Source of the DNA: Cellvibrio zantedeschiae
Lineage (GTDB): Bacteria > Pseudomonadota > Gammaproteobacteria > Pseudomonadales > Cellvibrionaceae
DNA: 64,000 nucleotides
Assembly (NCBI RefSeq): GCF_014652535.1
Contig: NZ_BMYZ01000001.1
Span: 124,001 to 188,000, forward strand
Reading direction: 5' to 3'
Shown: positions 1 to 64,000 of the stretch, one piece after another
Numbering within the stretch: position 1 is the first letter of the stretch
Layout of the letters: the number at the start of each line of letters is the position of its first letter
Translations under genes and position numbers: made by a program
The notes under the pieces: generated by a model
The model's input: only the letters and a program-made list of their open reading frames with translations
What the model was told of the DNA's origin: nothing
The model's database searches: none

Positions 1-1562
1 GCCTCATCAACAATAAGGACATCTATATTTTTCAGTGGGTTTTTTCCATCGTCGATGGACCCAATAATAGAAGCGACCGTTCTAGATTTTATACCGGTCT
101 CTTCAGCTAAATTGTCTGCTGCTCGCTTTGCGATACAAGCACCCTCGACCTTTAATCCTTGCTGTTCAAATGCAGTCTTTACAGGTAGTAGCGTTGTGGT
201 TTTTCCTGAACCGGCACTACCTTGAGTTACTACAAAGTCGCCGCCATTCAGCATTGCAAAAATGGCCTCGCGTTGTTCATCGTCGAATTTGAATGAATTT
301 TTCTGCGCTTTTTGGCTGCATCGGATGGCTTGCTCCGAGTAATCAATAGCTTCGATAATTTCTTTTTCAAAGATTTGCTTCGAATTTTGACTGGCAAGCT
401 CTTTTGCTGTTTGAATCATTGATCTTTCCGTGTCTATAACCTCTTGAGTTGTGTAATAGCGACTGAAAGGTTCATCTGGTGCGAGTTCAATGATGTTGCA
501 TCCACACAGAATCTGTTTTGCAATTTGTTCTGCTTCCCGAGCATTTTTATTGGATGCAACGGCTGCTATGGCAACTTTTTGATAAACTTCTTGCTCGGTG
601 AAAACAGCTTTGGTTTCAGTGATCTCAGTTAGTATCAAGTCTGCATCTATTTCTTTGGTTGTTCTCACTCTATTAGCCAGCTTAATCTGTGAGATGGTTT
701 CTTCGTCTAACCCTCTCTCTGCCAGCGCCTCTTTCCATTGCCCCGCAAGTACTAAGTGATCAACAGAATGTTTTTGCTTGCGAGTCAGCAGCTTGATTTT
801 CTGCCCGCTTTTACTTGCACTTGATTTAATACCTGACTCATAAAGCGCTTTATTAATATCTTGAGCACGTTTTGAGTATTCGTTGCAAATATCACTGTCA
901 ATCGCCGCGATTCTAAAAGATTCACCATCTAGCTCTACGGCAAAACCAAGCTGCTGTATTTGATAAGCAAGTTCAGCGCGATAAATAGCGCCGCTTGCTT
1001 TTTGCCATTGATAGAGTTTTCGGGAGTCGATACTGCCCCAGCTTAAATCGTGTCTTGGTGCAACGTTACATATCAGCGCATGCGTATGAATTTGAGGTTG
1101 TTGCTCCCGATTAGTTGAATGCTGGAAAGTGGCGACTACTAAGCCTGCTGTTCGTTCGTACTGTTCACCCGATTTCCCTCTGCGAGTTATTGCAGCTTTT
1201 CGTTCCAAAAATTCTATGCCTTTACAGACCGCGCTTTCTTGAGCGGCCAATATTTTCTGTTTCAGATTTTGGTCGCCTGCTGCGGCTAGGAGGCTCAGGG
1301 ACTTTGGGCAGCTATAAGTACAATCCCAAGCATTGCGGCGTTTGTCTTTCCCTGCGTTTTGAACCAGTGCCTCCCCTAGTGGTGAAAAACCGCGCATCAA
1401 GTTCTGATACTCTTGGCTCGCTACGATTTTGTTGCATAACCCGAGCTGCCGCGCGCCCACGCCCCGCCAAACTCCGGGTGGTTCTCCAGAACCGAGATAG
1501 TAATCTTCTTTTGCGAGGTTGGCGTAGTAGTCAATGTTGTTAACGGGGCTAATGGTCAGCAT
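1..1562 (-). CDS. MobF-family conjugative relaxase-helicase (TrwC/TraI-like), 3' part cut by window edge
   Basis: I translated 520 codons on the minus strand without a stop; the gene runs off the left edge. The start at 1562 begins MLTISPV and is followed by tyrosine pairs at residues 12-13 and 21-22, as in MobF relaxases that nick and covalently hold the transferred strand. A three-histidine metal site is visible at H148, H159 and H161 (motif QIHTHAL), preceded by a CPKSLSLL segment. A superfamily 1 helicase domain follows, with Walker A GSAGSGKTT near 448-456 and Walker B VLIVDEA at the edge (D519, E520). The ATG overlaps the stop of the upstream coupling protein (ATGCTGA), so the two are translationally coupled. 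Expected role: nick oriT and unwind DNA for conjugative transfer. Family assignment is firm; whether the rest is intact cannot be seen. Confidence 0.93.
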   Translation of the reverse strand, partial: MLTISPVNNIDYYANLAKEDYYLGSGEPPGVWRGVGARQLGLCNKIVASQEYQNLMRGFSPLGEALVQNAGKDKRRNAWDCTYSCPKSLSLLAAAGDQNLKQKILAAQESAVCKGIEFLERKAAITRRGKSGEQYERTAGLVVATFQHSTNREQQPQIHTHALICNVAPRHDLSWGSIDSRKLYQWQKASGAIYRAELAYQIQQLGFAVELDGESFRIAAIDSDICNEYSKRAQDINKALYESGIKSSASKSGQKIKLLTRKQKHSVDHLVLAGQWKEALAERGLDEETISQIKLANRVRTTKEIDADLILTEITETKAVFTEQEVYQKVAIAAVASNKNAREAEQIAKQILCGCNIIELAPDEPFSRYYTTQEVIDTERSMIQTAKELASQNSKQIFEKEIIEAIDYSEQAIRCSQKAQKNSFKFDDEQREAIFAMLNGGDFVVTQGSAGSGKTTTLLPVKTAFEQQGLKVEGACIAKRAADNLAEETGIKSRTVASIIGSIDDGKNPLKNIDVLIVDE

Positions 1563-3313
1563 TGTATTCCCCTCTTATTCAGACGATTTGTTTGTGGCGA
1601 TTTTGTATTTTCCTTCGGAGCAATTGCCTCGATCCATTTTGCAGGGCAGTGCCTTTTAGCTACTGAATTTGCTTTATATATTGGCCAAACTAATTTGTAA
1701 GTTGCTTGCCAGCCAGGAACAAATAAGTAGCCTTCAACTCCCTTGTTGCTTGCAGGTTTCAGTTGCGTCAATTCAAAGTCCTCTACCAACTGCTCTCTGG
1801 TGCGTACCCATGTTGCATTAGCGTCAGATGAGTTGGGTCGCTCAACAATTCTTTCACCAAATATTCTAGAAATGTACTTGGCTTCATCGCCACCGGAGCC
1901 GATCCGTAAAGATATTATGTTTGATAATAAATTTAATATTGTATCCGTATCGTTCGCCCCATAAATTTCTCGAATTTGAGATATTGACTGCGTGCAAATC
2001 ACAGACCTGGCTCCACGACTACGAGCAAGTTCAAGCCATTTTTTTATCATGGGATTTCGGGGTAGATTCGCAAACTCGTCAATGAATAACCAAGTTTTGC
2101 GCTCAATATTTTCTTCTAGCGCAAGAAAGTTTCGCGTGATAAGTGACACTATTGCATTGCACAGCGGTGCTCCAATAGAGTCAAAGCGTGGATCTGACTG
2201 TATGATGATGACTTTCTTTGGGTCGTTTCCTGAAACCCATTTTTTTACACTGAAACCGCCTTTGACAGGACGAGGCCACGCAATAGCCAGATCCTCAATC
2301 CAACTCAGCTCTCCTGTCAAGTTCACGTAAAAGCCCTGCGTTGTCACCGATTCTTTTTTTATGAAAGATGCCGCGATTGGGTGGTGAATATTTAGTAGCT
2401 CCAACATTTGATCTTGAGGAGTGCTCAACATGTTGCTCAACGCTTTCCAGCCCCACGGCTTTTTGTAACTCAGCAGTACCAATATCATTCCAACAAAGAG
2501 CATCCTTGCACCTGTAAACCATATAGCATCTTTTCCGCCCCTATCAGGAATTAGGCACAAAGCTAGCAGTTCGGCTTGATGCTTTGTGCCAACATCTAAA
2601 AATATATTCCAGCAGGCACTACGCTCATCCCAGGCGGCAATTAAATGGGTAGTATCAGAATTATAAAAGCTAGAAGTGTATTCGCCTTTCTCATCATAAA
2701 TAATTGCGTAGTCGCCACGACTTATAGCTTGGCTAACTAACGGCTTAAATACCGTCGATTTACCGCCACCAGTCGCACCAACTATGCCGAAACTGGCTTG
2801 TTCACGTTGCGTGCATAAGCTGATTTTAGGGTGAATATAAATCCCCTTTTTGGAACTCAAATTTGCTTTTAAATCTCGTTGATGTGAAGCCCTTGCATGT
2901 CGTTCTGCTCTATTTCCCTCTAACAATAGCGGGCCTTTGATATGAATTACTCTCTCCCGTCCGCCCTCCACCCAAAGGAGTTGGCGAACGAACAAAAATG
3001 ACGTTACAAATGAGAAAATAATTGGCAATGTAAGGTGCAAAATAAATTCAGTTCTTAGATTGGCCACTCCTAGGTTATTCCAATAGATCAGCCATTTTTG
3101 GAATTCGACAAATGGAATGTACTTGCCAAAAATTGTGAGTATAAAAGGGTAGTGCTTTTTAAATGATCCCCAGTCTGAGTGATCAAACCAGCCCCAAGTG
3201 GTATTCCAGAGTATTATTGATTGCGCTAAGAAAAAAATAGCGAATAGCACAACCATTTGTGGCCATAGTTGATATCGTTTGTTATGTGGTGGATTCATCT
3301 GTGGAGCCCTCAT
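1556..3313 (-). CDS. Type IV coupling protein (TrwB/TraD, VirD4 family)
   Basis: This 585-aa inner-membrane ATPase should link the relaxase-DNA complex to a type IV secretion channel. Two hydrophobic segments lie near residues 18-36 and 90-109, as in TrwB/TraD. The motor domain has Walker A GATGGGKST at 179-187 and Walker B WLFIDEFANLPR around 408-419. It sits between an RHH accessory gene (overlapping by about 30 bp at its start) and the relaxase (overlapping by 7 bp at its end), giving the order trwA-trwB-trwC known from R388. A second in-frame ATG at residue 6 (about 3298) would shorten the overlap. No secretion-channel (VirB) genes are visible, so transfer may depend on another element or on genes beyond the left edge. 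Confidence 0.92.
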   Translation of the reverse strand: MRAPQMNPPHNKRYQLWPQMVVLFAIFFLAQSIILWNTTWGWFDHSDWGSFKKHYPFILTIFGKYIPFVEFQKWLIYWNNLGVANLRTEFILHLTLPIIFSFVTSFLFVRQLLWVEGGRERVIHIKGPLLLEGNRAERHARASHQRDLKANLSSKKGIYIHPKISLCTQREQASFGIVGATGGGKSTVFKPLVSQAISRGDYAIIYDEKGEYTSSFYNSDTTHLIAAWDERSACWNIFLDVGTKHQAELLALCLIPDRGGKDAIWFTGARMLFVGMILVLLSYKKPWGWKALSNMLSTPQDQMLELLNIHHPIAASFIKKESVTTQGFYVNLTGELSWIEDLAIAWPRPVKGGFSVKKWVSGNDPKKVIIIQSDPRFDSIGAPLCNAIVSLITRNFLALEENIERKTWLFIDEFANLPRNPMIKKWLELARSRGARSVICTQSISQIREIYGANDTDTILNLLSNIISLRIGSGGDEAKYISRIFGERIVERPNSSDANATWVRTREQLVEDFELTQLKPASNKGVEGYLFVPGWQATYKLVWPIYKANSVAKRHCPAKWIEAIAPKENTKSPQTNRLNKRGIQC

Positions 3314-3608
3314 TCATTCTGGTTTTATATTTTTTTATTGCCAGCAAACGTTCGCCGTCATCGAGTCCCGCAACTGCGGTGAGAATCTCAAATATTTTTT
3401 TCGTAAGCCGTTGCTCCAACCCTGCAAGCAATGAAGAAATTTCTCGTTGATTGAGGTGCTCACGCCATGCCGCTCTGAGAACGTCGGCTTTGCCCATGCC
3501 CCTCTCTTCGGCTTCTGCCGCAATTAAATTAAAATCGTAGCTGGTAAGCCGGAGATTTATATTTTGATTCAGTAAATCGTTGTTTTGATGTTTCATATAG
3601 ATTTTCAA
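3282..3608 (-). CDS. Ribbon-helix-helix mobilization accessory protein (TrwA/MobC-like)
   Basis: A 108-aa protein with an N-terminal stretch (about residues 15-55) that fits a ribbon-helix-helix fold: the strand NINLRLTSYDFNLIAAEAEE followed by helices and a WREHL segment. It lies directly upstream of the coupling protein and overlaps it. In R388-type systems the gene in this place encodes TrwA, which binds oriT, represses the operon and stimulates the relaxase and TrwB. The role here is inferred from fold and order. An internal ATG at residue 5 is an alternative start. Confidence 0.7.
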   Translation of the reverse strand: MKIYMKHQNNDLLNQNINLRLTSYDFNLIAAEAEERGMGKADVLRAAWREHLNQREISSLLAGLEQRLTKKIFEILTAVAGLDDGERLLAIKKYKTRMNEGSTDESTT

Positions 3609-3774
3609 CCTGTGTAAACATTGTGAACACCTTGTTGCTCCTGACTTTGGTGCTTAATTTTTCTTGTAACCGTTACGACCATGTAAACAGTGATAACTCA
3701 TTTGTCTCAAGCACTCTGCCTGGTTACGGGCACTGCTCTGCTAGCATCACGGGTGCGTTAGGGTCTGAGTCCTC
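3609..3774. other. Candidate oriT / TrwA-binding region
   Basis: This 166-bp non-coding stretch lies upstream of the trwA-like gene, where oriT sits in R388-type systems. It contains two copies of TGTAAACA (near 3613 and 3679) next to GTGAACAC-type half-sites, possible accessory-protein sites. At 3753-3766 it has GTGCGTTAGGGTCT, which resembles the GTGCGTATTGTCT nic region I recall for R388, with a short GCAC/GTGC inverted repeat just before it. The similarity is from memory and could be chance; the exact nick position is not established. A 70-codon plus-strand ORF crossing here (3623-3835) lacks any recognisable feature and is not called. Confidence 0.4.
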
Positions 3775-3969
3775 TCATGGAGTACTGGTATATGTCCTTC
3801 TCTCGATAAAGCTTTCTAGCTCATCAAGCGCATAAAAAACTTTCCGCCCAATTTTTATGAATGGCAGGTCATACCGACCGGTTGTTGCCCAAGCGGCCAG
3901 TGTTTGCGGTTTAACTGATAAGTACTCCGCAGCTTGGTCACGGGGGAGTAGGTTTCTTTGTCGAATCAT
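3775..3969 (-). CDS. Excisionase / AlpA-like helix-turn-helix protein
   Basis: A 64-aa basic protein of the MerR-like excisionase type (HTH_17). The segment LLPRDQAAEYLSVKPQTLAA (residues 7-26) forms the helix-turn-helix, and W27 together with PFIKIGRKVFYALDELESF makes the wing and final helix typical of Xis/AlpA proteins. Such proteins bend att DNA and direct the integrase toward excision, or activate the integrase gene. It sits in a mobile element next to a tRNA integration site, which fits. It is transcribed divergently from the 394-aa gene at 4065; the 95-bp gap between them should carry promoters for both. No integrase gene is visible in the window. Confidence 0.8.
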   Translation of the reverse strand: MIRQRNLLPRDQAAEYLSVKPQTLAAWATTGRYDLPFIKIGRKVFYALDELESFIERRTYTSTP

Positions 3970-4064
3970 GTGTAAGTCACTCTTAGTGGAAGTGGCTTAA
4001 TGTTATTTTTCTACTAAAATTTTGGCTCACGACTTTTCTGAAATTAGGTGAACAGGGGAAGGAA

Positions 4065-5249
4065 ATGAAGCGAGGTACAAGGTTAAAGCGTGCAGTTCGG
4101 CGGGCTTTGTGTTCGGTCGGTAGGGGGTGCAGTGATGAGCTTGTTAATCTTGTGTTTAATTTGTCATCTTTGTTGTTTAGTGAGCATGCATTAAAACATA
4201 CGGGGTTCGGCAGAAGGTCTGCCGGAGAGCTGTTCAATGAGGCAGTTGAAGGGCGATATAGGGAAATCTGCGAACTGTTTAAAAATCTCGTTGCTGAGAA
4301 TAGTGCTGAGTTTCAAGTGCTGGAGATGAATGATGCAATCAGGTCTCCTGATTCAGTGCTGCAAACTGCTGAGCTGTTAGTTGCGCAATCTGATTACTTG
4401 AGTTGGTATAGTAAGAATGGATATACGACAGCTGAGGAATTGAATCAGAGTGACCAATGCAGCAAAGCTGAGGTCGCTAGCAAAGATTTGCAATTAATTC
4501 GTTATGTTTTAATGGCGCTGGCAAGAGCAATTGATTCATCACCGGAGAAGGTGTGTAAGTTTTGTTTTCGCATTATTACTCAAAGATTGTCATGCAGAAA
4601 ACATCTCTCCACTCAATCATCAGTGGTTTTGGGCCAGTCAGGTAATGTTGAAAGAAATAGAGCAAAGAAAATATTGGATGTAATGGACCCTACAGCAGTT
4701 CGGCTTTTGGATAGGTTCCGGGCACAAAGAATAATACTTGGGGATAATGTGTTGGTCTTAAGTTCGGAAGAGACGGAAAGGAACCCTGTATCCATATTAC
4801 GCAATGGCGCGCCCATAGCGCCAGATGTTTACAGGCTAATCAAGTTAGCTAAGACTGAGAATTGGGACGATTTTAAACCAAAGGTTTTGTCATTCATAAA
4901 GCAAAATAGTCCTCACGTTTTTAAAGTCATAAGGCCTGAAGTTTATGAAAAATGCTATAGCTTTAATGATTTTGTCGGTGCCGTATACAGCAAAGGATGC
5001 CTAGACAACACTATGGAGGCATCACTTGATCCATATTGGTTTTTCAGAACAGTAGTTATTGCTGAGCTTTGGTATATCGGTGAAATATTGGTGCCACAGG
5101 TGGACGGAAGGTTTAAAGATAACTCTGAGAGAGATGAGAGGATCTTAGACTATGTATATAGACAGCGGCTCACCTATCGAGAGATCTCCGCTAGGGAGGG
5201 CATTAGCATAGGCTCAATTTCTAAGATTGTTAAACGGGGTGCTAAATAA
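4065..5249 (+). CDS. Unrecognised 394-aa element protein with C-terminal HTH
   Basis: I do not recognise this family. The product is mostly helical, with a basic N-terminus (MKRGTRLKRAVRRAL) and no signal peptide or membrane segment. Its last 40 residues (ILDYVYRQRLTYREISAREG then ISIGSISKIVKRG) look like a resolvase- or sigma-region-4-type helix-turn-helix, so DNA binding is likely. It is the last gene of the element, reading toward the tRNA attachment site about 100 bp away, the place where tRNA-targeting elements often carry their integrase. It has no visible tyrosine-recombinase R-H-R-Y or serine-recombinase signature, so I do not call it an integrase. Regulator, replication initiator or atypical recombination factor are all open. 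Confidence 0.65.
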   Translation: MKRGTRLKRAVRRALCSVGRGCSDELVNLVFNLSSLLFSEHALKHTGFGRRSAGELFNEAVEGRYREICELFKNLVAENSAEFQVLEMNDAIRSPDSVLQTAELLVAQSDYLSWYSKNGYTTAEELNQSDQCSKAEVASKDLQLIRYVLMALARAIDSSPEKVCKFCFRIITQRLSCRKHLSTQSSVVLGQSGNVERNRAKKILDVMDPTAVRLLDRFRAQRIILGDNVLVLSSEETERNPVSILRNGAPIAPDVYRLIKLAKTENWDDFKPKVLSFIKQNSPHVFKVIRPEVYEKCYSFNDFVGAVYSKGCLDNTMEASLDPYWFFRTVVIAELWYIGEILVPQVDGRFKDNSERDERILDYVYRQRLTYREISAREGISIGSISKIVKRGAK

Positions 5250-5283
5250 TACAGAGCTTTTTTGCTCTACAGTTTAAACGCTT

Positions 5284-5303
5284 GTAGCACAGATGTAGCA
5301 CAG
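5284..5303. repeat. Tandem 9-bp direct repeat GTAGCACAG beside tRNA
   Basis: GTAGCACAG occurs at 5284-5292 and again at 5295-5303, an 11-bp (one helical turn) spacing, about 47 bp from the tRNA 3' end. Short direct repeats in this place in tRNA-integrated elements are often integrase arm-type or excisionase sites. The role is inferred. Confidence 0.5.
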
Positions 5304-5349
5304 GAAAAATACGATTAGCACTCACTAACCGTAAATCCCTTGCTGTATA

Positions 5350-5426
5350 TGGTGGGCCCAACTGGACTTGAACCAGTGACCTGCCGATTATGAGTCGGAT
5401 GCTCTAACCAACTGAGCTATAGGCCC
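5350..5426 (-). tRNA. tRNA with CAT anticodon (tRNA-Ile2 likely, tRNA-Met possible)
   Basis: A 77-nt cloverleaf reads on the minus strand: acceptor GGGCCTA/TGGGCCC with encoded CCA, D arm GCTC-loop-GAGC, anticodon loop CTCATAA, variable AGGTC, and T arm ACTGG-TTCAAGT-CCAGT. The anticodon is CAT, which is read as Ile (AUA) when modified to lysidine, or as Met. The GACTCATAATCG context resembles tRNA-Ile2 as I recall it, so I favour Ile2. The outermost anticodon-stem pair (27-43) is T/C and does not pair. The 3' end faces the mobile element, so this gene is the probable integration target. Confidence 0.93.
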
Positions 5427-5460
5427 TAAAGAGGTGTGCAAGCTTGCTTGCGAGTCGCGC

Positions 5461-5466
5461 ATTATA
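5461..5466 (-). promoter_or_regulatory. -10 box of the tRNA promoter
   Basis: On the minus strand a perfect TATAAT is followed by a GC-rich discriminator (GCGCG), about 35 bp before the tRNA 5' end. A weak -35 (TAGCCA-like) lies 18 bp upstream. A GC-rich discriminator is typical of stringently controlled stable-RNA promoters. Confidence 0.6.
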
Positions 5467-5541
5467 GGGGGTCGGTTTGGATGTGGCTATAGTCTTTGTG
5501 CGATGCGGTAGAAAGTTTGTAACTTATTGATTGCGCTAAAA

Positions 5542-5570
5542 AACAAAACCCGCACTTGGCGGGTTTTGTT
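5542..5570 (-). terminator. Rho-independent terminator after rpoD
   Basis: A 12-bp stem (AACAAAACCCGC / GCGGGTTTTGTT) with loop ACTTG lies about 50 bp past the rpoD stop. The A- and T-rich outer arms make it usable in both directions. Confidence 0.85.
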
Positions 5571-5617
5571 TTGTTCGTTTGATGATCAGTTAATTACTAT
5601 TAATCATCAAGGCATTA

Positions 5618-7483
5618 CTAGTCATCTAAAAAGCTGCGCAAATGATCAGAGCGCGATGGGTGGCGCAATTTGCGCAACGCCTTGGCTTCGATCTGACGGA
5701 TACGCTCGCGCGTTACGTCGAATTGTTTACCCACTTCTTCCAAGGTGTGGTCGGTGTTCATGTCGATACCGAAACGCATACGCAATACTTTTGCTTCGCG
5801 GGCGGTGAGGCCTGCTAAAACTTCGCGTGTTGCTTCCATTAAGCCTTCCATTGTGGCTGATTCAACCGGAGACACGATTGTCGTATCTTCAATAAAGTCG
5901 CCCAAATGTGAATCTTCATCGTCACCGATTGGGGTTTCCATGGAGATAGGTTCTTTGGCGATTTTCAGCACTTTACGAACTTTATCTTCTGGCATGTCCA
6001 TGCGTTCGCCGAGTTCTTCCGGCGTTGGCTCACGACCCATTTCTTGCAGCATTTGACGCGATACACGGTTGAGTTTGTTGATGGTCTCAATCATGTGCAC
6101 CGGAATACGGATAGTGCGCGCCTGGTCTGCGATAGAACGAGTGATTGCCTGACGAATCCACCATGTAGCGTAAGTTGAGAACTTATAGCCGCGACGGTAT
6201 TCGAATTTATCCACCGCTTTCATCAAACCGATGTTGCCTTCCTGAATCAAATCGAGGAATTGCAAACCGCGGTTGGTGTATTTTTTTGCGATAGAAATAA
6301 CGAGACGCAAGTTGGCCTCAACCATTTCTTTTTTGGCACGGCGTGCACGCGCTTCACCAATCGACATGCGACGGTTGATATCTTTAATGCTCGCCAAACT
6401 CAAACCGGTTTCGGTTTCGATATGTGCGAGTGCTTGCTGGCCTGCGATAACATCTGGCAATACGGCTTGTAATTTGTCCGCATTTTCAGTTTTGGCTTTA
6501 ATTAAATCTGGCAGCCATTCTTCGTTAATTTCATTGCCGGGGAATTCTTTGATAAAAGTTTTGCGTTGCATTTGCGCTTTGCGCGTGCACAAATCCATTA
6601 CCAAACGTTCGGCTTTACGCACGCTCTCAAGTGTTTCGCGCGCTTTGGAGTAAATAGGTTCGAACTGACGTGCAGGCAGTTTGAAGAATTTGAACAGGTC
6701 GCCCAATTCAGATAATTCTTTTTCTGCTTGCTTGCTACCGTAACCGTATTTGGCCAAGGTTTTAGTCACTTTGTCTTGTTGCTTTTGCAGGGCTTCAAAA
6801 CGAACTTTGGCTTCTTCTGGATCTACACCAGAAACAGCTTCTTCTTCATCTTCAGTTGCACCGCCTTCGTCGTCGTCATCATCGCCAGCGGGTTTTGCGC
6901 CAGCGACAGGAGCAACTTCAATTTCGGCGTCTTCATCAATCAGGGTTGCAGGAATTTCTTCTACTGGATCTAACCAGCCGATGATAACGTCAGCAAGGCG
7001 ACGTTCTTCTTTAGCAACCAACGCATATTCATTGAGTACGGTTTGCACTGCACCGGGCCAGTAGGCAACGGCGTGCATCAGCTCGCGCACACCTTCTTCA
7101 ATGCGCTTGGCAATAACGATTTCGCCTTCGCGAGTTAGCAATTCCACAGTGCCCATTTCGCGCATGTACATACGCACTGGGTCGGTGGTGCGGCCAGCTT
7201 CGGTTTCTACGGCGGCGAGGGCAGCGGCAGCTTCGGCAGCGGCAATTTCATCGGCGGCAGAGTCGCCGTCGGTCATTAATAAGGTATCGGCATCGGGTGC
7301 GGTTTCGTATACGCGAATCCCCATGTCGTTAATCATCTGGATGATGTCTTCAACCTGATCCGGATCAGAAATATCTTCCGGTAAGTGGTCGTTAACTTCA
7401 GCGTACGTGAGGTAGCCCTGCTCTTTACCGCGGGCTATCAGCTCTTTAATACGAGACTGTTTTTCTTGAGCGTCATCAGACAT
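5618..7483 (-). CDS. rpoD: RNA polymerase primary sigma factor RpoD (sigma-70)
   Basis: This 621-aa housekeeping sigma factor directs RNA polymerase to most promoters. The start at 7483 ([20 protein letters not shown]) begins region 1.1; a longer open frame upstream runs into dnaG and is not native. An acidic non-conserved insert ([16 protein letters not shown]) follows region 1.2. Region 2 is complete ([20 protein letters not shown] to [20 protein letters not shown], then [12 protein letters not shown]), and region 4 ends with [20 protein letters not shown]. The length matches proteobacterial RpoD (about 613-620 aa). An RBS-like CAGGG precedes the ATG. It lies 142 bp downstream of dnaG, as in the macromolecular synthesis operon. 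Confidence 0.98.
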
Positions 7484-7625
7484 TAAGTGACCCTGTAAAA
7501 CGTGAGTGAGAAATGCAAAGCGCGGGATTATAGCGCAAATGCGCGCGCGGATTCTAGCAAAGCTAGCCGCAAATGCCCTATGCGACCCATGATGGGGATG
7601 AATTCGGCAATTTAAATGTGCGAAA

Positions 7626-9701
7626 TCAATCTTGCGGGGTTTTATTTGCCAGTGCGGCGCGCACCAATTGTTCCCGTTCGGCTTTGCTGAGCTGAGTAAA
7701 GTCGGTGTTTTTGAGTTTTTCCAAGGAGTCGGCGGATTTTTTTTGATTTTGCTGACGGTGCAGGGCTTCCAGGCAGCCCTTGAAGGCAGCTTCATTATCG
7801 TAATTGGCTTTTGCGGCTTTGTCCTCACGGGTGATAGCCAAGGCGCTAGCAGCTTGGAGTAGGTCGCTGCCAGCAATTTTTGCCAGGCGTTCGGTCTCTT
7901 CCTCGCCGTAAATTCCACGCCAGTAGCCAATCAAATGCGAGAAATTGTAATGGGGACGCTCGTGTAAGACTTTAAGCAAGCGGCCCAGGGTTTGAATATC
8001 GGGGTCGCTATTGTCGAGCCAGCCTACGTAGTCAGCTTCCAATGCAGCCAAACTTGGTGAGGAGGCTAATAGCGCAACCGCTTTTCGCGCTGGCGTTATT
8101 AGCATGCGGTTGCTTGCGCTATTCCAGGGCGACGCAGATTCTGCAACTGCCGAGCGTGAATGATGGCCGCTGTAAAACTCATCGTAATTGGGCGGTGGCG
8201 CTTCAGTGTCGTACTCATTATGGTAGTAGCTCGCCCAGCCCGGGTCTTCCTGCTGTTGCGGAGCTTGCGACTGGCCTGACGGCGGTTGGATTGCCTGTTG
8301 AATGTGAACCTGTTTGGGCGCGGTTTTTATCGGCTCTCTTACAACAGGTTTGGCCGGCTCTTTTATTGGCTCGGGTTTGGGCTCAGGATTTTTCGCGGCT
8401 TCAAGGACTAAATCCTGCAAAATATTGCGGCTCAAACCGGTTCGTGTCGCAAGGTTTTCAAACATAAGCTCGCGGAAAACGCTTTTGGGTAACTTATCGA
8501 GCATGGGCGCGGCGCGCTTACTAAAAGTCGCTCGGCCTTCCATGGTGCGAATATTCAAGCCTTCGGCAACTGCGTCAAACAGGAAGTCCTCCAGCGGAAC
8601 GGCCAGCTCAATCATGCGCTCGAATTTCTCTGGGCCAATTTGGCGAACGAGAGTATCCGGGTCTTCGCCTTCCGGTAAAAACAGGAATTTTACGGTTCGG
8701 CCATCCGCCATAGTGGTGAGAGATGCTTCCAGTGCGCGATGGGCGGCGCTGCGGCCAGCTTTGTCGCCATCGAAACAAAACACGACTTCGTTGGTGTATT
8801 TAAAGGCTTTGTCCAAATGGTCTTCACCGCAGGCTGTGCCGAGTGTCGCAACACCGTAGCGAATACCAAATTGCGCCAGGCTCACCACATCCATATAGCC
8901 TTCAACGACCAGCAGGCGCGGTAAATCCCGATAGGCTTGGCGTGCCTCGTAAAGCCCGTAAAGTTCCTGGCCTTTGTGGAAGACGGGTGTTTCGGGTGAA
9001 TTGAGGTATTTGGGTTTGTCATCTCCCAGAACGCGGCCACCGAAACCAATCACGCGCCCGCGAATATCGCGAATGGGGAACATAATGCGGTGGCGAAAAC
9101 GGTCGTAGAGTTTTTTGTCGTTTTCGTGATGAATCAGCATGCCGCCTTCAATCAGCAAGTGCTTGTCTTCATCATTATTAGCGAGGTTTTTGAGCAGATT
9201 ATCCCAGCCGGGTGGGGCGAAACCCACACCGTAGTCTTTGGCGGTTTTGCCATCCAGTCCACGGCCCTTAAGGTAGTTTACCGCCATGTGCTTGCTGGGG
9301 TGATGGCGCAGTTGCTGTTGGTAAAATTCGTCAGCTTTTTCCAGCAGGCTGTAAATACTTTTGCGCTCTTGCTCGCGCTTGGCTTGCGCTTCGGTTTGCA
9401 CTTCGCGCGGAACGGTTAGCCCTGCCACGCGAGCGAGGGATTCGATGGCTTCGGGAAAGCTCAAGCGCTCGTAATCCATCACAAAACCCAGCGCATTACC
9501 GCTCGCGCCGCAGCCAAAGCAGTAGTAAAACTGTTTGTCCGGGCTTACGGTGAAAGAGGGGGTTTTCTCATCATGAAAGGGGCAGCAGGCGCTGTAATTC
9601 TTGCCGGTCTTTTTCAGCTTTACACGGCTATCCACCGTATCAACAATATCGATACGGTCGAGCAAATCGTCGATAAAGCTTTGCGGAATCATGCCGGACA
9701 T
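7626..9701 (-). CDS. dnaG: DNA primase DnaG
   Basis: This 691-aa primase makes RNA primers for the replication fork. The N-terminal CHC2 zinc-binding domain is clear (C40-P-F-H43, then C61-F-G-C64). The catalytic TOPRIM core has [17 protein letters not shown] and the acidic [10 protein letters not shown] motif. The C-terminal third would bind the DnaB helicase. It is about 110 residues longer than E. coli DnaG, mostly from a low-complexity Pro/Gln/Lys-rich linker ([20 protein letters not shown], then [14 protein letters not shown]). It sits immediately upstream of rpoD on the same strand. The fourth codon is also ATG and is an alternative start. Confidence 0.97.
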
Positions 9702-9846
9702 AGGGTTTGCAATCAGTAGGGCGGATGCGGCCGTAAATTGGCCTGCTAGTATCCTGTGTTGTGGGTGAAGTTTCTAGTAAGCATGCTTATATTTTGATTT
9801 GCGCCTATTATCTTTCCACCAATAAAAACATCTGGGAAATTCAATA

Positions 9847-10692
9847 ATGAAAAGCATTAAGGTTGGCGTTTGGGTTTGCTTGATTGTGTCCTTTGCACAG
9901 GCCGCGTGGGCAGAGGATCAAACACAGTGGGCGCCTGACAAGCGCGATATTACTTATGCTGGCGTTGAGGCGACGGATAACCCGCGCAAGCTGGACGTAT
10001 ATCTTCCTGCAAAAGCCAAGAAACCTTTTCCTTTGTTGGTGTGGTATCACGGTGGTGGTTTGACCTCCGGGACCAAAAACTATGTTAATGATCAACGCAT
10101 TGCCAGCTACTGGCGCTCCAAAGGTGTGGCAGTGGTGAATGTCGATTACCGCCTGTCGCCACAGGTGAAATTTCCGGCGTATATCGAAGATGCCGCGCAA
10201 GCAACAGCTTGGGCATTTCGCAATGCAGCCAAGCTGGGCGCTGATCCCAAGCGAATTTATGTAGGCGGGCATTCTGCAGGTGCTTATTTGGCCACCATGC
10301 AGGCAATGGATGAGCGCTATTTACGTGCGCAAGGTGTAGAGCTAACTTCTTTAGCGGGTTTTATTTCGTTAAGCGGCCAAATGACAACGCATTTTAATGT
10401 ACGCAAAGAGCGCGGTTTGAGTGATTTACCGCTGGTGGTGGATGACGCCGCACCCTCGCACTACATACGTAAGAATATTCCGCGATTGTTACTCTTGATT
10501 GGCGACCACGATTGGCCGGCGCGTTTGGAAGAAAACCAATTGATGTATGCACAATTCGTGCAGCTGGCGAAAACCGATAAGGCGAGTTTTAAAGTGATTG
10601 CAGATCGCGACCACAACGCGATTTATGACCGTATTCCCCAGCCGCAGGATGAAACCTATAAGGTGATTTCGGAGTTTATCGGAGTGGATTAA
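9847..10692 (+). CDS. Secreted alpha/beta-hydrolase esterase (BD-FAE / lipase family)
   Basis: A 281-aa esterase with a signal peptide ending near AQAAWA-ED (about residue 24). The oxyanion motif HGGGL and the nucleophile elbow GHSAGA are those of hormone-sensitive-lipase/kynurenine-formamidase-type carboxylesterases. The remaining triad residues are probably the Asp in GDHDWPAR and the His in DRDHNAIYD. It should act in the periplasm or outside the cell on short-chain esters; in a polysaccharide degrader an acetyl- or feruloyl-esterase role is possible but not shown. It is the only plus-strand gene in the segment between dnaG and rpsU and ends in a shared hairpin with the convergent gene. 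Confidence 0.85.
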   Translation: MKSIKVGVWVCLIVSFAQAAWAEDQTQWAPDKRDITYAGVEATDNPRKLDVYLPAKAKKPFPLLVWYHGGGLTSGTKNYVNDQRIASYWRSKGVAVVNVDYRLSPQVKFPAYIEDAAQATAWAFRNAAKLGADPKRIYVGGHSAGAYLATMQAMDERYLRAQGVELTSLAGFISLSGQMTTHFNVRKERGLSDLPLVVDDAAPSHYIRKNIPRLLLLIGDHDWPARLEENQLMYAQFVQLAKTDKASFKVIADRDHNAIYDRIPQPQDETYKVISEFIGVD

Positions 10693-10719
10693 GGCTTGGT
10701 TAAAGCCTTAATCCATAAG
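10686..10719. terminator. Bidirectional terminator between convergent genes
   Basis: A perfect 12-bp stem (GGATTAAGGCTT / AAGCCTTAATCC) with loop GGTTA overlaps the stop codon of the esterase and is followed by a T-rich run. It serves the esterase and possibly the convergent lipoprotein gene. Confidence 0.75.
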
Positions 10720-10722
10720 TTT

Positions 10723-11595
10723 TTAATGCGTAAGATTTGCCGCGAGGAAATCTTCAATAACGGAGAAATGTTTTAGTGGTTCGGTATGGCCGCCTTCAAT
10801 GGCAGTGTGTTGTACCTTATGACTAAATCCGGCTTTTTCCAGGCGTTGCACCATTTGCTCGGACATTTCCATCGATGGCCACATTTCATCTTTAGTGGCG
10901 GATAACAGCAAAATCGGGCCGTGGATATTTTCTACTTTGATTGCCGCATCGGCCATGACCTGGTTGTTTTCCATCATTTTTTCAAACGCGGTGCGCAAAT
11001 CACGTTTGATCAGGGCGGGCGTTGCGCTCCATGGAACGGGCACGAAAGTCAGCTCCTGGCCATGGTAGCTGAAAGAAGATGTATTCATCCCCAGGGTTAA
11101 TGCGGGGAAAATAGCGCTACCCGGCACTATGGCAATCACTGCAGTATATTCGGGGTAATAACTGGCCAATGTTAGTGCCAGCTCAGCACCCTTTGATCCT
11201 CCCATAATAATGATTTGTTTGCCGTTTATATGGGGATCTTTTGTTGCATCCATGACTGCCTTATGCACACCTTCAAGGGCTATGCGGTCCAACTGGCGGG
11301 GCGTGTTTTTGTCACCAAAGTAACCTAGGGCGAGGAATGCATATCCTTGGGCGATAAATTTATCGCGCTGTGGTTTCCAATGCTCGCTTGCCCAAGGGTT
11401 ACCGCCCTCGGAGCCGCCTAAGCCGACGATCAAGGGTTGGTTATTTCCCTCCCCCAAAAAGAGTTTGCTTGTTACTTGTCCATGGCGCTCCGGGAGTGCC
11501 GGTTTGCTTGAGAACATTAGCGAGCAGGCCGCTATTGCGCTTATCAAACACATGGCTACTGCAACTTGCAGGCAAAGTTTAAGTGTGCGTTTCAT
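10723..11595 (-). CDS. Lipoprotein alpha/beta-hydrolase (BAAT C-terminal / dienelactone hydrolase-like)
   Basis: A 290-aa protein with a lipoprotein signal (hydrophobic stretch ending LISAIAAC, lipid-modified Cys near 24). The hydrolase core has the nucleophile elbow GGSKGA, a probable acidic residue in SATKDEMWPS and the His in IEGGHTEP. This pattern matches acyl-CoA thioesterase/BAAT C-terminal-domain hydrolases. The substrate is unknown. Its ATG overlaps the stop of the upstream regulator gene by 4 bp (ATGA), so the two form an operon. Confidence 0.8.
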   Translation of the reverse strand: MKRTLKLCLQVAVAMCLISAIAACSLMFSSKPALPERHGQVTSKLFLGEGNNQPLIVGLGGSEGGNPWASEHWKPQRDKFIAQGYAFLALGYFGDKNTPRQLDRIALEGVHKAVMDATKDPHINGKQIIIMGGSKGAELALTLASYYPEYTAVIAIVPGSAIFPALTLGMNTSSFSYHGQELTFVPVPWSATPALIKRDLRTAFEKMMENNQVMADAAIKVENIHGPILLLSATKDEMWPSMEMSEQMVQRLEKAGFSHKVQHTAIEGGHTEPLKHFSVIEDFLAANLTH

Positions 11596-12074
11596 TGTTC
11601 GTCCTTCCCTGTATTTTTTCTTCCCATTCGTTTGTCGAGTTCACGTTTCTCCCAGCCTTTGCCAAAAAAAGCCCGAGTGTCAAACAGCTTTAAGGCGCAG
11701 TAAGCGAGCCAGGAACCCCACGCCAGTGCAAGTCCGAGCCCGTTGCGCATACTGCCGCCATTGAGGTATCCGGCAAGGCAAATCAGCGGGACTATAAGGA
11801 GATAAGCCGCCAGTTGCAGGACAAACTCGCGGATATCACGGATGTTCTTTAGCTCGCGCTTTTCCTCTTCGCTTAACTTGGTTTCGTCCACAATTTCGGG
11901 AACGCCAAGATCGGCTATATCAGTTTCAAAAACTGCTGCAAGGCATTTCAGGGTTTCGGTGGTGGCAGGTTGGCCTTTTTCCAGCCGTTGGATCGTGCGT
12001 TGGCTTAGCCCGCTAAACTCGGCGACTTGTGCTTGGGTCCAGCCGCGTTGAAGACGTTTTTCTTTTAGTGACAT
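11592..12074 (-). CDS. XRE-family HTH regulator with two-TM C-terminal domain
   Basis: A 160-aa protein. Residues 1-60 are a Cro/C1-type helix-turn-helix (WTQAQVAEFSGLSQRTIQRL), followed by a linker and a C-terminal part with two hydrophobic helices (FVLQLAAYLLIVPLICLAGY; LGLALAWGSWLAYCALKL). It is therefore a membrane-anchored or 2TM-fused transcription factor. It is translationally coupled to the downstream lipoprotein hydrolase and probably controls that operon. The ligand or signal is unknown. Confidence 0.8.
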   Translation of the reverse strand: MSLKEKRLQRGWTQAQVAEFSGLSQRTIQRLEKGQPATTETLKCLAAVFETDIADLGVPEIVDETKLSEEEKRELKNIRDIREFVLQLAAYLLIVPLICLAGYLNGGSMRNGLGLALAWGSWLAYCALKLFDTRAFFGKGWEKRELDKRMGRKNTGKDEQ

Positions 12075-12224
12075 GTTTCGGCATCCGTTGATTAGATGGC
12101 CTTACCTTAGCAAAACGGCGACATAAGCGACACGACACGGGGCGACTTGGGGGTGACAGGAGGGTTTAGCGGGGTTTAATTAGGTATAGCGGTAGAAATT
12201 TATCAATATTCAGGCAGCAAAAAA

Positions 12225-12255
12225 CCGCAAGTCGCTAGGCAGCTTGCGGCCTTAA
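12225..12255 (-). terminator. Terminator downstream of rpsU
   Basis: The stem CCGCAAG (12225-12231) / CTTGCGG (12243-12249) is followed on the minus strand by TTTTTTG, as expected for a Rho-independent terminator about 80 bp after the rpsU stop. This shows that rpsU transcription ends here instead of reading into dnaG. Confidence 0.75.
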
Positions 12256-12328
12256 GTTCTCATAAAGAGCAAGGCATCATTTTAGATGATCGACTAATTG
12301 CAGCTCGCTGCAATCGACCAGTCAAAAA

Positions 12329-12544
12329 TTAATACAAACGGGTAAACTTTTTAGATTCGCGTTGAACCTTTTTAGCGTGGCGCTTAACAGCTGCAGCAGC
12401 GTCACGTTTACGAATAGTGGTTGGCTTCTCGTAGCATTCGCGAGCGCGAACGTCAGCCAAAATACCTGCTTTTTCACAAGCGCGTTTAAAACGACGTAAA
12501 GCTACGTCAAATGGTTCGTTTTCTTTAAGTTTTACTGAAGGCAT
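12329..12544 (-). CDS. rpsU: 30S ribosomal protein S21
   Basis: A 71-aa basic ribosomal protein starting [20 protein letters not shown] and ending [11 protein letters not shown], matching S21 in length and sequence. The longer reading frame to 12607 is not native. S21 helps the 30S subunit pair with mRNA Shine-Dalgarno sequences. In most gammaproteobacteria it heads the rpsU-dnaG-rpoD operon; here it has its own terminator and is 2.6 kb from dnaG. It is divergent from tsaD, the usual neighbour. Confidence 0.97.
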
Positions 12545-12741
12545 GTTCTGACCTGTTCTGTTTTCGAAAAATGATGTCTTGAGGATAGGTTCGTGGAAGC
12601 TATCCAAGGGGTGCGGATTCTATACGCTTATGTATAGCCCTGCAACCACTTCGCCCTTGCCGCAGGCCAAACTTCTGTTTTTGTCGCTCTATCTCCTTTA
12701 TTATGGCGACCCTGATTTACAGATAGAGCAATTGATCTTCC

Positions 12742-13770
12742 ATGCGTATTCTCGGCCTTGAAACCTCCTGCGACGAAACTGGTATTGCTGTGTATGACAG
12801 CGAGCGCGGCCTGCTTGCCCATGCGCTTTACAGCCAAATCGCGCTCCATGCGGAGTATGGCGGCGTAGTGCCGGAGCTGGCTTCGCGCGATCATGTGCGC
12901 AAAATCCTGCCTTTAATCAATCAGGTAATGGAAGAAAGCGGTTCAAGTGCAGCGGATATCGACGGTATAGCCTACACATCAGGCCCCGGTTTAATCGGCG
13001 CCTTGATGGTGGGTGCATCTATGGGGCGCTCGCTCGCCTATGCCTGGAACGTGCCCGCGATTGGTGTGCACCATATGGAGGGCCATTTGCTCGCGCCCAT
13101 GTTGGAGGCAAATCCCCCCGAATTTCCCTTTGTTGCCTTGCTAGTTTCCGGTGGTCATACGCAATTAGTAAAAGTAGATGCTATAGGCGTTTACGAGTTG
13201 CTCGGTGAATCTTTGGATGATGCGGCTGGCGAAGCTTTTGATAAGGCTGCCAAGATGCTCGATCTGGATTACCCGGGCGGTCCGCAAATCGCCAAACTTG
13301 CGGATTCCGGTGTTGAAGGTCGCTTCGTATTTCCTCGCCCCATGGTGGATCGCCCCGGTTTGGATTTTAGTTTTAGCGGCTTGAAAACTTTTACGCTCAC
13401 CACAGTTGCAGCACACAAACAAGAAAACGGTTTGCCCGATGACCAAACCTGCGCCGATATTGCCTGCGCATTTCAAACTGCCGTGGTGGAAACTCTCGTT
13501 ATAAAGTGCAAGCGCGCACTTGAACAAACGGGTTTAAAAACACTGGTGATTGCGGGTGGTGTATCTGCCAATAAAAAATTGCGTAAAGATTTAGAAATTG
13601 CACTCGCAAAAATAAATGCAAAAGTGTTTTACGCTCGCCACGAATTCTGCACAGACAATGGCGCCATGATTGCTTACGCGGGTTGTCAGCGTTTGTTAGC
13701 AGGGCAGAATGAAACGCTTGCGGTTAATGTAAAAGCGCGCTGGCCGCTCGATAGTTTGCATCCGCTTTAA
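12742..13770 (+). CDS. tsaD: tRNA N6-adenosine threonylcarbamoyltransferase TsaD
   Basis: This 342-aa ASKHA-fold enzyme transfers threonylcarbamoyl from TC-AMP to A37 of ANN-reading tRNAs, with TsaB and TsaE. It starts [19 protein letters not shown]. The metal-binding motif H111-MEG-H115 and the glycine-rich [13 protein letters not shown] and VSGGHTQL loops are intact, and the length is normal (about 340 aa). It is divergent from rpsU and is followed by folB. Confidence 0.97.
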
Positions 13771-13809
13771 TAGCTTTTTTGCTTTTAATTTCAATTGGCG
13801 AATATTTTT

Positions 13810-14178
13810 ATGGATATTGTGTACATACACGATTTGCGCATAGATACCATAATTGGTGTTTACGATTGGGAGCGTCAAATCAAGCAAACGCTGAGTTTTA
13901 ATCTGGAGATGGCAACCGACATTCGCCAAGCGGCTGCGACAGATGATTTACAATACACGATTAATTATAAGGCCGTATCTGATCGTTTGATTGAATTTGT
14001 AGAAACAACGCAACCACAATTGTTGGAAACCCTCGCGGAAAATATCGCGAACATTATTATCAGTGAATTTCATGTGCCTTGGTTGCGTTTGCAAGTCAGC
14101 AAGGCGGGCGCTGTGCGCGCCGCGCGCGATGTGGGTTTGATCATTGAGCGTGGTAAAAAATACGGGTTGCCTGAATGA
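13810..14178 (+). CDS. folB: Dihydroneopterin aldolase FolB
   Basis: A 122-aa folate-pathway enzyme converting dihydroneopterin to 6-hydroxymethyl-dihydropterin. It starts MDIVYIHDLRIDTIIGVYDW with the conserved GVYDWE segment, the catalytic Glu/Lys context in TINYKAVSD and the C-terminal VSKAGAVRAARDVG. I chose the ATG at 13810 over a TTG five codons upstream. It overlaps folK by 4 bp (ATGA). Confidence 0.94.
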   Translation: MDIVYIHDLRIDTIIGVYDWERQIKQTLSFNLEMATDIRQAAATDDLQYTINYKAVSDRLIEFVETTQPQLLETLAENIANIIISEFHVPWLRLQVSKAGAVRAARDVGLIIERGKKYGLPE

Positions 14179-14663
14179 CGCACGTTTTTTTAGGCTTAGG
14201 TAGTAATCTTGAACGTGAAAAAAATATTCGTGCAGGTCTAGCTGCACTGGAATCACTTTTCGGTGAGCTAGTCCTTTCCAAGGTATATGAAAGCGAATCC
14301 GTAGGATTTAAAGGCAGCCATTTTTACAATATGGTTGTATCGCTAAAAACGGATCTCAGTATTGCGTGTCTATCAGAAGCCTTAAAAAAAATCGAAGATG
14401 ATCATGGTCGTGTGCGCACAGGTCCAAAATATAGCCCACGTACATTGGATATAGATATTTTAACCTACGGCGATTTTGTGGGTGTAGAAGCGGGTATTGA
14501 ATTGCCTCGTGCAGAAATAACGCAAAATGCGTTTGTGTTACTTCCTCTCTCTGAAATTGCTCCGCAGAAATTGCATCCCCAGCTAAAAAAATCTTACGCT
14601 GATTTGTGGCAAGCTTATGACCAGGGCTGCCAAGCCTTGTGGCCGATTAGTTTGCCCAGCTAA
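14175..14663 (+). CDS. folK: 6-hydroxymethyl-7,8-dihydropterin pyrophosphokinase FolK
   Basis: A 162-aa enzyme that pyrophosphorylates hydroxymethyl-dihydropterin for the next step of folate synthesis. The N-terminal FLGLGSNLEREKNIRAGL and the signature GRVRTGPKYSPRTLDIDILT (substrate- and Mg-binding Asp pair in DIDIL) are intact. It is coupled to folB. It ends convergent with, and directly adjacent to, the next gene, with no space for a terminator. Confidence 0.95.
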   Translation: MTHVFLGLGSNLEREKNIRAGLAALESLFGELVLSKVYESESVGFKGSHFYNMVVSLKTDLSIACLSEALKKIEDDHGRVRTGPKYSPRTLDIDILTYGDFVGVEAGIELPRAEITQNAFVLLPLSEIAPQKLHPQLKKSYADLWQAYDQGCQALWPISLPS

Positions 14664-15200
14664 TTATTTTGTTACAAAAGAAAATCCTTCCGGGTATATA
14701 TGATACCCATCAAAATCCCCTTTGCTAAGCGGAACTCCGTGGCTGCGCGCTATGGCATAAACCATGGAAAGATGAAAATAAAAGTTGGGTAGAGCATATG
14801 CATGAAGGAATTTCTCTCGCGGTAAGGCTACTTCAGTAAAGCCAGCCCGCTCGCGCAAAACTTCATCGTTCGGGCGATTGAATTCTTCTGCAGAAATGGT
14901 TTTCAGATAATCAATCGTATCTCTTATGCCTTGCGTTAATCCCTCAAAGCTGGATGTGTTTTGCATAAAAGAAACTACGGCTCGCCCCGCTAGCGGACAA
15001 CACGCGCGCAAAGCAAAATTCGTAGACGTTGCTATTTGGCTATTCAGCGGCAGCATATCTGCTATTAAACAAGCATTTAAAATGTCAGGATTATGATTGC
15101 TGAAGCGCGAAATTTTATCGACTAGATTAAGTAAGCGTTCCAAATAGTAAATGAAATTTTCGCTTGGATTATTATTCGTATCCATTGCTGTTACCACCAT
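14664..15200 (-). CDS. DUF1993 family protein
   Basis: A 178-aa soluble protein. The C-terminal half (KFLHAYALPNFYFHLSMVYA and GVPLSKGDFDG) matches the DUF1993 family as I recall it, a DinB-like four-helix bundle of unknown function. The start overlaps the corA stop by 10 bp; an internal ATG (residue 6, about 15185) would avoid the overlap. It is probably the last gene of a cca-corA-DUF1993 operon. Confidence 0.75.
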   Translation of the reverse strand: MVVTAMDTNNNPSENFIYYLERLLNLVDKISRFSNHNPDILNACLIADMLPLNSQIATSTNFALRACCPLAGRAVVSFMQNTSSFEGLTQGIRDTIDYLKTISAEEFNRPNDEVLRERAGFTEVALPREKFLHAYALPNFYFHLSMVYAIARSHGVPLSKGDFDGYHIYPEGFSFVTK

Positions 15201-16156
15201 TTCTTATAGGCAATTCCACCAAACAAAGATGCAATTACAAGCATTAAACCAAGGATGTAGTAATAACCATAATGCCAATGCAGCTCAGGCATATTGTCGA
15301 AATTCATTCCATATATACCAACTATAAAAGTCAGCGGAACAAAAATCGCGGTAATTATCGTTAGCACTTTCATGGTGTTGTTCAGTTGGTGCGAGCTGAT
15401 AGATAAGTAGCCGTTAATTAAATCGCCGCAAATTTCAAAATACATTGTGCACAAACTGTTTAGGCGCTCGCAGCGTTCAAATAAATCTTGCAGGCCGTGC
15501 TCAATGTCTCCGTCTTCATCAATCAATCGTTGTGGAATATCTTTTAACAGATTGGTTACTAAACGTTCGTGGTAGCTAAAAATTCGTTTAAGTTTGCGCA
15601 AACGTGATTTATAGGCGATAAGCTCGCGCATAGTTTCATCGTTCGGTTTTTCTTGCATTGAGTCTTCCATTTCATTCAGGAAGGGCTCGAACTCCAAAAT
15701 TGAATCCAGATAGCAGCCCACAGAAAAACGCATGATTCTGGATGCTAGCAAGCCTGGGCTTACTAGCAAATTTTCTTGTTGTGCATGCTCCCAAAAATAA
15801 GAGACGCCGCGCGAAGGCCGTTGGTGACAGCTAATAAGGCAACGGTCACCGGCAAACAATGCGATGGTCATTTGTTTGAAGGTTAAATCTTTCTTAAATT
15901 CACTTAAACCGCGGTACAAAATTAAGGTGTAGTTATCAAAGGTTTCAGTTTTTGGTGGATGGCGATAGCGCTGAACATCTTCAATCGCAAGTTGATGGCA
16001 ATCCAATGACTGTAAAATAATTTTTTCATCAGCAGGGCGTTCGCCTTCCAAATCAATCCAGATAAATCCGCTTGCTTCTTCGCGCCAACGAGTAATTAGT
16101 TCCTCGCCGCCAGTTAGCCATTCACCATTTGAGGTTAAAAGTTGGGTGCGTATCAT
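15191..16156 (-). CDS. CorA/ZntB-family divalent metal transporter
   Basis: A 321-aa protein with a large N-terminal cytoplasmic domain and two C-terminal membrane helices. The signature YGMN (282-285) sits at the end of the first helix, followed by the periplasmic loop FDNMPELHWHYG and a last helix ending AYKKWW. The family forms pentameric channels for Mg2+, Co2+ or Zn2+; the substrate cannot be decided from sequence. The ATG overlaps the cca stop by 4 bp. Confidence 0.88.
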   Translation of the reverse strand: MIRTQLLTSNGEWLTGGEELITRWREEASGFIWIDLEGERPADEKIILQSLDCHQLAIEDVQRYRHPPKTETFDNYTLILYRGLSEFKKDLTFKQMTIALFAGDRCLISCHQRPSRGVSYFWEHAQQENLLVSPGLLASRIMRFSVGCYLDSILEFEPFLNEMEDSMQEKPNDETMRELIAYKSRLRKLKRIFSYHERLVTNLLKDIPQRLIDEDGDIEHGLQDLFERCERLNSLCTMYFEICGDLINGYLSISSHQLNNTMKVLTIITAIFVPLTFIVGIYGMNFDNMPELHWHYGYYYILGLMLVIASLFGGIAYKKWW

Positions 16157-17400
16157 GTTGGCTCAATAGTTTTGTGGTTAGAGTTGTTTTTATATTCTGT
16201 TAATTTTGCAAGGCGCAAGCGGTTAATTTCGTCGCCAAAATCTTTGCCTGTGAATCCGCGCGCGCTTATATCTTTTACATCAATTTGCTGGCTGACAGCC
16301 AAAGCACCGCTAAAATATTCTGCTTGTGGGTATTCGCGATTTTCAAAACCAGTGCGGCCGCGTGCATCTGCTTCACAGCACATCAAAAATTGTGCGAAGC
16401 GTTCCGGGCGACGAAATGAATCTGTTTGTTGCAACACTTTTAACAAGGTTGCCGGTTTTAATTCAAGTGCGCGATGGCAGTGGGTGTGAAATTGGGCCAC
16501 CATAAGTGACAGCTCTTTATATTCCTTTGGCGCTGCAATGCGTCCGCACAACTGTTTAACCAACGGCAGGCTTCTATCTTCATGAGCGATATGGCGTGGC
16601 CATTCATGTTCGGGTGTCGTGCCTTTACCTAAATCATGTAGCAGGGTGGCAAAACGAACGACGGTGCTGTCAGTCATTTTGGCAGCTTGCTGAAGACTCA
16701 TAAGCGTATGAATACCCGTGTCAATTTCCGGGTGATGTGTTGCTGTTTGCGGTACGCCAAAGAGCGCATCTATTTCCGGAAATAAACGTGCGAGAGCGCC
16801 GCAATCGCGCAAGCTTTGGATAAAGATATCAGGCGCAGCTTCGCCTAAAGCGCGTTCCATTTCCTTCCACACGCGTTCAGAAACTAAGTGATCCACTTCA
16901 CCGTTATCTACCATTTTCCGCATAAGCGCATTGGTTTCATCAGCAATAGTAAAACCTAAGTGGTGATAGCGCGCGGCGAAACGGGCGATACGTAAAATTC
17001 GCACGGGGTCCTCTAAAAATGCATCGGACACATGGCGTAATTTTTTATGGACAATATCTTGTTGGCCACCGTAAGGGTCAACAATATTTCCGTGCTCATC
17101 TTCAGCCATCGCATTGATGGTGAGATCGCGGCGAATTAAATCATCTTCCAATGTGACATCTTCACCGCAATAAAAACTAAAACCCGCATAGCCGCGGCCG
17201 GTTTTTCGTTCGGTGCGCGCGAGTGCATATTCTTCTTTCGTTTTAGGGTGTAAAAAAACGGGGAAATCTTTTCCTACGGGAGTGAAACCTTGTTGCTCCA
17301 TTATTTCAGGTGTGGCACCTACCACTACCCAATCTTTTTCATGAAAAGGGTAGCCGAGTAATTTGTCGCGCACTGCGCCGCCAACGAGATAGGTTTTCAT
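16153..17400 (-). CDS. cca: Multifunctional CCA-adding tRNA nucleotidyltransferase
   Basis: A 415-aa enzyme that builds or repairs the CCA end of tRNAs. The start at 17400 gives the canonical MKTYLVGGAVRDKLLGYPFH; a frame extending to 17541 is not native. The catalytic carboxylates are in EKDWVVVG, the flexible loop RRDLTINAMA follows, and the neck has VRILRIARFAARY. A C-terminal HD domain (LLHDLGKG) indicates the enterobacterial-type enzyme with added phosphatase/phosphodiesterase activity. The length is close to E. coli Cca (412 aa). Confidence 0.96.
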   Translation of the reverse strand: MKTYLVGGAVRDKLLGYPFHEKDWVVVGATPEIMEQQGFTPVGKDFPVFLHPKTKEEYALARTERKTGRGYAGFSFYCGEDVTLEDDLIRRDLTINAMAEDEHGNIVDPYGGQQDIVHKKLRHVSDAFLEDPVRILRIARFAARYHHLGFTIADETNALMRKMVDNGEVDHLVSERVWKEMERALGEAAPDIFIQSLRDCGALARLFPEIDALFGVPQTATHHPEIDTGIHTLMSLQQAAKMTDSTVVRFATLLHDLGKGTTPEHEWPRHIAHEDRSLPLVKQLCGRIAAPKEYKELSLMVAQFHTHCHRALELKPATLLKVLQQTDSFRRPERFAQFLMCCEADARGRTGFENREYPQAEYFSGALAVSQQIDVKDISARGFTGKDFGDEINRLRLAKLTEYKNNSNHKTIEPT

Positions 17401-17543
17401 AATCGTGCCTGATGAAATATGGGACGAGTATAGGGGATTTACTCTTATAAAAAAATATTCAAACTTTTTATAACTACAGGGGTTGAGAAAGTTATAAGTA
17501 TCCTTTAGAGTCAATGATCTTAAATGTTCAGAAATTAACAATT

Positions 17544-17639
17544 ATGTCTCTACATTATTCCGCTAAACGAATTTGCGCCCTACGACCCCTATTTTGGGCA
17601 GTCGTCGCATTTTTATTTGCGGAATTTGAGCGAGAGTGA
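17544..17639 (+). CDS. Possible leader peptide (31 aa, aromatic-rich) upstream of EamA transporter
   Basis: A short open frame starting ATGTCTCTACAT encodes MSLHYSAKRICALRPLFWAV and then VAFLFAEFERE. It has Phe codons at 17, 23, 25 and 28 and Trp at 18. No strong Shine-Dalgarno precedes it, which lowers confidence. Its last codons can base-pair with the 5' arm of the following terminator: 17618-17622 with 17670-17674, and 17625-17629 with 17663-17667. A ribosome reaching the stop would mask that antiterminator. This is the layout of amino-acid attenuation leaders. Confidence 0.4.
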   Translation: MSLHYSAKRICALRPLFWAVVAFLFAEFERE

Positions 17640-17697
17640 TTGATTTAAATATTCTCTGATTTTCAAAGGCCGCAGCATAAAACCTGCGGCCTTTTTG
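17617..17697 (+). promoter_or_regulatory. Terminator/antiterminator pair (candidate attenuator)
   Basis: The terminator is an 11-bp stem (AAAGGCCGCAG 17665-17675 / CTGCGGCCTTT 17684-17694), loop CATAAAAC, then a T run. No annotated gene lies upstream on this strand to need it. A competing helix can form between TGCGG-AA-TTTGA (17618-17629) and TCAAA-GG-CCGCA (17663-17674): two 5-bp helices around a 2x2 internal loop that use the terminator's own 5' arm. The pairing is seen directly; regulation is inferred. Confidence 0.55.
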
Positions 17698-17785
17698 TTT
17701 TCATAAAAAATTGCCGCGTGTTTTCTCTTGCAGCCCTAATAACTCGCAATAACGATTTTATTGCGAAAAAACAAGGAGCAGGCGC

Positions 17786-18733
17786 ATGGCAGTTTTACTC
17801 GCATACATATCGGTGGTGCTCATTTGGGCCACTACACCTCTTACTATTCAATGGAGTAGCCATAGCTTAAGTTTTATCGCTGCTGTGTTGTTGCGTATGG
17901 CTATTGCGCTTGCAATTGGCCTTGTTATTAATGCGGTATTGCGTCGTAAACTCTTTGCGCAAGCCAGAGCCTGGCAAGTTTATGCTGCTGGCGCTATTGG
18001 TATTTTTCCAAACATGCCAGTGGTCTATTGGTCCGCACAATTTATTCCATCTGGTTTAGTTGCGGTGGTATTTGCTATGTCGCCTTTTGTAACTGGGTTA
18101 ATGACATTGGTTTTGCTGAAACATAATCCTTTCAGCGCGCGGCGTGTCTTCGCATTGTGTTTGGCGCTCACAGGATTGGTGGTTATTTTTTATCACCAAT
18201 TACAGTTTGATTTGCGGGCAGCTTATGGCGTTGCGGGAATTTTGCTGTCGTGCTTTTTGTTTTCTTTTAGTAGCGTTTTAGTCAAAAAGCTGGATGTAAA
18301 AGTTGATGCCTTTAGCCAAGCGTTAGGAACACTGTCATTTGCCCTACCTTGTTTGTTGGTGACCTGGTGGTTTATGGATGGGCATATTCCCACTAGTGTT
18401 TCGATGAAATCGCTGGCTGCGGTGGGCTATCTCGCGATATTTGGATCGCTGGTGGGGGCGGCGTTATTTTTTTACGTCCTGGCAAATATGTCACCTACTG
18501 CCGTGTCGCTCATTACGTTTATGACCCCGGTATTGGCATTAATTCTAGGAGCATGGGTTGGGCATGAAACACTCGGGTTGCAGCTGTGGACGGGAGCCGG
18601 TTTGGTAGTAATAGCTTTGCTGCTCTATATGGATTTGTCATCTGGCGGCTGGTTTTTCTCTGCGTTACGCAGAAATATTTTCCGAACCGAACCGCTGAAC
18701 TTGGTAAAAGCCCATGTGGATAAATACAAGTGA
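17786..18733 (+). CDS. EamA/DMT-superfamily transporter
   Basis: A 315-aa inner-membrane protein with about ten hydrophobic segments in two EamA repeats (first from LAYISVVLIWATTPLTIQWS, second from GVAGILLSCFLFSFSSVLVK). DMT exporters such as RhtA and YddG move amino acids or other metabolites. A GGAGC ribosome site precedes the ATG. The upstream leader has the form of an attenuator with Phe/Trp codons, which hints at an aromatic amino acid or related substrate; that is inference only. Confidence 0.88.
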   Translation: MAVLLAYISVVLIWATTPLTIQWSSHSLSFIAAVLLRMAIALAIGLVINAVLRRKLFAQARAWQVYAAGAIGIFPNMPVVYWSAQFIPSGLVAVVFAMSPFVTGLMTLVLLKHNPFSARRVFALCLALTGLVVIFYHQLQFDLRAAYGVAGILLSCFLFSFSSVLVKKLDVKVDAFSQALGTLSFALPCLLVTWWFMDGHIPTSVSMKSLAAVGYLAIFGSLVGAALFFYVLANMSPTAVSLITFMTPVLALILGAWVGHETLGLQLWTGAGLVVIALLLYMDLSSGGWFFSALRRNIFRTEPLNLVKAHVDKYK

Positions 18734-18958
18734 TCCAATTTGGTGCGTATCGCAATCTGCTAGTGCGGTTTTGTGCGCTAATATAGTGCCGTGCCGAGTA
18801 TTTTATTTAGTATGCAAGATGGTATTCGAATTTTAAGCTAATGATTAATAAAGGAAATATAAAGTTGGCGTGCTATCTGCAAAGTTACAAGCATGTCGTT
18901 CTAATGGTTCGGCTGCCTCAAAAAACTAAATGTAGAAACATACTGAGAGGATTTACTC

Positions 18959-19633
18959 ATGAAGATGAAAAAATTAGTTGCTGCTTGTGCCGCGTTGTCT
19001 GCCATGGCTGGTTTTGCTGTTCCTGCTGCGCATGCTGATGTTGCCGCGACCGTTGGTGTATCCAACATGTACTACTGGCGTGGTTTTGATTTGGGCGGTG
19101 GCGCGGCCTTGACTGCTGACGTGAATGTGAGCGGTAACGGCTTTGTTGCTGGTGTATGGACATCATCAGGCGACGGTACCCTGGGCACTGAATATGATCT
19201 TTACGCTGGTTATTCAGGTAAAGCAGGTGATTTTACCTACGGTGTGAGTTTGGTTTCGTACAACTATCCAACTTTAGGTGATGACTCAATCGCTCCAGGT
19301 GATTACGTGGAAGTCGTCCCGACCATCGGTTATGGACCATTCAAACTTACCTATTACGATGCGATTGCTGCAGACCATTCACCGCTGGGAGATAAAACAT
19401 ACAATTATCTTACTGCGGAATTGATCTTTGAAAAATTTGCAATCAAGTACGGCCGTCATTCTCAAGATAATGGTGGAGAAGGTACTTTGGACGGTGTATC
19501 TCACCTTGACGTGACTTACAAATATAACGACAAGCTGAGCTTTACCGTAGGTTCGTTGTTAACTGTAAATGACTTTGATGCACAGGAAAAAGAAGTTAAC
19601 TTCGTTGTTGGCCTGACTTTGCCAATCGAATAA
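18959..19633 (+). CDS. TorF-family putative outer-membrane porin
   Basis: A 224-aa protein with a Sec signal peptide (MKMKKLVAACAALSAMAGFA, cleavage after AHA). The mature part begins DVAATVGVSNMYYWRGFDLG, characteristic of the TorF/Gcw_chp family of small beta-barrel-like outer-membrane proteins. Alternating strands such as YDLYAGYSGKAGDFTYGVSL and a C-terminal VNFVVGLTLPIE support a barrel. The transported substrate is unknown. A GAGAGGA ribosome site precedes the start. The gene is monocistronic with its own terminator. Confidence 0.82.
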   Translation: MKMKKLVAACAALSAMAGFAVPAAHADVAATVGVSNMYYWRGFDLGGGAALTADVNVSGNGFVAGVWTSSGDGTLGTEYDLYAGYSGKAGDFTYGVSLVSYNYPTLGDDSIAPGDYVEVVPTIGYGPFKLTYYDAIAADHSPLGDKTYNYLTAELIFEKFAIKYGRHSQDNGGEGTLDGVSHLDVTYKYNDKLSFTVGSLLTVNDFDAQEKEVNFVVGLTLPIE

Positions 19634-19656
19634 GTTTTCTTCTGATTGTAATCTTT

Positions 19657-19686
19657 AAAGAGCAAGCTTCGGCTTGCTCTTTTTGT
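19657..19686 (+). terminator. Terminator of the TorF-like gene
   Basis: The stem AAAGAGCAAGC / GCTTGCTCTTT closes a TTCG tetraloop and is followed by TTTTG, a textbook Rho-independent terminator about 25 bp after the stop. Confidence 0.92.
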
Positions 19687-19803
19687 TTGTGGAAAGCTGT
19701 GGCTTATAAAATAAGAATAATATGATTTATTCTCAAAGAAAGGATTAACAGGTATACTGTCGGCTTGCTTCAATAGCTTACTGAATTCAAGGACATCTTC
19801 CCC

Positions 19804-20850
19804 ATGACTCAATCCGACGTATCTCAACGCCCCGCTATTTTAGTGACCGGCGGTGCCGGTTTTATTGGCAGCCACGTCTGCGTAGAACTCATTAATAGCG
19901 GTTACCTACCGGTAGTGGTGGATAATCTGTGTAACAGCAAAGAGGAGTCGCTCAAGCGTGTTGCGCGTATCGCGGGTTCTGCTCCGGTGTTTTACCAAGT
20001 CGATATCAATGATAAGGATGCAATGCGCAAAGTGTTTGCTGCCCATAAAATTGAAGCTGTCATGCATTTCGCTGGTTTAAAAGCAGTGGGCGAGTCCAAC
20101 CAAATTCCGTTGAAATATTATCGTTATAACGTTGCCGGAACCCTGTCACTGGCTGAGGTGATGGAAGAATTTAAGGTCTGGAAGTTAATTTTCAGTTCGT
20201 CAGCTACTGTTTATGGCGACCCCGTAAGCGTACCTATCGACGAAAGTTTCGCGACTTCTGCGACTAACCCTTATGGCCGCAGCAAACTTATAGTAGAAGA
20301 TATTCTGCGCGATCTCGCCAAGGCCGCAGGCAACCAGTGGAATATTTCATTGCTGCGTTATTTTAACCCTGTAGGCGCACACGAAAGCGGCTTGATTGGC
20401 GAAGACCCTGCAGGCATTCCCAACAATTTGCTGCCTTATGTTGCGCAAGTGGCGATTGGAAAGTTACCGCAACTCGCGGTATTCGGTAATGATTACAACA
20501 CTATCGACGGTACCGGCGTGCGCGATTATATCCACGTGGTGGATTTGGCTCTCGGCCACGTAGCAGCCCTCAAAGGTTTGGATAAGGTTGGAATTGGTTG
20601 CCGCGCTTATAACTTGGGCACGGGTACAGGTTATTCGGTGCTGCAAATGGTGAAAGCTTTTGAAGAGGCGAGCGGTCGCACAGTTGCTTACAAAATTTCG
20701 CCACGTCGCCCCGGTGATATTGCAAGCTGTTACGCGAATGCAGATTTAGCTAAATCTGAATTGGGTTGGGAGGCCAAGTTTGGTCTTGAGCGCATGATGC
20801 AAGATGCGTGGCGCTGGCAGTCGCAAAATCCCAATGGATATGATGTGTAA
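19804..20850 (+). CDS. galE: UDP-glucose 4-epimerase GalE
   Basis: A 348-aa extended short-chain dehydrogenase interconverting UDP-glucose and UDP-galactose for LPS and exopolysaccharide. The NAD-binding motif [10 protein letters not shown] is at residues 16-25. The catalytic Ser/Tyr/Lys are in FSSSATVYG and NPYGRSK. The C-terminal substrate region has [11 protein letters not shown]. The length is normal. It ends at a bidirectional terminator shared with degV. Confidence 0.95.
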
Positions 20851-20862
20851 GCATTTCTACAA

Positions 20863-20896
20863 ACAAAAACGCCGATCAGTTGATCGGCGTTTTTGT
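20863..20896. terminator. Bidirectional terminator between galE and degV
   Basis: A 16-bp perfect stem (ACAAAAACGCCGATCA / TGATCGGCGTTTTTGT) with a 2-nt centre has T runs on both strands and separates convergent galE and the DegV gene. Confidence 0.92.
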
Positions 20897-20915
20897 TTGT
20901 GTCGTGGGTTAAGTT

Positions 20916-21863
20916 CTAAACCAAATCTTTATCTGTCGCGAACGAAAGCGCAAAAGATTTTGGTCCAACATTGATTGCACCAGTCATGCTCATCATAGAC
21001 AACATGGTTTTAATGTCGTGTTGTTTACAGAACTCGCGGAATTGCAGCAGTACAGGTTCATCTTTAATTTCTTCCAATAAGCCGCCGTAACTCATTGCAA
21101 TGACATCGCTGGTCAAGCCCTGGGTAATTTGTTTGCGCACGTGGTCAAACAATTTTTCCAAAGCGCCGAGAAAACCCTTACCTGTATCGATTTTTTCGGT
21201 GGCGCCGCGGTGTAGTTGTACTATGGGGCGCAAATTCAGCGCGCTAGCCAACTTAAAATTAATCCACGAAATATTGTTATCGCCTTTGCGCAAATGGCGA
21301 CGGTCGCGCATGTAGGAAAGATCGTTTGGAATTAAATAGCCATAAACCTGATCGCGCATATTGTCGATGGCGCGAATAGATTTATTGAGTGGCAAATTCT
21401 CAACATGGATTTTCTTAACCAATTCATAAACCAATAATGCATGCCCGGTAAACATTGACATGCTGTCGTACAAACGAATTCTAAAAGGCGCGCGGCCTTC
21501 ATTTTTTTCCAGCTCGCGGAATTTTGGTTCATTCACCAGGGCCGCTTCAGACACACGCTTGTAAACATCACTTTTTTTACTGTTGATGGTAACAACCTGC
21601 ACCAAATCGTAATTGGGCAATAACCGCTCTTTCAATATATGCGTCATGTCGCTGACAGAAAGCGGGTCAGATTGCGCTAAACCAAACTGCTGTTTCGAAT
21701 GGTTTTTGTAAAAATCCAACATGGTTTGCGGGTCGCGATAATCCAGCGCTTGGCCGCCATCGTAATTAATATAAATGGGCAACACTTCAATATTGTGTTG
21801 TTGGATAAATTTCGCGGGTAGGTCGCACGTTGAATCTACCGCGATGCAAGTTCTTGAAGACAT
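20916..21863 (-). CDS. DegV family fatty-acid-binding protein
   Basis: A 315-aa protein starting MSSRTCIAVDSTCDLPAKFI with the DegV signature (DSTCDLP, then VLPIYINYDG) and a C-terminal domain with VIAMSYGG. DegV/FakB-like proteins bind a fatty acid and, in Gram-positives, present it to FakA kinase. No FakA partner is visible here. The gene stands alone between terminator-flanked neighbours. Confidence 0.85.
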   Translation of the reverse strand: MSSRTCIAVDSTCDLPAKFIQQHNIEVLPIYINYDGGQALDYRDPQTMLDFYKNHSKQQFGLAQSDPLSVSDMTHILKERLLPNYDLVQVVTINSKKSDVYKRVSEAALVNEPKFRELEKNEGRAPFRIRLYDSMSMFTGHALLVYELVKKIHVENLPLNKSIRAIDNMRDQVYGYLIPNDLSYMRDRRHLRKGDNNISWINFKLASALNLRPIVQLHRGATEKIDTGKGFLGALEKLFDHVRKQITQGLTSDVIAMSYGGLLEEIKDEPVLLQFREFCKQHDIKTMLSMMSMTGAINVGPKSFALSFATDKDLV

Positions 21864-22096
21864 GATTTCGGCTCCGTGATTCGATCCTCTTATTGGCGAT
21901 CTTAAAAATTTAATGGGTGAACGCAGTTATCGTGGATTCCTTGATGAACTGCTATGAAGCCATTATTCGCTTTTGGCGGCTGAATCTATAGTCGGCAATT
22001 CCCAAGTTTTGTGTGAGGAAGATGAGGTAGTTCGTGTGCGAGATCTCGCACAAAGCTGCGGAATTCGAGAGGTTTTAATTATAAATGCAGCGGATA

Positions 22097-23488
22097 TTAG
22101 CTAGCGAGGGGTAAAACGAGCTGGAATTCGGCTCCGCCCAAAGAGGACCGGCCTACATGCAATTTGCCGCCGTAACTGTGAATGATATCTGCCGCAACCG
22201 AGAGGCCTATACCTTGGCCGGGTAGGCTGGTATCGAGTCGATGACCGCGCTCCAGAATTCGGGTTTGTTGCTCGGCCGGTACACCGGGGCCATCATCGCT
22301 AATGTTAATGAGTAGTTGTTTATCCCTGGTTTCGCTGCGCACATGAACCCGCGATTTACCGTATTTAAAAGCGTTTTCAGTGATGTTTCCAATCACTTCC
22401 ATCAAGTCTTGCTCGTCACCTGCAAATATGGAGTGCGCCGCTAATTCGCAATCAGCTTGTACACCTTTGCTGGCGTAAACTTTTTGCAGTGCGCTGAGTA
22501 AGCGGCGGACAATGGGTTCCAAATCGGAGCGCTGGTGGCTGCCTTGTTGTTGGCTGGAAACCGCGCGTTGCAACTGATAAGTAACAACCTGATTCATGCG
22601 CGAAACCTGTTCTGCCGCGAGCTGTTGTAACTCTTCATCGGCGGATGCCTGACTGAGTTTGGCCTGCATAACAGCGAGCGGAGTTTTCAAGCTGTGGGCG
22701 AGGTCGCTCAAACTATTGCGATAGCGTTGGCGCAGCGCCTGCTCGCGAGCGAGTACCTGATTGAGGTTGTCGACTATATCTTGCAATTCATCCGGGTGGT
22801 CGCCCTCGATATCGCGCGTATCGCCGCTCTGCATAGCGTTTAGCGCAACAGCCAATTTTTTTAGCGGGCTTAGACCCCAGCGTAAAATGGCCGTTTGCGC
22901 GATCAATAACAAAATCCCCACGGCGCCCAGCCACTGCCAAAGTTGATTGCGATAAGCATTTTTTTCCGCAATAAAGTCTTCACTGTCATGCACGGCGACA
23001 AAGCGAAAAGGCACCTCGCGGTTTTTCGCTACTTCCCAAAAAATATCCGAGTAAGCAATGAAATAATTTTCGTTTTCAAATTCAAAAATAATCTCTGCTG
23101 ACTCATCAGCATTCAGTTTTGGTGAAATTTGGTCGTAGGTTGGTGGCGTTTGCAGCGAAGTCGAGTTGGATTGCCAAACTAATTCTTTTTTGTCATTAAA
23201 GAGATAAGCATAAAGGCCAGAGTTAATGCGCTCAAAATCCTTGTCTCGCAATTCTTTTGGCATAATTAAACGCGGCTTTTCATTTTTTTTGAGTGGGCGT
23301 GTGGGTAAATCTGCCGCGCTGTACAGCAGATAAATATTACGCTGTAAGCGCGCTTTTTCTGCAGTGATTAAGCTGGTTTGGAATGCTCGATCCAGGAAAA
23401 AACCGGTAACGCCCAAAAACACGGGCAACAAAAGTGCCGACGCAAAAAATAACCGCGCGGTTATGGAGGTCAACTTTTTGCTTAGCAC
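22097..23488 (-). CDS. PhoQ-like sensor histidine kinase
   Basis: A 463-aa membrane kinase. TM1 is at about 11-33 and TM2 at about 184-201, with a 150-residue periplasmic sensor between; a HAMP-like linker follows. The H-box is SDLAHSLKTPLAVM (His265), and ATP-binding N and G boxes are in NITENAFKYGKS, DDGPGV and GQGIGLSV. The overall layout resembles PhoQ. It lies 14 bp downstream of its response regulator on the same strand. A Mg2+, peptide or envelope-stress signal is plausible but not determined. Confidence 0.88.
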   Translation of the reverse strand: MLSKKLTSITARLFFASALLLPVFLGVTGFFLDRAFQTSLITAEKARLQRNIYLLYSAADLPTRPLKKNEKPRLIMPKELRDKDFERINSGLYAYLFNDKKELVWQSNSTSLQTPPTYDQISPKLNADESAEIIFEFENENYFIAYSDIFWEVAKNREVPFRFVAVHDSEDFIAEKNAYRNQLWQWLGAVGILLLIAQTAILRWGLSPLKKLAVALNAMQSGDTRDIEGDHPDELQDIVDNLNQVLAREQALRQRYRNSLSDLAHSLKTPLAVMQAKLSQASADEELQQLAAEQVSRMNQVVTYQLQRAVSSQQQGSHQRSDLEPIVRRLLSALQKVYASKGVQADCELAAHSIFAGDEQDLMEVIGNITENAFKYGKSRVHVRSETRDKQLLINISDDGPGVPAEQQTRILERGHRLDTSLPGQGIGLSVAADIIHSYGGKLHVGRSSLGGAEFQLVLPLAS

Positions 23489-23502
23489 CGAAGCTTGTCC
23501 GC

Positions 23503-24180
23503 TTAGTCTTTAATTGCGTTGAATCTGTAACCCAAGCCACGTTGGGTGCTGATCAAATTCAAGCTGCCATCTGGATCAAGTTTTTTCCGCAGACGACCGA
23601 CAAAAACTTCAATCACATTACTGTCGCGGTCGTAATCTTGCGCGTACAAGTGTTCGGTTAATTCGGTTTTGGAAATATTTTTTCCGGCGTGCATCGCCAA
23701 ATACGTGAGGGTGTTGTATTCAAAACTGGTGAGTTCAACTTCCTGGTCATCGCGGTGTACGCGACGGGCGCTGGTATCGATTGCAACAGGGCCGTAACGC
23801 AATACGGGCGCAGCATGTCCGCTGGCGCGACGCAACAGGGCGTGTAAGCGCGCGCGCAATTCTTCCGGGTGAAATGGCTTGGTTAAATAATCGTCGGCAC
23901 CCGCTTCAAGGCCTTCAACTTTGTCTTGCCAGTTACCGCGCGCTGTTAAAATCAGAATAGGGAAGTTGCGCTCTTTTGCGCGCAATTGCTTGATAAGTTG
24001 CGTGCCGTCCAGCAGCGGTAAACCAAGGTCGATAATGGCGAGGTCATAATCGTATTCGCTGCCTAAAAACAAACCTTCGCGGCCATCGGCAGCCGTATCG
24101 CACGCATATTTTTCGCTGATAACAATTTGCTCAATTTGTTCGCGCAAGCTTTTTTCATCTTCAACAATTAATAAACGCAT
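23503..24180 (-). CDS. PhoP-like OmpR-family response regulator
   Basis: A 225-aa two-domain regulator. The receiver has the acidic pair in VEDEK, phospho-acceptor D51 (LAIIDLGLPLLDG) and K101 (LTKPFHPEELRARL). The C-terminal winged helix includes LTEHLYAQDYDRDSNVIEVF and VGRLRKKLDPDG. It forms an operon with the downstream kinase. The PepSY-like gene lies 26 bp upstream and may be part of the same transcript. Confidence 0.92.
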   Translation of the reverse strand: MRLLIVEDEKSLREQIEQIVISEKYACDTAADGREGLFLGSEYDYDLAIIDLGLPLLDGTQLIKQLRAKERNFPILILTARGNWQDKVEGLEAGADDYLTKPFHPEELRARLHALLRRASGHAAPVLRYGPVAIDTSARRVHRDDQEVELTSFEYNTLTYLAMHAGKNISKTELTEHLYAQDYDRDSNVIEVFVGRLRKKLDPDGSLNLISTQRGLGYRFNAIKD

Positions 24181-24206
24181 GATTCAATTTCCTTGTGGAG
24201 TGCAAA

Positions 24207-24896
24207 TTATTGTGGCGTGTCTTCGATTAAGGTGCCGCTAACCGCGTCTAAATTAATGGTTTTCATGCGGCCATTTTTTTGAAGTAATTTTACGGCGTAA
24301 CGCGGCTTGTCGTCTTCTTGATATTTACGCACGTTAATTACCTGGCCTTCCGCCAAAGCTTGTGCGCGTTGAGCAGCTTCAGTGGCAGAAATGGTCGGAA
24401 CTTCGGGTTGTGTGTCATCACCGGAGTGTGCATTTTCACTCACTGCGGGTTCCGTTTGTTGTGGCACAGAAGGTACGTCTTTTTTGGCCGATTTTTTGTT
24501 GCCAAATAAATCTTCTTTGGCTTCGGCCAAATTTGTTTTAAAGCGAGAAAATTGTTTTTCTAAATAAGATGGGGGTTTTTCGGATTCTTTTTCGTGTTTT
24601 GCTTTTGCTTTTGCTTCAGGTGCACGGGTTTCAACTGTGTTGGTTTCGGGCGCTGGAGCTTTAACTTTGTCTTCAATGTGGGCTGGTTCAACAGTGGGAG
24701 TACCTGCAATAGCTTCAGCTGGCGCTGAGCTGCTACTAGCATTGGGAACCAGTTGCTCCACATGCTGTGATTGCTTTGCCCCTGGTTCGCTTCCGAACAA
24801 ATCTTTTTTGGCAAAAGCCTGCGGCGCAGCCAAAACCAATGCTATCGCCAAGGGCGATAGCAGGGCTGTTACAGACAATTTTTTGGAAGCTTGCAT
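24207..24896 (-). CDS. Periplasmic PepSY-like protein with low-complexity linker
   Basis: The chosen start (MQASKKLSVTALLSPLAIAL) gives a signal peptide cleaved near QAFA-KK; a frame extending five codons upstream is less likely. The middle is Lys/Glu/Ala/Pro-rich and low in complexity (including EAKAKAKHEKESEKPPSYLE). The C-terminal 60 residues (ALAEGQVINVRKYQEDDKPR, then YAVKLLQKNGRMKTINLDA) look like a PepSY fold. Such proteins commonly accompany PhoPQ-like systems and may modulate the kinase or bind proteases. Function is inferred from context only. Confidence 0.65.
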   Translation of the reverse strand: MQASKKLSVTALLSPLAIALVLAAPQAFAKKDLFGSEPGAKQSQHVEQLVPNASSSSAPAEAIAGTPTVEPAHIEDKVKAPAPETNTVETRAPEAKAKAKHEKESEKPPSYLEKQFSRFKTNLAEAKEDLFGNKKSAKKDVPSVPQQTEPAVSENAHSGDDTQPEVPTISATEAAQRAQALAEGQVINVRKYQEDDKPRYAVKLLQKNGRMKTINLDAVSGTLIEDTPQ

Positions 24897-25047
24897 GGCG
24901 ACTCCTCGCACTCTTTATCTTTCAACCACTCTTTCTAATTCCAGCGCGGCGTTACATCTGAATGGTTAACGCTAGCTCACCGCGGGCGAGTTTGCAGAAC
25001 ACTATCGCTTCCTAATTGCTAAAATTCAATCGCTATTCAGCGAAAAA

Positions 25048-25617
25048 TCAATAGTCCCTTGATCGCATGGCAACCGCTATCGCAATGCGGTCACCGGGGT
25101 GACGGTCAGTGCGGGTTTGGTAAATGCGCCCGTTGTATCTGTAACTTACATCGTAGCCGATAATGCGGTTTTCATATTCGGTGCGGTAATGGGTGCGGCA
25201 CACCTCTTCATCGCGATAACGCACGGTGCGTTTACTGCCGGCATCATTACCAATGGATGCACCAATCAGTCCACCGACTGCGGTAGCGGATCCGCGGCCA
25301 TCGCCAATTTCATGACCAATAGCGGCTCCTACTAAACCGCCCACTACTGTGCCGGTGAATGAATCACCACTGCGGCTTTCGCGCGCAACAGTTCTCACAC
25401 GGCAAGATTCGCGCGGAACATCAATCGCTACCTGGCGGTAAATCGGGCGGGCATCCACTACACGGCCGTAATCACCATAACCGTAAGCGTCATAAGTTGC
25501 GTAAACATGGTCATGGTGGTGATGGCGTCTGTAGCCGTGGTCGGCAGAGGCGCAGCCAGCAATGAACATACTCATGCTTATGGCCAGGATACTGCGAGCA
25601 AACAGACGATTTTTCAT
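25048..25617 (-). CDS. Glycine-zipper 2TM lipoprotein (SlyB-like)
   Basis: The start at 25617 gives a lipoprotein signal MKNRLFARSILAISMSMFIA followed by GC (lipidated Cys near 22); the frame reaching 25707 is too long. The 189-aa product has a His/Tyr-rich segment (YRRHHHHDHVYATYDAYG), a basic linker and a glycine-zipper domain with two GxxxG-rich stretches (GTVVGGLVGAAIGHEIG; AVGGLIGASIGNDAG). It ends in a Tyr/Arg-rich region. This family sits in the outer membrane, and the related SlyB is under PhoPQ control in enterobacteria. The His-rich part could bind metal. Confidence 0.8.
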   Translation of the reverse strand: MKNRLFARSILAISMSMFIAGCASADHGYRRHHHHDHVYATYDAYGYGDYGRVVDARPIYRQVAIDVPRESCRVRTVARESRSGDSFTGTVVGGLVGAAIGHEIGDGRGSATAVGGLIGASIGNDAGSKRTVRYRDEEVCRTHYRTEYENRIIGYDVSYRYNGRIYQTRTDRHPGDRIAIAVAMRSRDY

Positions 25618-25835
25618 GATGATTTTCCTATAACTGTTAGTTAACAAGGAATTGCAATTGAGTTTTTTAAGCTCACTTGCAGAATAAGTCTGTGAAGCTG
25701 AATCCATGCTGAAACTTCATGGGACTTTTTACCGGTTTGAACCATAAATACTCAGTATTAGCCCCAAATCCATGAGTTATTCAGGGTATAATCGCCGCCT
25801 TATTGTCCAAATATTTTTGAGTGGATTTGCGTGTT

Positions 25836-27101
25836 ATGGCAGAAGTAGTAAACGTAAAAGAGTACATGGCTGAGCTGGGGCGCAATGCGCGCAAAGCTTC
25901 CCGTGCAATTGCAGCGGCATCTACCGGGGTGAAGAACAAGGCTTTGTTGGCCATTGCAGATGCCTTGGACAACAACCGCATCACTCTGGTTGCAGAGAAC
26001 CAAAAAGACCTGGCGGCAGCCAAAGCCAATGGTTTGGAGCCGGCTATGGTAGATCGTTTGGCGGTCAAACCAGCGACTATAGATGCAATGATTGAAGGCC
26101 TGCGCCAGGTTGCTGCCTTGCCTGATCCCTGCGGTGCGATTACCGATATGAGCTATCGCCCAACCGGAATCCAGGTTGGAAAGATGCGCGTACCGCTCGG
26201 TGTTGTGGGCATTATTTACGAATCTCGTCCTAACGTGACCATTGATGCAGCCAGCCTTTGCCTGAAATCTGGCAACGCTGCGATTTTGCGTGGCGGTAGT
26301 GAATCTATTAACTCCAATCGCGCTATTGCAGCCTGTTTGGCGGAAGGTTTAAAAGTTGCGGGCTTGCCCAATACTGTGGTTCAAATTATTGAAACTACCG
26401 ACCGCGCGGCGGTAGGCGAGTTGATCGCTATGCCTGAATTTGTGGATGTGATAGTCCCACGCGGCGGCAAAGGTTTGATCGAACGTATTAGCAAAGATGC
26501 CAAGGTGCCAGTGATCAAGCATTTGGATGGTATTTGCCATGTGTTTATCGATAGCAAAGCAGATTTGGACAAAGCCTTTGATATAGCACTAAACGCCAAA
26601 ACCCATCGCTATGGCGTATGCAATGCGATGGAAACTTTGCTGGTAGACGAACAAGTCGCCGCGCAAATTCTGCCTCGCTTAGCTGCCGCCTACGCTGAAA
26701 AAGGTGTTGAGCTGCGTGGCGATGAAAAAACTCGTGCGCTTATCCAAGCCAATGAAGCGACAGAGGAAGACTGGGCGACGGAATATCTTGCGCCTGTGCT
26801 GTCGATTAAAGTTGTTTCAGGTTTGGATGAAGCTATTGATCACATCACCCGTTACAGCTCGCAACATACCGACGCAATCGTAACTGAAGATTTTACTCGT
26901 GCCCGTCGCTTCATCACCGAGGTGGATTCCAGCTCGGTGATGGTCAATGCCTCTACGCGTTTTGCGGATGGTTTTGAGTATGGCCTGGGTGCAGAAATTG
27001 GAATTTCTACCGACAAAATCCATGCGCGCGGCCCAGTTGGTTTGGAAGGCCTGACCTCGCAAAAATGGGTTGTGTTTGGTGATGGGCACGTGCGTGTGTA
27101 A
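25836..27101 (+). CDS. proA: Gamma-glutamyl phosphate reductase ProA
   Basis: A 421-aa NADPH-dependent enzyme, the second step of proline synthesis. The start ATG at 25836 ([20 protein letters not shown]) is preferred to a GTG five codons upstream. The catalytic cysteine lies in [14 protein letters not shown], the nucleotide region includes [14 protein letters not shown], and the C-terminus has [11 protein letters not shown]-type residues ([20 protein letters not shown]). It is followed 11 bp later by nadD. Confidence 0.96.
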
Positions 27102-27112
27102 AGCGAAAAGCA

Positions 27113-27748
27113 ATGCGTAAAAAAATCGGTATTTTCGGTGGCACTTTCGACCCGATCCATATCGGCCATTTGCGCTTGGCGTTGGAGTTAAAGCAACAGC
27201 TTAATCTGGATGAAATGCGTTTGCTGCCGTGCCACCAGCCGCCGCATCGCGATGTTCCGCAAGCTAATAGCGCGCAGCGTGCCGAGATGTTGCGGATTGC
27301 TGTAAAAACTTGTCCTGAATTGCAATTGGATGAGCGCGAATTACAACGCGATAAACCGTCCTACACTTACGACACCTTGCAGGATTTCCGTGCGGAATTG
27401 GGTGTAGATGTAAGCCTTGTGTTGTGCATGGGTGAAGATGCTTTTACCGGTTTGTCGACATGGCATCGCTGGCAAGAAATTATCCAGCTTGCGCATATTG
27501 TGGTAATTGCACGCCCGGGTTGGAATATTCCAGAAACGGGCGAAGTGCGGGAGTTATTAAATCGTCATCAGGGATTGCCCACTGATTTAGTGAACTCACC
27601 TGCAGGCGCCATTGTGTTGCAATCGCCGCGTTTGCTGCCGATTTCGGCTACCGAAATTCGCGAGCAAATTAATCGGGAACAGTCTGCGCAGTTTTTAGTG
27701 CCGGATGCGGTGTGGGATTATATTAAAGCGAGTAAGTTGTATCGCTAA
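27113..27748 (+). CDS. nadD: Nicotinate-nucleotide adenylyltransferase NadD
   Basis: A 211-aa enzyme of NAD synthesis making deamido-NAD from NaMN and ATP. It starts MRKKIGIFGGTFDPIHIGHL with the nucleotidyltransferase GGTFDPxHxGH motif and has the second signature ISATEIREQI near the C-terminus. The order proA-nadD-rsfS-rlmH is the common proteobacterial one. Confidence 0.96.
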   Translation: MRKKIGIFGGTFDPIHIGHLRLALELKQQLNLDEMRLLPCHQPPHRDVPQANSAQRAEMLRIAVKTCPELQLDERELQRDKPSYTYDTLQDFRAELGVDVSLVLCMGEDAFTGLSTWHRWQEIIQLAHIVVIARPGWNIPETGEVRELLNRHQGLPTDLVNSPAGAIVLQSPRLLPISATEIREQINREQSAQFLVPDAVWDYIKASKLYR

Positions 27749-27821
27749 AATCCCTCTTTAAAGTGGGGGGATGCTTTTAAAAGTTGAAGTACAAATTTTT
27801 TTAAAACCTATAGGTAATTGA

Positions 27822-28157
27822 ATGTCTGATTTAAACAACGCCATTATTGAAGCCCTGGAAAATCTTAAGGGTAAAAATATCGTTACGCTCGACGTACGTG
27901 AGCTTACCGATGTAATGGACACCTTGATTATCGTGAGTGGTACATCTAATCGCCACACGCGCTCGCTGGCTGAAAACTTAGTGGAGGAAACCAAAAAGAA
28001 AGGTTTCCGTGCAAATGGTATTGAAGGTTTGGAGGGCGGCGATTGGGTGCTGGTGGATTACATTGATACAGTTGTGCATGTAATGCAGGAAGAAACACGC
28101 GCTTACTATGAGTTGGAAAAACTCTGGTCGATGACGCCTGCAAGCCGCGCTGAATAA
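27822..28157 (+). CDS. rsfS: Ribosomal silencing factor RsfS
   Basis: A 111-aa protein that binds L14 on the 50S subunit and blocks subunit joining during starvation. The conserved core VRELTDVMDTLIIVSGTSNR, the segment HTRSLAENLVEE, and GWVLVDY-type residues (GDWVLVDYIDTVVHVM) are present. It lies between nadD and rlmH as expected. Confidence 0.95.
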   Translation: MSDLNNAIIEALENLKGKNIVTLDVRELTDVMDTLIIVSGTSNRHTRSLAENLVEETKKKGFRANGIEGLEGGDWVLVDYIDTVVHVMQEETRAYYELEKLWSMTPASRAE

Positions 28158-28252
28158 TAATCTACTTTACTCGACGATACGGCGTTAAAAATGACTTCAA
28201 ATGCTCATTTATTATTTATAAACTCGATTTGGGCATCCTGCGTCATTCTACC

Positions 28253-28270
28253 GCCCACATCCGTGTGGGC
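28253..28270. repeat. Short hairpin between rsfS and rlmH
   Basis: A perfect 7-bp inverted repeat (GCCCACA / TGTGGGC) with loop TCCG is followed by a short T-rich tract ten bases on. It may be a weak terminator or RNA-stabilising hairpin. Confidence 0.4.
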
Positions 28271-28347
28271 GTCCGCTTTTTCAGTCATTTTTGCCTTGTC
28301 TCGTCATCGTCAGTAACGATTATGGGTGCGTTGTTAGGTTTGATATT

Positions 28348-28815
28348 GTGAAGATTCGAATAATCGCGGTGGGCACCAAAATGCCCGATTGGGTTGAGGC
28401 GGGTTATGCCGAATACGCCAAGCGCATGCCGCGTGATGTAATGGTCGAGATGGTTGAGCTGCCGCTCGCCCTGCGCTCAAAAAATTCTGATATTGCCGGC
28501 GCCATGAAAAAAGAAGGCGAAGCAATTTTGGCAGCGGTTGGAAAGGGCGAGCAGATTATTGCGCTGGAAGTAAAAGGCAAGCCCTGGACAACAGAGCAGT
28601 TGGCAGAAAATTTGGCGACCTGGAAAATGAGCGGTTTCAATTACTGTTTGCTCATTGGCGGGCCTGATGGTTTAGCGCCGGAAGTGTCGGCATTAGCCTC
28701 GGTAAAATGGTCGCTTTCGCCGCTCACCTTGCCTCATCCGCTGGTGCGAATTTTGGTGATTGAGCAGTTGTATCGCGCTTGTACGATTTTGCAAAACCAT
28801 CCTTATCATAAATAA
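28348..28815 (+). CDS. rlmH: 23S rRNA (pseudouridine-1915-N3) methyltransferase RlmH
   Basis: A 155-aa SPOUT methyltransferase, exactly the family length when started at the GTG at 28348 ([20 protein letters not shown]). The knotted SAM-binding region [13 protein letters not shown] and the C-terminal signature [20 protein letters not shown] are intact. A longer upstream frame is not native. Confidence 0.95.
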
Positions 28816-28974
28816 CTAAACCTGAAATAAACTAATCGCAAAAAGCGAAGTCACAAATCGCGCATTTTTTAAAATCTTAAGTTGCACACTCCCGTTTAAA
28901 AAATTACATTGCCCGATTAATGCCGTCATACGAAAGTCGCGCAGCTATAACAAATTAATTGAGTTATTCCCCGC

Positions 28975-31041
28975 ATGTTTGAGAACCATCACTTTAAAGA
29001 TCACCAGCGTGAAATGCGGATATTTAAATTCCGTTTGGGCGTGATGGTGAGCGTGATGGCCCTGCTGTTCTGCGTGTTAATTTACCGCTATTACAGTTTG
29101 CAGATTGTTAATTACCTCGAATACGCCACCCAATCTGAACACAACCGCGTGCATGTGGAGCCAATTCCGCCTACGCGCGGCATTATTTACGACCGTAATG
29201 GCGAAGTGTTGGCCGACAACCGCGCGAGCTTTACGCTTTCGTTGGTGGTCAACAAAACCATGGATTTGGATGCAACCTTAAACGTGTTGCGTACCCTGGT
29301 TGAAATCACGCCTGCTGATTTGGAAAAATTCTACAAGTTAAAAAAACAACAGATCCATCCGCTCGAACCTATTCCACTGCGCTACCGTTTGACCGAAGAG
29401 GAAATTGCTCGGCTTGCGGTGAATGAATACCGTCTTGAAGGTGTTCAGGTGGACGCGGAGCTGGTTCGTTATTATCCCTTTGGCGATGCCTTCGCTCACA
29501 CGATTGGGTACGTGAGCCGTATCAGCGAATCGGATTTGGAAAAATTCACCGAAGAACAAGCGCGTCTTTATAGCGGTACGCACTCCATCGGTAAGTCAGG
29601 TATTGAAGCCAGCTATGAAAGCGAGTTGCTCGGCCAGGTTGGCAGTAAAAACGTAGAGACTAACGCGCGCGGCCGTGAAATTCGCGTGCTGGATCGTATT
29701 GATCCTACGCCCGGCAAGAACGTTACGCTCAACCTCGATTTAAAAATGCAGCAGCAGGCGGAAACCACTTTGGCCGGGCGCCGTGGTTCGGTCGTGGCGA
29801 TTGAAGTCAAAACGGGCGCGGTGGTGACGGCGGTAAGTAACCCGGGCTTTGATCCCAACCTGTTCGTAACCGGTATTAGTTTTGCGGATTACAAAGCGCT
29901 TAACGAATCTCCTGAAACGCCCTTGATCAACCGCTTTGTGCAGGGGCAATTTCCGTCTGGCTCTACCATCAAACCTTTAATGGGCTTGGCGGGATTGCAT
30001 TTGGGCTTTACCGATGTGAATCGCGCTATTAGCGATCCAGGCTATTTTACCTTGGGCGGCAGCTCACACAGATACCGCGATTGGACCTTGAATACACCAG
30101 GCTTGGGTGGTGGTCATGGCAGCGTCGCCCTTAAAAAAGCGATTGCTGAATCCTGCGATACTTATTTTTATGAGCTCGCGTGGCGCATGGGTGTGGACAA
30201 CATCTACCCCTTTGGTCGTCACTTTGGCTTGGGTGCACGCACGGGTATCGATATTCCCAACGAGCGTCCGGGGATTTGGCCATCGCGTGAATGGAAGCGC
30301 ACCAAGTACAAGCAGCCCTGGTATCCGGGCGATAACGTGAGTATCGGTATCGGCCAGGGCTATGTTTCGGTTACGCCTTTGCAGTTAGCGGTGATGGTAT
30401 CGACCATCGCTAGCCGCGGGGATCGCTATCGCCCCCGTTTAGTGAAAGCGGTTGATGGTGTTGATACCAAGCCGATCCTTGAGGATCACATTGAAATCAA
30501 AAAAGAGCATTGGGATGCCGTATTTGAAGGCATGGAAGATGCGGTTTACGGCGGCGGCCTAGCCACCTTTCGCAAGTACCATTTGGGCATGGGTGCGGAT
30601 TACCGCATTGCTGCCAAGTCGGGTACTGCGCAGGTAGTGAACATCGCCCAGGACGCCAAATACAAAATTGGTACTCTCAAAGTCGCCCAGCGCGATCACG
30701 TATTATTTGTGGGCTTTGCACCTGCGGATGATCCCAAGCTTGCCATTGCCATCATTCTGGAAAATGACGATCACCTTAAATCATCTGAAAACCCCAGTTT
30801 GTTAGCACGTCGTCTGTTTGATGGTTATTTGCGCGGAATTTTTGTTGGCTTGGGGCAACCTGTAGGCTTCCCCGAGGCCAAACCGCAAGAAGTGCTGCCT
30901 CCACCGGAGCCGAGCGAGTTGGAGTCACACGTGGATGACCCGCAAGAACCGCTACCGGATGACGTTAATGTAAGTTCCGCGAGCACGAGTTCTGTTGTAA
31001 GTTCGGCTAGCGCCAGTTCAGCCAGAAGAGGTGCACAATGA
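28975..31041 (+). CDS. mrdA: Peptidoglycan D,D-transpeptidase MrdA (PBP2)
   Basis: A 688-aa class B penicillin-binding protein that cross-links peptidoglycan during rod elongation. One N-terminal TM helix lies at about 23-45, followed by the PBP dimerisation domain and the transpeptidase domain. The active-site S330-T-I-K333 (PSGSTIKP), SCD as SxN, and KSGT(AQV) motifs are present. The C-terminal tail after about 630 is Pro- and Ser-rich, making it longer than E. coli PBP2 (633 aa). It is the partner of the downstream SEDS protein RodA. Confidence 0.96.
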   Translation: MFENHHFKDHQREMRIFKFRLGVMVSVMALLFCVLIYRYYSLQIVNYLEYATQSEHNRVHVEPIPPTRGIIYDRNGEVLADNRASFTLSLVVNKTMDLDATLNVLRTLVEITPADLEKFYKLKKQQIHPLEPIPLRYRLTEEEIARLAVNEYRLEGVQVDAELVRYYPFGDAFAHTIGYVSRISESDLEKFTEEQARLYSGTHSIGKSGIEASYESELLGQVGSKNVETNARGREIRVLDRIDPTPGKNVTLNLDLKMQQQAETTLAGRRGSVVAIEVKTGAVVTAVSNPGFDPNLFVTGISFADYKALNESPETPLINRFVQGQFPSGSTIKPLMGLAGLHLGFTDVNRAISDPGYFTLGGSSHRYRDWTLNTPGLGGGHGSVALKKAIAESCDTYFYELAWRMGVDNIYPFGRHFGLGARTGIDIPNERPGIWPSREWKRTKYKQPWYPGDNVSIGIGQGYVSVTPLQLAVMVSTIASRGDRYRPRLVKAVDGVDTKPILEDHIEIKKEHWDAVFEGMEDAVYGGGLATFRKYHLGMGADYRIAAKSGTAQVVNIAQDAKYKIGTLKVAQRDHVLFVGFAPADDPKLAIAIILENDDHLKSSENPSLLARRLFDGYLRGIFVGLGQPVGFPEAKPQEVLPPPEPSELESHVDDPQEPLPDDVNVSSASTSSVVSSASASSARRGAQ

Positions 31042-31074
31042 TCCGCGCAGTCGACATCACCAGGTATTGTCATC

Positions 31075-32229
31075 ATGGGTAATCAGGATTTTTTACGGCG
31101 CATGCCCAAAACCGGGTATGAATTTAGCCGCTCATACCGCATCGCCCAGCGCTTCCACATAGATTTTGTGCTGCTGTTTTTGCTGCTGGGGTTGGCCGGT
31201 TTCGGTATGGTTGTGCTCTACAGCGCGAGCAGCAGTAGCATCTTGGCGATTCAAAAGCAGGGCAGTTTTTTTGCTATTGCGTTTACAGCCATGTTTGTTA
31301 TTGCGCAGGTGCCTGTCGATTTTATGCGTCGCATCGCGCCCTGGATGTACGCTGTTGGTGTAGTTTTATTAGTGCTGGTTTTAGTGGTCGGTATTGGCGC
31401 TAAAGGCGCCCAACGCTGGTTAGGAGTTGGGGGAATTCGCTTTCAACCGTCGGAAATTATGAAGTTGGCTATGCCGCTTACGGTAGCGGCGTTCCTGAGC
31501 CGCCAGTATTTGCCGCCGCGCTTCCTACATATTGTTATAGCACTGCTCATCATTATTGTGCCCACCGCGCTTATCAATAAACAGCCTGATATGGGGACTG
31601 CGATTCTGGTGCTTGCCTCGGGTATGGTGGTGTTGTTTTATGCGGGGTTGCAATGGTGGTACATAGGCGCAGCCGTTGCGCTCGCGGGCGCTAGCCTTTG
31701 GCCTATCTGGCATTACATGATGCACGACTACCAGCAAAAACGCGTGTTGATGTTGTTTGACCCCGAAAGCGATCCTCTGGGTGCGGGCTGGAATATTATT
31801 CAATCCAAAACGGCCATTGGCTCAGGCGGTTTGCACGGTAAGGGTTGGTTGGAAGGTACTCAATCGCGCTTGGATTTTTTGCCGGAAGGCCATACAGATT
31901 TTATTATTGCGGTAATGTCGGAAGAGTTTGGTTTGCTGGGGGTGATCCTGTTAATCCTTGCCTACATTCTGGTCATCGCGCGCGGCATGCACATTGCCAT
32001 CAACGCGCAGGACAATTTTGGTCGACTATTGGCAGCCAGTATTTCCACTACCTTTTTCGTGTATGTGTTTGTAAATATGGGTATGGTAGCGGGCATTGTA
32101 CCCGTGGTGGGCGTGCCTTTACCTTTTATTAGCCAAGGCGGAACTGCAATTGTGGCACTTATGTCCGGTTTTGGAATCCTAATGGCTATAGCGACTGAAC
32201 AAAAACGGGTTATGAACCCGCAGAAATGA
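31075..32229 (+). CDS. rodA: Peptidoglycan glycosyltransferase RodA (SEDS)
   Basis: A 384-aa polytopic membrane enzyme that polymerises lipid II glycan strands in the elongasome with MrdA. SEDS signatures include WLGVGGIRFQPSEIMKLAMP, the GHTDFIIAVMSEEFG loop and the final GVPLPFISQGGTAI. The ATG follows mrdA by 33 bp. Confidence 0.96.
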   Translation: MGNQDFLRRMPKTGYEFSRSYRIAQRFHIDFVLLFLLLGLAGFGMVVLYSASSSSILAIQKQGSFFAIAFTAMFVIAQVPVDFMRRIAPWMYAVGVVLLVLVLVVGIGAKGAQRWLGVGGIRFQPSEIMKLAMPLTVAAFLSRQYLPPRFLHIVIALLIIIVPTALINKQPDMGTAILVLASGMVVLFYAGLQWWYIGAAVALAGASLWPIWHYMMHDYQQKRVLMLFDPESDPLGAGWNIIQSKTAIGSGGLHGKGWLEGTQSRLDFLPEGHTDFIIAVMSEEFGLLGVILLILAYILVIARGMHIAINAQDNFGRLLAASISTTFFVYVFVNMGMVAGIVPVVGVPLPFISQGGTAIVALMSGFGILMAIATEQKRVMNPQK

Positions 32230-32274
32230 GATGACATTGTGGATGTAATTCTAGCGAAACAGCGTGGGTATTCG

Positions 32275-33270
32275 ATGATTAAGCGGTTTTCTAAAGTAAC
32301 TGGGTTGTGTTCATTGGTCTTTATGGCGAGCGTTATGCCTTGTCAGGCGGACTATACCCAGCATCCGGAAGCAAAAAAATTCATTGCTGAAATGGTTTCA
32401 AAAAACGGTTTCACCCGTGCAGAGTTAAATTCATGGTTTGAAAAAGCCGAGAAAAAGCAAGCGATCCTGGATGCTATTTCTCGCCCTGCGGAAGCCTCCA
32501 AAACCTGGAAAGAATATCGGCCAATTTTTCTTATGCCTGCTCGTGTGGAGAGCGGTGTGAAATTCTGGCGGGAGAACAGCGCTGAACTTGCACGCGCAGA
32601 AAAAGAGTTTGGTGTTCCCGCCGAAATTATCGTGGCGATAATCGGCGTAGAGACCAGCTATGGTCGCATCATGGGTAATTACAACGTTATAGATGCGCTT
32701 TCTACCCTGGCGTTTGATTACCCGCCGCGCTCGCCGTTTTTCCGCTCAGAGTTGGAAAACTATCTTTTATTGGCGCGCGAGCAAAAACACAATCCGCTGG
32801 ATTTTAAAGGCTCTTACGCCGGTGCTATGGGCTATGGCCAATTTATGCCATCCAGCTATCGCAAATGGGCGGTAGATTTTAGCGGAGATGGTTTTACCGA
32901 TATTTGGAAAACACCTGCGGATGCGATTGGCAGTGTCGCCAACTACTTTAAAGAGCACGGTTGGAAAACCGGTGAGCCTGTGACTGTGGAAGCTCACGCG
33001 GCAGACAATATGCAGGCGTCGACCCTGAACAGCATAGTGCCGCCGAGTCTGACCATCGACCAATGGCGCGCGCAGGGCATTAATCCTATTTCGTGGTTAC
33101 CCCCAACGACGCGTGTCATTGCCTTTCAGTTTGAAGGCTCTAATGGTGCGGAATACTGGTTTGGCTTGCAGAATTTTTACACCATCACCCGTTACAACCG
33201 CAGCCCCATGTACGCCATGGCGGTTTACCAGTTAAGCCAAGCCATTAAGCTTGATATGGGGAAAATCTAG
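32275..33270 (+). CDS. mltB: Membrane-bound lytic murein transglycosylase B (MltB family)
   Basis: A soluble-lysozyme-like transglycosylase that cleaves glycan strands to 1,6-anhydro ends. The start at 32275 yields a signal peptide (MIKRFSKVTGLCSLVFMASV, then MPCQA); a GTG 12 codons upstream (32239) is possible. The catalytic Glu is in IGVETSYGRIMGNYNV, and GAMGYGQFMPSSYRKWAVDF and FSGDGFTDIW segments match MltB. A cysteine at the end of the signal could be a lipid site but lacks a clean lipobox. It lies between rodA and rlpA, the usual order. Confidence 0.93.
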   Translation: MIKRFSKVTGLCSLVFMASVMPCQADYTQHPEAKKFIAEMVSKNGFTRAELNSWFEKAEKKQAILDAISRPAEASKTWKEYRPIFLMPARVESGVKFWRENSAELARAEKEFGVPAEIIVAIIGVETSYGRIMGNYNVIDALSTLAFDYPPRSPFFRSELENYLLLAREQKHNPLDFKGSYAGAMGYGQFMPSSYRKWAVDFSGDGFTDIWKTPADAIGSVANYFKEHGWKTGEPVTVEAHAADNMQASTLNSIVPPSLTIDQWRAQGINPISWLPPTTRVIAFQFEGSNGAEYWFGLQNFYTITRYNRSPMYAMAVYQLSQAIKLDMGKI

Positions 33271-34214
33271 TGCGAAAGGTGAGGGCTAAGGGCAAGCTGA
33301 ATTGGGCGGGTCTTGGTTTTTTACTGGCGATGTTGGCGCTGCTAAATGCTTGTTCCAACACGCCGAAAAAAACGGACTCCGGCGGTTCGTCTTCGTCGTC
33401 TTCCGGTGGGCGTTACCAAGGTAAAGATAAGGATTGGGGGCCGGACAAAGAAATCGATATGTCCCATATTCCTGACGCCGTGCCGCGCTATGAAAGCCGC
33501 ACTATTGCCGGCAATAAGAACCCCTACACCGTGCTAGGCAAAACTTATTATCTAATGGATGACGAGCGCGCTTACACCGAACGCGGCAAAGCCTCTTGGT
33601 ACGGTTATAAGTTCAACGGCGAGCGCACCTCGAACGGTGAGCTTTACGATATGTTCTCCATGACCGGAGCACACAAAACTTTGCCGATTCCTTCCTACGT
33701 GCGCGTTACCAACCTGGATAATGGTAAAAGTGTTGTTGTACGTATTAATGATCGTGGCCCCTTTCACGATGGCCGAATTATTGATTTGAGCTATGCCGCT
33801 GCCCAGCGTTTGGGCATTACCCGTTTGGGTACCGGTAATGTTGAAGTGGAAATTGTGGTGCCCGACGGCGACCCGCGCCCACCTTTGCGCACCCGCAAAA
33901 CCGAGCTGACCGCCAGTGCAAAAGAGGCTGGTATTGTGACTAAGGCAGAGGCTGGAATTGCGTCTCATGACAATAAGGTGCCTGAGGGCACTTATTTGCA
34001 AATAGCCGCCTTTGGTGTGGAATCATCGGCTAAACAGTTCGCCAACAGTGTGCGTAAAGCCTTGAGCTATCCTGTCGTTATAAGTACAGCGGCTGCACCT
34101 AACAAGTTGTACCGGGTGCGTGTTGGCCCCTTCGCTGACGCGCAAAGTATGCAAAATGCACGCGATCAGCTGCAAAAAATCGATATTTTGCAAAGCCATG
34201 TTGTTTATCAGTAA
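33270..34214 (+). CDS. rlpA: Septal ring lytic transglycosylase RlpA
   Basis: A 314-aa outer-membrane lipoprotein. It starts at GTG, whose G is the last base of the mltB TAG stop, so translation is tightly coupled. The signal ends LALLNAC (lipidated Cys), followed by a Ser/Gly linker. The double-psi beta-barrel (GKASWYGYKFNGERTSNGEL to VVVRINDRGPFHDGRIIDLS) cleaves peptide-stripped glycans, and a C-terminal SPOR domain (YLQIAAFGVESSAKQFANSV) targets division sites. Confidence 0.94.
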   Translation: MRKVRAKGKLNWAGLGFLLAMLALLNACSNTPKKTDSGGSSSSSSGGRYQGKDKDWGPDKEIDMSHIPDAVPRYESRTIAGNKNPYTVLGKTYYLMDDERAYTERGKASWYGYKFNGERTSNGELYDMFSMTGAHKTLPIPSYVRVTNLDNGKSVVVRINDRGPFHDGRIIDLSYAAAQRLGITRLGTGNVEVEIVVPDGDPRPPLRTRKTELTASAKEAGIVTKAEAGIASHDNKVPEGTYLQIAAFGVESSAKQFANSVRKALSYPVVISTAAAPNKLYRVRVGPFADAQSMQNARDQLQKIDILQSHVVYQ

Positions 34215-34307
34215 GTAATTATTGAATTAGCGGTGTTACAATTCCGCACAATTATTTTAGGCTTTCCAGCTGACTCTTATTTTTAGCAATTTTTTAAGTG
34301 ATTTCTT

Positions 34308-35546
34308 ATGTTTAAAGTGACTTCCTTTAGCAAGACTTCTGGTCTTATCAAATCCTTAAGCTGCGCCGCGTTATTGGTGAGCTTGAGCGTAGTTGCTGCC
34401 ACGCCAGCACCTACACCAACTCCCGGGCAAGCCGCTCCAGCCGGCGCAACTCCAGCACCTACCGTCTCTATTCCTGAAGCACCGGCCTTAGCGGCAACAG
34501 GTTACATTCTGATTGATGGCGAGACAGGGGAAGTGCTAGCGCAGAACAATGCCGACCAACGCTTGCCACCAGCTAGCTTGACCAAAATGATGTCCAGTTA
34601 TCTGGTTATCGATGAGTTGATCCGTGGCCGTATCAATGAAACTAATATGGTGAACATCAGCGTTAAAGCCTGGAAAATGGAAGGTTCACGCATGTATGTG
34701 AAAGAGGGCACCCAGGTTTCGGTAATCGATTTGTTGCGCGGTGAAATTATCCAGTCCGGTAACGATGCAACCGTGGCCTTGGCCGAATACGTTGGCGGCA
34801 ATGAAGATGCCTTCGTTGATCTAATGAATAAAAAAGCGTTGGAATTGGGCATGAAATCCACCCATTACCAAAACGCGGCTGGTTTGCCTGCTCCTGAACA
34901 CTACACCACAGCCCGCGATTTAGCGGTTTTAGCGCGTGCGGTCATTTACAACCATCCGCAACACTACCCGCTCTATGCGGAAAAAGAATTCAAGTACAAC
35001 AACATTCGCCAGCCTAACCGCAATAAGTTGTTGTACCTCGACCCAACGGTTGATGGTTTGAAAACCGGCCACACCGAAGAAGCGGGATACTGCTTGGTAG
35101 CTTCTTCCAAGCGTGAAGGCACGCGCTTAATTGCTGTGGTATTAGGCACCAAGAGCGACAACGCTCGTGCAGAAGAAACCCAGAAATTACTTGCTTACGG
35201 CTTCCGCTATTTTGAAACCGTAAGCCTTTACAAAGCCAACACCGAAATCACCAAAGCTCGTGTGTGGTCAGGTAAGGCACCGGAAGTTGTGCTCGGCTTG
35301 CCGAAAGATGTTCGCATGACCCTGCCGCGCGGCCATTTGGATAACGTGAAAGCCAACGTACACGTAAACGAAACGATCAATGCACCGATTTTGGCCGGTC
35401 AGGAGTTAGGTAGCCTTACCATTGAGCTGGATGGCAAAGTCATCAATACCCAGCCACTGGTAGCCTTACAGCCTGTAGAAGAAGCCAGTTTCTTTGCTCG
35501 TATGTGGGACAAGATCAAACTCTTTTTCCGCGGTCTTTTTAGTTAA
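34308..35546 (+). CDS. dacA: D-alanyl-D-alanine carboxypeptidase DacA (PBP5/6)
   Basis: A 412-aa peptidase that trims pentapeptides in peptidoglycan. The signal peptide runs to about residue 31 and is followed by an Ala/Pro/Thr-rich linker. Catalytic motifs are S90-L-T-K93, S150-G-N152 and K252-T-G254. The C-terminal PBP5 domain ends with an amphipathic anchor (ARMWDKIKLFFRGLFS) for the inner membrane. It precedes ybeD and lipB as in many gammaproteobacteria. Confidence 0.96.
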   Translation: MFKVTSFSKTSGLIKSLSCAALLVSLSVVAATPAPTPTPGQAAPAGATPAPTVSIPEAPALAATGYILIDGETGEVLAQNNADQRLPPASLTKMMSSYLVIDELIRGRINETNMVNISVKAWKMEGSRMYVKEGTQVSVIDLLRGEIIQSGNDATVALAEYVGGNEDAFVDLMNKKALELGMKSTHYQNAAGLPAPEHYTTARDLAVLARAVIYNHPQHYPLYAEKEFKYNNIRQPNRNKLLYLDPTVDGLKTGHTEEAGYCLVASSKREGTRLIAVVLGTKSDNARAEETQKLLAYGFRYFETVSLYKANTEITKARVWSGKAPEVVLGLPKDVRMTLPRGHLDNVKANVHVNETINAPILAGQELGSLTIELDGKVINTQPLVALQPVEEASFFARMWDKIKLFFRGLFS

Positions 35547-35620
35547 GTCGCGGTATCTTCAATTAAGTTAGTGCGATGAATATGGTCGAGGGTGGCTAAG
35601 CCGCCCTCCCGGAGTACCCC

Positions 35621-35896
35621 ATGTCTGACGAACAACAGCCCCCCAAAATCGAATTTCCCTGCGAAAATTACCCCATCAAAGTACTGGGTGACGCCGACTC
35701 TGAAATGCATGCGCTGGTGTTAACCGTTATGGAGCGCCATGCTCCTGGCTTTGATGAAACGCGGGTCACTATCAATCAATCCAGTAAAGGTCGCTTCCAG
35801 TCTGTGACTGTGTGGATTACCGCAACGGGCATTGAGCAGTTGACTGCAATCCACACCGATTTGCGTATCAGCAAAAAAATCAAAATGGTGATGTAA
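35621..35896 (+). CDS. ybeD: YbeD family protein (DUF493)
   Basis: A 91-aa alpha/beta protein with the DUF493 core ([33 protein letters not shown]). The molecular function is unclear; the fold resembles ACT-like regulatory domains. It is directly followed by lipB, whose TTG start is one base after the TAA. Confidence 0.92.
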
Positions 35897-35897
35897 G

Positions 35898-36557
35898 TTG
35901 GTCGCACAGCCTGTTCTGGAAGTCAGTCATCTCGGCTTGCGGCCTTATGAGCAGGTATGGGCGGCGATGACCGAGTTCACCAATACCCGCACTGCAGAAA
36001 CAAATGACCAGCTGTGGTTGGTGCAACATCCACCCGTTTTCACCCAGGGGCAGGCCGGTAAAGCTGAGCATCTATTGGTTCCGGGCGATATCCCCGTGGT
36101 GCAATCAGATCGCGGTGGCCAGGTGACTTACCATGGTCCGGGCCAATTGGTTGCCTATCCTTTGCTGGATTTGCGCCGCCTGAAAATGGGGGTGCGCGAG
36201 CTGGTGACGGCTATCGAACAAACTCTTGTGGCATCGCTCGCTCATTACCATATCGAAGCCTTCCCCAAGCCGGATGCTCCCGGTGTTTACGTGAACACCC
36301 AAGGCCGTGTAGATAAGATTGCCTCGCTCGGCTTGCGCGTGCGCCGCGGCTGTAGTTTCCATGGCTTGGCGTTGAATGTGGCTATGGATTTGTCGCCGTT
36401 TTTGCGGATCAATCCCTGCGGTTACCAAGGCTTGGCTATGACCCAAATGCAAGATCTGTTGCCGAATCCGCCGCTGATAGAAGATGTACAAGAACAACTT
36501 GTTATCCAATTTGCGCAGAAATTAGGTTACGAAACCTGTACAATGCGCGCCACGTAA
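35898..36557 (+). CDS. lipB: Octanoyl-[ACP]:protein N-octanoyltransferase LipB
   Basis: A 219-aa enzyme moving octanoate from ACP to lipoyl domains. Motifs include [20 protein letters not shown], the lysine in [20 protein letters not shown] and the catalytic cysteine in [14 protein letters not shown]. The start is TTG at 35898, one base after the ybeD stop, indicating translational coupling. The product acts before LipA, encoded 55 bp downstream. Confidence 0.95.
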
Positions 36558-36612
36558 TTCCCCTCGGCTCGCGCCGTGCTTCCGCGAGCTGAAAACACGC
36601 AAAGAGCTTCTT

Positions 36613-37641
36613 ATGTCTGATCTACCCATCGTTCAAATTCAGGAACTGCAACCGGTCAAACGTACCGAGCGTCACAAGCAAGGCGAAAAGCTGCGCGATG
36701 CCGACAAGGTTGAGCGTATTCCGGTTAAAGTTATCGCGAGTGACCGTGCAGATATCCAACGCAAACCGGATTGGATTCGCGTGCGTATTCCTGCATCGCC
36801 CGAAGTAGATCGCATCAAGAGTATCCTGCGTAAGAACAAACTTTCCTCTGTGTGCGAAGAAGCTAACTGCCCAAATCTGGGTGAGTGCTTTAGCGGTGGT
36901 ACTGCGACCTTTATGATCATGGGTGATATCTGCACCCGTCGCTGCCCATTCTGCGATGTCGGCCACGGTAAACCCAATCCATTAGATGTTGAAGAGCCGC
37001 GCAAACTCGCAGAAGCCATTGCGGAAATGCATTTGAAATACGTGGTAATTACCTCGGTAGACCGCGACGACCTGCGCGATGGTGGTGCCCAACATTTTGC
37101 CGATTGTATTCGCGAAGCCCGTACACTCAGCCCCAAATTACAAGTAGAAGTATTGGTACCGGATTTCCGTGGTCGTATGGAAATCGCATTGGATATTCTT
37201 GAACAAGAAGCTCCAGATGTATTCAACCACAATATGGAAACCGTTAGCCGTTTGTATCGCCAGGCGCGTCCCGGCGCTAATTACAATTGGTCGTTGGAAC
37301 TGCTGAAGCAATACAAAGCTCGCCGTCCCGACGTACTAACCAAATCCGGCTTGATGGTTGGCCTTGGCGAAACCAAAGAAGAAATTATCGAAGTCATGCA
37401 GCATATGCGTGATCACGATATCGACATGCTCACCATCGGCCAATATCTACAACCTTCCAAAGATCACTTGCCGGTAGAGCGCTATGTGCATCCCGATGAG
37501 TTCGCTGAGTACACGCGTCTTGCGGAAGAAATGGGCTTTAAACACGCTGCCTGCGGCCCATTAGTGCGCTCTTCCTATCATGCTGATAAACAGGCCCATG
37601 GCGAAGATATTAGCAATTTGCTACCAGCAAAAAGCCTTTAG
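36613..37641 (+). CDS. lipA: Lipoyl synthase LipA
   Basis: A 342-aa radical-SAM enzyme inserting two sulfurs into octanoyl groups. It carries the auxiliary cluster motif [12 protein letters not shown] and the radical-SAM CTRRCPFC, then VGLGETKEE and the C-terminal RSSYHAD serine motif. An N-terminal extension of about 50 residues precedes the first conserved block, as in other gammaproteobacteria. Confidence 0.96.
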
Positions 37642-37652
37642 TTCGCGATAAT

Positions 37653-37709
37653 AAAAATAGGCTCCAAAAAATAGTTTCTATGGAAGCTATGCTTTAGGAG
37701 CCTATTTTT
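37653..37709 (+). promoter_or_regulatory. Long two-part hairpin: lipA terminator overlapping the next gene's ribosome site
   Basis: Outer 13-bp perfect arms AAAAATAGGCTCC (37653-37665) and GGAGCCTATTTTT (37697-37709) enclose an inner 8-bp stem (ATAGTTTC / GAAGCTAT, one G-T pair, loop TATG). The 3' arm ends in a T run like a terminator. Its GGAG is also the only good Shine-Dalgarno for the acetyltransferase start at 37710. When folded, both termination and sequestration of the ribosome site are possible. Confidence 0.65.
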
Positions 37710-38252
37710 TTGGTTGATACAGTGATTAAAAAACCAGAGATTAAAGTTCAACTCCTTCAACACGCCCCCGAGCATTTTGCCCAGGTCGCCGCGTGGCATC
37801 ATCAGGAATGTGAGCGTCAGGGCTTGCAATCCAGCTTATCAATACGGCAACAACGCCTGCTGCTACATGTGCAACACAGCGCTCTCCCCAAGACCATAAT
37901 CGCATTGGAAGGCGAAGAATTAGTGGGTTGCGTCAGCCTCGTGAACTATACCTACCGCACAGACAGCAGCGTTTTAATTCCGCCAAACTCAGCAACTGTG
38001 TGGCTTAGCAACCTGTATGTTATGACCGAAAAACGCCGGCAAGGGTTTGGAAATCTGCTTATAGAAGCCGCCAAAAAGTACTCGCAAGAATTTGGAGCTA
38101 ATGAGTTATGGTTGTCAGCGGCGGAGTTCACTGATTACTACCAAAAGCGCGCGTGGGAAGTTGTCCGCAAAACTCGTTTGGGCGGACGCCAGGTAAATGT
38201 TATGCGGATTGCATTAGCTGAACAGGCAAACGATTTTGCAGTTAATGGCTAA
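37710..38252 (+). CDS. GNAT-family N-acetyltransferase
   Basis: A 180-aa acyltransferase. The acetyl-CoA-binding core is WLSNLYVMTEKRRQGFGNLL (R-R-Q-G-F-G loop) with the preceding strand LVGCVSLVNY. The substrate is unknown. A TTG at 37710 lies 9 bases after GGAG and is the best-supported start; a GTG four codons later (37722) is possible. Expression may be controlled by the hairpin containing its ribosome site. Confidence 0.82.
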   Translation: MVDTVIKKPEIKVQLLQHAPEHFAQVAAWHHQECERQGLQSSLSIRQQRLLLHVQHSALPKTIIALEGEELVGCVSLVNYTYRTDSSVLIPPNSATVWLSNLYVMTEKRRQGFGNLLIEAAKKYSQEFGANELWLSAAEFTDYYQKRAWEVVRKTRLGGRQVNVMRIALAEQANDFAVNG

Positions 38253-38334
38253 TTCGAATAAAAGCGCGCTACACGCCCCAATCTAATTCCGTACGGGGCG
38301 CTCATTAGGTTTATTATCATTCCAGTTACTGAAG

Positions 38335-40986
38335 ATGATAGACATTATGCGCAAACGGCTTTCAATAATAACGGCGGTTATTGTTTTTCTAGCAGTGTTA
38401 ATCATTGCTGGAGTATGGCAATTTAATCGCGTATTAAAAGCATCTTCCGTAGATGATCTGCACTACCAAATCGAAAGTCTTAATGTGCACGGTGTGCAGC
38501 TCTCTCAATTATCTTTTGTTTACTCATCCCAATCATTTCCATATGTTGTTCAAGTTCGTAAGTTGCACATGGATTGGGAATGGCAAAATTTTATTCCGCA
38601 GCTGAATACGCTAACTATTGAACAAGTTGTTCTTAATGGTTTAACTCGCTCCGCAAAAAATAGTGCGGCGGAGGCAAAGGCAGTACCCGCTGCATTCAAA
38701 CTTCCCGAGAATTGGCGTGCACCAGAATTTTTACCCAGGCAAATTCATATTCGCGAATTAGTGCTAAAACAACCTTGTGCAGCGGGTGTTTGCCGCATAA
38801 CAGCGAAGGCTGATGCACTTGCTGAAAAGGAAAAAATAACGGCAACTTTAATTGCAAGCCCCGGCGATCAACTTGATTCACAGCATCAGTTGCGAATGAC
38901 GGCTAATTATAGTGTTGAAAATAATCTTCCTAAACTGAATGCAAATGTAGTGCTCGATAAAAATATAGATATCCAACTCTCAACACATCTTGTAAAAAAA
39001 ACCGAAATTTATTGGCTGGGAAAATTAAGCGGTTCAGGATCTTATCTTGATAATTGGTGGTTACCTCATTTAACGTCCTGGGGGATAAAAGCTACACCAG
39101 ATTTGAATCAGGTAAATAGTGCAGTCGCAGCTACTTTAAGTGTGGAAAGTGATTGGCAAGTTTCTCTAACGCCATTGCTTAATATGCCTGTTAACGCAGA
39201 TCTCGCTCAGTATTCCAAAGCCACTACCGGTCGCTGGTTCTTGGATGTAAAAATTCCGCAACCATTTAAGATTCCGCCTTTGGGTCAATTTTCTGGCCAA
39301 ACAACGGTCGATATAGAAATGACTGCCGGTCAACTTAATCGCTATGCGGTTTCTGCAGATATTAATGCAGAGCAATTAAACCTACCGGATGCCTGGCAAA
39401 ACTTTGGTATCTCTGCAGATAAGCTGCATATTAACTTGCATTCAAAGGTAGAAGCTGGCGCAAGCTTAGCGGCGTTGCCTATAGAATTCTTTGGTGATAG
39501 CCAAGGTAATCTTGCTGGGAAATTTTCAGGCCATATGGTGGCGGATGTTTTTGCTAAAAAAATTATTGTAGATCGTTTTTTATTAACGGCGAAAGCTAAC
39601 CAATTAAAACCCTACGCTGATGATGAATTAAAAAATATCAACGTTAATTTACAGGCTGTCGGTTACTGGCAACCGGAAAGCTTTTCATTCAACCTCACTG
39701 AACCTGGTCAAATCTCCGCTGATGCAAATATCAAATCGCTCACCCTGATTGCAAAATCTGTCCGGATAATAGCAAATAAATTCAGCGTTGCAGGCAAGGT
39801 TGTTCAGGGAGCTGTTGTGTGGCCAGAACTTGCGATAGATAGTGATGCAATTATAAGTGTAGATAAATTATCGCACGCGCAACTCAAAGAAAATTCCTGG
39901 CGCTGGCAAGGAAAAGCTAAAGGCTTTGTTAGCAATTTGGATGTTAAAGGCGATTTATCGATAGGTTCTGCGTTTAGTATGAATCACAGCGTTTCAGTAA
40001 AATCATTGCAACTCAATGTGGAATGGAAGTTGGCAGACATTTTTCTATTAGCGGCTAATCCTTTTGCCGATACCTTAAGAGCTTGGCCACCTCTGTTGTC
40101 GCTCGCTCGTGGAAAACTTGACGCGCACGGAAGCTTTGAGTTTGATCTTGAAAACAAGAGCTTGAAAAAAAGTAATAGCTTTCTAAATGTGCAAGATGTC
40201 GCAGGTATTTACGATACAACAGCTTTTGACGGAATCAATACCAAAGCAACTATAAACACAGCGGATAACCACCTAAAAATCGTGACGAACGACATTAAAG
40301 TTAATCAGGTCAACAAAGGATTTATATTTGGTCCACTGCAAGCAGCAGGAAATTATCAAGCAACTTGGGAAAAGCCGACGGAAGGAAAATTGGCTTTAGA
40401 ATATTTTAATGGTGTTGTCGTGCAGGGCAAAGTCAGTACGCCAAAACAGGATTTCGATTTTAGTCGCCCCGAACAAAAATTAGTTGTGACTCTCCATCAG
40501 CTCAATTTGACCAGCCTTTTGCAACAGTATCCTACCAGTGAACTTTCAGGTAGCGGCCAACTCTCAGGTAGTATTCCTATAGAAATCAGCAAAAAGGGCA
40601 TTCGGATTTCCAAAGGCACAGTTGCTGCGGAGTCGCCGGGGGGAAAGCTTAAATACCAATCAGCGCGCGCTACCGAGTTGGCAAAAAGCCAACCCAGTAT
40701 GAAATTACTAACAGAAGCATTAAATGATTTTCAATATTCGGTACTAGTGAGCGAAGTTAATTACGATGAAACAGGCAAACTGCTTTTATCGGTCAGGCTG
40801 GAAGGTAAAAATCCAAAGTTGGAAAAAGGCCGCCCTATTAACTTCAACATCAATTTTGAGGAAGATATACCGGCAATGCTCGCCAGTATTCAACTTAGCA
40901 GTAAAGTTAATGATGTTATTAAAAAACGTTTACAGGAATATTTGCAACGGAAGCCTGAGTCAACAGTAATCTCTATTAAAAAGTAA
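38335..40986 (+). CDS. ydbH: YdbH-family AsmA-like envelope protein
   Basis: An 883-aa protein with one N-terminal membrane anchor (SIITAVIVFLAVLIIAGVW) and a very long periplasmic beta-rich region. The C-terminal part has GSGQLSGSIPIEISKKGI and the segment KPESTVISI. Length, architecture and the two following genes match the ydbH-ynbE-ydbL operon. YdbH, TamB and YhdP redundantly support phospholipid delivery to the outer membrane in E. coli. An alternative ATG lies four codons in (MRKRLS). Confidence 0.82.
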   Translation: MIDIMRKRLSIITAVIVFLAVLIIAGVWQFNRVLKASSVDDLHYQIESLNVHGVQLSQLSFVYSSQSFPYVVQVRKLHMDWEWQNFIPQLNTLTIEQVVLNGLTRSAKNSAAEAKAVPAAFKLPENWRAPEFLPRQIHIRELVLKQPCAAGVCRITAKADALAEKEKITATLIASPGDQLDSQHQLRMTANYSVENNLPKLNANVVLDKNIDIQLSTHLVKKTEIYWLGKLSGSGSYLDNWWLPHLTSWGIKATPDLNQVNSAVAATLSVESDWQVSLTPLLNMPVNADLAQYSKATTGRWFLDVKIPQPFKIPPLGQFSGQTTVDIEMTAGQLNRYAVSADINAEQLNLPDAWQNFGISADKLHINLHSKVEAGASLAALPIEFFGDSQGNLAGKFSGHMVADVFAKKIIVDRFLLTAKANQLKPYADDELKNINVNLQAVGYWQPESFSFNLTEPGQISADANIKSLTLIAKSVRIIANKFSVAGKVVQGAVVWPELAIDSDAIISVDKLSHAQLKENSWRWQGKAKGFVSNLDVKGDLSIGSAFSMNHSVSVKSLQLNVEWKLADIFLLAANPFADTLRAWPPLLSLARGKLDAHGSFEFDLENKSLKKSNSFLNVQDVAGIYDTTAFDGINTKATINTADNHLKIVTNDIKVNQVNKGFIFGPLQAAGNYQATWEKPTEGKLALEYFNGVVVQGKVSTPKQDFDFSRPEQKLVVTLHQLNLTSLLQQYPTSELSGSGQLSGSIPIEISKKGIRISKGTVAAESPGGKLKYQSARATELAKSQPSMKLLTEALNDFQYSVLVSEVNYDETGKLLLSVRLEGKNPKLEKGRPINFNINFEEDIPAMLASIQLSSKVNDVIKKRLQEYLQRKPESTVISIKK

Positions 40987-41030
40987 GATTTCAACGTGGT
41001 TTAAATTTTATTTAGCAAGAGGCACTATTT

Positions 41031-41216
41031 ATGATTACTCGAGGGATTTGTATTCTTTTTTGCACCTTGATAATTGCCTGTACACCCACCGTGCAATTAG
41101 CTGTGCCCAAAGAACCTATCAATATTAATCTCAACGTAAAAATTGAGCATGAAATTTATATCAAAGTAGATAAACAGTTGGATGACCTTTTTAGCAAATC
41201 CAGCGGCTTGTTTTAA
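41031..41216 (+). CDS. ynbE: YnbE-family lipoprotein
   Basis: A 61-aa lipoprotein with a signal ending LIIAC (Cys about residue 17), then TPTVQLAVPKEPININLNVK, the family hallmark. In E. coli YnbE forms a beta-sheet bridge with YdbH at the outer membrane. It lies 44 bp after ydbH and 15 bp before ydbL. Confidence 0.88.
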   Translation: MITRGICILFCTLIIACTPTVQLAVPKEPININLNVKIEHEIYIKVDKQLDDLFSKSSGLF

Positions 41217-41231
41217 TTCGGAGGAACTACT

Positions 41232-41585
41232 ATGAAAATATTTAAGTTAATAAAACCGGTTTTGTGCGCTGCATTATTGGTCATTTCTTTGCCCTTAATG
41301 GCGATGACATTGCAACAGGCTATGAGTAGCTTGGGCGATGTAAAAGCCCAAGGCTTGGTGGGGGAAAAACCAGATGGCTACCTGGGTGTGGTCACTAATT
41401 CTGGCAATGCAGATGAAATAGTGAAACTTATAAACGAGGCGCGCTTGGCGCAATATCAACGCTTGGCTAAGGATAATAATATTGCGCTTGCCGATGTACA
41501 GGCAATGGCAGGACAAAAAGCAATTGAGAAAACCCAGTCAGGCCAATATATTCAAGTTAATCAGAAGTGGGCGAAAAAGCCTTAG
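41232..41585 (+). CDS. ydbL: YdbL family protein (DUF1318)
   Basis: A 117-aa secreted protein with a signal peptide (VLCAALLVISLPLMAMTL) and the DUF1318 core (LGDVKAQGLVGEKPDGYLGV; IEKTQSGQYIQVNQKW). YdbL is a periplasmic chaperone-like factor that controls YdbH-YnbE assembly in E. coli. A GGAGGAAC ribosome site precedes the ATG. Confidence 0.9.
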   Translation: MKIFKLIKPVLCAALLVISLPLMAMTLQQAMSSLGDVKAQGLVGEKPDGYLGVVTNSGNADEIVKLINEARLAQYQRLAKDNNIALADVQAMAGQKAIEKTQSGQYIQVNQKWAKKP

Positions 41586-41608
41586 CTTTTACCTTGAGCT
41601 AGCTGTCT

Positions 41609-42823
41609 TTACGGCAGCTGGCTTTCGGTTTCAGTTGCCAGGAATCTCAACCACAAATAACCAAGAACGCCTGCAATTAGTGATGCAAGTAATACAGCAA
41701 TTTTGGATGCGGTGATTTCATTTGCATTGCCGGTAAACGCCAGATTGGTAATAAAAATAGACATGGTAAAACCAATTCCACCCAATAATCCTGCACCAAA
41801 AATATGTTTCCAATCTAGCCCTGCTGGTAATTTACAGACACCTATTGCCACGGCGAGAAAACTAACAAGTGTAATGCCAAGCGGTTTTCCAACAATTAAA
41901 CCCGCCATAATTCCCATACTATTGTTGCTCGCTAATTCGTGTGACCAGTTTGCAGCAATAATTATTCCGGTATTAGCCAGTGCGAAAATTGGCAAAATAA
42001 TAAATGCCACGGGCTTGTGAAGTATGTGTTCCAAACGATAGGAGGGCGATTCCTCATCATCGTCTTTTTCTGAGTCCTCATCTTTCGCTGAGTCATCGTC
42101 TTTCGCTGAAAAGGGAATGGCGAGTGCAAGCAAAACACCGGCGATAGTTGAGTGGATTCCTGATTGCAACATGCAATACCACATGATGGCGCCGCCTACT
42201 AAATAAGGAAAAAGGGACATGACACGAAATACACGATTAACGAGGCACAAGAGGCCGAACATACACGCGGCGACGGTAAGATAAAAAAACGAAAGTTTCG
42301 CAGTGTAAAAAACGGCGATCACTACAATCGCTGCCAAATCATCCATGACCGCAAGTGCAGCAAGAAAAACTTTTAAACTAGCGGGAACCCGGTTGCCCAA
42401 AAGCGCAAGCGCCCCTAATGCAAATGCTATATCCGTAGCCATAGGAATGCCAATGCCCGCTTGGGTTTGAGTACCTGAATTTAGTGCAAAATGAATTCCC
42501 GCCGGTACACATACACCACCTGCTGCCGCAACTATAGGCAAGAGTGCATTTTTGAAGTTAGAGAGCTCGCCAACATAAAGTTCGCGTTTGAGTTCAAGGC
42601 CAATCAGTAAAAAGAAAATCGCCATGAGCCCATCATTTACCCAGTGTTCAACACTTAAGCCAGCCACATAGGTGTGCCAAAGCTCAAGATAAGCGTGTCC
42701 GTAAAGTGAATTGGCAATCGCGAGCGAAACAATTGTGCAAATAATTAAGATAATTCCGCTCGCCTTTTCCGAGTCAAAGAATTGCATAAATGTTTTTGAC
42801 AGCGCACTTGTGGTGGGGGCCAT
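41609..42823 (-). CDS. nhaA: Na+/H+ antiporter NhaA with acidic-repeat insert
   Basis: A 404-aa inner-membrane antiporter. Ion-binding aspartates D131 and D161-D162 are in PMATDIAFALGALALLG and LAVMDDLAAIVVIA. The conserved LMAIFFLLIGLELKREL and VGKPLGI segments are present. A loop after about residue 240 contains a 19-residue acidic insert made of three imperfect 6-residue repeats (AKDDDS, AKDEDS, EKDDDE), not part of the E. coli protein as I recall it. It should help sodium and pH homeostasis. Convergent with ydbL. Confidence 0.94.
   Translation of the reverse strand: MAPTTSALSKTFMQFFDSEKASGIILIICTIVSLAIANSLYGHAYLELWHTYVAGLSVEHWVNDGLMAIFFLLIGLELKRELYVGELSNFKNALLPIVAAAGGVCVPAGIHFALNSGTQTQAGIGIPMATDIAFALGALALLGNRVPASLKVFLAALAVMDDLAAIVVIAVFYTAKLSFFYLTVAACMFGLLCLVNRVFRVMSLFPYLVGGAIMWYCMLQSGIHSTIAGVLLALAIPFSAKDDDSAKDEDSEKDDDEESPSYRLEHILHKPVAFIILPIFALANTGIIIAANWSHELASNNSMGIMAGLIVGKPLGITLVSFLAVAIGVCKLPAGLDWKHIFGAGLLGGIGFTMSIFITNLAFTGNANEITASKIAVLLASLIAGVLGYLWLRFLATETESQLP
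42053..42106 (-). repeat. 18-bp imperfect tandem repeat inside nhaA
   Basis: Three units of about 18 bp, each encoding a hexapeptide of the form (A/E)KD(D/E)D(S/E), lie in frame in nhaA. The first two share TCTTTCGCTGA on the plus strand. The tract lies in a predicted cytoplasmic loop and could vary in copy number by slippage without shifting frame. Confidence 0.7.
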
Positions 42824-43051
42824 TTTAATTCCTGTGAATCATTGCTGTTGTACCAGCTTTGTCAGTAAAGCAGTTCGGGAATTATAACTGCATAGATTCC
42901 CTTGTTACCATTTCGTCTCGAAGTGGGCTAGCGAACAGAGACGAATGTCACCTGTTAGTAATATCCGCAGAAACTTGCATCATGTGCGCAATCCATGCAG
43001 ATGGGTATTGCAGGTTTTTGAGTGTCTAAAAAATATTGAGAGGATACACAC

Positions 43052-44158
43052 ATGAAATTTACAAAAGCATCAAATCTTTTAGCCTGTGCATTAGTTGCCG
43101 CTGCTGCCGCATCATACGCAACAGCAGATGAATCGGGCTGGTACCTCGGTGGTAACATCGGTGAAACCGAGAGCGATCTGGATGTGGAGCGGCAGGCCGA
43201 TAAACTGGTTCCACTAGGTGTTACAAGCACTTTGAATAGCCTTGATGATACGGATCATGGCTATAAGTTGTACGCAGGGTATAAGTTAAACCCCTACGTG
43301 GCGCTTGAAGGTGGTTACTTCGATTTGGGTGAATTTAATTTCACAAATGTTGCATCGCCTGCAGGAAGTCTAAGCGGCAAATTGGAATTGCGCGGTATTA
43401 ATCTGGATTTAGTTTTATCAGTTCCCTTGACCGAAAAATTGTCAGGTTTTGCGCGTGTAGGCGCGAATTATGCCGAAGCTCAAAACAATTTTGGTAGCAC
43501 AGGCTTTGCCTTGGCTCAAACCAGCGAAAAGGATCGTGATTTAAACGGAAAAGCAGGTTTAGGTTTGCAATACAACTTTAATTACAACTGGGCAATGCGC
43601 GTAGAAGCAGAGCGCTACCGTTTTGACGATGGTGTAAGCCAAATGGCTGATGCAAATATGTATTCAGTAGGTTTGGTGTATCGCTTTGGCTCACCAACCC
43701 CGCCACCAGCGCCAGTTGTGATTGCTCCACCTGCACCAGCGCCAGTGGTTGCACCGCCACCACCAGCACCCAAGTTTGAAAAATATACCTTGTCAGCAAC
43801 TGAGCTATTTACGTTTGATAGTGCAGCTGTCAATGTTCCCCAACCAAAATTGCAAGAAATTGCAACTGTTATCAAGGGCCCTGGCGCACCGGAAAAAATT
43901 GTTATTACCGGTTATACAGATCGTTTAGGTTCTGACGAATACAACCAAAAATTGTCTGAGCGTCGCGCGCAAGCCGTTAAGGATTACATCATTGGCCAAG
44001 GTGTTGCTGGTGAACGTTTGGTGATTGAAGGCAAAGGCGAGGCTGATCCAATTGTGCAGTGTGACGATAAAAACAAGGCGGCTTTGATTAAGTGTCTTGC
44101 GCCTAATCGTCGTGTAGAAATTGACGAAGTGAAGATTGTCCGTCAAGTACAGCCTTAA
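43052..44158 (+). CDS. OmpA-family outer-membrane protein
   Basis: A 368-aa protein with a signal peptide (cleavage near ASYA-TA) and an N-terminal eight-strand beta-barrel of about 190 residues (ESGWYLGGNIGETESDLDVE to MYSVGLVYRFG). A Pro/Ala/Val linker follows (PTPPPAPVVIAPPAPAPVVA), then a C-terminal OmpA domain (VNVPQPKLQEIATVI; ITGYTDRLGSDEYNQKLSER) that binds peptidoglycan. A GAGAGGAT ribosome site precedes the ATG. It is a monocistronic structural envelope protein. Confidence 0.92.
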   Translation: MKFTKASNLLACALVAAAAASYATADESGWYLGGNIGETESDLDVERQADKLVPLGVTSTLNSLDDTDHGYKLYAGYKLNPYVALEGGYFDLGEFNFTNVASPAGSLSGKLELRGINLDLVLSVPLTEKLSGFARVGANYAEAQNNFGSTGFALAQTSEKDRDLNGKAGLGLQYNFNYNWAMRVEAERYRFDDGVSQMADANMYSVGLVYRFGSPTPPPAPVVIAPPAPAPVVAPPPPAPKFEKYTLSATELFTFDSAAVNVPQPKLQEIATVIKGPGAPEKIVITGYTDRLGSDEYNQKLSERRAQAVKDYIIGQGVAGERLVIEGKGEADPIVQCDDKNKAALIKCLAPNRRVEIDEVKIVRQVQP

Positions 44159-44174
44159 TTATTGTTATCGGAAT

Positions 44175-44207
44175 AAAAAAATGGGTGCTTACTGCACCCA
44201 TTTTTTT
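44175..44207. terminator. Bidirectional terminator after ompA-like gene
   Basis: A 14-bp stem (AAAAAATGGGTGC on the left, GCACCCATTTTTT on the right) with loop TTACT lies 17 bp after the OmpA stop and directly before the end of the convergent DUF924 gene. Confidence 0.92.
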
Positions 44208-44208
44208 A

Positions 44209-44745
44209 TCAAAAGGAAGAATTAGGTTGCGTTAAAAATTTAATTTCCTCGGGAGTTGAAACTCTTCCAAGCACTTTATTGCGATGAGGGTATCGACCAA
44301 ATTTTTCAATAATAATTTTATGCTTTAACTCAAAGTCCAGCGTATCTTCCATACCTTTTGCGCTAAAAAGTTCGAGTGCATGCTCATGGATTGTTAAAGA
44401 TTCGCTATGCATAAAAGGCAAATACATAAACATAGCTTCAGATGGCGTTAACAATTTATCTGCACCGGCGGCCACAGCTTCCTGAGCGAGTACCAAGGCG
44501 ATAGCATCATAAGAAAAAGCTTGGGCTGAATCCCTAAACATATTGCGCGAGAACTGGTCTAGCACAATAATTTCGGCGAGCCTGCCCTTGGGTGTAATTC
44601 TCCATTCAAACAACTCGCCCCTGGTTGCTGCTGAATGAATTGACGAAAATTTTTCGATTATGGTTTTGTCGAGCTCCGCATCTTTTACCCACCATTTCGA
44701 TTGGTCTATATCTTCAAACCAAAATTTTAAAATGTCTGTATACAT
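44209..44745 (-). CDS. DUF924 family protein
   Basis: A 178-aa TPR-like helical protein. It starts MYTDILKFWFEDIDQSKWWV, and the conserved core ITPKGRLAEIIVLDQFSRNM, FRDSAQAFSYDAIAL and FMYLPFMHSESL matches DUF924. The ATG at 44745 has a GGAG at proper spacing; a frame four codons longer is disfavoured. Function is unknown. It follows the MFS gene by about 18 bp. Confidence 0.88.
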   Translation of the reverse strand: MYTDILKFWFEDIDQSKWWVKDAELDKTIIEKFSSIHSAATRGELFEWRITPKGRLAEIIVLDQFSRNMFRDSAQAFSYDAIALVLAQEAVAAGADKLLTPSEAMFMYLPFMHSESLTIHEHALELFSAKGMEDTLDFELKHKIIIEKFGRYPHRNKVLGRVSTPEEIKFLTQPNSSF

Positions 44746-44763
44746 AGAGCTCCGCATCCCTTA

Positions 44764-46047
44764 CTAATAAACTTGGTTTTTGCGTTTTAAATGAAAATAC
44801 GCCCAGGTAAATAACACCAATATTAATACCGCAAAATAAGGCACCTGCCAGGTTAAAGCTTTAGGTAATGCCTCACCACCTTGCTGCTCTGAAAAACTGG
44901 CCAGCAAATAGGAAAACCCGAGACTAAATAAACCATAACCTAAATTAAACACCAAGCCTTTAACGGAGAGTACAGTGGCTCTGCGCGAAGATTCCGCTTC
45001 CTGATGAAGTACACGGCTAAGTGTAAAACCGAGGAAGCCCATAATTGTCATTAAAAACATGACCGGAAAAATTCCCCACAATGGCCATGCAGGAACCAGC
45101 AGAGCAAGACCCAATAATGAACCTAGAGCTATAAACAACAAATTTGCCAGCATGCTGTAACGCTCATTTAATTTTTTAGCGATGCCCGGAATAAATATGC
45201 CTAGAAGGCCCAAGGCCGCACCTATAAAACCATAAGTCCATTCAGGCAAATTTATCAGCCGGTAATAGCTGCTGTTAATGGTTGCGAAGTTGCGAACGAT
45301 GGAATCAATTGCAACGCCGATTAAAATGACCACCAGCACTCTAGGGTGAGTAAACGCCCAGCGCGCCGTTGATAGGGTTAATCCAATCGCATGCCTTATT
45401 GTTGATCCAGCGGTCGAGTGAGTGGGTTCAACCATGCGCAAGGTAAAAATTAAACAGACAAAGGCTTGGCACAACACCAGTGCTACGGGGAATCTGTGCA
45501 CAGTTTCGGCGGATAATTGCCAGCTTGCGGGAAGACAAAAATTAATGGCACGCGGATCATAAAGCAGACCGCCGAGAATCATAGCAATAACAAATCCTAC
45601 CGAGCGCCAACGCATAGTATTGGCGAGTAAGCTATCCCAGGCTGCCGTGCGATTTTTTTCATCAAGGGAATCGTAAGCTAAGGCTTCGTCTGCACCGCTA
45701 GCGCAAGCTTCCGAAAGTCCGGAACATATTCGATTAAGCACGCAAAGTAAAAATAAGGTCGATCCACCGTCACGTGGTGCTAGCAGTAAACACAACATTT
45801 CTACAATCATTAAAACAGATGCTGTAATTAATAATTTTCGCCTGCCGATAGTATCTGCCAGAGCGCCGGACGGAACCTCAAAAATAAAAATGGTTGCTGC
45901 CCAGATAAGATTCAAAAATACAAATTGATCCAGCGTTAAACCAAGATCTAAAAATAAAATAGCCAGTACGGGGTAGTAGGCGCGGGCGGTAAAAAAAACA
46001 GAGAAAATAATAAAGCAGCTAGAATTTTTGGATAAGTCTCGCGTCAT
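44764..46047 (-). CDS. Major facilitator superfamily transporter
   Basis: A 427-aa protein with about twelve hydrophobic helices. The MFS loop 2-3 signature appears as GALADTIGRRKLL. No substrate-specific features are recognisable; drug or sugar export are both possible. It probably forms an operon with the downstream DUF924 gene. Confidence 0.88.
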   Translation of the reverse strand: MTRDLSKNSSCFIIFSVFFTARAYYPVLAILFLDLGLTLDQFVFLNLIWAATIFIFEVPSGALADTIGRRKLLITASVLMIVEMLCLLLAPRDGGSTLFLLCVLNRICSGLSEACASGADEALAYDSLDEKNRTAAWDSLLANTMRWRSVGFVIAMILGGLLYDPRAINFCLPASWQLSAETVHRFPVALVLCQAFVCLIFTLRMVEPTHSTAGSTIRHAIGLTLSTARWAFTHPRVLVVILIGVAIDSIVRNFATINSSYYRLINLPEWTYGFIGAALGLLGIFIPGIAKKLNERYSMLANLLFIALGSLLGLALLVPAWPLWGIFPVMFLMTIMGFLGFTLSRVLHQEAESSRRATVLSVKGLVFNLGYGLFSLGFSYLLASFSEQQGGEALPKALTWQVPYFAVLILVLFTWAYFHLKRKNQVY

Positions 46048-46118
46048 TAAATTAGCCTTGTATTGAGTTATTCTGCTAAACGCTAGAGTTTACATAAGGT
46101 AAAATTTATTTTAATAAA

Positions 46119-46484
46119 TTACTTTTCAGTTTCATCTTGAGGAATGTCTACCACTATGAGTTCCCTTTCACCGCTTACGCCAGTTTGTGGTGGTAAATGA
46201 ATCTGCATTTCCAACGCGGCTATACCTATGTTTATGCTAGCCGTTAGCGATATTGGGTTAGTTGATAAAGGTCTATCTTTTAATTCTTCTATAGCAATTT
46301 CCAAAATTCGATAGGCTTGGGCAGTGGAGGCCCGAACTGCTTTTTCATTTAGCGATTCAGTCATGGAACTAGCTGCTGTTGAAAAAGAACCAACGCCATC
46401 TTTAATCGTGGAGGAAATGCCGCCCAGCGCATCTGTCGCTTTATTGGCTGCTTGCGATCCTAAATCTTTCATTTTGTCGAGCAT
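46119..46484 (-). CDS. Unrecognised 121-aa protein
   Basis: I do not recognise this family. From the ATG at 46484 it reads MLDKMKDLGSQAANKATDAL, a Gly/Ser/Ala-rich helix-prone stretch, then EKAVRASTAQAYRILEIAIE. A C-terminal beta-like region (SLTASINIGIAALEMQIHLP) ends in an acidic tail. No signal peptide is seen from this start. A longer frame (GTG at 46601) adds a hydrophobic stretch beginning LGAISWCYLCL but lacks a convincing ribosome site. It lies alone downstream of nothing obvious. Confidence 0.6.
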   Translation of the reverse strand: MLDKMKDLGSQAANKATDALGGISSTIKDGVGSFSTAASSMTESLNEKAVRASTAQAYRILEIAIEELKDRPLSTNPISLTASINIGIAALEMQIHLPPQTGVSGERELIVVDIPQDETEK

Positions 46485-46893
46485 AAGTGGAAATCCCGTG
46501 CTAAAAATAATTGATGGTGTGCATCTTTCAGTGCTATGTGTTTTCTCAATACTACCCGTTTTGCGTAGGCATAAATAGCACCAGCTGATTGCGCCTAACA
46601 CAAAAATCGTGATTAAAACATTACACCTTATTACGCATCAGGTTTTTATTTAAAAAGCGCAACAGTTATTTGAGCTGTGCGAAAAATAATTTAGTATGAA
46701 TGTGTAAAGGCTTCTATTTTAGTCGCATTTTTCAACCAGCAACAGTGGCGCGCTAATTTGTTTGCAGGGATCACATTTCGCATTAATAGTAGGACCTGTG
46801 TGGCGCAGATAACCGAATTTCAAAATTGTTCTAATTATTTTAGAGGTTTTATCCAAAGGCTGTATTTGCGAAATTCAACATGAGGACGTGGTG
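46485..46893. other. Intergenic region without a supported gene
   Basis: Apart from the doubtful upstream extension of the 121-aa gene (to 46601), I see no gene. The stretch is AT-rich and must hold divergent promoters for that gene and the GGDEF-EAL gene. A GAGGA ribosome site is at 46882-46886. Confidence 0.5.
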
Positions 46894-49080
46894 ATGCATT
46901 GCCCTGCAATTTTTCCAAACGAGGCGGAGCGTTTGAAAGCCCTTACCGATTACGGGTTTGATAACGAGCAAATGATCCGCAGTCTCGACCCGGTTGTGCG
47001 CATTGCATCGCGCATGTTTGATATGCCGGTTGCCGCAGTCAATATGATTGGCAGTGATCATGTGTTTTTTGCAGCTAGTGTTGGAGTGGGCGAAGTTGAT
47101 ATGCGACGTGATGTTTCTTTTTGCGCACACGCTATCAACCAATCCGACGTTATGGTGGTGCCCGATGCAACCCTCGATGTACGTTTTCACGATAATCCAC
47201 TTGTCACAGGCGATGCCAATTTGCGCTTTTATGCCGGAGCACCGCTTTTTTCTCCTGACGGTCATGCGCTCGGCGCTTTATGTGTGATTGATGGAAAGCC
47301 GCATCACGATTTTACTCAAGAAGATTGTCAGCGGTTATTAGAGTTGGCCAAGATGGCTTCGGATCGTCTGGAGCTACGCCGCATAGAAGTGGCAACCGAG
47401 CGTTCGCGTCCAAGCTTTGATGAATACGCCGGCAGTTCAAATACGCCAGTCGTTTGGTTTGACGAGAATTTGAATATTATTGAGTGGAATCAAGTCGCAG
47501 CTCAGTCGCTCGGTTACAAAACCCAGGAAAAAAACGGATTGAAATTTGATGCGCTTCTGGCGCAATCCGAACGCGCCACCTTTCTCGATTTAACGAAGCA
47601 GGCCATTGCTGCGCAATCTCTCGATGCGATTCACGTGCCGCCAAAAATGAGCGGACGTCGTAAAGATGGCAGCAGCTTTCTTTTTGGTTTTTCCCTGTTT
47701 GGTTGGCGCGATGGCGATGCCATGAAATTCGAAGCAGTGCTTAAAGATTTAACGCAGCAGGCGCAAGAAGAGGAAGAGCTGCGTCAACAAGCTAATCTCG
47801 ATGCTCTCACAGGACTTGCAAATCGCGGTAAATTTTATCGCAGTGTAGAAGAGACTTTAGTGAATTCTACCGCGGCTACAGTGCTCATGATTGATCTCGA
47901 TGGCTTCAAGGACGTTAACGATACCTTGGGGCATACCTTGGGCGATGCAATTCTGTGTGAGGTCGCAAGGCGACTTGAGCGTGTTGTTGAAAAAAGTGAT
48001 TTGGTTGCCCGCATCGGCGGCGATGAATTTGCAATTTTATTAACAGGATTAAATGATCCTCAAGCCGCGTTGAATATTGCGGCAGAGGCCATTGATGATA
48101 TTGCGCGCCCCATAACAATTGATGCTCATACTGTACGTGTAGCTGCGAGCTGTGGTGTTGCCCTGGCCCCTTCACAAGCACAAGAAGCTTTGGAGTTGGT
48201 GAGTAATGCTGATCTCGCACTTTTTAAAGCAAAAAGTATTGGCCGCGGTCGATTATTTTTATTTGTACCTGCCTTACGCATGGACGCCATGGCCCGACGT
48301 CGTTATGGGTTGGAATTACACAGAGCCGTGGATGAAGGCGAGTTTTTAATATTTTATCAGCCGCAAATAAATTTAATGTCAGGTGCTATCACCGGTGCAG
48401 AGGCATTAATACGTTGGCGTCATCCAGAGCGCGGATTGCTTGCTCCTGCTGCATTCTTACCCGCGTTGGAAGGGGGAACTCTTGCGGCAACTGTAGGTTC
48501 ATGGGTGCTCAATGAAGCCTGTGGGCAAGCGTCTTATTGGCGTCGTAATGGCGCGCCCAATTTTCGTATAGGAATAAATCTTTGCAGTGCGCAATTTCGT
48601 GTGGGCGATTTGGCAACGGAGGTTATTGAAATACTGGATCGTCATGGGCTTCCACCGGAAGCACTTGAATTAGAAGTTACAGAAAATATCGTACTGGACA
48701 ATGACGACATAGTGTTGGAAATTCTTGATCGCTTGCACAAACACGGAGTCGGTATTGCCTTTGATGATTTTGGCACTGGTTATGCGTCTTTGAGTTTGTT
48801 AAAAACCTATCCCTTAACGCGTATTAAAATCGACCAATCTTTTGTCCGCGGTATTTTAAATTCCAAGCGCGATGCGTCAGTAATTCGCGCGATTCTGGAT
48901 ATGGCACGCAGCTTCGATTTGGAAACTATTGCCGAAGGTATAGAAACCGAAGCCGAAAAAAATTATTTGCAACGCGAAAGATGCGACGAAGGCCAGGGTT
49001 ATCTATTCGGAAAACCCATGACTGCTCGCCAATTTGAAATGTTGCTAGGAATAAATGTAAATACAAAAGTGCGTGCATAG
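46894..49080 (+). CDS. GAF-PAS-GGDEF-EAL cyclic-di-GMP protein
   Basis: A 728-aa cytoplasmic protein (no TM segments). An N-terminal GAF domain lies at about 30-175 (GDANLRFYAGAPLFSPDGHA) and a PAS domain at about 190-295. The diguanylate cyclase domain has an intact GGDEF (ARIGGDEFAILL). The EAL phosphodiesterase domain has GAEALIRWRHPERG, the ENIVLDNDD metal residues and DDFGTGYASLSLL. No RxxD inhibitory site precedes GGDEF. Both halves look catalytically competent, so the net direction cannot be judged. The ATG at 46894 is favoured over two preceding GTGs because of spacing to GAGGA. Confidence 0.92.
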   Translation: MHCPAIFPNEAERLKALTDYGFDNEQMIRSLDPVVRIASRMFDMPVAAVNMIGSDHVFFAASVGVGEVDMRRDVSFCAHAINQSDVMVVPDATLDVRFHDNPLVTGDANLRFYAGAPLFSPDGHALGALCVIDGKPHHDFTQEDCQRLLELAKMASDRLELRRIEVATERSRPSFDEYAGSSNTPVVWFDENLNIIEWNQVAAQSLGYKTQEKNGLKFDALLAQSERATFLDLTKQAIAAQSLDAIHVPPKMSGRRKDGSSFLFGFSLFGWRDGDAMKFEAVLKDLTQQAQEEEELRQQANLDALTGLANRGKFYRSVEETLVNSTAATVLMIDLDGFKDVNDTLGHTLGDAILCEVARRLERVVEKSDLVARIGGDEFAILLTGLNDPQAALNIAAEAIDDIARPITIDAHTVRVAASCGVALAPSQAQEALELVSNADLALFKAKSIGRGRLFLFVPALRMDAMARRRYGLELHRAVDEGEFLIFYQPQINLMSGAITGAEALIRWRHPERGLLAPAAFLPALEGGTLAATVGSWVLNEACGQASYWRRNGAPNFRIGINLCSAQFRVGDLATEVIEILDRHGLPPEALELEVTENIVLDNDDIVLEILDRLHKHGVGIAFDDFGTGYASLSLLKTYPLTRIKIDQSFVRGILNSKRDASVIRAILDMARSFDLETIAEGIETEAEKNYLQRERCDEGQGYLFGKPMTARQFEMLLGINVNTKVRA

Positions 49081-49275
49081 TTTGGTCTGGATCGCATTTT
49101 TGTTTTACTTTCTAAATTTTGCGGGAGCACATTGTTAATCGCTTTTCTTCATCGATTTTCGTCACGCTTTGTCTATGTTCGTTAGCGTACGGCCTGAGTA
49201 AATAAACAACTTTAAGCTGTGAGGGAATTTCGCAAGTTCCTATGTTTAAAACCTATTTACTTGTAAGGAGATAAC

Positions 49276-49470
49276 ATGGATACCATTATTAATCTCATTG
49301 CCTATCTCGTTGTATTTGGATTGATATGGTGGCTGGTAAGTATGTTGCCGCTGCCGTCGCCCGTCGCACAAATCGTACGTGTGCTGTTTATCGTTCTATT
49401 AATTCTGATTATTTTGTCCTTTGCCGGTATATTGCCGAGCAGCTATTTGCCGCATATTAAATTTACCTGA
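49276..49470 (+). CDS. Small two-TM membrane protein (Thivi_2564 family)
   Basis: A 64-aa protein of two membrane helices (IINLIAYLVVFGLIWWLVSM; IVRVLFIVLLILIILSFAGI) joined by a PLPSPVAQ loop. The form matches the Thivi_2564 family of unknown function as I recall it. An excellent AAGGAGAT ribosome site precedes the ATG. It stands between two c-di-GMP genes. Confidence 0.75.
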   Translation: MDTIINLIAYLVVFGLIWWLVSMLPLPSPVAQIVRVLFIVLLILIILSFAGILPSSYLPHIKFT

Positions 49471-49482
49471 GAGCCGGTCTGT

Positions 49483-49515
49483 CTCATGCTGCCTATCGAG
49501 TAAAGGCAGCATGAG
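49483..49515. repeat. Perfect 12-bp hairpin between the small membrane protein and the diguanylate cyclase
   Basis: CTCATGCTGCCT / AGGCAGCATGAG encloses a 9-nt loop. No T run follows on the plus strand, so it is not a standard terminator. It could stabilise the upstream mRNA, act as a weak terminator, or be an operator for the downstream gene. Confidence 0.6.
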
Positions 49516-49579
49516 GTAATACGGCGATAAACTGCTAAGCTTGAAGTTAGACTCATTCAAGCAGGAACGCTCAGCGGCA

Positions 49580-51331
49580 ATGGTATCCGATCCTGAAAAC
49601 AAGGCGCCCGGTTCTGGAAAATCAGCTATTTCCGGGAATACTGCACTTGTACGCTTGGAAAGCATGTCTGCATTAAGTCAGTCCGACAGTGTTAACCCCC
49701 CAAAACTTCGTTTTTTCCGTGCTTTGCAGTTATTTGCAATTATGTTCGCCCTTGTATGGTTGGTTAGTGCCTTACTGGTGAGTCATTATTTAATTCAGGA
49801 ACAACTCAAGGAAAGTCTCAATTCCTCCAGCAATTATGTTGAGGGCGAGGTTGGGCATTTACTGGATGCGCTATCGCAAAATTTATATCGGGCCGAACAA
49901 TTATCAAAAACCTTGTCGTTCGATCAGTCTGTTATAAAACTCGCTGAATTTACCAATCGTCATTCCAACGAATATAAAGATCTTCCTGATAAAGAGCGCT
50001 ACGAGGCAATTTTAAAATTACTGGGAGCCAATACGGTAAATCTGCTTTTTGAACAGCTAGCTCACAGTGTTGATTTATACCAAGTATTATTGCTGGACTC
50101 GGCGGGATATTGTGTGGGTTCAAGTCGTTTTACCCAAGCGAATGGTTGCATCGGTGTTAATTATCGCGCGCGGGATTATTATTTAAAGGCACGAGATGAA
50201 GGCAGTGGCCGTCAATTTGCAATTGGTCGCGTGCTGCCTGTGCCTTCGTTTTTTTTCTCCACAGCAATCAAGAAAGATAATGAATTCCTTGGGGCGGTTG
50301 TTGTGCGCCAGGAAATAAAACAAATTCTTGGATTTCTTAACCACCAAAAATCACTCACATTTATCACCGGTAGCGACGGCGTCATCTTAAGCAGTTCACA
50401 GCCGGAACTCGTTTATAGTTATGTCGGTTCCGAATTTTTTCCGTCGTTAGATTTAACACAATATCAGAGTATTTATCATCGCGACAAAATGGAGAATTTG
50501 AACCTGGATCAAGTTGTACTTCCCTTTGGTGATTTTCCGTTTATAAAATTCCAGGGAAAAACTTATATGCTCGGTCACGTAAAAGTGGAGGGTGGGGATT
50601 TCCATATTTTTATTTTGGATAACGTGGAGCCAGCTATCGCCAGCTATTACAACTCCTGGAAGCTGGCCGGAATTATTGTTGTGTTGGGCTTGTTATTGAT
50701 ATTAATGATTGAGCGCAACTTAAATCACAATCAACATCGCATCGCCCATTTAAATGCGTTGTCAGAAGCGAATAAAAATCTCGCGCTTTTAACCGATGAA
50801 CTCTATGAGCTGAGTGTAACTGATGCATTAACGGGTATTAGCAATCGCCGTTTTTTTCGCGCACGTTTGCAGGATGAAATTAGCCGCGCACAGCGTAGGA
50901 ATAATTCCCTGTCAGTTAATAATGTGGAGCTTGTTCGGCTTTCATTGTTGATTATTGATATAGATGAGTTTAAACGGATCAACGATAAATACGGCCACCC
51001 TGTAGGTGACCAAGCGATTATAACCATGGCAAAAATTTGCGCCGATGCTGTGCGCCAGTATGATTGTGTGGGACGAATAGGTGGTGAAGAATTTGCCGTG
51101 CTGCTAACAGATGCAGATAAGGTGCAAGCCTGTGAAGTGGCGGAGCGCATTAGAAGCCAATGTGAAAATCAATTAATCCAATTTGAAAATTTTAATTTTT
51201 TTCAAACATGTTCAATTGGTATAGCGACGCTCAACGCGGGTGATACCGCAGATAGCTTGCTGTCACGGGCAGACAAGGCGCTTTATGAAGCCAAACACGC
51301 CGGGCGAAACCGTTTTATCTGTGCGGATTAA
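49580..51331 (+). CDS. Membrane diguanylate cyclase with periplasmic sensor
   Basis: From the ATG at 49580 (MVSDPENKAPGSGKSAISGN) the product is 583 aa; a TTG 13 codons upstream is also open but lacks a ribosome site. TM1 (FAIMFALVWLVSALLVSHYL) and TM2 (LAGIIVVLGLLLILMI) flank a periplasmic double-Cache-like sensor of about 300 residues. The C-terminal cyclase has RIGGEEFAVLL and an upstream RQYD inhibitory site five residues before GGEEF, so it should make c-di-GMP and be feedback-inhibited. Confidence 0.9.
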   Translation: MVSDPENKAPGSGKSAISGNTALVRLESMSALSQSDSVNPPKLRFFRALQLFAIMFALVWLVSALLVSHYLIQEQLKESLNSSSNYVEGEVGHLLDALSQNLYRAEQLSKTLSFDQSVIKLAEFTNRHSNEYKDLPDKERYEAILKLLGANTVNLLFEQLAHSVDLYQVLLLDSAGYCVGSSRFTQANGCIGVNYRARDYYLKARDEGSGRQFAIGRVLPVPSFFFSTAIKKDNEFLGAVVVRQEIKQILGFLNHQKSLTFITGSDGVILSSSQPELVYSYVGSEFFPSLDLTQYQSIYHRDKMENLNLDQVVLPFGDFPFIKFQGKTYMLGHVKVEGGDFHIFILDNVEPAIASYYNSWKLAGIIVVLGLLLILMIERNLNHNQHRIAHLNALSEANKNLALLTDELYELSVTDALTGISNRRFFRARLQDEISRAQRRNNSLSVNNVELVRLSLLIIDIDEFKRINDKYGHPVGDQAIITMAKICADAVRQYDCVGRIGGEEFAVLLTDADKVQACEVAERIRSQCENQLIQFENFNFFQTCSIGIATLNAGDTADSLLSRADKALYEAKHAGRNRFICAD

Positions 51332-51376
51332 ATAATCGATTCATAAATAATTTCACGCGTCTATTCACGCGTAAGA

Positions 51377-51736
51377 TTAATTAGCTTCCGCAAATAGTTT
51401 GAGTCGTCCTAAAGCTTGCTCCCATTCTTTACCTATAGCCTCTAGCGTTAACTTGGCTTCGGCAATTTGCTGGGGATCAAGTTGCCATAGCCTTTCTCTC
51501 CCCATTTTTACGTGCTGAACTACGCCTGCATCCGCCAGCACTTGCAAATGTTTGGTAACGCCTTGGCGACTTATATCGGTATTTGCCGTTAATTGAGCAA
51601 TTGAAAATGCTCCGCCCATGCAAAGCACGGCAACTAATTTAAGTCGAGTTGGGTCACCCAGCGCAGCAAAAACATTTGCAAGCGCTGTGCTGGAATTAAT
51701 AATAGCGGGCAAGCCCGCATTAGTGAGTGTTGGCAT
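51377..51736 (-). CDS. ArsR-family transcriptional regulator
   Basis: A 119-aa winged-helix repressor. The domain ALGDPTRLKLVAVL, SIAQLTANTDISRQGVTKHL and the wing VQHVKMGRERLWQLDP are typical of ArsR proteins paired with AHSA1-domain genes. No metal-binding cysteine motif (ELCVCDL) is present, so it is not a classic arsenic sensor. Its start overlaps the upstream SRPBCC gene by 17 bp. It probably binds the CAACCAAATGGTTG palindrome upstream of the operon. Confidence 0.88.
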   Translation of the reverse strand: MPTLTNAGLPAIINSSTALANVFAALGDPTRLKLVAVLCMGGAFSIAQLTANTDISRQGVTKHLQVLADAGVVQHVKMGRERLWQLDPQQIAEAKLTLEAIGKEWEQALGRLKLFAEAN

Positions 51737-52193
51737 AATTGGCTACATTTTTGAGTTGTGCTTCCCAACCATTGGTGTGCATGCGGAAGGCTTCCATGCG
51801 GCGGTTTGATGGAATCTTATCGAAACCGGATTCTACAACCGTGATCAGGGTGCTTTTGTCGGGCGCATCTTTTAGTGTAAAAGTCACCAATGTCGGCTCC
51901 TCGACTGAGTAATCAATTGTGAGGTCTACCGGGTAAGGATTCCAGCGGTATGAAAATAAATCCTGTGGATCGATGCGTTCAACAATAATATCAAACCACA
52001 CATCTTCATGCCCACAACTGGCGTCCATGAGTCCGCGTGTGCGTTGACCGGCAGCGAATGTCTGGTCTTTAAGATTTACACCAAACCAGGTGCCGAAATT
52101 TTCTGCCGTTGTGAGCGCGCGCCATACGCGCTCGCGCGGTGCATTGACCAATATGCTGCGCTCAATGCGATCTGTTTCAGATGTCGTACTCAT
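51720..52193 (-). CDS. SRPBCC/AHSA1-like protein (second of operon)
   Basis: A 157-aa START-like protein from the ATG at 52193 (MSTTSETDRIERSILVNAPR). The motif VNAPRERVWRALTTAENFGT and TLVTFTLKDAPDKSTLITVV fit the AHSA1 family, and a C-terminal NGWEAQLKNVANY helix closes the cavity. GGGGAG lies nine bases before this ATG, inside the end of the upstream gene. Such proteins bind small hydrophobic ligands, but the function is unknown. Confidence 0.85.
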   Translation of the reverse strand: MSTTSETDRIERSILVNAPRERVWRALTTAENFGTWFGVNLKDQTFAAGQRTRGLMDASCGHEDVWFDIIVERIDPQDLFSYRWNPYPVDLTIDYSVEEPTLVTFTLKDAPDKSTLITVVESGFDKIPSNRRMEAFRMHTNGWEAQLKNVANYANTH

Positions 52194-52195
52194 CG

Positions 52196-52681
52196 CTATC
52201 TGCTCCCCATTGCAGTTTTTTCTTCGCAATTATTGCCGCTCTCAAAAGGCGTACCTTCGCCCGTTTCGGTGTAACTTTGCAGGCTTTTCAAAAAGTAATT
52301 CCAACCGTTCTTGCACAAGTCGTAGCACTCAAAACCGGGAACCAGGCCGATGTGATCGAAATCTACACGCGTATGCGCGCTTCCGTCTGGCGTTAGTCGA
52401 AAGACAATCTGGGTTCCCACCCATTCGTCCTTGCGTGTCAGCCGCTCGTGCTCAATGTGAGCAAGGGTGCATAGCCAGCGCACCTCACGGTTAGGCTCAA
52501 GCGATTCAATACGCATGTCTTTGTAGCTATTACCAAAACGAAAGTGGAGTGTACCACCCGCAGTAGTCGAGCCCGTGCATTCCTGTGTCCACCAGCCCTG
52601 TAGCCCTTGCAGGCTGGTAAGTGCATCGTAAACCTTGGCGGGGGTAGTCTTACAAATAAAGCTTTGTTGATAGTGATTCAT
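52196..52681 (-). CDS. SRPBCC/AHSA1-like protein (first of operon)
   Basis: A 161-aa START-like protein (MNHYQQSFICKTTPAKVYDA; LQGLQGWWTQECTGSTTAGG), distinct from the next one. A GGAG ribosome site precedes the ATG. It is the first gene of a three-gene operon ending with the ArsR regulator, and its promoter is flanked by palindromes. Confidence 0.85.
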   Translation of the reverse strand: MNHYQQSFICKTTPAKVYDALTSLQGLQGWWTQECTGSTTAGGTLHFRFGNSYKDMRIESLEPNREVRWLCTLAHIEHERLTRKDEWVGTQIVFRLTPDGSAHTRVDFDHIGLVPGFECYDLCKNGWNYFLKSLQSYTETGEGTPFESGNNCEEKTAMGSR

Positions 52682-52697
52682 AATATTCTCCTATGTG

Positions 52698-52711
52698 CAA
52701 CCAAATGGTTG
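52698..52711. promoter_or_regulatory. Palindromic operator CAACCAAATGGTTG (site 1)
   Basis: A perfect 6-bp inverted repeat (CAACCA / TGGTTG) with an AA centre lies about 17 bp upstream of the first SRPBCC gene, between the predicted -10 and the ribosome site. It is a likely ArsR binding site giving autorepression. Confidence 0.65.
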
Positions 52712-52718
52712 TGTTTTG

Positions 52719-52753
52719 GAGTATGCGACTATTGAGTAATAAATGCAACAATT
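52719..52753 (-). promoter_or_regulatory. Predicted promoter of the SRPBCC-arsR operon
   Basis: On the minus strand a -35-like TTGCAT lies 17 bp from a -10-like CATACT. The -35 overlaps the second palindrome, and the first palindrome lies just past the start point, so a repressor bound at both would block polymerase. Confidence 0.45.
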
Positions 52754-52760
52754 TGGTTGC
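52745..52760. promoter_or_regulatory. Palindromic operator (site 2)
   Basis: GCAACAATTTGGTTGC has 5-bp GCAAC/GTTGC arms and shares the half-site ATTTGGTTG with site 1, about 48 bp away. It overlaps the predicted -35 box. Confidence 0.5.
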
Positions 52761-52843
52761 ATTTAAGGGCTGGAGGAGGTGGAATGTTAAGAGCGCTGTT
52801 TGGTATCCAAGGCCAGTAATCTATTGGACTAATGCTTGGTCGA

Positions 52844-53269
52844 TTAACGCATTTTGACTTCAACCAGTTCCTTTAGGTAAGAGAGAACATCAGGGCCATC
52901 ATTATTGCCATCGTCAGAGGGAAGCGGGCGTGGATCTTCTTGGCGGATAAGGAGCGATGTGATTCCATCAACTTCCTTCAACTCGTAGGTCATGAAGAAG
53001 TAATGTTCTGGAATATCTTGCAGGTTGGGGTGGGGGAAGAATAATGAATACTTCAAGCGCGATGTCGGAGTGAATTCAAGGACTGTACCCTTCTGCTCAA
53101 AAACCTGCCCCTCCCATTCATTGCGAAAAATGATCGAAGTTCCTGGCTCCCATGTCGTTAATAAATCAGATCCATACTGCCATTGCTTGACCAGTTCAGG
53201 TACGGTTAGCGCTAGCCAAACTTTCTGTGCAGGCGCAACAATGTTGACATTTGAATCAGATATTTTCAT
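52844..53269 (-). CDS. SRPBCC domain protein (third, separate)
   Basis: A 141-aa START-like protein (MKISDSNVNIVAPAQKVWLA; TSRLKYSLFFPHPNLQDIPE). The ATG at 53269 follows TTGGAG with ideal spacing; the frame extending to 53356 is unsupported. It lies just upstream of the ArsR-linked pair on the same strand but has its own start region without the palindrome. Confidence 0.82.
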   Translation of the reverse strand: MKISDSNVNIVAPAQKVWLALTVPELVKQWQYGSDLLTTWEPGTSIIFRNEWEGQVFEQKGTVLEFTPTSRLKYSLFFPHPNLQDIPEHYFFMTYELKEVDGITSLLIRQEDPRPLPSDDGNNDGPDVLSYLKELVEVKMR

Positions 53270-53374
53270 GTAATCTCCAAAAACTTTTATTGGCATAAGG
53301 TCAGCCAAGCTAGCATTATTTTTCAACTTTATGAAATAGTTGTGCAGCAAACCCATAGGACGACCAGCTCGTAG

Positions 53375-53400
53375 GTACGATTAGCGTAGCGTAATCGTAC
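53375..53400. repeat. REP-like palindrome
   Basis: GTACGATTA / TAATCGTAC (perfect 9-bp arms) encloses GCGTAGCG. The GATTAGCGTAGCGTAATC core is a dispersed palindrome I recall from several proteobacterial genomes, which suggests a REP-type element. It may also end transcription of the short ORF beside it. Confidence 0.55.
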
Positions 53401-53424
53401 GAATGTTAATATCCAATTCTACGC

Positions 53425-53514
53425 CTATAGGGTCAATTTCTTGACAGATGTTGGTTGCGTGCGAAACCAATCATCCAAAGAAAGGTATTTGGTAAATTCG
53501 GGTTGTTTAGCCAT
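53425..53514 (-). CDS. Possible 29-aa small protein or gene remnant
   Basis: A short minus-strand frame begins MAKQPEFTKYLSLDDWFRTQ and ends VKKLTL. AGGGG lies about 7 bases before the ATG, a good ribosome site. The sequence looks protein-like, not random, and may be the 5' remnant of a longer gene or a genuine small protein. The REP-like palindrome follows its stop. Confidence 0.35.
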   Translation of the reverse strand: MAKQPEFTKYLSLDDWFRTQPTSVKKLTL

Positions 53515-53564
53515 AGCATTTCCCCTGGTTGTGCAGGGCAGAAATAATATTTTTTCGGCTCGAA

Positions 53565-54410
53565 TTATTTAAAACCTATTTTTGCGGTTACCGCGTAATG
53601 ATCTGACGCGAAGTTTTCACGCTCTTTGATAATGGTTGATTCCAGCGGTTCAATTTTTCCCAATGTGTAAATGTAATCAATCTTGCAGGTTTCGGTAGTG
53701 CCAAACGCGTGAAAGGTTCCTGCCTTATCATCTGGATGAAGTTGATGATAGGTATCTTTCGTAGCGATTGGCGAACCATTTTGACCGAGCAGATATTTCA
53801 TCGAAGCTTCATCTTCACAAGCATTGAAGTCACCTGTCAGTATCGCAGCATGCTTTTTATATTTTCGCTCAGCAATAGTCTTCGCCAATAGTTCTGCCGA
53901 TAAATCGCGCTCATGTGGTTTTAAGGGAAAGTGCGTATTAAAAACATAAATAAACTTCTTGGTTTTTTTATCTTGTAAATGAACCCAAGTAAAAATACGC
54001 GGCCATTGCATAGCCCAACCATTCGAGCCCGCAACATTCGGTGTAGGTGACATTTGCAAGGTGCCGTGATCTCGTTTATCCAAAGTAAATCGATCTTTCT
54101 TATAAAAGATCTGCGTTCCTTCACCACCTTCATCCACATTACGCCCACGCCCAATCACATCATACTCAGGAAATGCTTTTTTTAAATCAGCAATAATTTC
54201 AGGTGTAGCTTCCTGCACACCTAAAACATCGGGATTGTGAGTTTTAATAATGGTAGCGACGCGAGGTAGGCGAGAGTTCCAATCATTAGGAAAAGGGTCA
54301 ACAGGGACACGCAGGTTAAATGTCATAACATTCACGTCATTTGCGTGGGAAAGTTGGCTGAATAAACCAAGAAGTAAACTGCATACAATGACTGCTGGGC
54401 GTAAACACAT
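53565..54410 (-). CDS. Secreted endonuclease/exonuclease/phosphatase-family protein
   Basis: A 281-aa protein with a signal peptide (MCLRPAVIVCSLLLGLFSQL, cleavage after SHA). EEP-fold motifs are all present: NVMTFNLR, VLGVQEATPE (metal-binding Glu), TGDFNACED (Asp/Asn) and SDHYAV (catalytic Asp-His). It is probably a periplasmic or extracellular phosphodiesterase or DNase-like enzyme; the substrate is unknown. It marks the end of the cassette array on the left. Confidence 0.88.
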   Translation of the reverse strand: MCLRPAVIVCSLLLGLFSQLSHANDVNVMTFNLRVPVDPFPNDWNSRLPRVATIIKTHNPDVLGVQEATPEIIADLKKAFPEYDVIGRGRNVDEGGEGTQIFYKKDRFTLDKRDHGTLQMSPTPNVAGSNGWAMQWPRIFTWVHLQDKKTKKFIYVFNTHFPLKPHERDLSAELLAKTIAERKYKKHAAILTGDFNACEDEASMKYLLGQNGSPIATKDTYHQLHPDDKAGTFHAFGTTETCKIDYIYTLGKIEPLESTIIKERENFASDHYAVTAKIGFK

Positions 54411-54500
54411 TTTTTTAATTCCAGTAGTGAAGATGAATGAAATCGTAGAGGTAGCAAGCTAACTAAATTTGCGTTACAGGTATTGATTTTTTACCACAGT

Positions 54501-54512
54501 CGCTTGTTATGC
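54501..54512 (-). repeat. attC-like core at the end of the cassette array (rest missing)
   Basis: GCATAACAAGCG on the minus strand overlaps the stop codon of the next gene, exactly as the three full attC sites begin. The rest of a VCR-like stem is not recognisable downstream, so this terminal site is either truncated or a very short degenerate attC. Confidence 0.5.
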
Positions 54513-54914
54513 ATTTTTTCCCGAGAGGAAATATAAAATGTACCCAGAAAAAATTAACTCACCATTTTCAATTGCATGGCGAAATTCTTGCTTTAACTCT
54601 GACTCGCTTTTAAAAGTCGTAGGTGATTTTGAACTCTGTAAAAATCCGCAAAGCCTCCATTCATCAAAACCATTATATTCACCATTAGCCCCAAAATCGA
54701 AGTCAACTGGACCAGACGATAAACGAACCGCGCAACCATAACCATGCTTAAAATATTTTACTCCACCTTTTAATTCACCCTGCAGGCTAATACCAGACGC
54801 AGCCCATTCCATATTACTCTTTGGTAATGCAATGCCTGAAGCATCCAAAAGCTCAATAGCTTCATTGACGGCAGACAAATAACTTTCAATTAGCAATTTC
54901 AGTTTTTCATTCAT
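54507..54914 (-). CDS. Cassette gene 4: DUF6896-like protein
   Basis: A 135-aa soluble protein. The centre GGVKYFKHGYGCAVRLSSGP, then VDFDFGANGEYNGFDEWRLC, resembles the DUF6896 family as I recall it, with unknown function. It is bounded by attC-like sequence on both sides: its stop overlaps an attC core at 54506, and attC-A lies 4 bp before its start. No promoter is evident inside the cassette. Confidence 0.65.
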   Translation of the reverse strand: MNEKLKLLIESYLSAVNEAIELLDASGIALPKSNMEWAASGISLQGELKGGVKYFKHGYGCAVRLSSGPVDFDFGANGEYNGFDEWRLCGFLQSSKSPTTFKSESELKQEFRHAIENGELIFSGYILYFLSGKNA

Positions 54915-54917
54915 ATT

Positions 54918-55058
54918 GCATAACGCCGAGCTAAGCGGCAGTTTTTAAGTTGCGGTTTTGTGGAATATTTTTGCGCAGCAAAACCACAAAGCCGCGACTT
55001 AAAAACTGTCTAGCGCAGGCACGAAGTGCCGGAGCGGTGCTGCAACGACTTGTTAAGC
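54918..55058 (-). repeat. attC site A (VCR-like)
   Basis: A 141-bp imperfect palindrome. On the minus strand it starts GCTTAACAAGTCG (overlapping the stop of the upstream gene) and ends CTCGGCGTTATGC. The central arms are CAGTTTTTAAGT...CTTTGTGG and CCACAAAACCGC...ACTTAAAAACTG, with a further small hairpin (GGCACTTCGTGCC). Start TAACAA and end GCGTTATG match the VCR/VPR class of integron recombination sites. Confidence 0.88.
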
Positions 55059-55784
55059 ATATAAGGTTACACTAAGTTTTCTAGCAAAATAATAAAATTT
55101 GCTACGCATAATTGCGCCCATATTTATTCTTCTCACCTGCTCTACACTAAGAATTGGAACATGAAATGAACAAATAAAGCACTGAGCTGGTGTAAATGGA
55201 ATTATGAATTCACCCTCTGGATTGTCAGAAACGATGAACTCAAGCAATTTGCTTTGTGCAACGAACCACTTTAGGTTCGGATTTCTCAAAATAAAGGAAT
55301 CAATTGCCATTTGCATGGTGATACCACGCTTAAAATGCATGGGGACTACACCACCTTCTTCTATGTAGATAGTTTGCTTTAATTCTAAATTTAATTTTTG
55401 CTCATCGGTTAGTGTATTTCCAGTAACGCCAACCAAATTTCCTGACATAGACTCATCATAACTTTCGATTGAGGAGCGGAGGCACCAAAGAGCATAAAAC
55501 TCAGAAATAATTTCATTATCTTTGCTTGAGAGAACGCGGCAACCAGAAGCTAAGACTCTTTCGACAACGGACTGATAATTATCCTCAATTTTCTTACCAT
55601 AACCTTGCTCTGCACGCTGATCCCAAAGTCGATGAACACAAAACATTTTGTTCCGAGGATTAGCTGGAAATGTATTATTACCCTGAATTCGATGAGCTTG
55701 CACCATACCTTTTTCATTACAAAATCTTTCAATTGATTTACTTGGTAGTACATGCTGATTTTTAACCAGTTCGTTGCTCACCAT
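55053..55784 (-). CDS. Cassette gene 3: DUF4238-like protein
   Basis: A 243-aa protein. The N-terminus NQHVLPSKSIERFCNEKG and the later SDNPEGEFIIPFTPAQCFIC segment are typical of DUF4238 proteins as I recall them, of unknown function and common in mobile or defence-related neighbourhoods. Its TAA lies in the first core of attC-A and its start is about 10 bp after attC-B, so gene plus attC-A form one cassette. Confidence 0.7.
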   Translation of the reverse strand: MVSNELVKNQHVLPSKSIERFCNEKGMVQAHRIQGNNTFPANPRNKMFCVHRLWDQRAEQGYGKKIEDNYQSVVERVLASGCRVLSSKDNEIISEFYALWCLRSSIESYDESMSGNLVGVTGNTLTDEQKLNLELKQTIYIEEGGVVPMHFKRGITMQMAIDSFILRNPNLKWFVAQSKLLEFIVSDNPEGEFIIPFTPAQCFICSFHVPILSVEQVRRINMGAIMRSKFYYFARKLSVTLYA

Positions 55785-55794
55785 TTCTCCGAGG

Positions 55795-55927
55795 GCTTAG
55801 CGCCGAGTTCAGCGGCAGCTTTTAAGTTGTGGTTTTGTGGAATACTTTTGCGCAGCAAAACCACAAAGCTGCGACTTAAAAACTGTCCAGCCAACGAAGT
55901 TGGTGATGCTTGAGCGACTTGTTATTT
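55795..55927 (-). repeat. attC site B with altered crossover core
   Basis: A 133-bp relative of attC-A with the same central arms (AAGTTGTGGTTTTGTGG / CCACAAAGCTGCGACTT). On the minus strand the distal core reads GCGCTAAGC, where the others have GCGTTATGC or GCGTTATTT: the invariant GTT is GCT. This may impair recombination at this junction. The variable terminal segment also differs from A and C. Confidence 0.82.
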
Positions 55928-56503
55928 TTTACACATATTTTCAATCAATTTGTAATTTTTGCTTTCTTCTTTAACAAAAGAACCGGAAACTTCTCTAATT
56001 TCATACAGTTTTGCAGAACAGTCCTTTCCTCTAGGTGTTGAAACAATGTCATAAACAGCTTCATAGTTTGCGTTTTCTACAGGCGTGAATTCAATTTTTT
56101 TCATACACCAAGAATACTCAATTGAATAAAGCGATATGCCGGATATTCCAACACCAGCAAAAGAAAATGCAATTGGCTTGTTCGCCTCAACTTTTAGCTC
56201 AGTCTGTTGCTTTTTCGGCACCGCGCTATCATAAAGAGGCATACCAATGATTCGGCCCGCTTGACGATCAGCCACTAGATTTGCCTTTATACCTAAAATT
56301 GCCATTTCATCACTAGGCGCAGGTCTAGGCGCAATGCAATCAACGCCTCGATTAATAAAAACATCGTTATTATTACCCGGAATTGCCACTAAACGTAAAT
56401 TTGCTGTTTTGCTGTCTGGGTTAGCTTTATATCCGCTGGTTGTGCAAGCACATAGCAAATTAATATTTGCGATTATAATAAAAATTTTTAATGATGTTTT
56501 CAT
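55922..56503 (-). CDS. Cassette gene 2: lipoprotein of unknown function
   Basis: A 193-aa protein with a lipoprotein signal (MKTSLKIFIIIANINLLCAC, lipidated Cys about 20). The mature part has no family I recognise; it contains INRGVDCIAPRPAPSDEMAI and four further cysteines. It should sit in a membrane facing the periplasm. Its stop overlaps the attC-B core and attC-C lies upstream. Many integron cassettes encode such exported orphans. Confidence 0.7.
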   Translation of the reverse strand: MKTSLKIFIIIANINLLCACTTSGYKANPDSKTANLRLVAIPGNNNDVFINRGVDCIAPRPAPSDEMAILGIKANLVADRQAGRIIGMPLYDSAVPKKQQTELKVEANKPIAFSFAGVGISGISLYSIEYSWCMKKIEFTPVENANYEAVYDIVSTPRGKDCSAKLYEIREVSGSFVKEESKNYKLIENMCKK

Positions 56504-56522
56504 TTGCTTTTTCCCTTAGATA

Positions 56523-56663
56523 AAATAACGCCGAGTTCAGCGGCAGCTTTTGAGTTTTGGTTTTATGGAACACTTTTGCGCAGAAAAACCATAAAACCAC
56601 GACTTAAAAACTGTCCAGCGCAGGCACGAAATGCCGGTGCGGTGCTGGAACGACTTGTTAGCA
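56523..56663 (-). repeat. attC site C (VCR-like)
   Basis: A 141-bp palindrome like attC-A, including the GGCATTTCGTGCC hairpin and the CAGTTTTTAAGTCGTGG central arm. It starts TGCTAACAAGTCG, overlapping the stop of the next gene, and ends CTCGGCGTTATTT on the minus strand. Similarity to A is stronger than to B. Confidence 0.86.
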
Positions 56664-56993
56664 TTGTTTTAAAACTACCGATTTAACAGGATCCGCATTA
56701 GAACCAAGATTTGGGATGTGCAGAGAGATGATACTCTCAAGCGAGTAAGCGGTCTCAATAGCCTGTTCCGCTTGGCGGTTATAGTTTCGATTGAAAAGAC
56801 CGTTAAGATCTATTACGTCTTTTTTTCCGCTCCAAACATCTTCAAAATCCTCTTTACTTATTTCAGCATACATTGACCCACCACCATGAGCCGCAGCTTG
56901 GATGCTTACCCAGTAGCGAATCTTTTCGTTACTGGAGTTAAACAATAGTACACCCTTGTTTCGATACAGTTGAAATTCCATTTTTTCTCTCAC
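56658..56993 (-). CDS. Cassette gene 1: unrecognised 111-aa protein
   Basis: A small protein with no family I recognise; it reads MREKMEFQLYRNKGVLLFNS, then IRYWVSIQAAAHGGGSMYAE and ISKEDFEDVWSGKKDVIDLN. The ATG at residue 5 (about 56981) is an alternative start. It is the first cassette in the window's array; attC-C follows it. No attC is seen upstream, so it is next to the array's promoter-proximal side. Confidence 0.6.
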   Translation of the reverse strand: MREKMEFQLYRNKGVLLFNSSNEKIRYWVSIQAAAHGGGSMYAEISKEDFEDVWSGKKDVIDLNGLFNRNYNRQAEQAIETAYSLESIISLHIPNLGSNADPVKSVVLKQC

Positions 56994-57334
56994 TCGCTCA
57001 CTAAATTTTCAGAAAAAAATACAAATAATTCTAGCTTAACTATATTTTTCGTATAACTCGTACTGAGATGCTAACAGTTTACTAGATAGCGCCAACTATA
57101 TAACCCGCAGATTTGTAAGCCAAGTAATTTATGGCTTCACCGTATAACCCCAAAATAATAATTTAATTGGGCTGAAATAAATTTTAAGTCAACCAAATGG
57201 TTGAACTATTCTCTCAATTAATTTTAGAGTTATACAGCGAGATCATTACCACTTAAAATAACAATAACGTGTTCCGGCTATTGCTGCTTTAAGTGGCAAA
57301 AGAAAATAAAAGAATGCTGCGGGAGTGTGCGGCT
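56994..57334. other. Gene-free stretch at the promoter side of the cassette array
   Basis: About 340 AT-rich bases without a supported gene. It has no recognisable integrase gene or attI. It contains CAACCAAATGGTTG at 57190-57203, identical to the ArsR-operon operator, and on the minus strand TTGACT overlaps this site, a possible -35 box pointing toward the cassettes. Confidence 0.5.
57190..57203. promoter_or_regulatory. Second copy of the palindrome CAACCAAATGGTTG
   Basis: Identical over 14 bp to the operator at 52698-52711. It lies about 200 bp upstream of the first cassette gene. The minus-strand TTGACT within and beside it may be a -35 element. Confidence 0.5.
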
Positions 57335-57775
57335 CTAATAAGTCTCACCGCGAATATACTGTTCGAGTTGCAAGATAAGATGTTTTTGCTCTTCCATAAT
57401 ATTTTCCAACAAATCCCTAATTGAAAGCATGGCGAGGATTTTGCCATTCTCAACTACCGGCAAATGGCGGATACGTTTTTCGGTCATCAGTTCCATGCAA
57501 ACTTCGGTGGTTTGATCGGGTGCAACTGTGAGTGGGTTGGGGGTCATGATGTCGCGCACATCAGTGGTTTGGGATGCGCGCCCCATAAGTGCAACTTTGC
57601 GCATGTAGTCGCGCTCACTGATAATGCCAACGAGCTTGTCGTTTTCTGTGACGAGTAGGGCGCCGACGCTTTTATCAGTCATGAGTTTGATAGCGTCCCA
57701 CACGGTAGCGCTCGGTGCGATGCTATGGGTTTCGGCATTGATTTTTTCGCTGAGGATGTCTTTTACTTTTTTCAT
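57335..57775 (-). CDS. CBS-domain protein
   Basis: A 146-aa soluble protein made of a pair of CBS domains (SVGALLVTENDKLVGIISER, DYMRKVALMG; DIMTPNPLTVAPDQTTEVCM, IRHLPVVENGKILAMLSIRD). Stand-alone CBS pairs bind adenine nucleotides and often act as stress or energy sensors. It is not linked to an obvious operon. Confidence 0.9.
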   Translation of the reverse strand: MKKVKDILSEKINAETHSIAPSATVWDAIKLMTDKSVGALLVTENDKLVGIISERDYMRKVALMGRASQTTDVRDIMTPNPLTVAPDQTTEVCMELMTEKRIRHLPVVENGKILAMLSIRDLLENIMEEQKHLILQLEQYIRGETY

Positions 57776-58079
57776 GGCGTTGTCCTATTCCCGGGGTGAT
57801 CCACATTTTTATTGTCGACAAAAGCGTTTCGCGATTACATCTTCTATGAGATTACATTCTGCTTCGGGGCTTTACAAATATTTGTTCGTGCATAAGGAGC
57901 CGATGTACCCAATTGTTTCGCTATTAGTAGTTCACGGGTAGATCTGCCTCTTGCACCGCTTTTGAATTGTTAAAAACAGTCAACATAAGTAAAACCTCAC
58001 GGCATTTAAGCTGCATTTGAGTTTCAATCTCCGCATCTAAGCATTTGTAAATTTTAATTTCTAATAAGAGGAATAGCCC
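57776..58079. other. Intergenic region without a supported gene
   Basis: About 300 bp between divergent genes, which should hold promoters for both. I see no gene or clear repeat. An AAGAGGAAT ribosome site for the SDR gene is at 58066-58074. Confidence 0.5.
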
Positions 58080-58841
58080 ATGCCGCAAGCTTTCAATATG
58101 AAGGACAAAGTTATTGTTATCACCGGTGCAAGCCGTGGGATTGGTCGAGGGTTGGCAACATATTTCGCGGAGCAGGGCGCGCATGTTGTGGCATTGGCGC
58201 GTAATTTGGAGCAGCTTAAGGCACTGCAGACCGAGATATTGGCTAATGGTGGTGCATGTTCTTGTCATCCATTAGATGTGCGCGATGTGCCATCTATTCA
58301 AGGAGTATTTGACAGTATTGTGGCTGAGCTCGGGCGCATTGATATCCTGATCAACAATGCCGGCATGGGTAAGCCGATTCCTGCCATTGATATCACCGAG
58401 AGCGATTGGGATGAAATGATGTCGCTCAATATGAAAGGCACTTTCTTTTGTGCGCAAGCTGCTGCGCGCCATATGTTGCCGAAACAATACGGTCGCATTG
58501 TAAATATTAGTTCGCAAGCGGCAGTCATCGCGATTGATGGTGAAGCGATTTATTGCAGCTCCAAAGGCGGCATTAATCAATTAACAAAAGTCCTGGCGCT
58601 GGAGTGGTCAAAACAGGGTGTTACGGTGAATGCAGTCGGGCCAACGTTTACTTACACACCGGGCACTGCAGAGCGTTTGGATAATCCCGAATTTCGTGCT
58701 GGCGTTTTAGCAAATATTCCACGCGGTCGTATCGGTAGCATTGAAGATATAGCGACGGCTGTACAATTTCTTGCAGCAGATTCATCGGACATGGTTAATG
58801 GTGCTTTCCTATTAACCGATGGTGGCTGGACAATTATTTAA
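58080..58841 (+). CDS. Short-chain dehydrogenase/reductase
   Basis: A 253-aa classical SDR. The NAD(P)-binding TGASRGIGRGLA is at about 17-28, NNAG at 90s, catalytic Ser in NISSQAA and YCSSKGG as YxxxK. The C-terminus GAFLLTDGGWTII is typical. Overall it resembles gluconate 5-dehydrogenase or similar sugar-acid/polyol dehydrogenases. The neighbouring DUF4867 gene supports a sugar-related role, but the substrate is unknown. Confidence 0.88.
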   Translation: MPQAFNMKDKVIVITGASRGIGRGLATYFAEQGAHVVALARNLEQLKALQTEILANGGACSCHPLDVRDVPSIQGVFDSIVAELGRIDILINNAGMGKPIPAIDITESDWDEMMSLNMKGTFFCAQAAARHMLPKQYGRIVNISSQAAVIAIDGEAIYCSSKGGINQLTKVLALEWSKQGVTVNAVGPTFTYTPGTAERLDNPEFRAGVLANIPRGRIGSIEDIATAVQFLAADSSDMVNGAFLLTDGGWTII

Positions 58842-58868
58842 TTAATATTTTAATAAAGGAGAAATTTT

Positions 58869-59525
58869 ATGATCGAAAAGCTGCAAGCATTAAATCCAAA
58901 ATTGAATATTAAATCAGTCGATAGTCCTGAGTTCTCTCGCTATGGTCGTGTGCTTACTGAATATGATTTCAGTGAGTTAATTGATTTAATGAAAGATTAT
59001 CCAGTGCCCACTACAACCAACACATACATTCCAGAGGTTGAAGCCACGCGGGACTTACCTATTCACGCACTGCTTAGTCAACAACTTTATGGAGAAATGC
59101 CAATTCAAATTGGTTTTGGTGGCGGCCATTGTTTAACGCTTAACGCACTTGAGTGGCATAAAGGCAACGAGGTGGATGTCGCAATTACCGATTGGGTTGT
59201 AATGTTGGCGCAATTGCAAGATATTAAAGACGGCCAGCTCAATAGCGCCGATGTACAAACGTTTTATGTAAAGCAGGGGCAAGCGATTGAAATGTACGAC
59301 ACCACCTTGCATTACTCACCCTGCAATGTGAATGACGATGTATTTAAAATGATTGTCATACTTCCAAAAAATACCAATTTTCCGCTCGACAAAAAGCCTG
59401 CTAAAAATGATTTACTAGTTGCAAAAAATAAATGGCTAATTGCCCATGCAGATGCCTCATCAGAAGTGGAGCGTGGCGCCTATGTGGGAATTGTCGGGGA
59501 GAATTTGCGGTTGTTAGTTTCGTAA
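58869..59525 (+). CDS. DUF4867 family protein
   Basis: A 218-aa cupin-like protein: FSRYGRVLTEYDFSELIDLM, QIGFGGGHCLTLNALEWHKG and EMYDTTLHYSPCNV fit DUF4867 as I recall it, a family found in sugar catabolism operons. It follows the SDR by 27 bp with a good AAAGGAGAA ribosome site, so the two form an operon. Confidence 0.78.
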   Translation: MIEKLQALNPKLNIKSVDSPEFSRYGRVLTEYDFSELIDLMKDYPVPTTTNTYIPEVEATRDLPIHALLSQQLYGEMPIQIGFGGGHCLTLNALEWHKGNEVDVAITDWVVMLAQLQDIKDGQLNSADVQTFYVKQGQAIEMYDTTLHYSPCNVNDDVFKMIVILPKNTNFPLDKKPAKNDLLVAKNKWLIAHADASSEVERGAYVGIVGENLRLLVS

Positions 59526-59597
59526 TAATAGGTGCTTATTATTAAGGTTAAATAACGCGGGTTACTTGCTGCAACCCGCTCTGCTTACAATACTAAC

Positions 59598-60890
59598 TCA
59601 ATGCAATTTTAATCGTGGGCGCAACCAGCGATTAATTCTTCCTGCCAGCATTACCAATCCGGTTTTGATAAAGCCATAAATAGCGACTTGATGCATACGA
59701 TAAAGCGAAATATAAACCAGCCGCGCTAAACGTCCTTCAATAAACATAGTGCCCTTACCCAAATTACCCATAAGGCTGCCAACCGTTGAATAACTGGCAA
59801 GGTTTACCAGGGAGCCGTGGTCGGTATATTTGTAGGCTTTAAGTGGTTTATTATTTAACAGTGCGCGCAAATTTTGGTAGCAAGTGCTGGCCATTTGGTG
59901 GGCAGATTGCGCGCGCGGTGGCACGCGTGAGCCATCGGCTGAAATAAATTGCGCGCAATCGCCAATTGCAAAAATTGTTTCGTCACGAGTGCTTTGTAAA
60001 AATTCATTGACGTGAATTTGGTTGATGCGGTTAGTTTCTAGCCCGGCGATCTTAGCCATAAAATCCGGTACTTTTATTCCTGCCGCCCACACCATTAAGT
60101 CTGCCGCAATCAATTCACCATCTTTGGTGTGCAATCCTTCGTTGGATGCCGACGTAATCATGGTATTGAGTTTTACATCCACATCTATTTTTACAAGCTC
60201 GCCGTGCGCTGATGCAGAAATGCGCTCCGGTAGTGCGGGTAATATGCGCGGGCCAGCTTCAATTAAAGTCACTTTTAGTTGGGATGTTGTAACTTCGTTG
60301 AATCCGTAATTGTGAATATCTGCCACGGCGTGATGCAACTCTGCCGACAGTTCTACACCCGTGGCGCCACCGCCGACAATCGCGATGCGCACCTGGCTAT
60401 CTGCGCTTGGCAGGCGTTGAATACGCAGTAATTGATTGAGAAGCTTATTGCGGAATTTATGCGCTTGCGTTGGGCTGTCGAGAAAAATACAGTTTTCTTT
60501 TATGCCGGGTGTGTTGAAATCGTTTGATGTTGATCCGATAGCGAGCACCAGATAATCATAATCAATACGTGTTGACGGCAAGAACTCTACGCCGTCATCG
60601 TCGCACATAGGCGCAAGCACAATCTGCTTGGCGGTGCGATCTATATCGGCCAATGTACCCACGCGGAAATAAAAGTGGTTGTTGATAGCGTGGCCACGGT
60701 AACTCACCGCATCTACACCTTCGTCCATAGTGCCCACCGCAATTTCATGCAGCAAAGGTTTCCATAAATGGGAGGTGTTGCGATCAACTAGCGTGACATG
60801 TGCGCGTTTGCTTTTTCCTAAAGTGTTACCCAATTTTGTGGCAAGTTCCAGTCCACCGGCACCGCCACCCACAACCACGATTTTTTTCAT
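59598..60890 (-). CDS. ndh: Type II NADH dehydrogenase (NDH-2)
   Basis: A 430-aa FAD enzyme passing electrons from NADH to quinone without proton pumping. It has two dinucleotide folds ([17 protein letters not shown] at the N-terminus for [20 protein letters not shown] at about 170 for NADH). FAIGDCAQF is the FAD-contact motif, and APPRAQ-type residues ([12 protein letters not shown]) follow. The C-terminus is amphipathic and basic for membrane binding. Confidence 0.93.
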
Positions 60891-60937
60891 GCACTAATCC
60901 TGAGTCAATTGTTTTGAAAACGGAGTGTTGTTTAGAG

Positions 60938-62362
60938 CTAATTATTTCCCAGAAAATAACGCGCCAAAGGGCGCTCAATAAATCTGTAGGTGTTTTGGTT
61001 TATGGCAGCCGTAAATTTCGTGTTTGCCAGGGTTTTGTTGCCACCTATTAAATCTTTGTAACCCGTATAAAAATAATATTCAGTTTTTTCGCAACTGGTA
61101 TGCGCCTGCTTTTTCAAATCATCTGCGCTCATACGCGCACCCCAGTAGTTAAACAATGCTTGTTCCCAAGGCGTATTTACGGAAACCTTTTTGCTGATTG
61201 GCCAGGGTTGTAGTTGTGCTTGTTGGGCAATTAAATCGCTTTTAATTAAATCGTACACGCTAAACTTTTCACGGCTTTTAACATAATTGGAAAATCCTGC
61301 GGCAGCATTTTTCCAGTCACCTTTGTTCATGTAAATTTCGTGATATCCGACATCGCTTAAGCTATAGCCTTGACCAACGGCTTGTTGCAGCAGCGCAAGC
61401 GCCTCGTTGTGATAGCCGAGGCTGGAAAGGTTTTGTGCGTTAAGGCTAATGCTCTCTTTGGATGCTTTAATATCAAGCGCGATCTTTGCTTCGTTTAAGC
61501 CTAATTGCTTCAAGTTTTGATCAAAAAAAGATTGGGATAACGCAAAGTGCAGCGCTTGGTTCTCGGGGTTCAAGGGCATGGCTAGTTGATAGTATTTGCC
61601 GGCCTTGCGAATATCGGTAGTGTGCTCGTAGCTGCAGCCATTAACATCGGCGCGCTTGGTGTAGGTATCTGCAATTGCTTGATACAGCTCTGCCGAATTT
61701 GAAATATTTTCAGCACCTGATTTCAATGTGGCTATTGCCAACGCAAAATAACGATCTTCCCGATAAAGTCGCGCGAGTTGGATGTAGGGTATATCTGTTG
61801 TTGGTGATTCGTGAATGGCATCCAATAAAACTTCACGTAGTGCCTGGCGATTAGGCTGACGATCTTTTTCTTGTTGTACGATAAGCGCGCCAAATTTTGC
61901 CAATGAAGGCGGATTGATATCCGCGTGCGAAGATTCAGGCAGCTGCATGAAAACAACTTTTGCTTTTTCAAATGCAGTTTCGTCGCGGCCGCGCAATATG
62001 TTGTCATAGTGAATGTTGTAAAGAGCTTTTAATACTGCACTGTTGCCGGGGAACTGCTTAATAACTTCCGTTAAGTAAGTTTCGGCGAGTTGTATTTCCT
62101 GCGGGTTTTTACTGCGTATGCCATTTTGCATGTGCAGGTAGCCCAAGCTATAGAGAGGCTCTGAATTGCTGGGGTCTTGCTGTGCGGTTTGGATGAGCTG
62201 GCTGACAGTATCGGAGTTGTTAAGTTTGCGCGATTCCTGAAAATGACTAGACATTTTATGCTCATTCACAGGCACTAATACCGACGCTACACGTTCGGCT
62301 TTTTTTTGCGTTGTGCAACTGGCAAGCAGCATTAACAAGACAAGCGTAACTACATATTTCAT
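60938..62362 (-). CDS. TPR-repeat lipoprotein
   Basis: A 474-aa protein with a lipoprotein signal (MKYVVTLVLLMLLASC, Cys 16). The rest is built of TPR-like helical repeats, such as NSEPLYSLGYLHMQNGI and NQALHFALSQSFFDQ. A GTG three codons upstream is an alternative start. It lies 27 bp downstream of the transglutaminase-like gene, so the two probably act together at the envelope. The specific function is unknown. Confidence 0.78.
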   Translation of the reverse strand: MKYVVTLVLLMLLASCTTQKKAERVASVLVPVNEHKMSSHFQESRKLNNSDTVSQLIQTAQQDPSNSEPLYSLGYLHMQNGIRSKNPQEIQLAETYLTEVIKQFPGNSAVLKALYNIHYDNILRGRDETAFEKAKVVFMQLPESSHADINPPSLAKFGALIVQQEKDRQPNRQALREVLLDAIHESPTTDIPYIQLARLYREDRYFALAIATLKSGAENISNSAELYQAIADTYTKRADVNGCSYEHTTDIRKAGKYYQLAMPLNPENQALHFALSQSFFDQNLKQLGLNEAKIALDIKASKESISLNAQNLSSLGYHNEALALLQQAVGQGYSLSDVGYHEIYMNKGDWKNAAAGFSNYVKSREKFSVYDLIKSDLIAQQAQLQPWPISKKVSVNTPWEQALFNYWGARMSADDLKKQAHTSCEKTEYYFYTGYKDLIGGNKTLANTKFTAAINQNTYRFIERPLARYFLGNN

Positions 62363-62389
62363 GGTGTGCACTGGAATTCAGTATCCGCG

Positions 62390-64000
62390 TTAAAGGTCAA
62401 AGCCCAATTCTTCTGCTTTGGCAAAAGACTTTTCAGAATCGTAAAGTAAATTGTTGTAGCCTTGCGCTAAACCGAGCACGTAATAAGCCTCAGCATTTTT
62501 TGGCTCGCTCTTTACTGCTTGTTTGGCTGCCTCCAAGGCTTTGTCATAAGTACCATTTTTTATTTGCAGTTTGGCCAGAGCGATAAAACTTTCTGCTTTG
62601 CCGGTTTTTGCAGCGGCTTCTTTTAATGAAGCTAAATCTGCTGCGTTTTTGTCGTAGCTATATACCAGTGTCCATTCGCTAGCTTCGAGCAGCTGATGAA
62701 TTTGTTCGTAATAACGTGCGTATTCCTGCGCTGAAATGCGAGTGGCTTTCACAATTAACTTTATGTCGACCACGTAATTGCCATTTTCTTCGCGGCCTTT
62801 TTGTGAGAGAGAGAAAAATTCATTATCAAAATTTTGACCTTGGCTGGCGACATTAACAACGTGGTTAGCTGAGGGACGGCCAAACACAATATGGGTGGAT
62901 ATAGTAAAGCCCGGGTCAACTTCATATTCCTGGATGCGATCTTTAGGCTTATCCAGGCCGCGGAAATCGGTGAAAAGATTAATTAATTGCGTGATATTAA
63001 ATCCATAGGTAAGTGGCTCTTTCGGGCCGCTCCACACGTTGTTGAATTTGTATTGGCCGTTAAGATTAAAACTTTGCCACAAGCTGTCTGCATTGTTGGC
63101 GGTAACCTTGGTGACTTCGGCGCTGGAATAAATATGGCCAACCATTTCACGAAAACTTTTGTCGCGTTCACGCGAGTATTGCCATATACCACGCAAGCGC
63201 TGCTCAAATTCACCGCCCAGTTTTAAGGTGAAACTGCCTTCAGTGTTTTTGCCTTCAAACTTATCGAACACTAAATCCAAATGTGCGAAGTGTTTGTCGT
63301 TAGTGAGCGCAGGAATAGTAACTATGTTTTCCGTTGCGTCGTTAACGATGAGTGACGGTTGGCCTTCAAGCCCCACGGAGAATCCGGGAAACAAGCCTTT
63401 ATCACCGCTAGTATCCATCCATATTTCTTCCAGCCCTGCTTGTGCTGGAATATGCACAATCATGTGGTCGAAACTGACGCTAGTGATCTTCATGTCGGGA
63501 ATGCCGCGCGAACGAGTGATAACCAATGCAGGATCGGCTTTTATGCCCAATTTGCGCAGCATAGTGACGGCGAGAATCGTTTGGTCTTTGCAATCGCCGT
63601 AGCCATTGGTCAGCACTTCAAACGCGTTGTGGGGTTCATAACCACCACGACCAACGTGAGCAAATACGTAGCGAACTTTTTCTTGCAATGTTTGGTAAAC
63701 CGCTTTTACTTTTGCATCGGGTGTCGTTGCTTTTTTGCTAAGGTCGGCAATTAATTTTTCCAGATTTGCATCGGTTACTACATGAGGCGCACTTAATTGA
63801 TTCGCCCATTTCGCAATGTCTTGCCAAGAGCCCATGGTGCTCGCGCGCAATTGTGTGCTGCGGCGGTCATCACGGGGCATGCTGTCTTGCAACACGATTT
63901 TCGGTAAATTTTTTCCTTTCCATGAGAGTATTTGTTGATTGCCTTTTTCCTGACGTGAATAATTAATACCTATATTGTTTAAATCATTGCTAAACAACAC
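62390..64000 (-). CDS. Transglutaminase-like / DUF3857-type protein with TPR end, 5' part outside window
   Basis: At least 536 residues; the open frame reaches the right edge, so the N-terminus (probably a signal and DUF3857 domain) is missing. The transglutaminase-like core shows Cys in NGYGDCKDQTILAV, His in VSFDHMIVHI and Asp in WMDTSGDKG. The C-terminal 70 residues form TPR-like helices (KNAEAYYVLGLAQGYNNLLY). It is followed by the TPR lipoprotein gene after 27 bp. Substrate is unknown; family members are often periplasmic. Confidence 0.82.
   Translation of the reverse strand: MLFSNDLNNIGINYSRQEKGNQQILSWKGKNLPKIVLQDSMPRDDRRSTQLRASTMGSWQDIAKWANQLSAPHVVTDANLEKLIADLSKKATTPDAKVKAVYQTLQEKVRYVFAHVGRGGYEPHNAFEVLTNGYGDCKDQTILAVTMLRKLGIKADPALVITRSRGIPDMKITSVSFDHMIVHIPAQAGLEEIWMDTSGDKGLFPGFSVGLEGQPSLIVNDATENIVTIPALTNDKHFAHLDLVFDKFEGKNTEGSFTLKLGGEFEQRLRGIWQYSRERDKSFREMVGHIYSSAEVTKVTANNADSLWQSFNLNGQYKFNNVWSGPKEPLTYGFNITQLINLFTDFRGLDKPKDRIQEYEVDPGFTISTHIVFGRPSANHVVNVASQGQNFDNEFFSLSQKGREENGNYVVDIKLIVKATRISAQEYARYYEQIHQLLEASEWTLVYSYDKNAADLASLKEAAAKTGKAESFIALAKLQIKNGTYDKALEAAKQAVKSEPKNAEAYYVLGLAQGYNNLLYDSEKSFAKAEELGFDL

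Follow-up and report, generated by a model that had tools for sequence, protein, structure and literature searches.

A widespread leader upstream of EamA-family transporter genes is probably a tryptophan-responsive transcription attenuator

The EamA locus of Cellvibrio zantedeschiae

We analyzed a 64-kb stretch of Cellvibrio zantedeschiae DNA (64,000 nucleotides, hereafter the window), focusing on the region between cca and a gene for an EamA-family transporter (Table 1). The two genes are divergent and, because cca is encoded on the minus strand, no plus-strand gene precedes the strong terminator that stands between them, as an earlier note on this DNA had described. The label "exporter" comes solely from the family name EamA, and the function is putative. 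Scores for 2A78, YedA and YddG all fell below the respective cut-offs; for the aromatic exporter YddG (NF050091) the product reached 27.2 bits vs. a curated cut-off of 300. No homologue with a solved structure was found at E 1e-3. The arrangement in which EamA has a divergent cca on its upstream side and a putative TorF-like porin gene on its downstream side (positions 16156-19633 of the window) was also observed at L030, L044 and L070. The neighbors gave no clue to the substrate, as cca and the TorF-like porin recur within the EamA family and the remaining genes vary.

Upstream of the EamA gene, the window encodes a short open reading frame (uORF) followed by the terminator hairpin (-19.2 kcal/mol on its own). 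The 31-codon frame noted earlier is present, as is the second helix proposed with it (17618-17629 with 17663-17674), which consists of 5 + 5 pairs around a 2x2 mismatch, shares the 5' arm of the terminator and overlaps the last codons of the frame. Thus, terminator, frame and alternative helix can all be found in the sequence. The full antiterminator duplex is longer than the helix first described (17616-17639 with 17649-17676, -19.9 kcal/mol), and a third helix, formed by arm 1 with 17612-17625, had been missed. The leader as a whole (17520-17705) folds much better than shuffled versions of itself (z -5.66, 0/200).

The candidate promoter listed in Table 1 matches the consensus at 9 of 12 positions, which by itself is not above chance. 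It is the sole plus-strand sigma-70-like match in 16800-18800, and a block resembling it is retained in the closest relatives. The sigma-70-like scan detected no plus-strand promoter between the terminator and the EamA gene. An alternative in-frame ATG at 17514, which would extend the uORF to 41 codons, is missing from close relatives.

Table 1. Features of the EamA locus (positions in the window).
Feature	Position	Strand	Description
Candidate promoter	17483..17511	+	TTGAGA 17483-17488, 17-nt spacer, TAGAGT 17506-17511
Leader frame (uORF)	17544..17639	+	ATG 17544, 31 codons, TGA 17637-17639; MSLHYSAKRICALRPLFWAVVAFLFAEFERE; without Shine-Dalgarno
Arm 1	17557..17571	+	Pairs with 17612-17625, 13 pairs; minimum-energy fold
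Putative control codon TGG (Trp18)	17595..17597	+	Spacing of 21 nt to arm 2 and of 42 nt to the stop
Arm 2 (antiterminator 5' strand)	17616..17639	+	Last 7 codons and stop; duplex with 17649-17676
Arm 3	17649..17676	+	Spacer and terminator 5' arm
Intrinsic terminator hairpin (3:4)	17665..17694	+	AAAGGCCGCAG-loop-CTGCGGCCTTT, 11 pairs, then TTGTTTT
EamA-family transporter gene (predicted controlled gene)	17786..18733	+	315 aa; Pfam EamA 94 bits, cut-off 28.2

Conservation and distribution

Leader DNA was matched in 19 of 21 genomes of the genus, with the terminator, including its loop, matching best. In 20 aligned Cellvibrio leaders the gaps come in codon units and every leader contains Trp. 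The pN/pS of the Cellvibrio uORF is 0.67 in its first part; values of 0.67-0.75 correspond to weak constraint. The hairpin core (GGCCGCAG..CTGCGGCC) has a single occurrence in three of the four Cellvibrio genomes tested and two in the other one (0 in the backwards control), and therefore is not a general terminator sequence of these genomes.

Relatives of the EamA protein were found in 42 of 390 genomes of the order (E<=1e-50), 108 of 369 genomes of the class (E<=1e-35) and 73 of 299 genomes of the phylum (E<=1e-30). For the class set, 89 of the 108 matches were examined (the window's own apart), with 19 left out. A terminator lies within 220 nt upstream of the EamA orthologue at 75 of these 89 loci, and at 71 it is combined with a uORF that ends ~29 nt before the terminator; 64 of the 71 uORFs contain Trp. 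When the 75 regions were reverse-complemented as a control, the yield fell to 18 terminators and 3 frames, none with Trp, and a terminator score of >=20, reached by 73 of the 75 regions, was reached by none. By the rule used, 18 of the 89 loci are without the leader, which counts against the attenuator reading. Among 27 new loci examined from the 73 matching genomes of the phylum set, most of which come from another class and share a GWLVARR-like stretch, 23 have the terminator, 21 the uORF and 20 the Trp. The leader is thus widespread, and its sequence features are conserved far beyond the genus.

For the statistics below, 158 loci with a terminator yielded 146 frames, which were grouped into 106 peptide clusters. 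This set includes 14 additional loci from a pattern search that were kept because EamA followed. Loci preceding argD or small-protein genes were excluded from the counts, and near-identical or named duplicates (four per locus group) were merged by sequence or peptide cluster. The choice of frames followed a rule that took no account of Trp.

Covarying helices

Comparison of these loci establishes the common anatomy of the leader, the covariation of its three helices and the placement of Trp and of the predicted promoter. In a swap test, arm 2 of each of the 106 clusters was paired with its own terminator arm and with that of every other cluster. Cognate 2:3 pairing gave -19.8 kcal/mol vs. -16.2 kcal/mol when partners were swapped; with row and column means subtracted, own pairing was 3.6 kcal/mol better (z -12.6, 0/1000 permutations). 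The signal is seen in the order (z -6.1) and class (z -10.9) sets and with the stem alone (z -9.6). Shuffled arm 2 (z -0.6) and the upstream half of the frame (z -1.1) served as controls; reversed arm 2 still gave z -3.3, which counts against the attenuator reading. The other two helices behaved similarly, with z -7.2 for 1:2 over the 106 clusters (shuffled -0.9) and z -23.7 for the terminator 3:4. In a 39-cluster test, for which frames were hand-picked at nine loci and start codons at three, single clusters reached z<-1.645 in only 21 cases for 2:3 and in 17 for 1:2, a further point against the attenuator reading.

The terminator arm occurs as GCCGCAG, GCCACAG, GCCGCGG and GCCACGG, and in many of the displayed examples the partner strands change to match. 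Pairing in the displayed duplexes is broken by single-base bulges and mismatches, and a simple hexamer count was uninformative. The alignment across relatives that had been proposed as a check thus came out in favor of the element: covariation was seen for both helices, and conservation of the frame extends well outside Cellvibrio. These sequences predict that the antiterminator 2:3 is mutually exclusive with the terminator and that arm 1 sequesters arm 2, as in an attenuator. The suggestion that the logic of amino-acid attenuation operates before the EamA gene accordingly gains support from helix covariation and the conserved frame.

Tryptophan in the control segment

The uORF of the window had been described as carrying clustered Phe and Trp codons. 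Of these, only the Trp codon is conserved, and Phe as the signal was rejected, with 22 occurrences in the control segment vs. 21.4 expected. Trp is present in 95 of the 106 peptide clusters (null 51.4), and TGG occurs 129 times in frame vs. 79 and 31 times in the other two frames. The frequency of Trp is 0.4% far upstream and climbs to 16% at a distance of 15-20 nt from arm 2. The segment 8-38 nt upstream of arm 2 carries Trp in 87 of 105 leaders (null 25.7), with 96 Trp residues vs. 28 expected (3.4-fold). Arg (204 vs. 126 expected, 1.6-fold) and Lys (41 vs. 16 expected, 2.5-fold) are enriched in the same segment, so Trp is possibly not the sole signal. From these comparisons, the conserved candidate control residue is Trp, accompanied by basic residues, and not Phe; Arg or charge may have an added role.

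Most clusters (64) have a single Trp, 28 have two, three have three and 11 have none; the Trp-free leaders often carry Arg pairs. A tandem run of control codons, which is common and not indispensable in attenuators of the trp, his and leu type, was not found, a difference from classical leaders that counts against the attenuator reading. Where there is a single Trp (64 leaders), it lies a median of 17 nt (IQR 14-22) before arm 2, a tighter spacing than that to the stop (IQR 36-48 nt) or to the terminator. A ribosome with a codon in its A site covers ~12-13 nt downstream. A ribosome stalled at this Trp would therefore leave arm 2 just free.

Predicted transcript starts

The earlier note saw its weak point in the lack of a clear Shine-Dalgarno. 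This lack is real and general to the leader element, as 6 of 106 frames have a Shine-Dalgarno-like motif in front of them, compared with 8 of 106 for a control window. In 36 of 58 class-set clusters (control 0/57) an exact TTGACA is found no more than 80 nt from the AUG, and in 30 of these 36 a distance of 35-37 nt separates its first T from the A of the AUG. In terms of promoter prediction, as distinct from mapped 5' ends, a score of >=8.5 together with a gap of 5-9 nt was obtained for 41 of the 58 clusters. The usual distance from the -10 box to the transcript start is 7 nt. The promoter placement in the class set therefore points to a transcript start at the AUG. Outside the order of the window, the uORF looks leaderless in most lineages examined, the AUG being the predicted first transcribed bases.

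The order set, which includes Cellvibrio, has a wider gap (48 clusters in all; 5-9 nt in 6 of 25 scored promoters, median 26). In the window, 32 nt separate the -10 candidate from the ATG, which does not fit a leaderless placement, and Cellvibrio seems to retain a ~26-nt 5' UTR, judging from the promoter candidate. The Cellvibrio uORF thus has neither a Shine-Dalgarno nor a leaderless promoter, which counts against the attenuator reading.

Interpretation

We consider it likely that the leader is a ribosome-mediated transcription attenuator in which ribosomes stall at Trp, and that it probably responds to tryptophan. In the model we infer, translation of the uORF, stalling within it, Trp as the signal and read-through into EamA would follow one another. 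RNA polymerase would make the uORF with a ribosome following. A ribosome that reaches the stop codon would cover arm 2, allowing terminator 3:4 to form and preventing transcription of EamA; with the uORF untranslated, arm 1 would hold arm 2 and the terminator would also form. When Trp-tRNA is scarce, or for another stalling cause, the ribosome would stall at the Trp codon between arms 1 and 2. Arm 2 would then be free to form 2:3 before the 3' arm of the terminator is made, and EamA would be transcribed. Folding of the window RNA with a ribosome placed at Trp gave the 2:3 form as the minimum (-18.8 kcal/mol) as long as the terminator 3' arm was not yet made. Once the terminator was complete, it was preferred at equilibrium (-26.6 kcal/mol for 17610-17705), so antitermination must be kinetic. 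Inducing EamA at low Trp-tRNA might serve to take up Trp, to export a blocker of Trp charging, or to relieve an amino-acid imbalance.

The same attenuator could be driven by a nascent peptide or by a drug or metabolite, with Trp and the basic residues acting in the exit tunnel instead of through Trp-tRNA supply. We regard this as unlikely, with some points in its favor: most leaders have a single Trp, Arg and Lys are enriched in the same segment, and EamA-family transporters often handle small toxic molecules. Against it, Arg has no fixed position with respect to Trp, the Trp-stop spacing varies where arrest at the stop codon requires a fixed one, and the closest positional tie of Trp is to arm 2, which is what stalling at a codon predicts. 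That arginine is the main signal and Trp incidental seems improbable. The Arg enrichment near arm 2, the Arg pairs of Trp-free leaders, three argD-type genes whose similar leader contains several Arg codons but lacks Trp, and an EamA gene followed by an argD-like gene (L201) with an Arg-bearing, Trp-free leader would all fit; yet Trp is more strongly enriched and more sharply positioned, and the enrichment of Lys as well as Arg suggests charge rather than Arg codons.

That the terminated transcript constitutes a small RNA in its own right, with a spurious uORF, is very improbable. The strength of the terminator and the high conservation of the hairpin within the genus, loop included, would suit such an RNA, but it would not account for the conserved frame, the in-frame Trp, the alternative pairing and the fixed gene partner in two classes. 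A plain intergenic terminator without regulation can practically be dismissed, since there is no upstream gene to terminate and the antiterminator covaries next to a uORF, even if such palindromes are found elsewhere in the order and not only before EamA.

Returning to the Trp-stalling attenuator, we put forward a broader proposal more tentatively, as quite possible: an ancient attenuator present in at least two proteobacterial classes, with a leaderless uORF and one precisely placed Trp codon, through which EamA responds to Trp-tRNA supply. If so, the EamA transporter would be linked to Trp, either taking it up or clearing a blocker of Trp charging, and the leader would serve as a model of how translation-coupled control works on leaderless mRNA. 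The Trp codon offers a functional clue to an uncharacterized transporter group, and, being single and precisely placed, it is easily probed with reporters. The leaderless start, if real, would provide a natural system in which to study ribosomes following polymerase right from the first nucleotide.

Comparison with known attenuators

The EamA leader resembles Escherichia coli trpL (Rfam RF00513, Trp_leader) in having a uORF with a Trp codon, arms 1:2, 2:3 and 3:4, and an intrinsic terminator. It differs in having mostly one Trp, a longer peptide and an arm 2 that lies inside the coding frame, and in its predicted target, a transporter rather than trp biosynthesis. The leader is not recognized as Trp_leader (17.8 bits vs. 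a cut-off of 41, E 0.48), and the Rfam scan returned no family at the gathering cut-off. TnaC of the tna operon has a single critical Trp ~12 residues from its end and a Trp permease downstream, and works through arrest at the stop codon and Rho. Most EamA leaders share the single Trp; they differ in their intrinsic terminator and variable Trp-stop distance, and we rejected a TnaC-type arrest peptide on these two grounds.

Leaderless polycysteine ORF attenuators of mycobacteria were reportedly described by Canestrari in 2020 (cited in PMC13236596). As far as that account is available, both they and the EamA leader are leaderless short ORFs proposed as amino-acid-responsive attenuators, theirs being for cysteine and in actinobacteria. 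In Sinorhizobium meliloti, according to the available text, rnTrpL starts at the ATG of trpL, which encodes a 14-aa peptide with several Trp codons and controls trpE(G), and efflux genes are a target of the peptide in trans (PMC7298713). Within what that text covers, both leaders are attenuator RNAs that start at the AUG (predicted for EamA, outside the order of the window) and have Trp codons, whereas the S. meliloti one is alphaproteobacterial, targets trpE(G) and has a short peptide with several Trp.

We found no description of attenuation of EamA or DUF6 genes by a leader peptide in the open PMC literature. The sole match for EamA with transcriptional attenuation concerns, in its available text, the production of higher alcohols, and DUF6 is absent from the available text of PMC2965389. 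Leader-peptide attenuators, leaderless ones included, are already known, and EamA as the target would be the new part. The proposed attenuator would extend amino-acid attenuation to an EamA transporter across a wide range of bacteria.

Related leaders before other genes

Upstream of the genome's own trpE (L116) there is a small GTG-start frame, MTNATFTTTECATYLVARWRR, that ends in ARWRR; no EamA-type terminator was obvious by eye at this trpE leader. Terminators similar to those before EamA, with an Arg-bearing, Trp-free leader frame, precede genes at L130/L267, L151/L266 and L168 that we take from their sequences to encode argD-like aminotransferases. Such leaders are possibly arginine attenuators. 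The argD type was found at E<=1e-110 in 4 of 194 genomes, two of which (L268 and L269) are without such a leader. At L201 the argD-like gene follows EamA on the same strand, and the leader has Arg pairs.

Three Cellvibrio-group genomes (L021, L022 and L023) have a second copy of the leader with the same architecture and its own Trp-bearing frame (MYTPRFASKHYAWRSIAIARFALPWRTRR in L022). These second copies precede a gene for a small membrane protein of ~80-90 aa without a convincing Pfam match, and the gene beside it is presumably CheV-like.

Follow-up and report, generated by a model that had tools for sequence, protein, structure and literature searches.

An integrase-less cassette array headed by its own attI site in Cellvibrio zantedeschiae and related heads across the Cellvibrio group

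The cassette array and its attI leader

The window analysed here is the whole 64-kb stretch C1:124001-188000 of the 4.27-Mb genome of Cellvibrio zantedeschiae (G000). It contains three palindromes (140, 132 and 140 bp long, minus strand) that alternate with four minus-strand genes, an arrangement already recognized in a preliminary description of the sequence and confirmed here together with the open reading frames (Table 1). An attC site is understood as an imperfect palindrome of 55-150 bp that carries R'' and R' boxes at its ends and lies between cassettes, and the three repeats have these properties according to both a covariance model (R1) and folding. R1 was built from 21 attC sites in other arrays of the same genome, with the window sites excluded, and gave 126-145 bits at all three repeats, bearing out the attC identity proposed earlier; the best other match across the window reached 12 bits (opposite-strand reads of the three repeats aside). 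Fold z-scores compare the attC sites as single strands with shuffled sequences. That such repeats might occur genome-wide unconnected to genes was also checked, and the repeats found elsewhere are cassette arrays too. The window cassettes have no DNA-level match in the other arrays fetched from this genome, and a search of Rfam returned no family at the array, just sub-threshold microRNA matches to the palindromes.

Table 1. Features of the array and its leader (positions within the window)
Feature	Position	Strand	Description
Leader inverted repeat, left arm GCTGTATAACTCT	57216-57241	-	folds with right arm, z -2.9
Leader inverted repeat, right arm GGGGTTATACGGTG	57138-57157	-	folds with left arm
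attI leader (head module)	57072-57241	-	homologues C5:5470-5638, C2:1456-1621, C1:2146441-2146604 (matching stretch 57070-57239)
Putative cassette promoter Pc, TTGGCT - 17 bp - TATAGT	57095-57123	-	spans the start of the core
attI core GGGTTATATAGTTGGCGCTATCTAGTAAACTGTTA	57072-57106	-	34/35 bases as in the attI beside intI on contig C5
attI crossover G^TT	between 57075 and 57074	-	conservation ends there
Cassette 1	56529-57074	-	orphan ORF 56658-56981 (107 aa from ATG; GTG at 56993 possible) and attC
attC of cassette 1	56523-56662	-	140 bp; R1 129.7 bits, E 6e-40; fold z -3.0
Cassette 2	55801-56528	-	lipoprotein-like ORF 55922-56503 (193 aa) and attC
attC of cassette 2	55795-55926	-	132 bp; R1 126.4 bits; fold z -2.7
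Cassette 3	54924-55800	-	DUF4238-like ORF 55053-55784 (243 aa) and attC
attC of cassette 3	54918-55057	-	140 bp; R1 145.2 bits; fold z -5.7
Cassette 4	54506-54923	-	DUF6896 ORF 54507-54914 (135 aa); attC reduced to R'' box
IS1111-type element end, remnant	54454-54505	-	inserted in fourth attC; matches end of intact G004 copy

In each repeat the R'' box (TAACAAG) overlaps the stop codon of the preceding ORF, as had been described for the core TAACAA. The claim that every repeat also ends in a typical core holds for two of the three, in which R' is GCGTTAT, and fails for the middle site (cassette 2), which is mutated to GCGCTAA. The G^TT crossover is correspondingly intact in two attC sites, changed to GCT in the middle one (GCTAAGC versus the expected GTTAAGC) and cut off in the fourth. 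The 5' end of a cassette is expected to be the reverse complement of the R'' box of its own attC, and this relation is exact (7/7) for cassettes 1 (GTTAGCA, R'' TGCTAAC), 2 (GTTATTT, R'' AAATAAC) and 4 (GTTATGC, R'' GCATAAC); cassette 3 (GCTAAGC, R'' GCTTAAC) matches at 6/7, its one mutated base being part of the middle attC's crossover triplet. At the array end, the box GCATAAC (54506-54512) is all that is left of the fourth attC, where an IS1111-type element, of which one end is preserved, has inserted; its intact copy in G004 carries an IS110/IS1111-type transposase ORF. Intact relatives of this element occupy attC sites in G004 and G007. The mutated middle R' and the IS-truncated last attC indicate that the window array is partly decayed, so that this copy may no longer be active.

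The cargo agrees with what had been read from the translations, comprising two proteins without a family, a weak DUF4238 match and a DUF6896 protein. The cassette 4 product belongs to DUF6896 (PF21837; E 6e-34, 117.3 bits, above the Pfam gathering cut-off of 27), and the cassette 3 product matches DUF4238 (PF14022) marginally, with 31.3 bits against a gathering cut-off of 27 (E 1.8e-7); its plasmid homologues are about 30% identical and several are annotated DUF4238. The cassette 2 protein, whose N-terminus resembles a lipobox by eye, has no family in Pfam, NCBIfam or PADLOC, and the cassette 1 protein has no match in these collections or in plasmid records. NCBIfam and PADLOC returned zero matches for all four proteins.

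Just upstream of the first cassette lies an attI copy, contrary to the earlier statement that the window holds none; it lies 72 bp beyond the interval of 54501-57000 originally given to the array. With the attI leader and the remnant of the fourth attC with its IS end included, the unit extends over about 54454-57241. The leader is homologous to three others in the genome (BLAST E 1e-25 to 3e-21; 74-75% identity, with 74% for C5 and 75% for C2), and the four share a terminal 35-bp core, GGGTTATATAGTTGGCGCTATCTARTAAACTGTTA, after which similarity stops at G^TT. The site is homologous to an intI-adjacent site and ends at the G^TT insertion point, as expected of an attI, and its first cassette bears, as a 7/7 match, the sequence mark of insertion there. 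It looks functional, and binding and recombination by IntI are predicted for it.

A putative cassette promoter is present in each of the four heads of the genome. Its score of 9/12 in a sigma-70 consensus scan is by itself not above chance; across 30 leaders its -10 hexamer is conserved at 97-100% and the TTGG of its -35 hexamer at 90-97%. The inverted repeat of the leader (57138-57241) resembles attC R''/R' boxes and is kept in most leaders. A 54-bp hairpin with arms 81% complementary (57246-57299) lies between the CBS-domain gene and the leader.

Heads elsewhere in the genome and in the Cellvibrio group

No intI lies in cis within the 64-kb window, so the array is not a complete integron, and this part of the preliminary description stands; the genome as a whole does hold one intact intI, on contig C5 (5685-6698; 390.6 bits against TIGR02249, curated cut-off 265). 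The C5 leader fills the space from the intI start to the first cassette, where attI belongs in the usual divergent layout. The attI heads found in the genome number at least four, namely the one on C5 with intI and three satellites without it (the window, C2 and C1:2146 kb), and no intI fragments occur near any of the three satellites. Compared with the C5 attI, the satellites are identical at 104/105 core positions and at 279/380 positions in the 125 bp before the core (about 27% differ; Fisher p 3e-11), and past the crossover similarity is about 22%, i.e., the sequences are unrelated. Both ends of C4 carry array pieces, which probably belong to the arrays of C5 and C2 and were separated from them at assembly. 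Another array with attC of the same family (L099, C1:2363143-2364611) has no attI leader within 3 kb and is preceded by an attC of another type. In G020, orthologues of the flanking CBS-domain and exonuclease/phosphatase family genes are adjacent, 136 bp apart, with neither leader nor attC between them, and this locus represents an empty site.

Approximately 30 leader heads are distributed over 11 of 21 Cellvibrio-group genomes, most of which have several copies. Three complete single-contig genomes carry 4-5 heads each (five in G016, five in G013 and four in G007), all away from any intact intI. Only G000 and G004 have a leader next to an intact intI; in G001 it adjoins a broken intI and in G003 a 31-residue intI fragment. 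Among the 30 leaders, conservation drops from 97-100% to background directly after GTTA, and none was seen to end elsewhere than at G^TT. A model-detected attC lies downstream in the correct orientation, with none upstream, in 24 of the 30, and the other 6 have no model-detectable attC within 1.5 kb. The core pattern (at most 3 mismatches) matched four times in the C. zantedeschiae genome and not at all in 390 other genomes sampled across the order, and no leaders were found in plasmid or phage records.

Four groups of IntI protein can be told apart in the genus, at about 40-60% identity. The leader-type attI goes with the one that includes G000 and G004b (80% identical); in more distant members of the same clade the attI ends in AATAAACTGTTA. 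In a tree of the leaders, the four of C. zantedeschiae cluster (100/99) with one leader of the nearest relative. The matching IntI type is absent from several head-bearing genomes (G016, G007 and G013), where the heads may therefore be relics. The complete single contig of G016 has five attI heads, 45 attC-model matches and zero intI above the family cut-off. G004 has two complete integrons (C2:106332-107267 and 2994155-2995102), whose IntI proteins are of different types (41% identical) and whose arrays have about 18 and 70 attC sites.

Insertion marks, turnover and competing readings

In 20 of the 23 heads whose first attC could be detected, the start of the first cassette is the exact complement of the variable triplet of its own R'' box, compared with a mean of 1.6 and a maximum of 7 in 20,000 shuffled pairings; all three C. 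zantedeschiae satellites match 7/7. This match is a sequence mark of insertion by an integrase, the trace left when a circular cassette integrates at that attI. The possession of its own attI and of an insertion mark on its first cassette makes the window array an integrase-less head rather than a debris CALIN.

Cassette turnover at fixed loci is also apparent. Orthologous heads with the same chromosomal flanks on either side form three groups and differ in their first cassettes: G001_C18/G016_1477, G007_2865/G016_1358 (with one 198-aa cassette in common) and G013_2560/G016_1879; G013_3161 has the upstream flank of the first of these groups. In G016, all five heads have in common a 45-bp left junction, which within that genome is confined to them and which intI-linked copies lack. 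This sharing of an integrase-less junction implies that loss of intI preceded dispersal of the heads, in which case their differing cassettes would have entered later through an integrase from elsewhere. The 45-bp left piece of the G016, G007 and G013 leaders reads GCCCAAAGCGGACAG..AGCCAAATGAGCGC.G.AACTAATTGAG and is found at attI heads only. As to how heads are copied, the leader inverted repeat and the extra left junction of G016-type heads offer leads.

Two blocks considered as signs of cassette movement were rejected. A 1.4-kb block 97.6% identical in two G016 arrays holds IS3-type ORFs inserted in attC, and a block common to G004 and G007 arrays contains an IS110/IS1111-type transposase ORF. 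The IS3-type element of G016 (two ORFs, L160:11365-12551) lies at an attC R'' box, and its G007 copy is 85% identical.

We consider, with good confidence, that the four cassettes of the window stand behind an integrase-less integron head, most likely served in trans by the C5 IntI or its ancestor. That enzyme would act on the attI of every head, circular cassettes would be recombined into each of these sites, and the putative promoter of each head would transcribe its first cassette, thereby giving the genome several "first positions" rather than one. Trans action by the C5 IntI, promoter activity and activity at the present day are what we infer here. A broader proposal, for which we see the balance as even, is a distributed integron, in which the attI-promoter heads form a non-autonomous dispersed element that multiplied across the chromosome without intI. 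A single IntI would load each head in trans with cassettes of its own, and several first-position cassettes would be expressed in a cell at the same time.

The main rival to service in trans is that the heads are relics, each having once had its own intI and taken up cassettes in cis before intI was deleted, leaving an attI that is now unused. The leaders beside a broken intI in G001 and an intI fragment in G003, the five G016 heads in a genome without an intact intI, and the mutated R' and IS-truncated attC of the window array all speak for such a history. Set against it are the order of events at the G016 junction, with loss before dispersal, the lack of any intI fragment at the three C. zantedeschiae satellites, the retention of the core at 104/105 while the flank differs by 27%, and the different first cassettes of orthologous heads; we therefore judge it unlikely, though worth serious consideration.

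Far less probable is an ordinary CALIN, which would have arisen when IntI placed cassettes at a secondary site of the genome (attG) or when the main array was rearranged. The attC sites do share a family with those of the main array, and attG insertion is described for E. coli (cited in PMC12444791). The genome even offers, at C1:2363 kb, an array that lacks a leader, for which this is the best reading. Insertion at attG does not bring along a 170-bp attI leader, however, and the window array has one that matches the resident attI core; its attI head rules this reading out there. That the leader is a MITE-like or promoter repeat standing before arrays by chance, as its inverted repeat, promoter-like motif and dispersal in the genus might suggest, is hardly credible given its exact attI position beside intact intI in G000 and G004, the end of conservation at G^TT and the integration mark of first cassettes at that very base.

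Relation to known integron systems

Integrons are usually pictured with one attI beside the integrase, and integrase-less clusters are regarded as remnants or stray insertions. The integrase-less clusters of Cellvibrio, as far as their sequences tell, have their own attI and a putative promoter, both apparently kept by selection. With a single intI and several heads, one enzyme could serve several gene-capture sites. If loading in trans is true, several first-position cassettes could be expressed in parallel per genome, and common tools would miss the arrangement, as they seek attI only in class 1 integrons. In this culturable genus it can be tested directly whether a CALIN is an active site of capture or a dead end.

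A CALIN is defined in IntegronFinder as at least two attC sites without a neighbouring intI, and integrons are described there as typically having one attI near the integrase, with attI detection limited to class 1 (PMC9024848). Without such detection outside class 1, attI heads would be scored as plain CALINs. CALINs are common in Shewanella and Xanthomonas and also occur in genomes with intI elsewhere (PMC9229058, PMC12444791). The window array resembles them in consisting of attC cassettes (three attC sites) with no intI nearby, and to this extent its initial classification as a CALIN was apt; it differs in having an attI of its own and a putative Pc at its head, which that classification had not included. 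In the literature searched, which did not extend to subscription journals or preprints, no description of attI-headed CALINs was found.

With sedentary chromosomal integrons the window array shares the attI-first layout, the attC family and the attI core of the C5 integron, whereas it has no intI in cis and is one of several heads per genome. Another relevant comparison is with the delta-attI cassettes of class 1 and 2 integrons, in which a short piece of attI replaces attC at the 3' end of a cassette within an array; they demonstrate that parts of attI are mobile (PMC12901181). In both systems an attI-derived sequence lies away from its normal place, and in the delta-attI system it is recombined by IntI (PMC12901181); in Cellvibrio, by contrast, the entire leader with its attI stands at the front of a separate array elsewhere on the chromosome.
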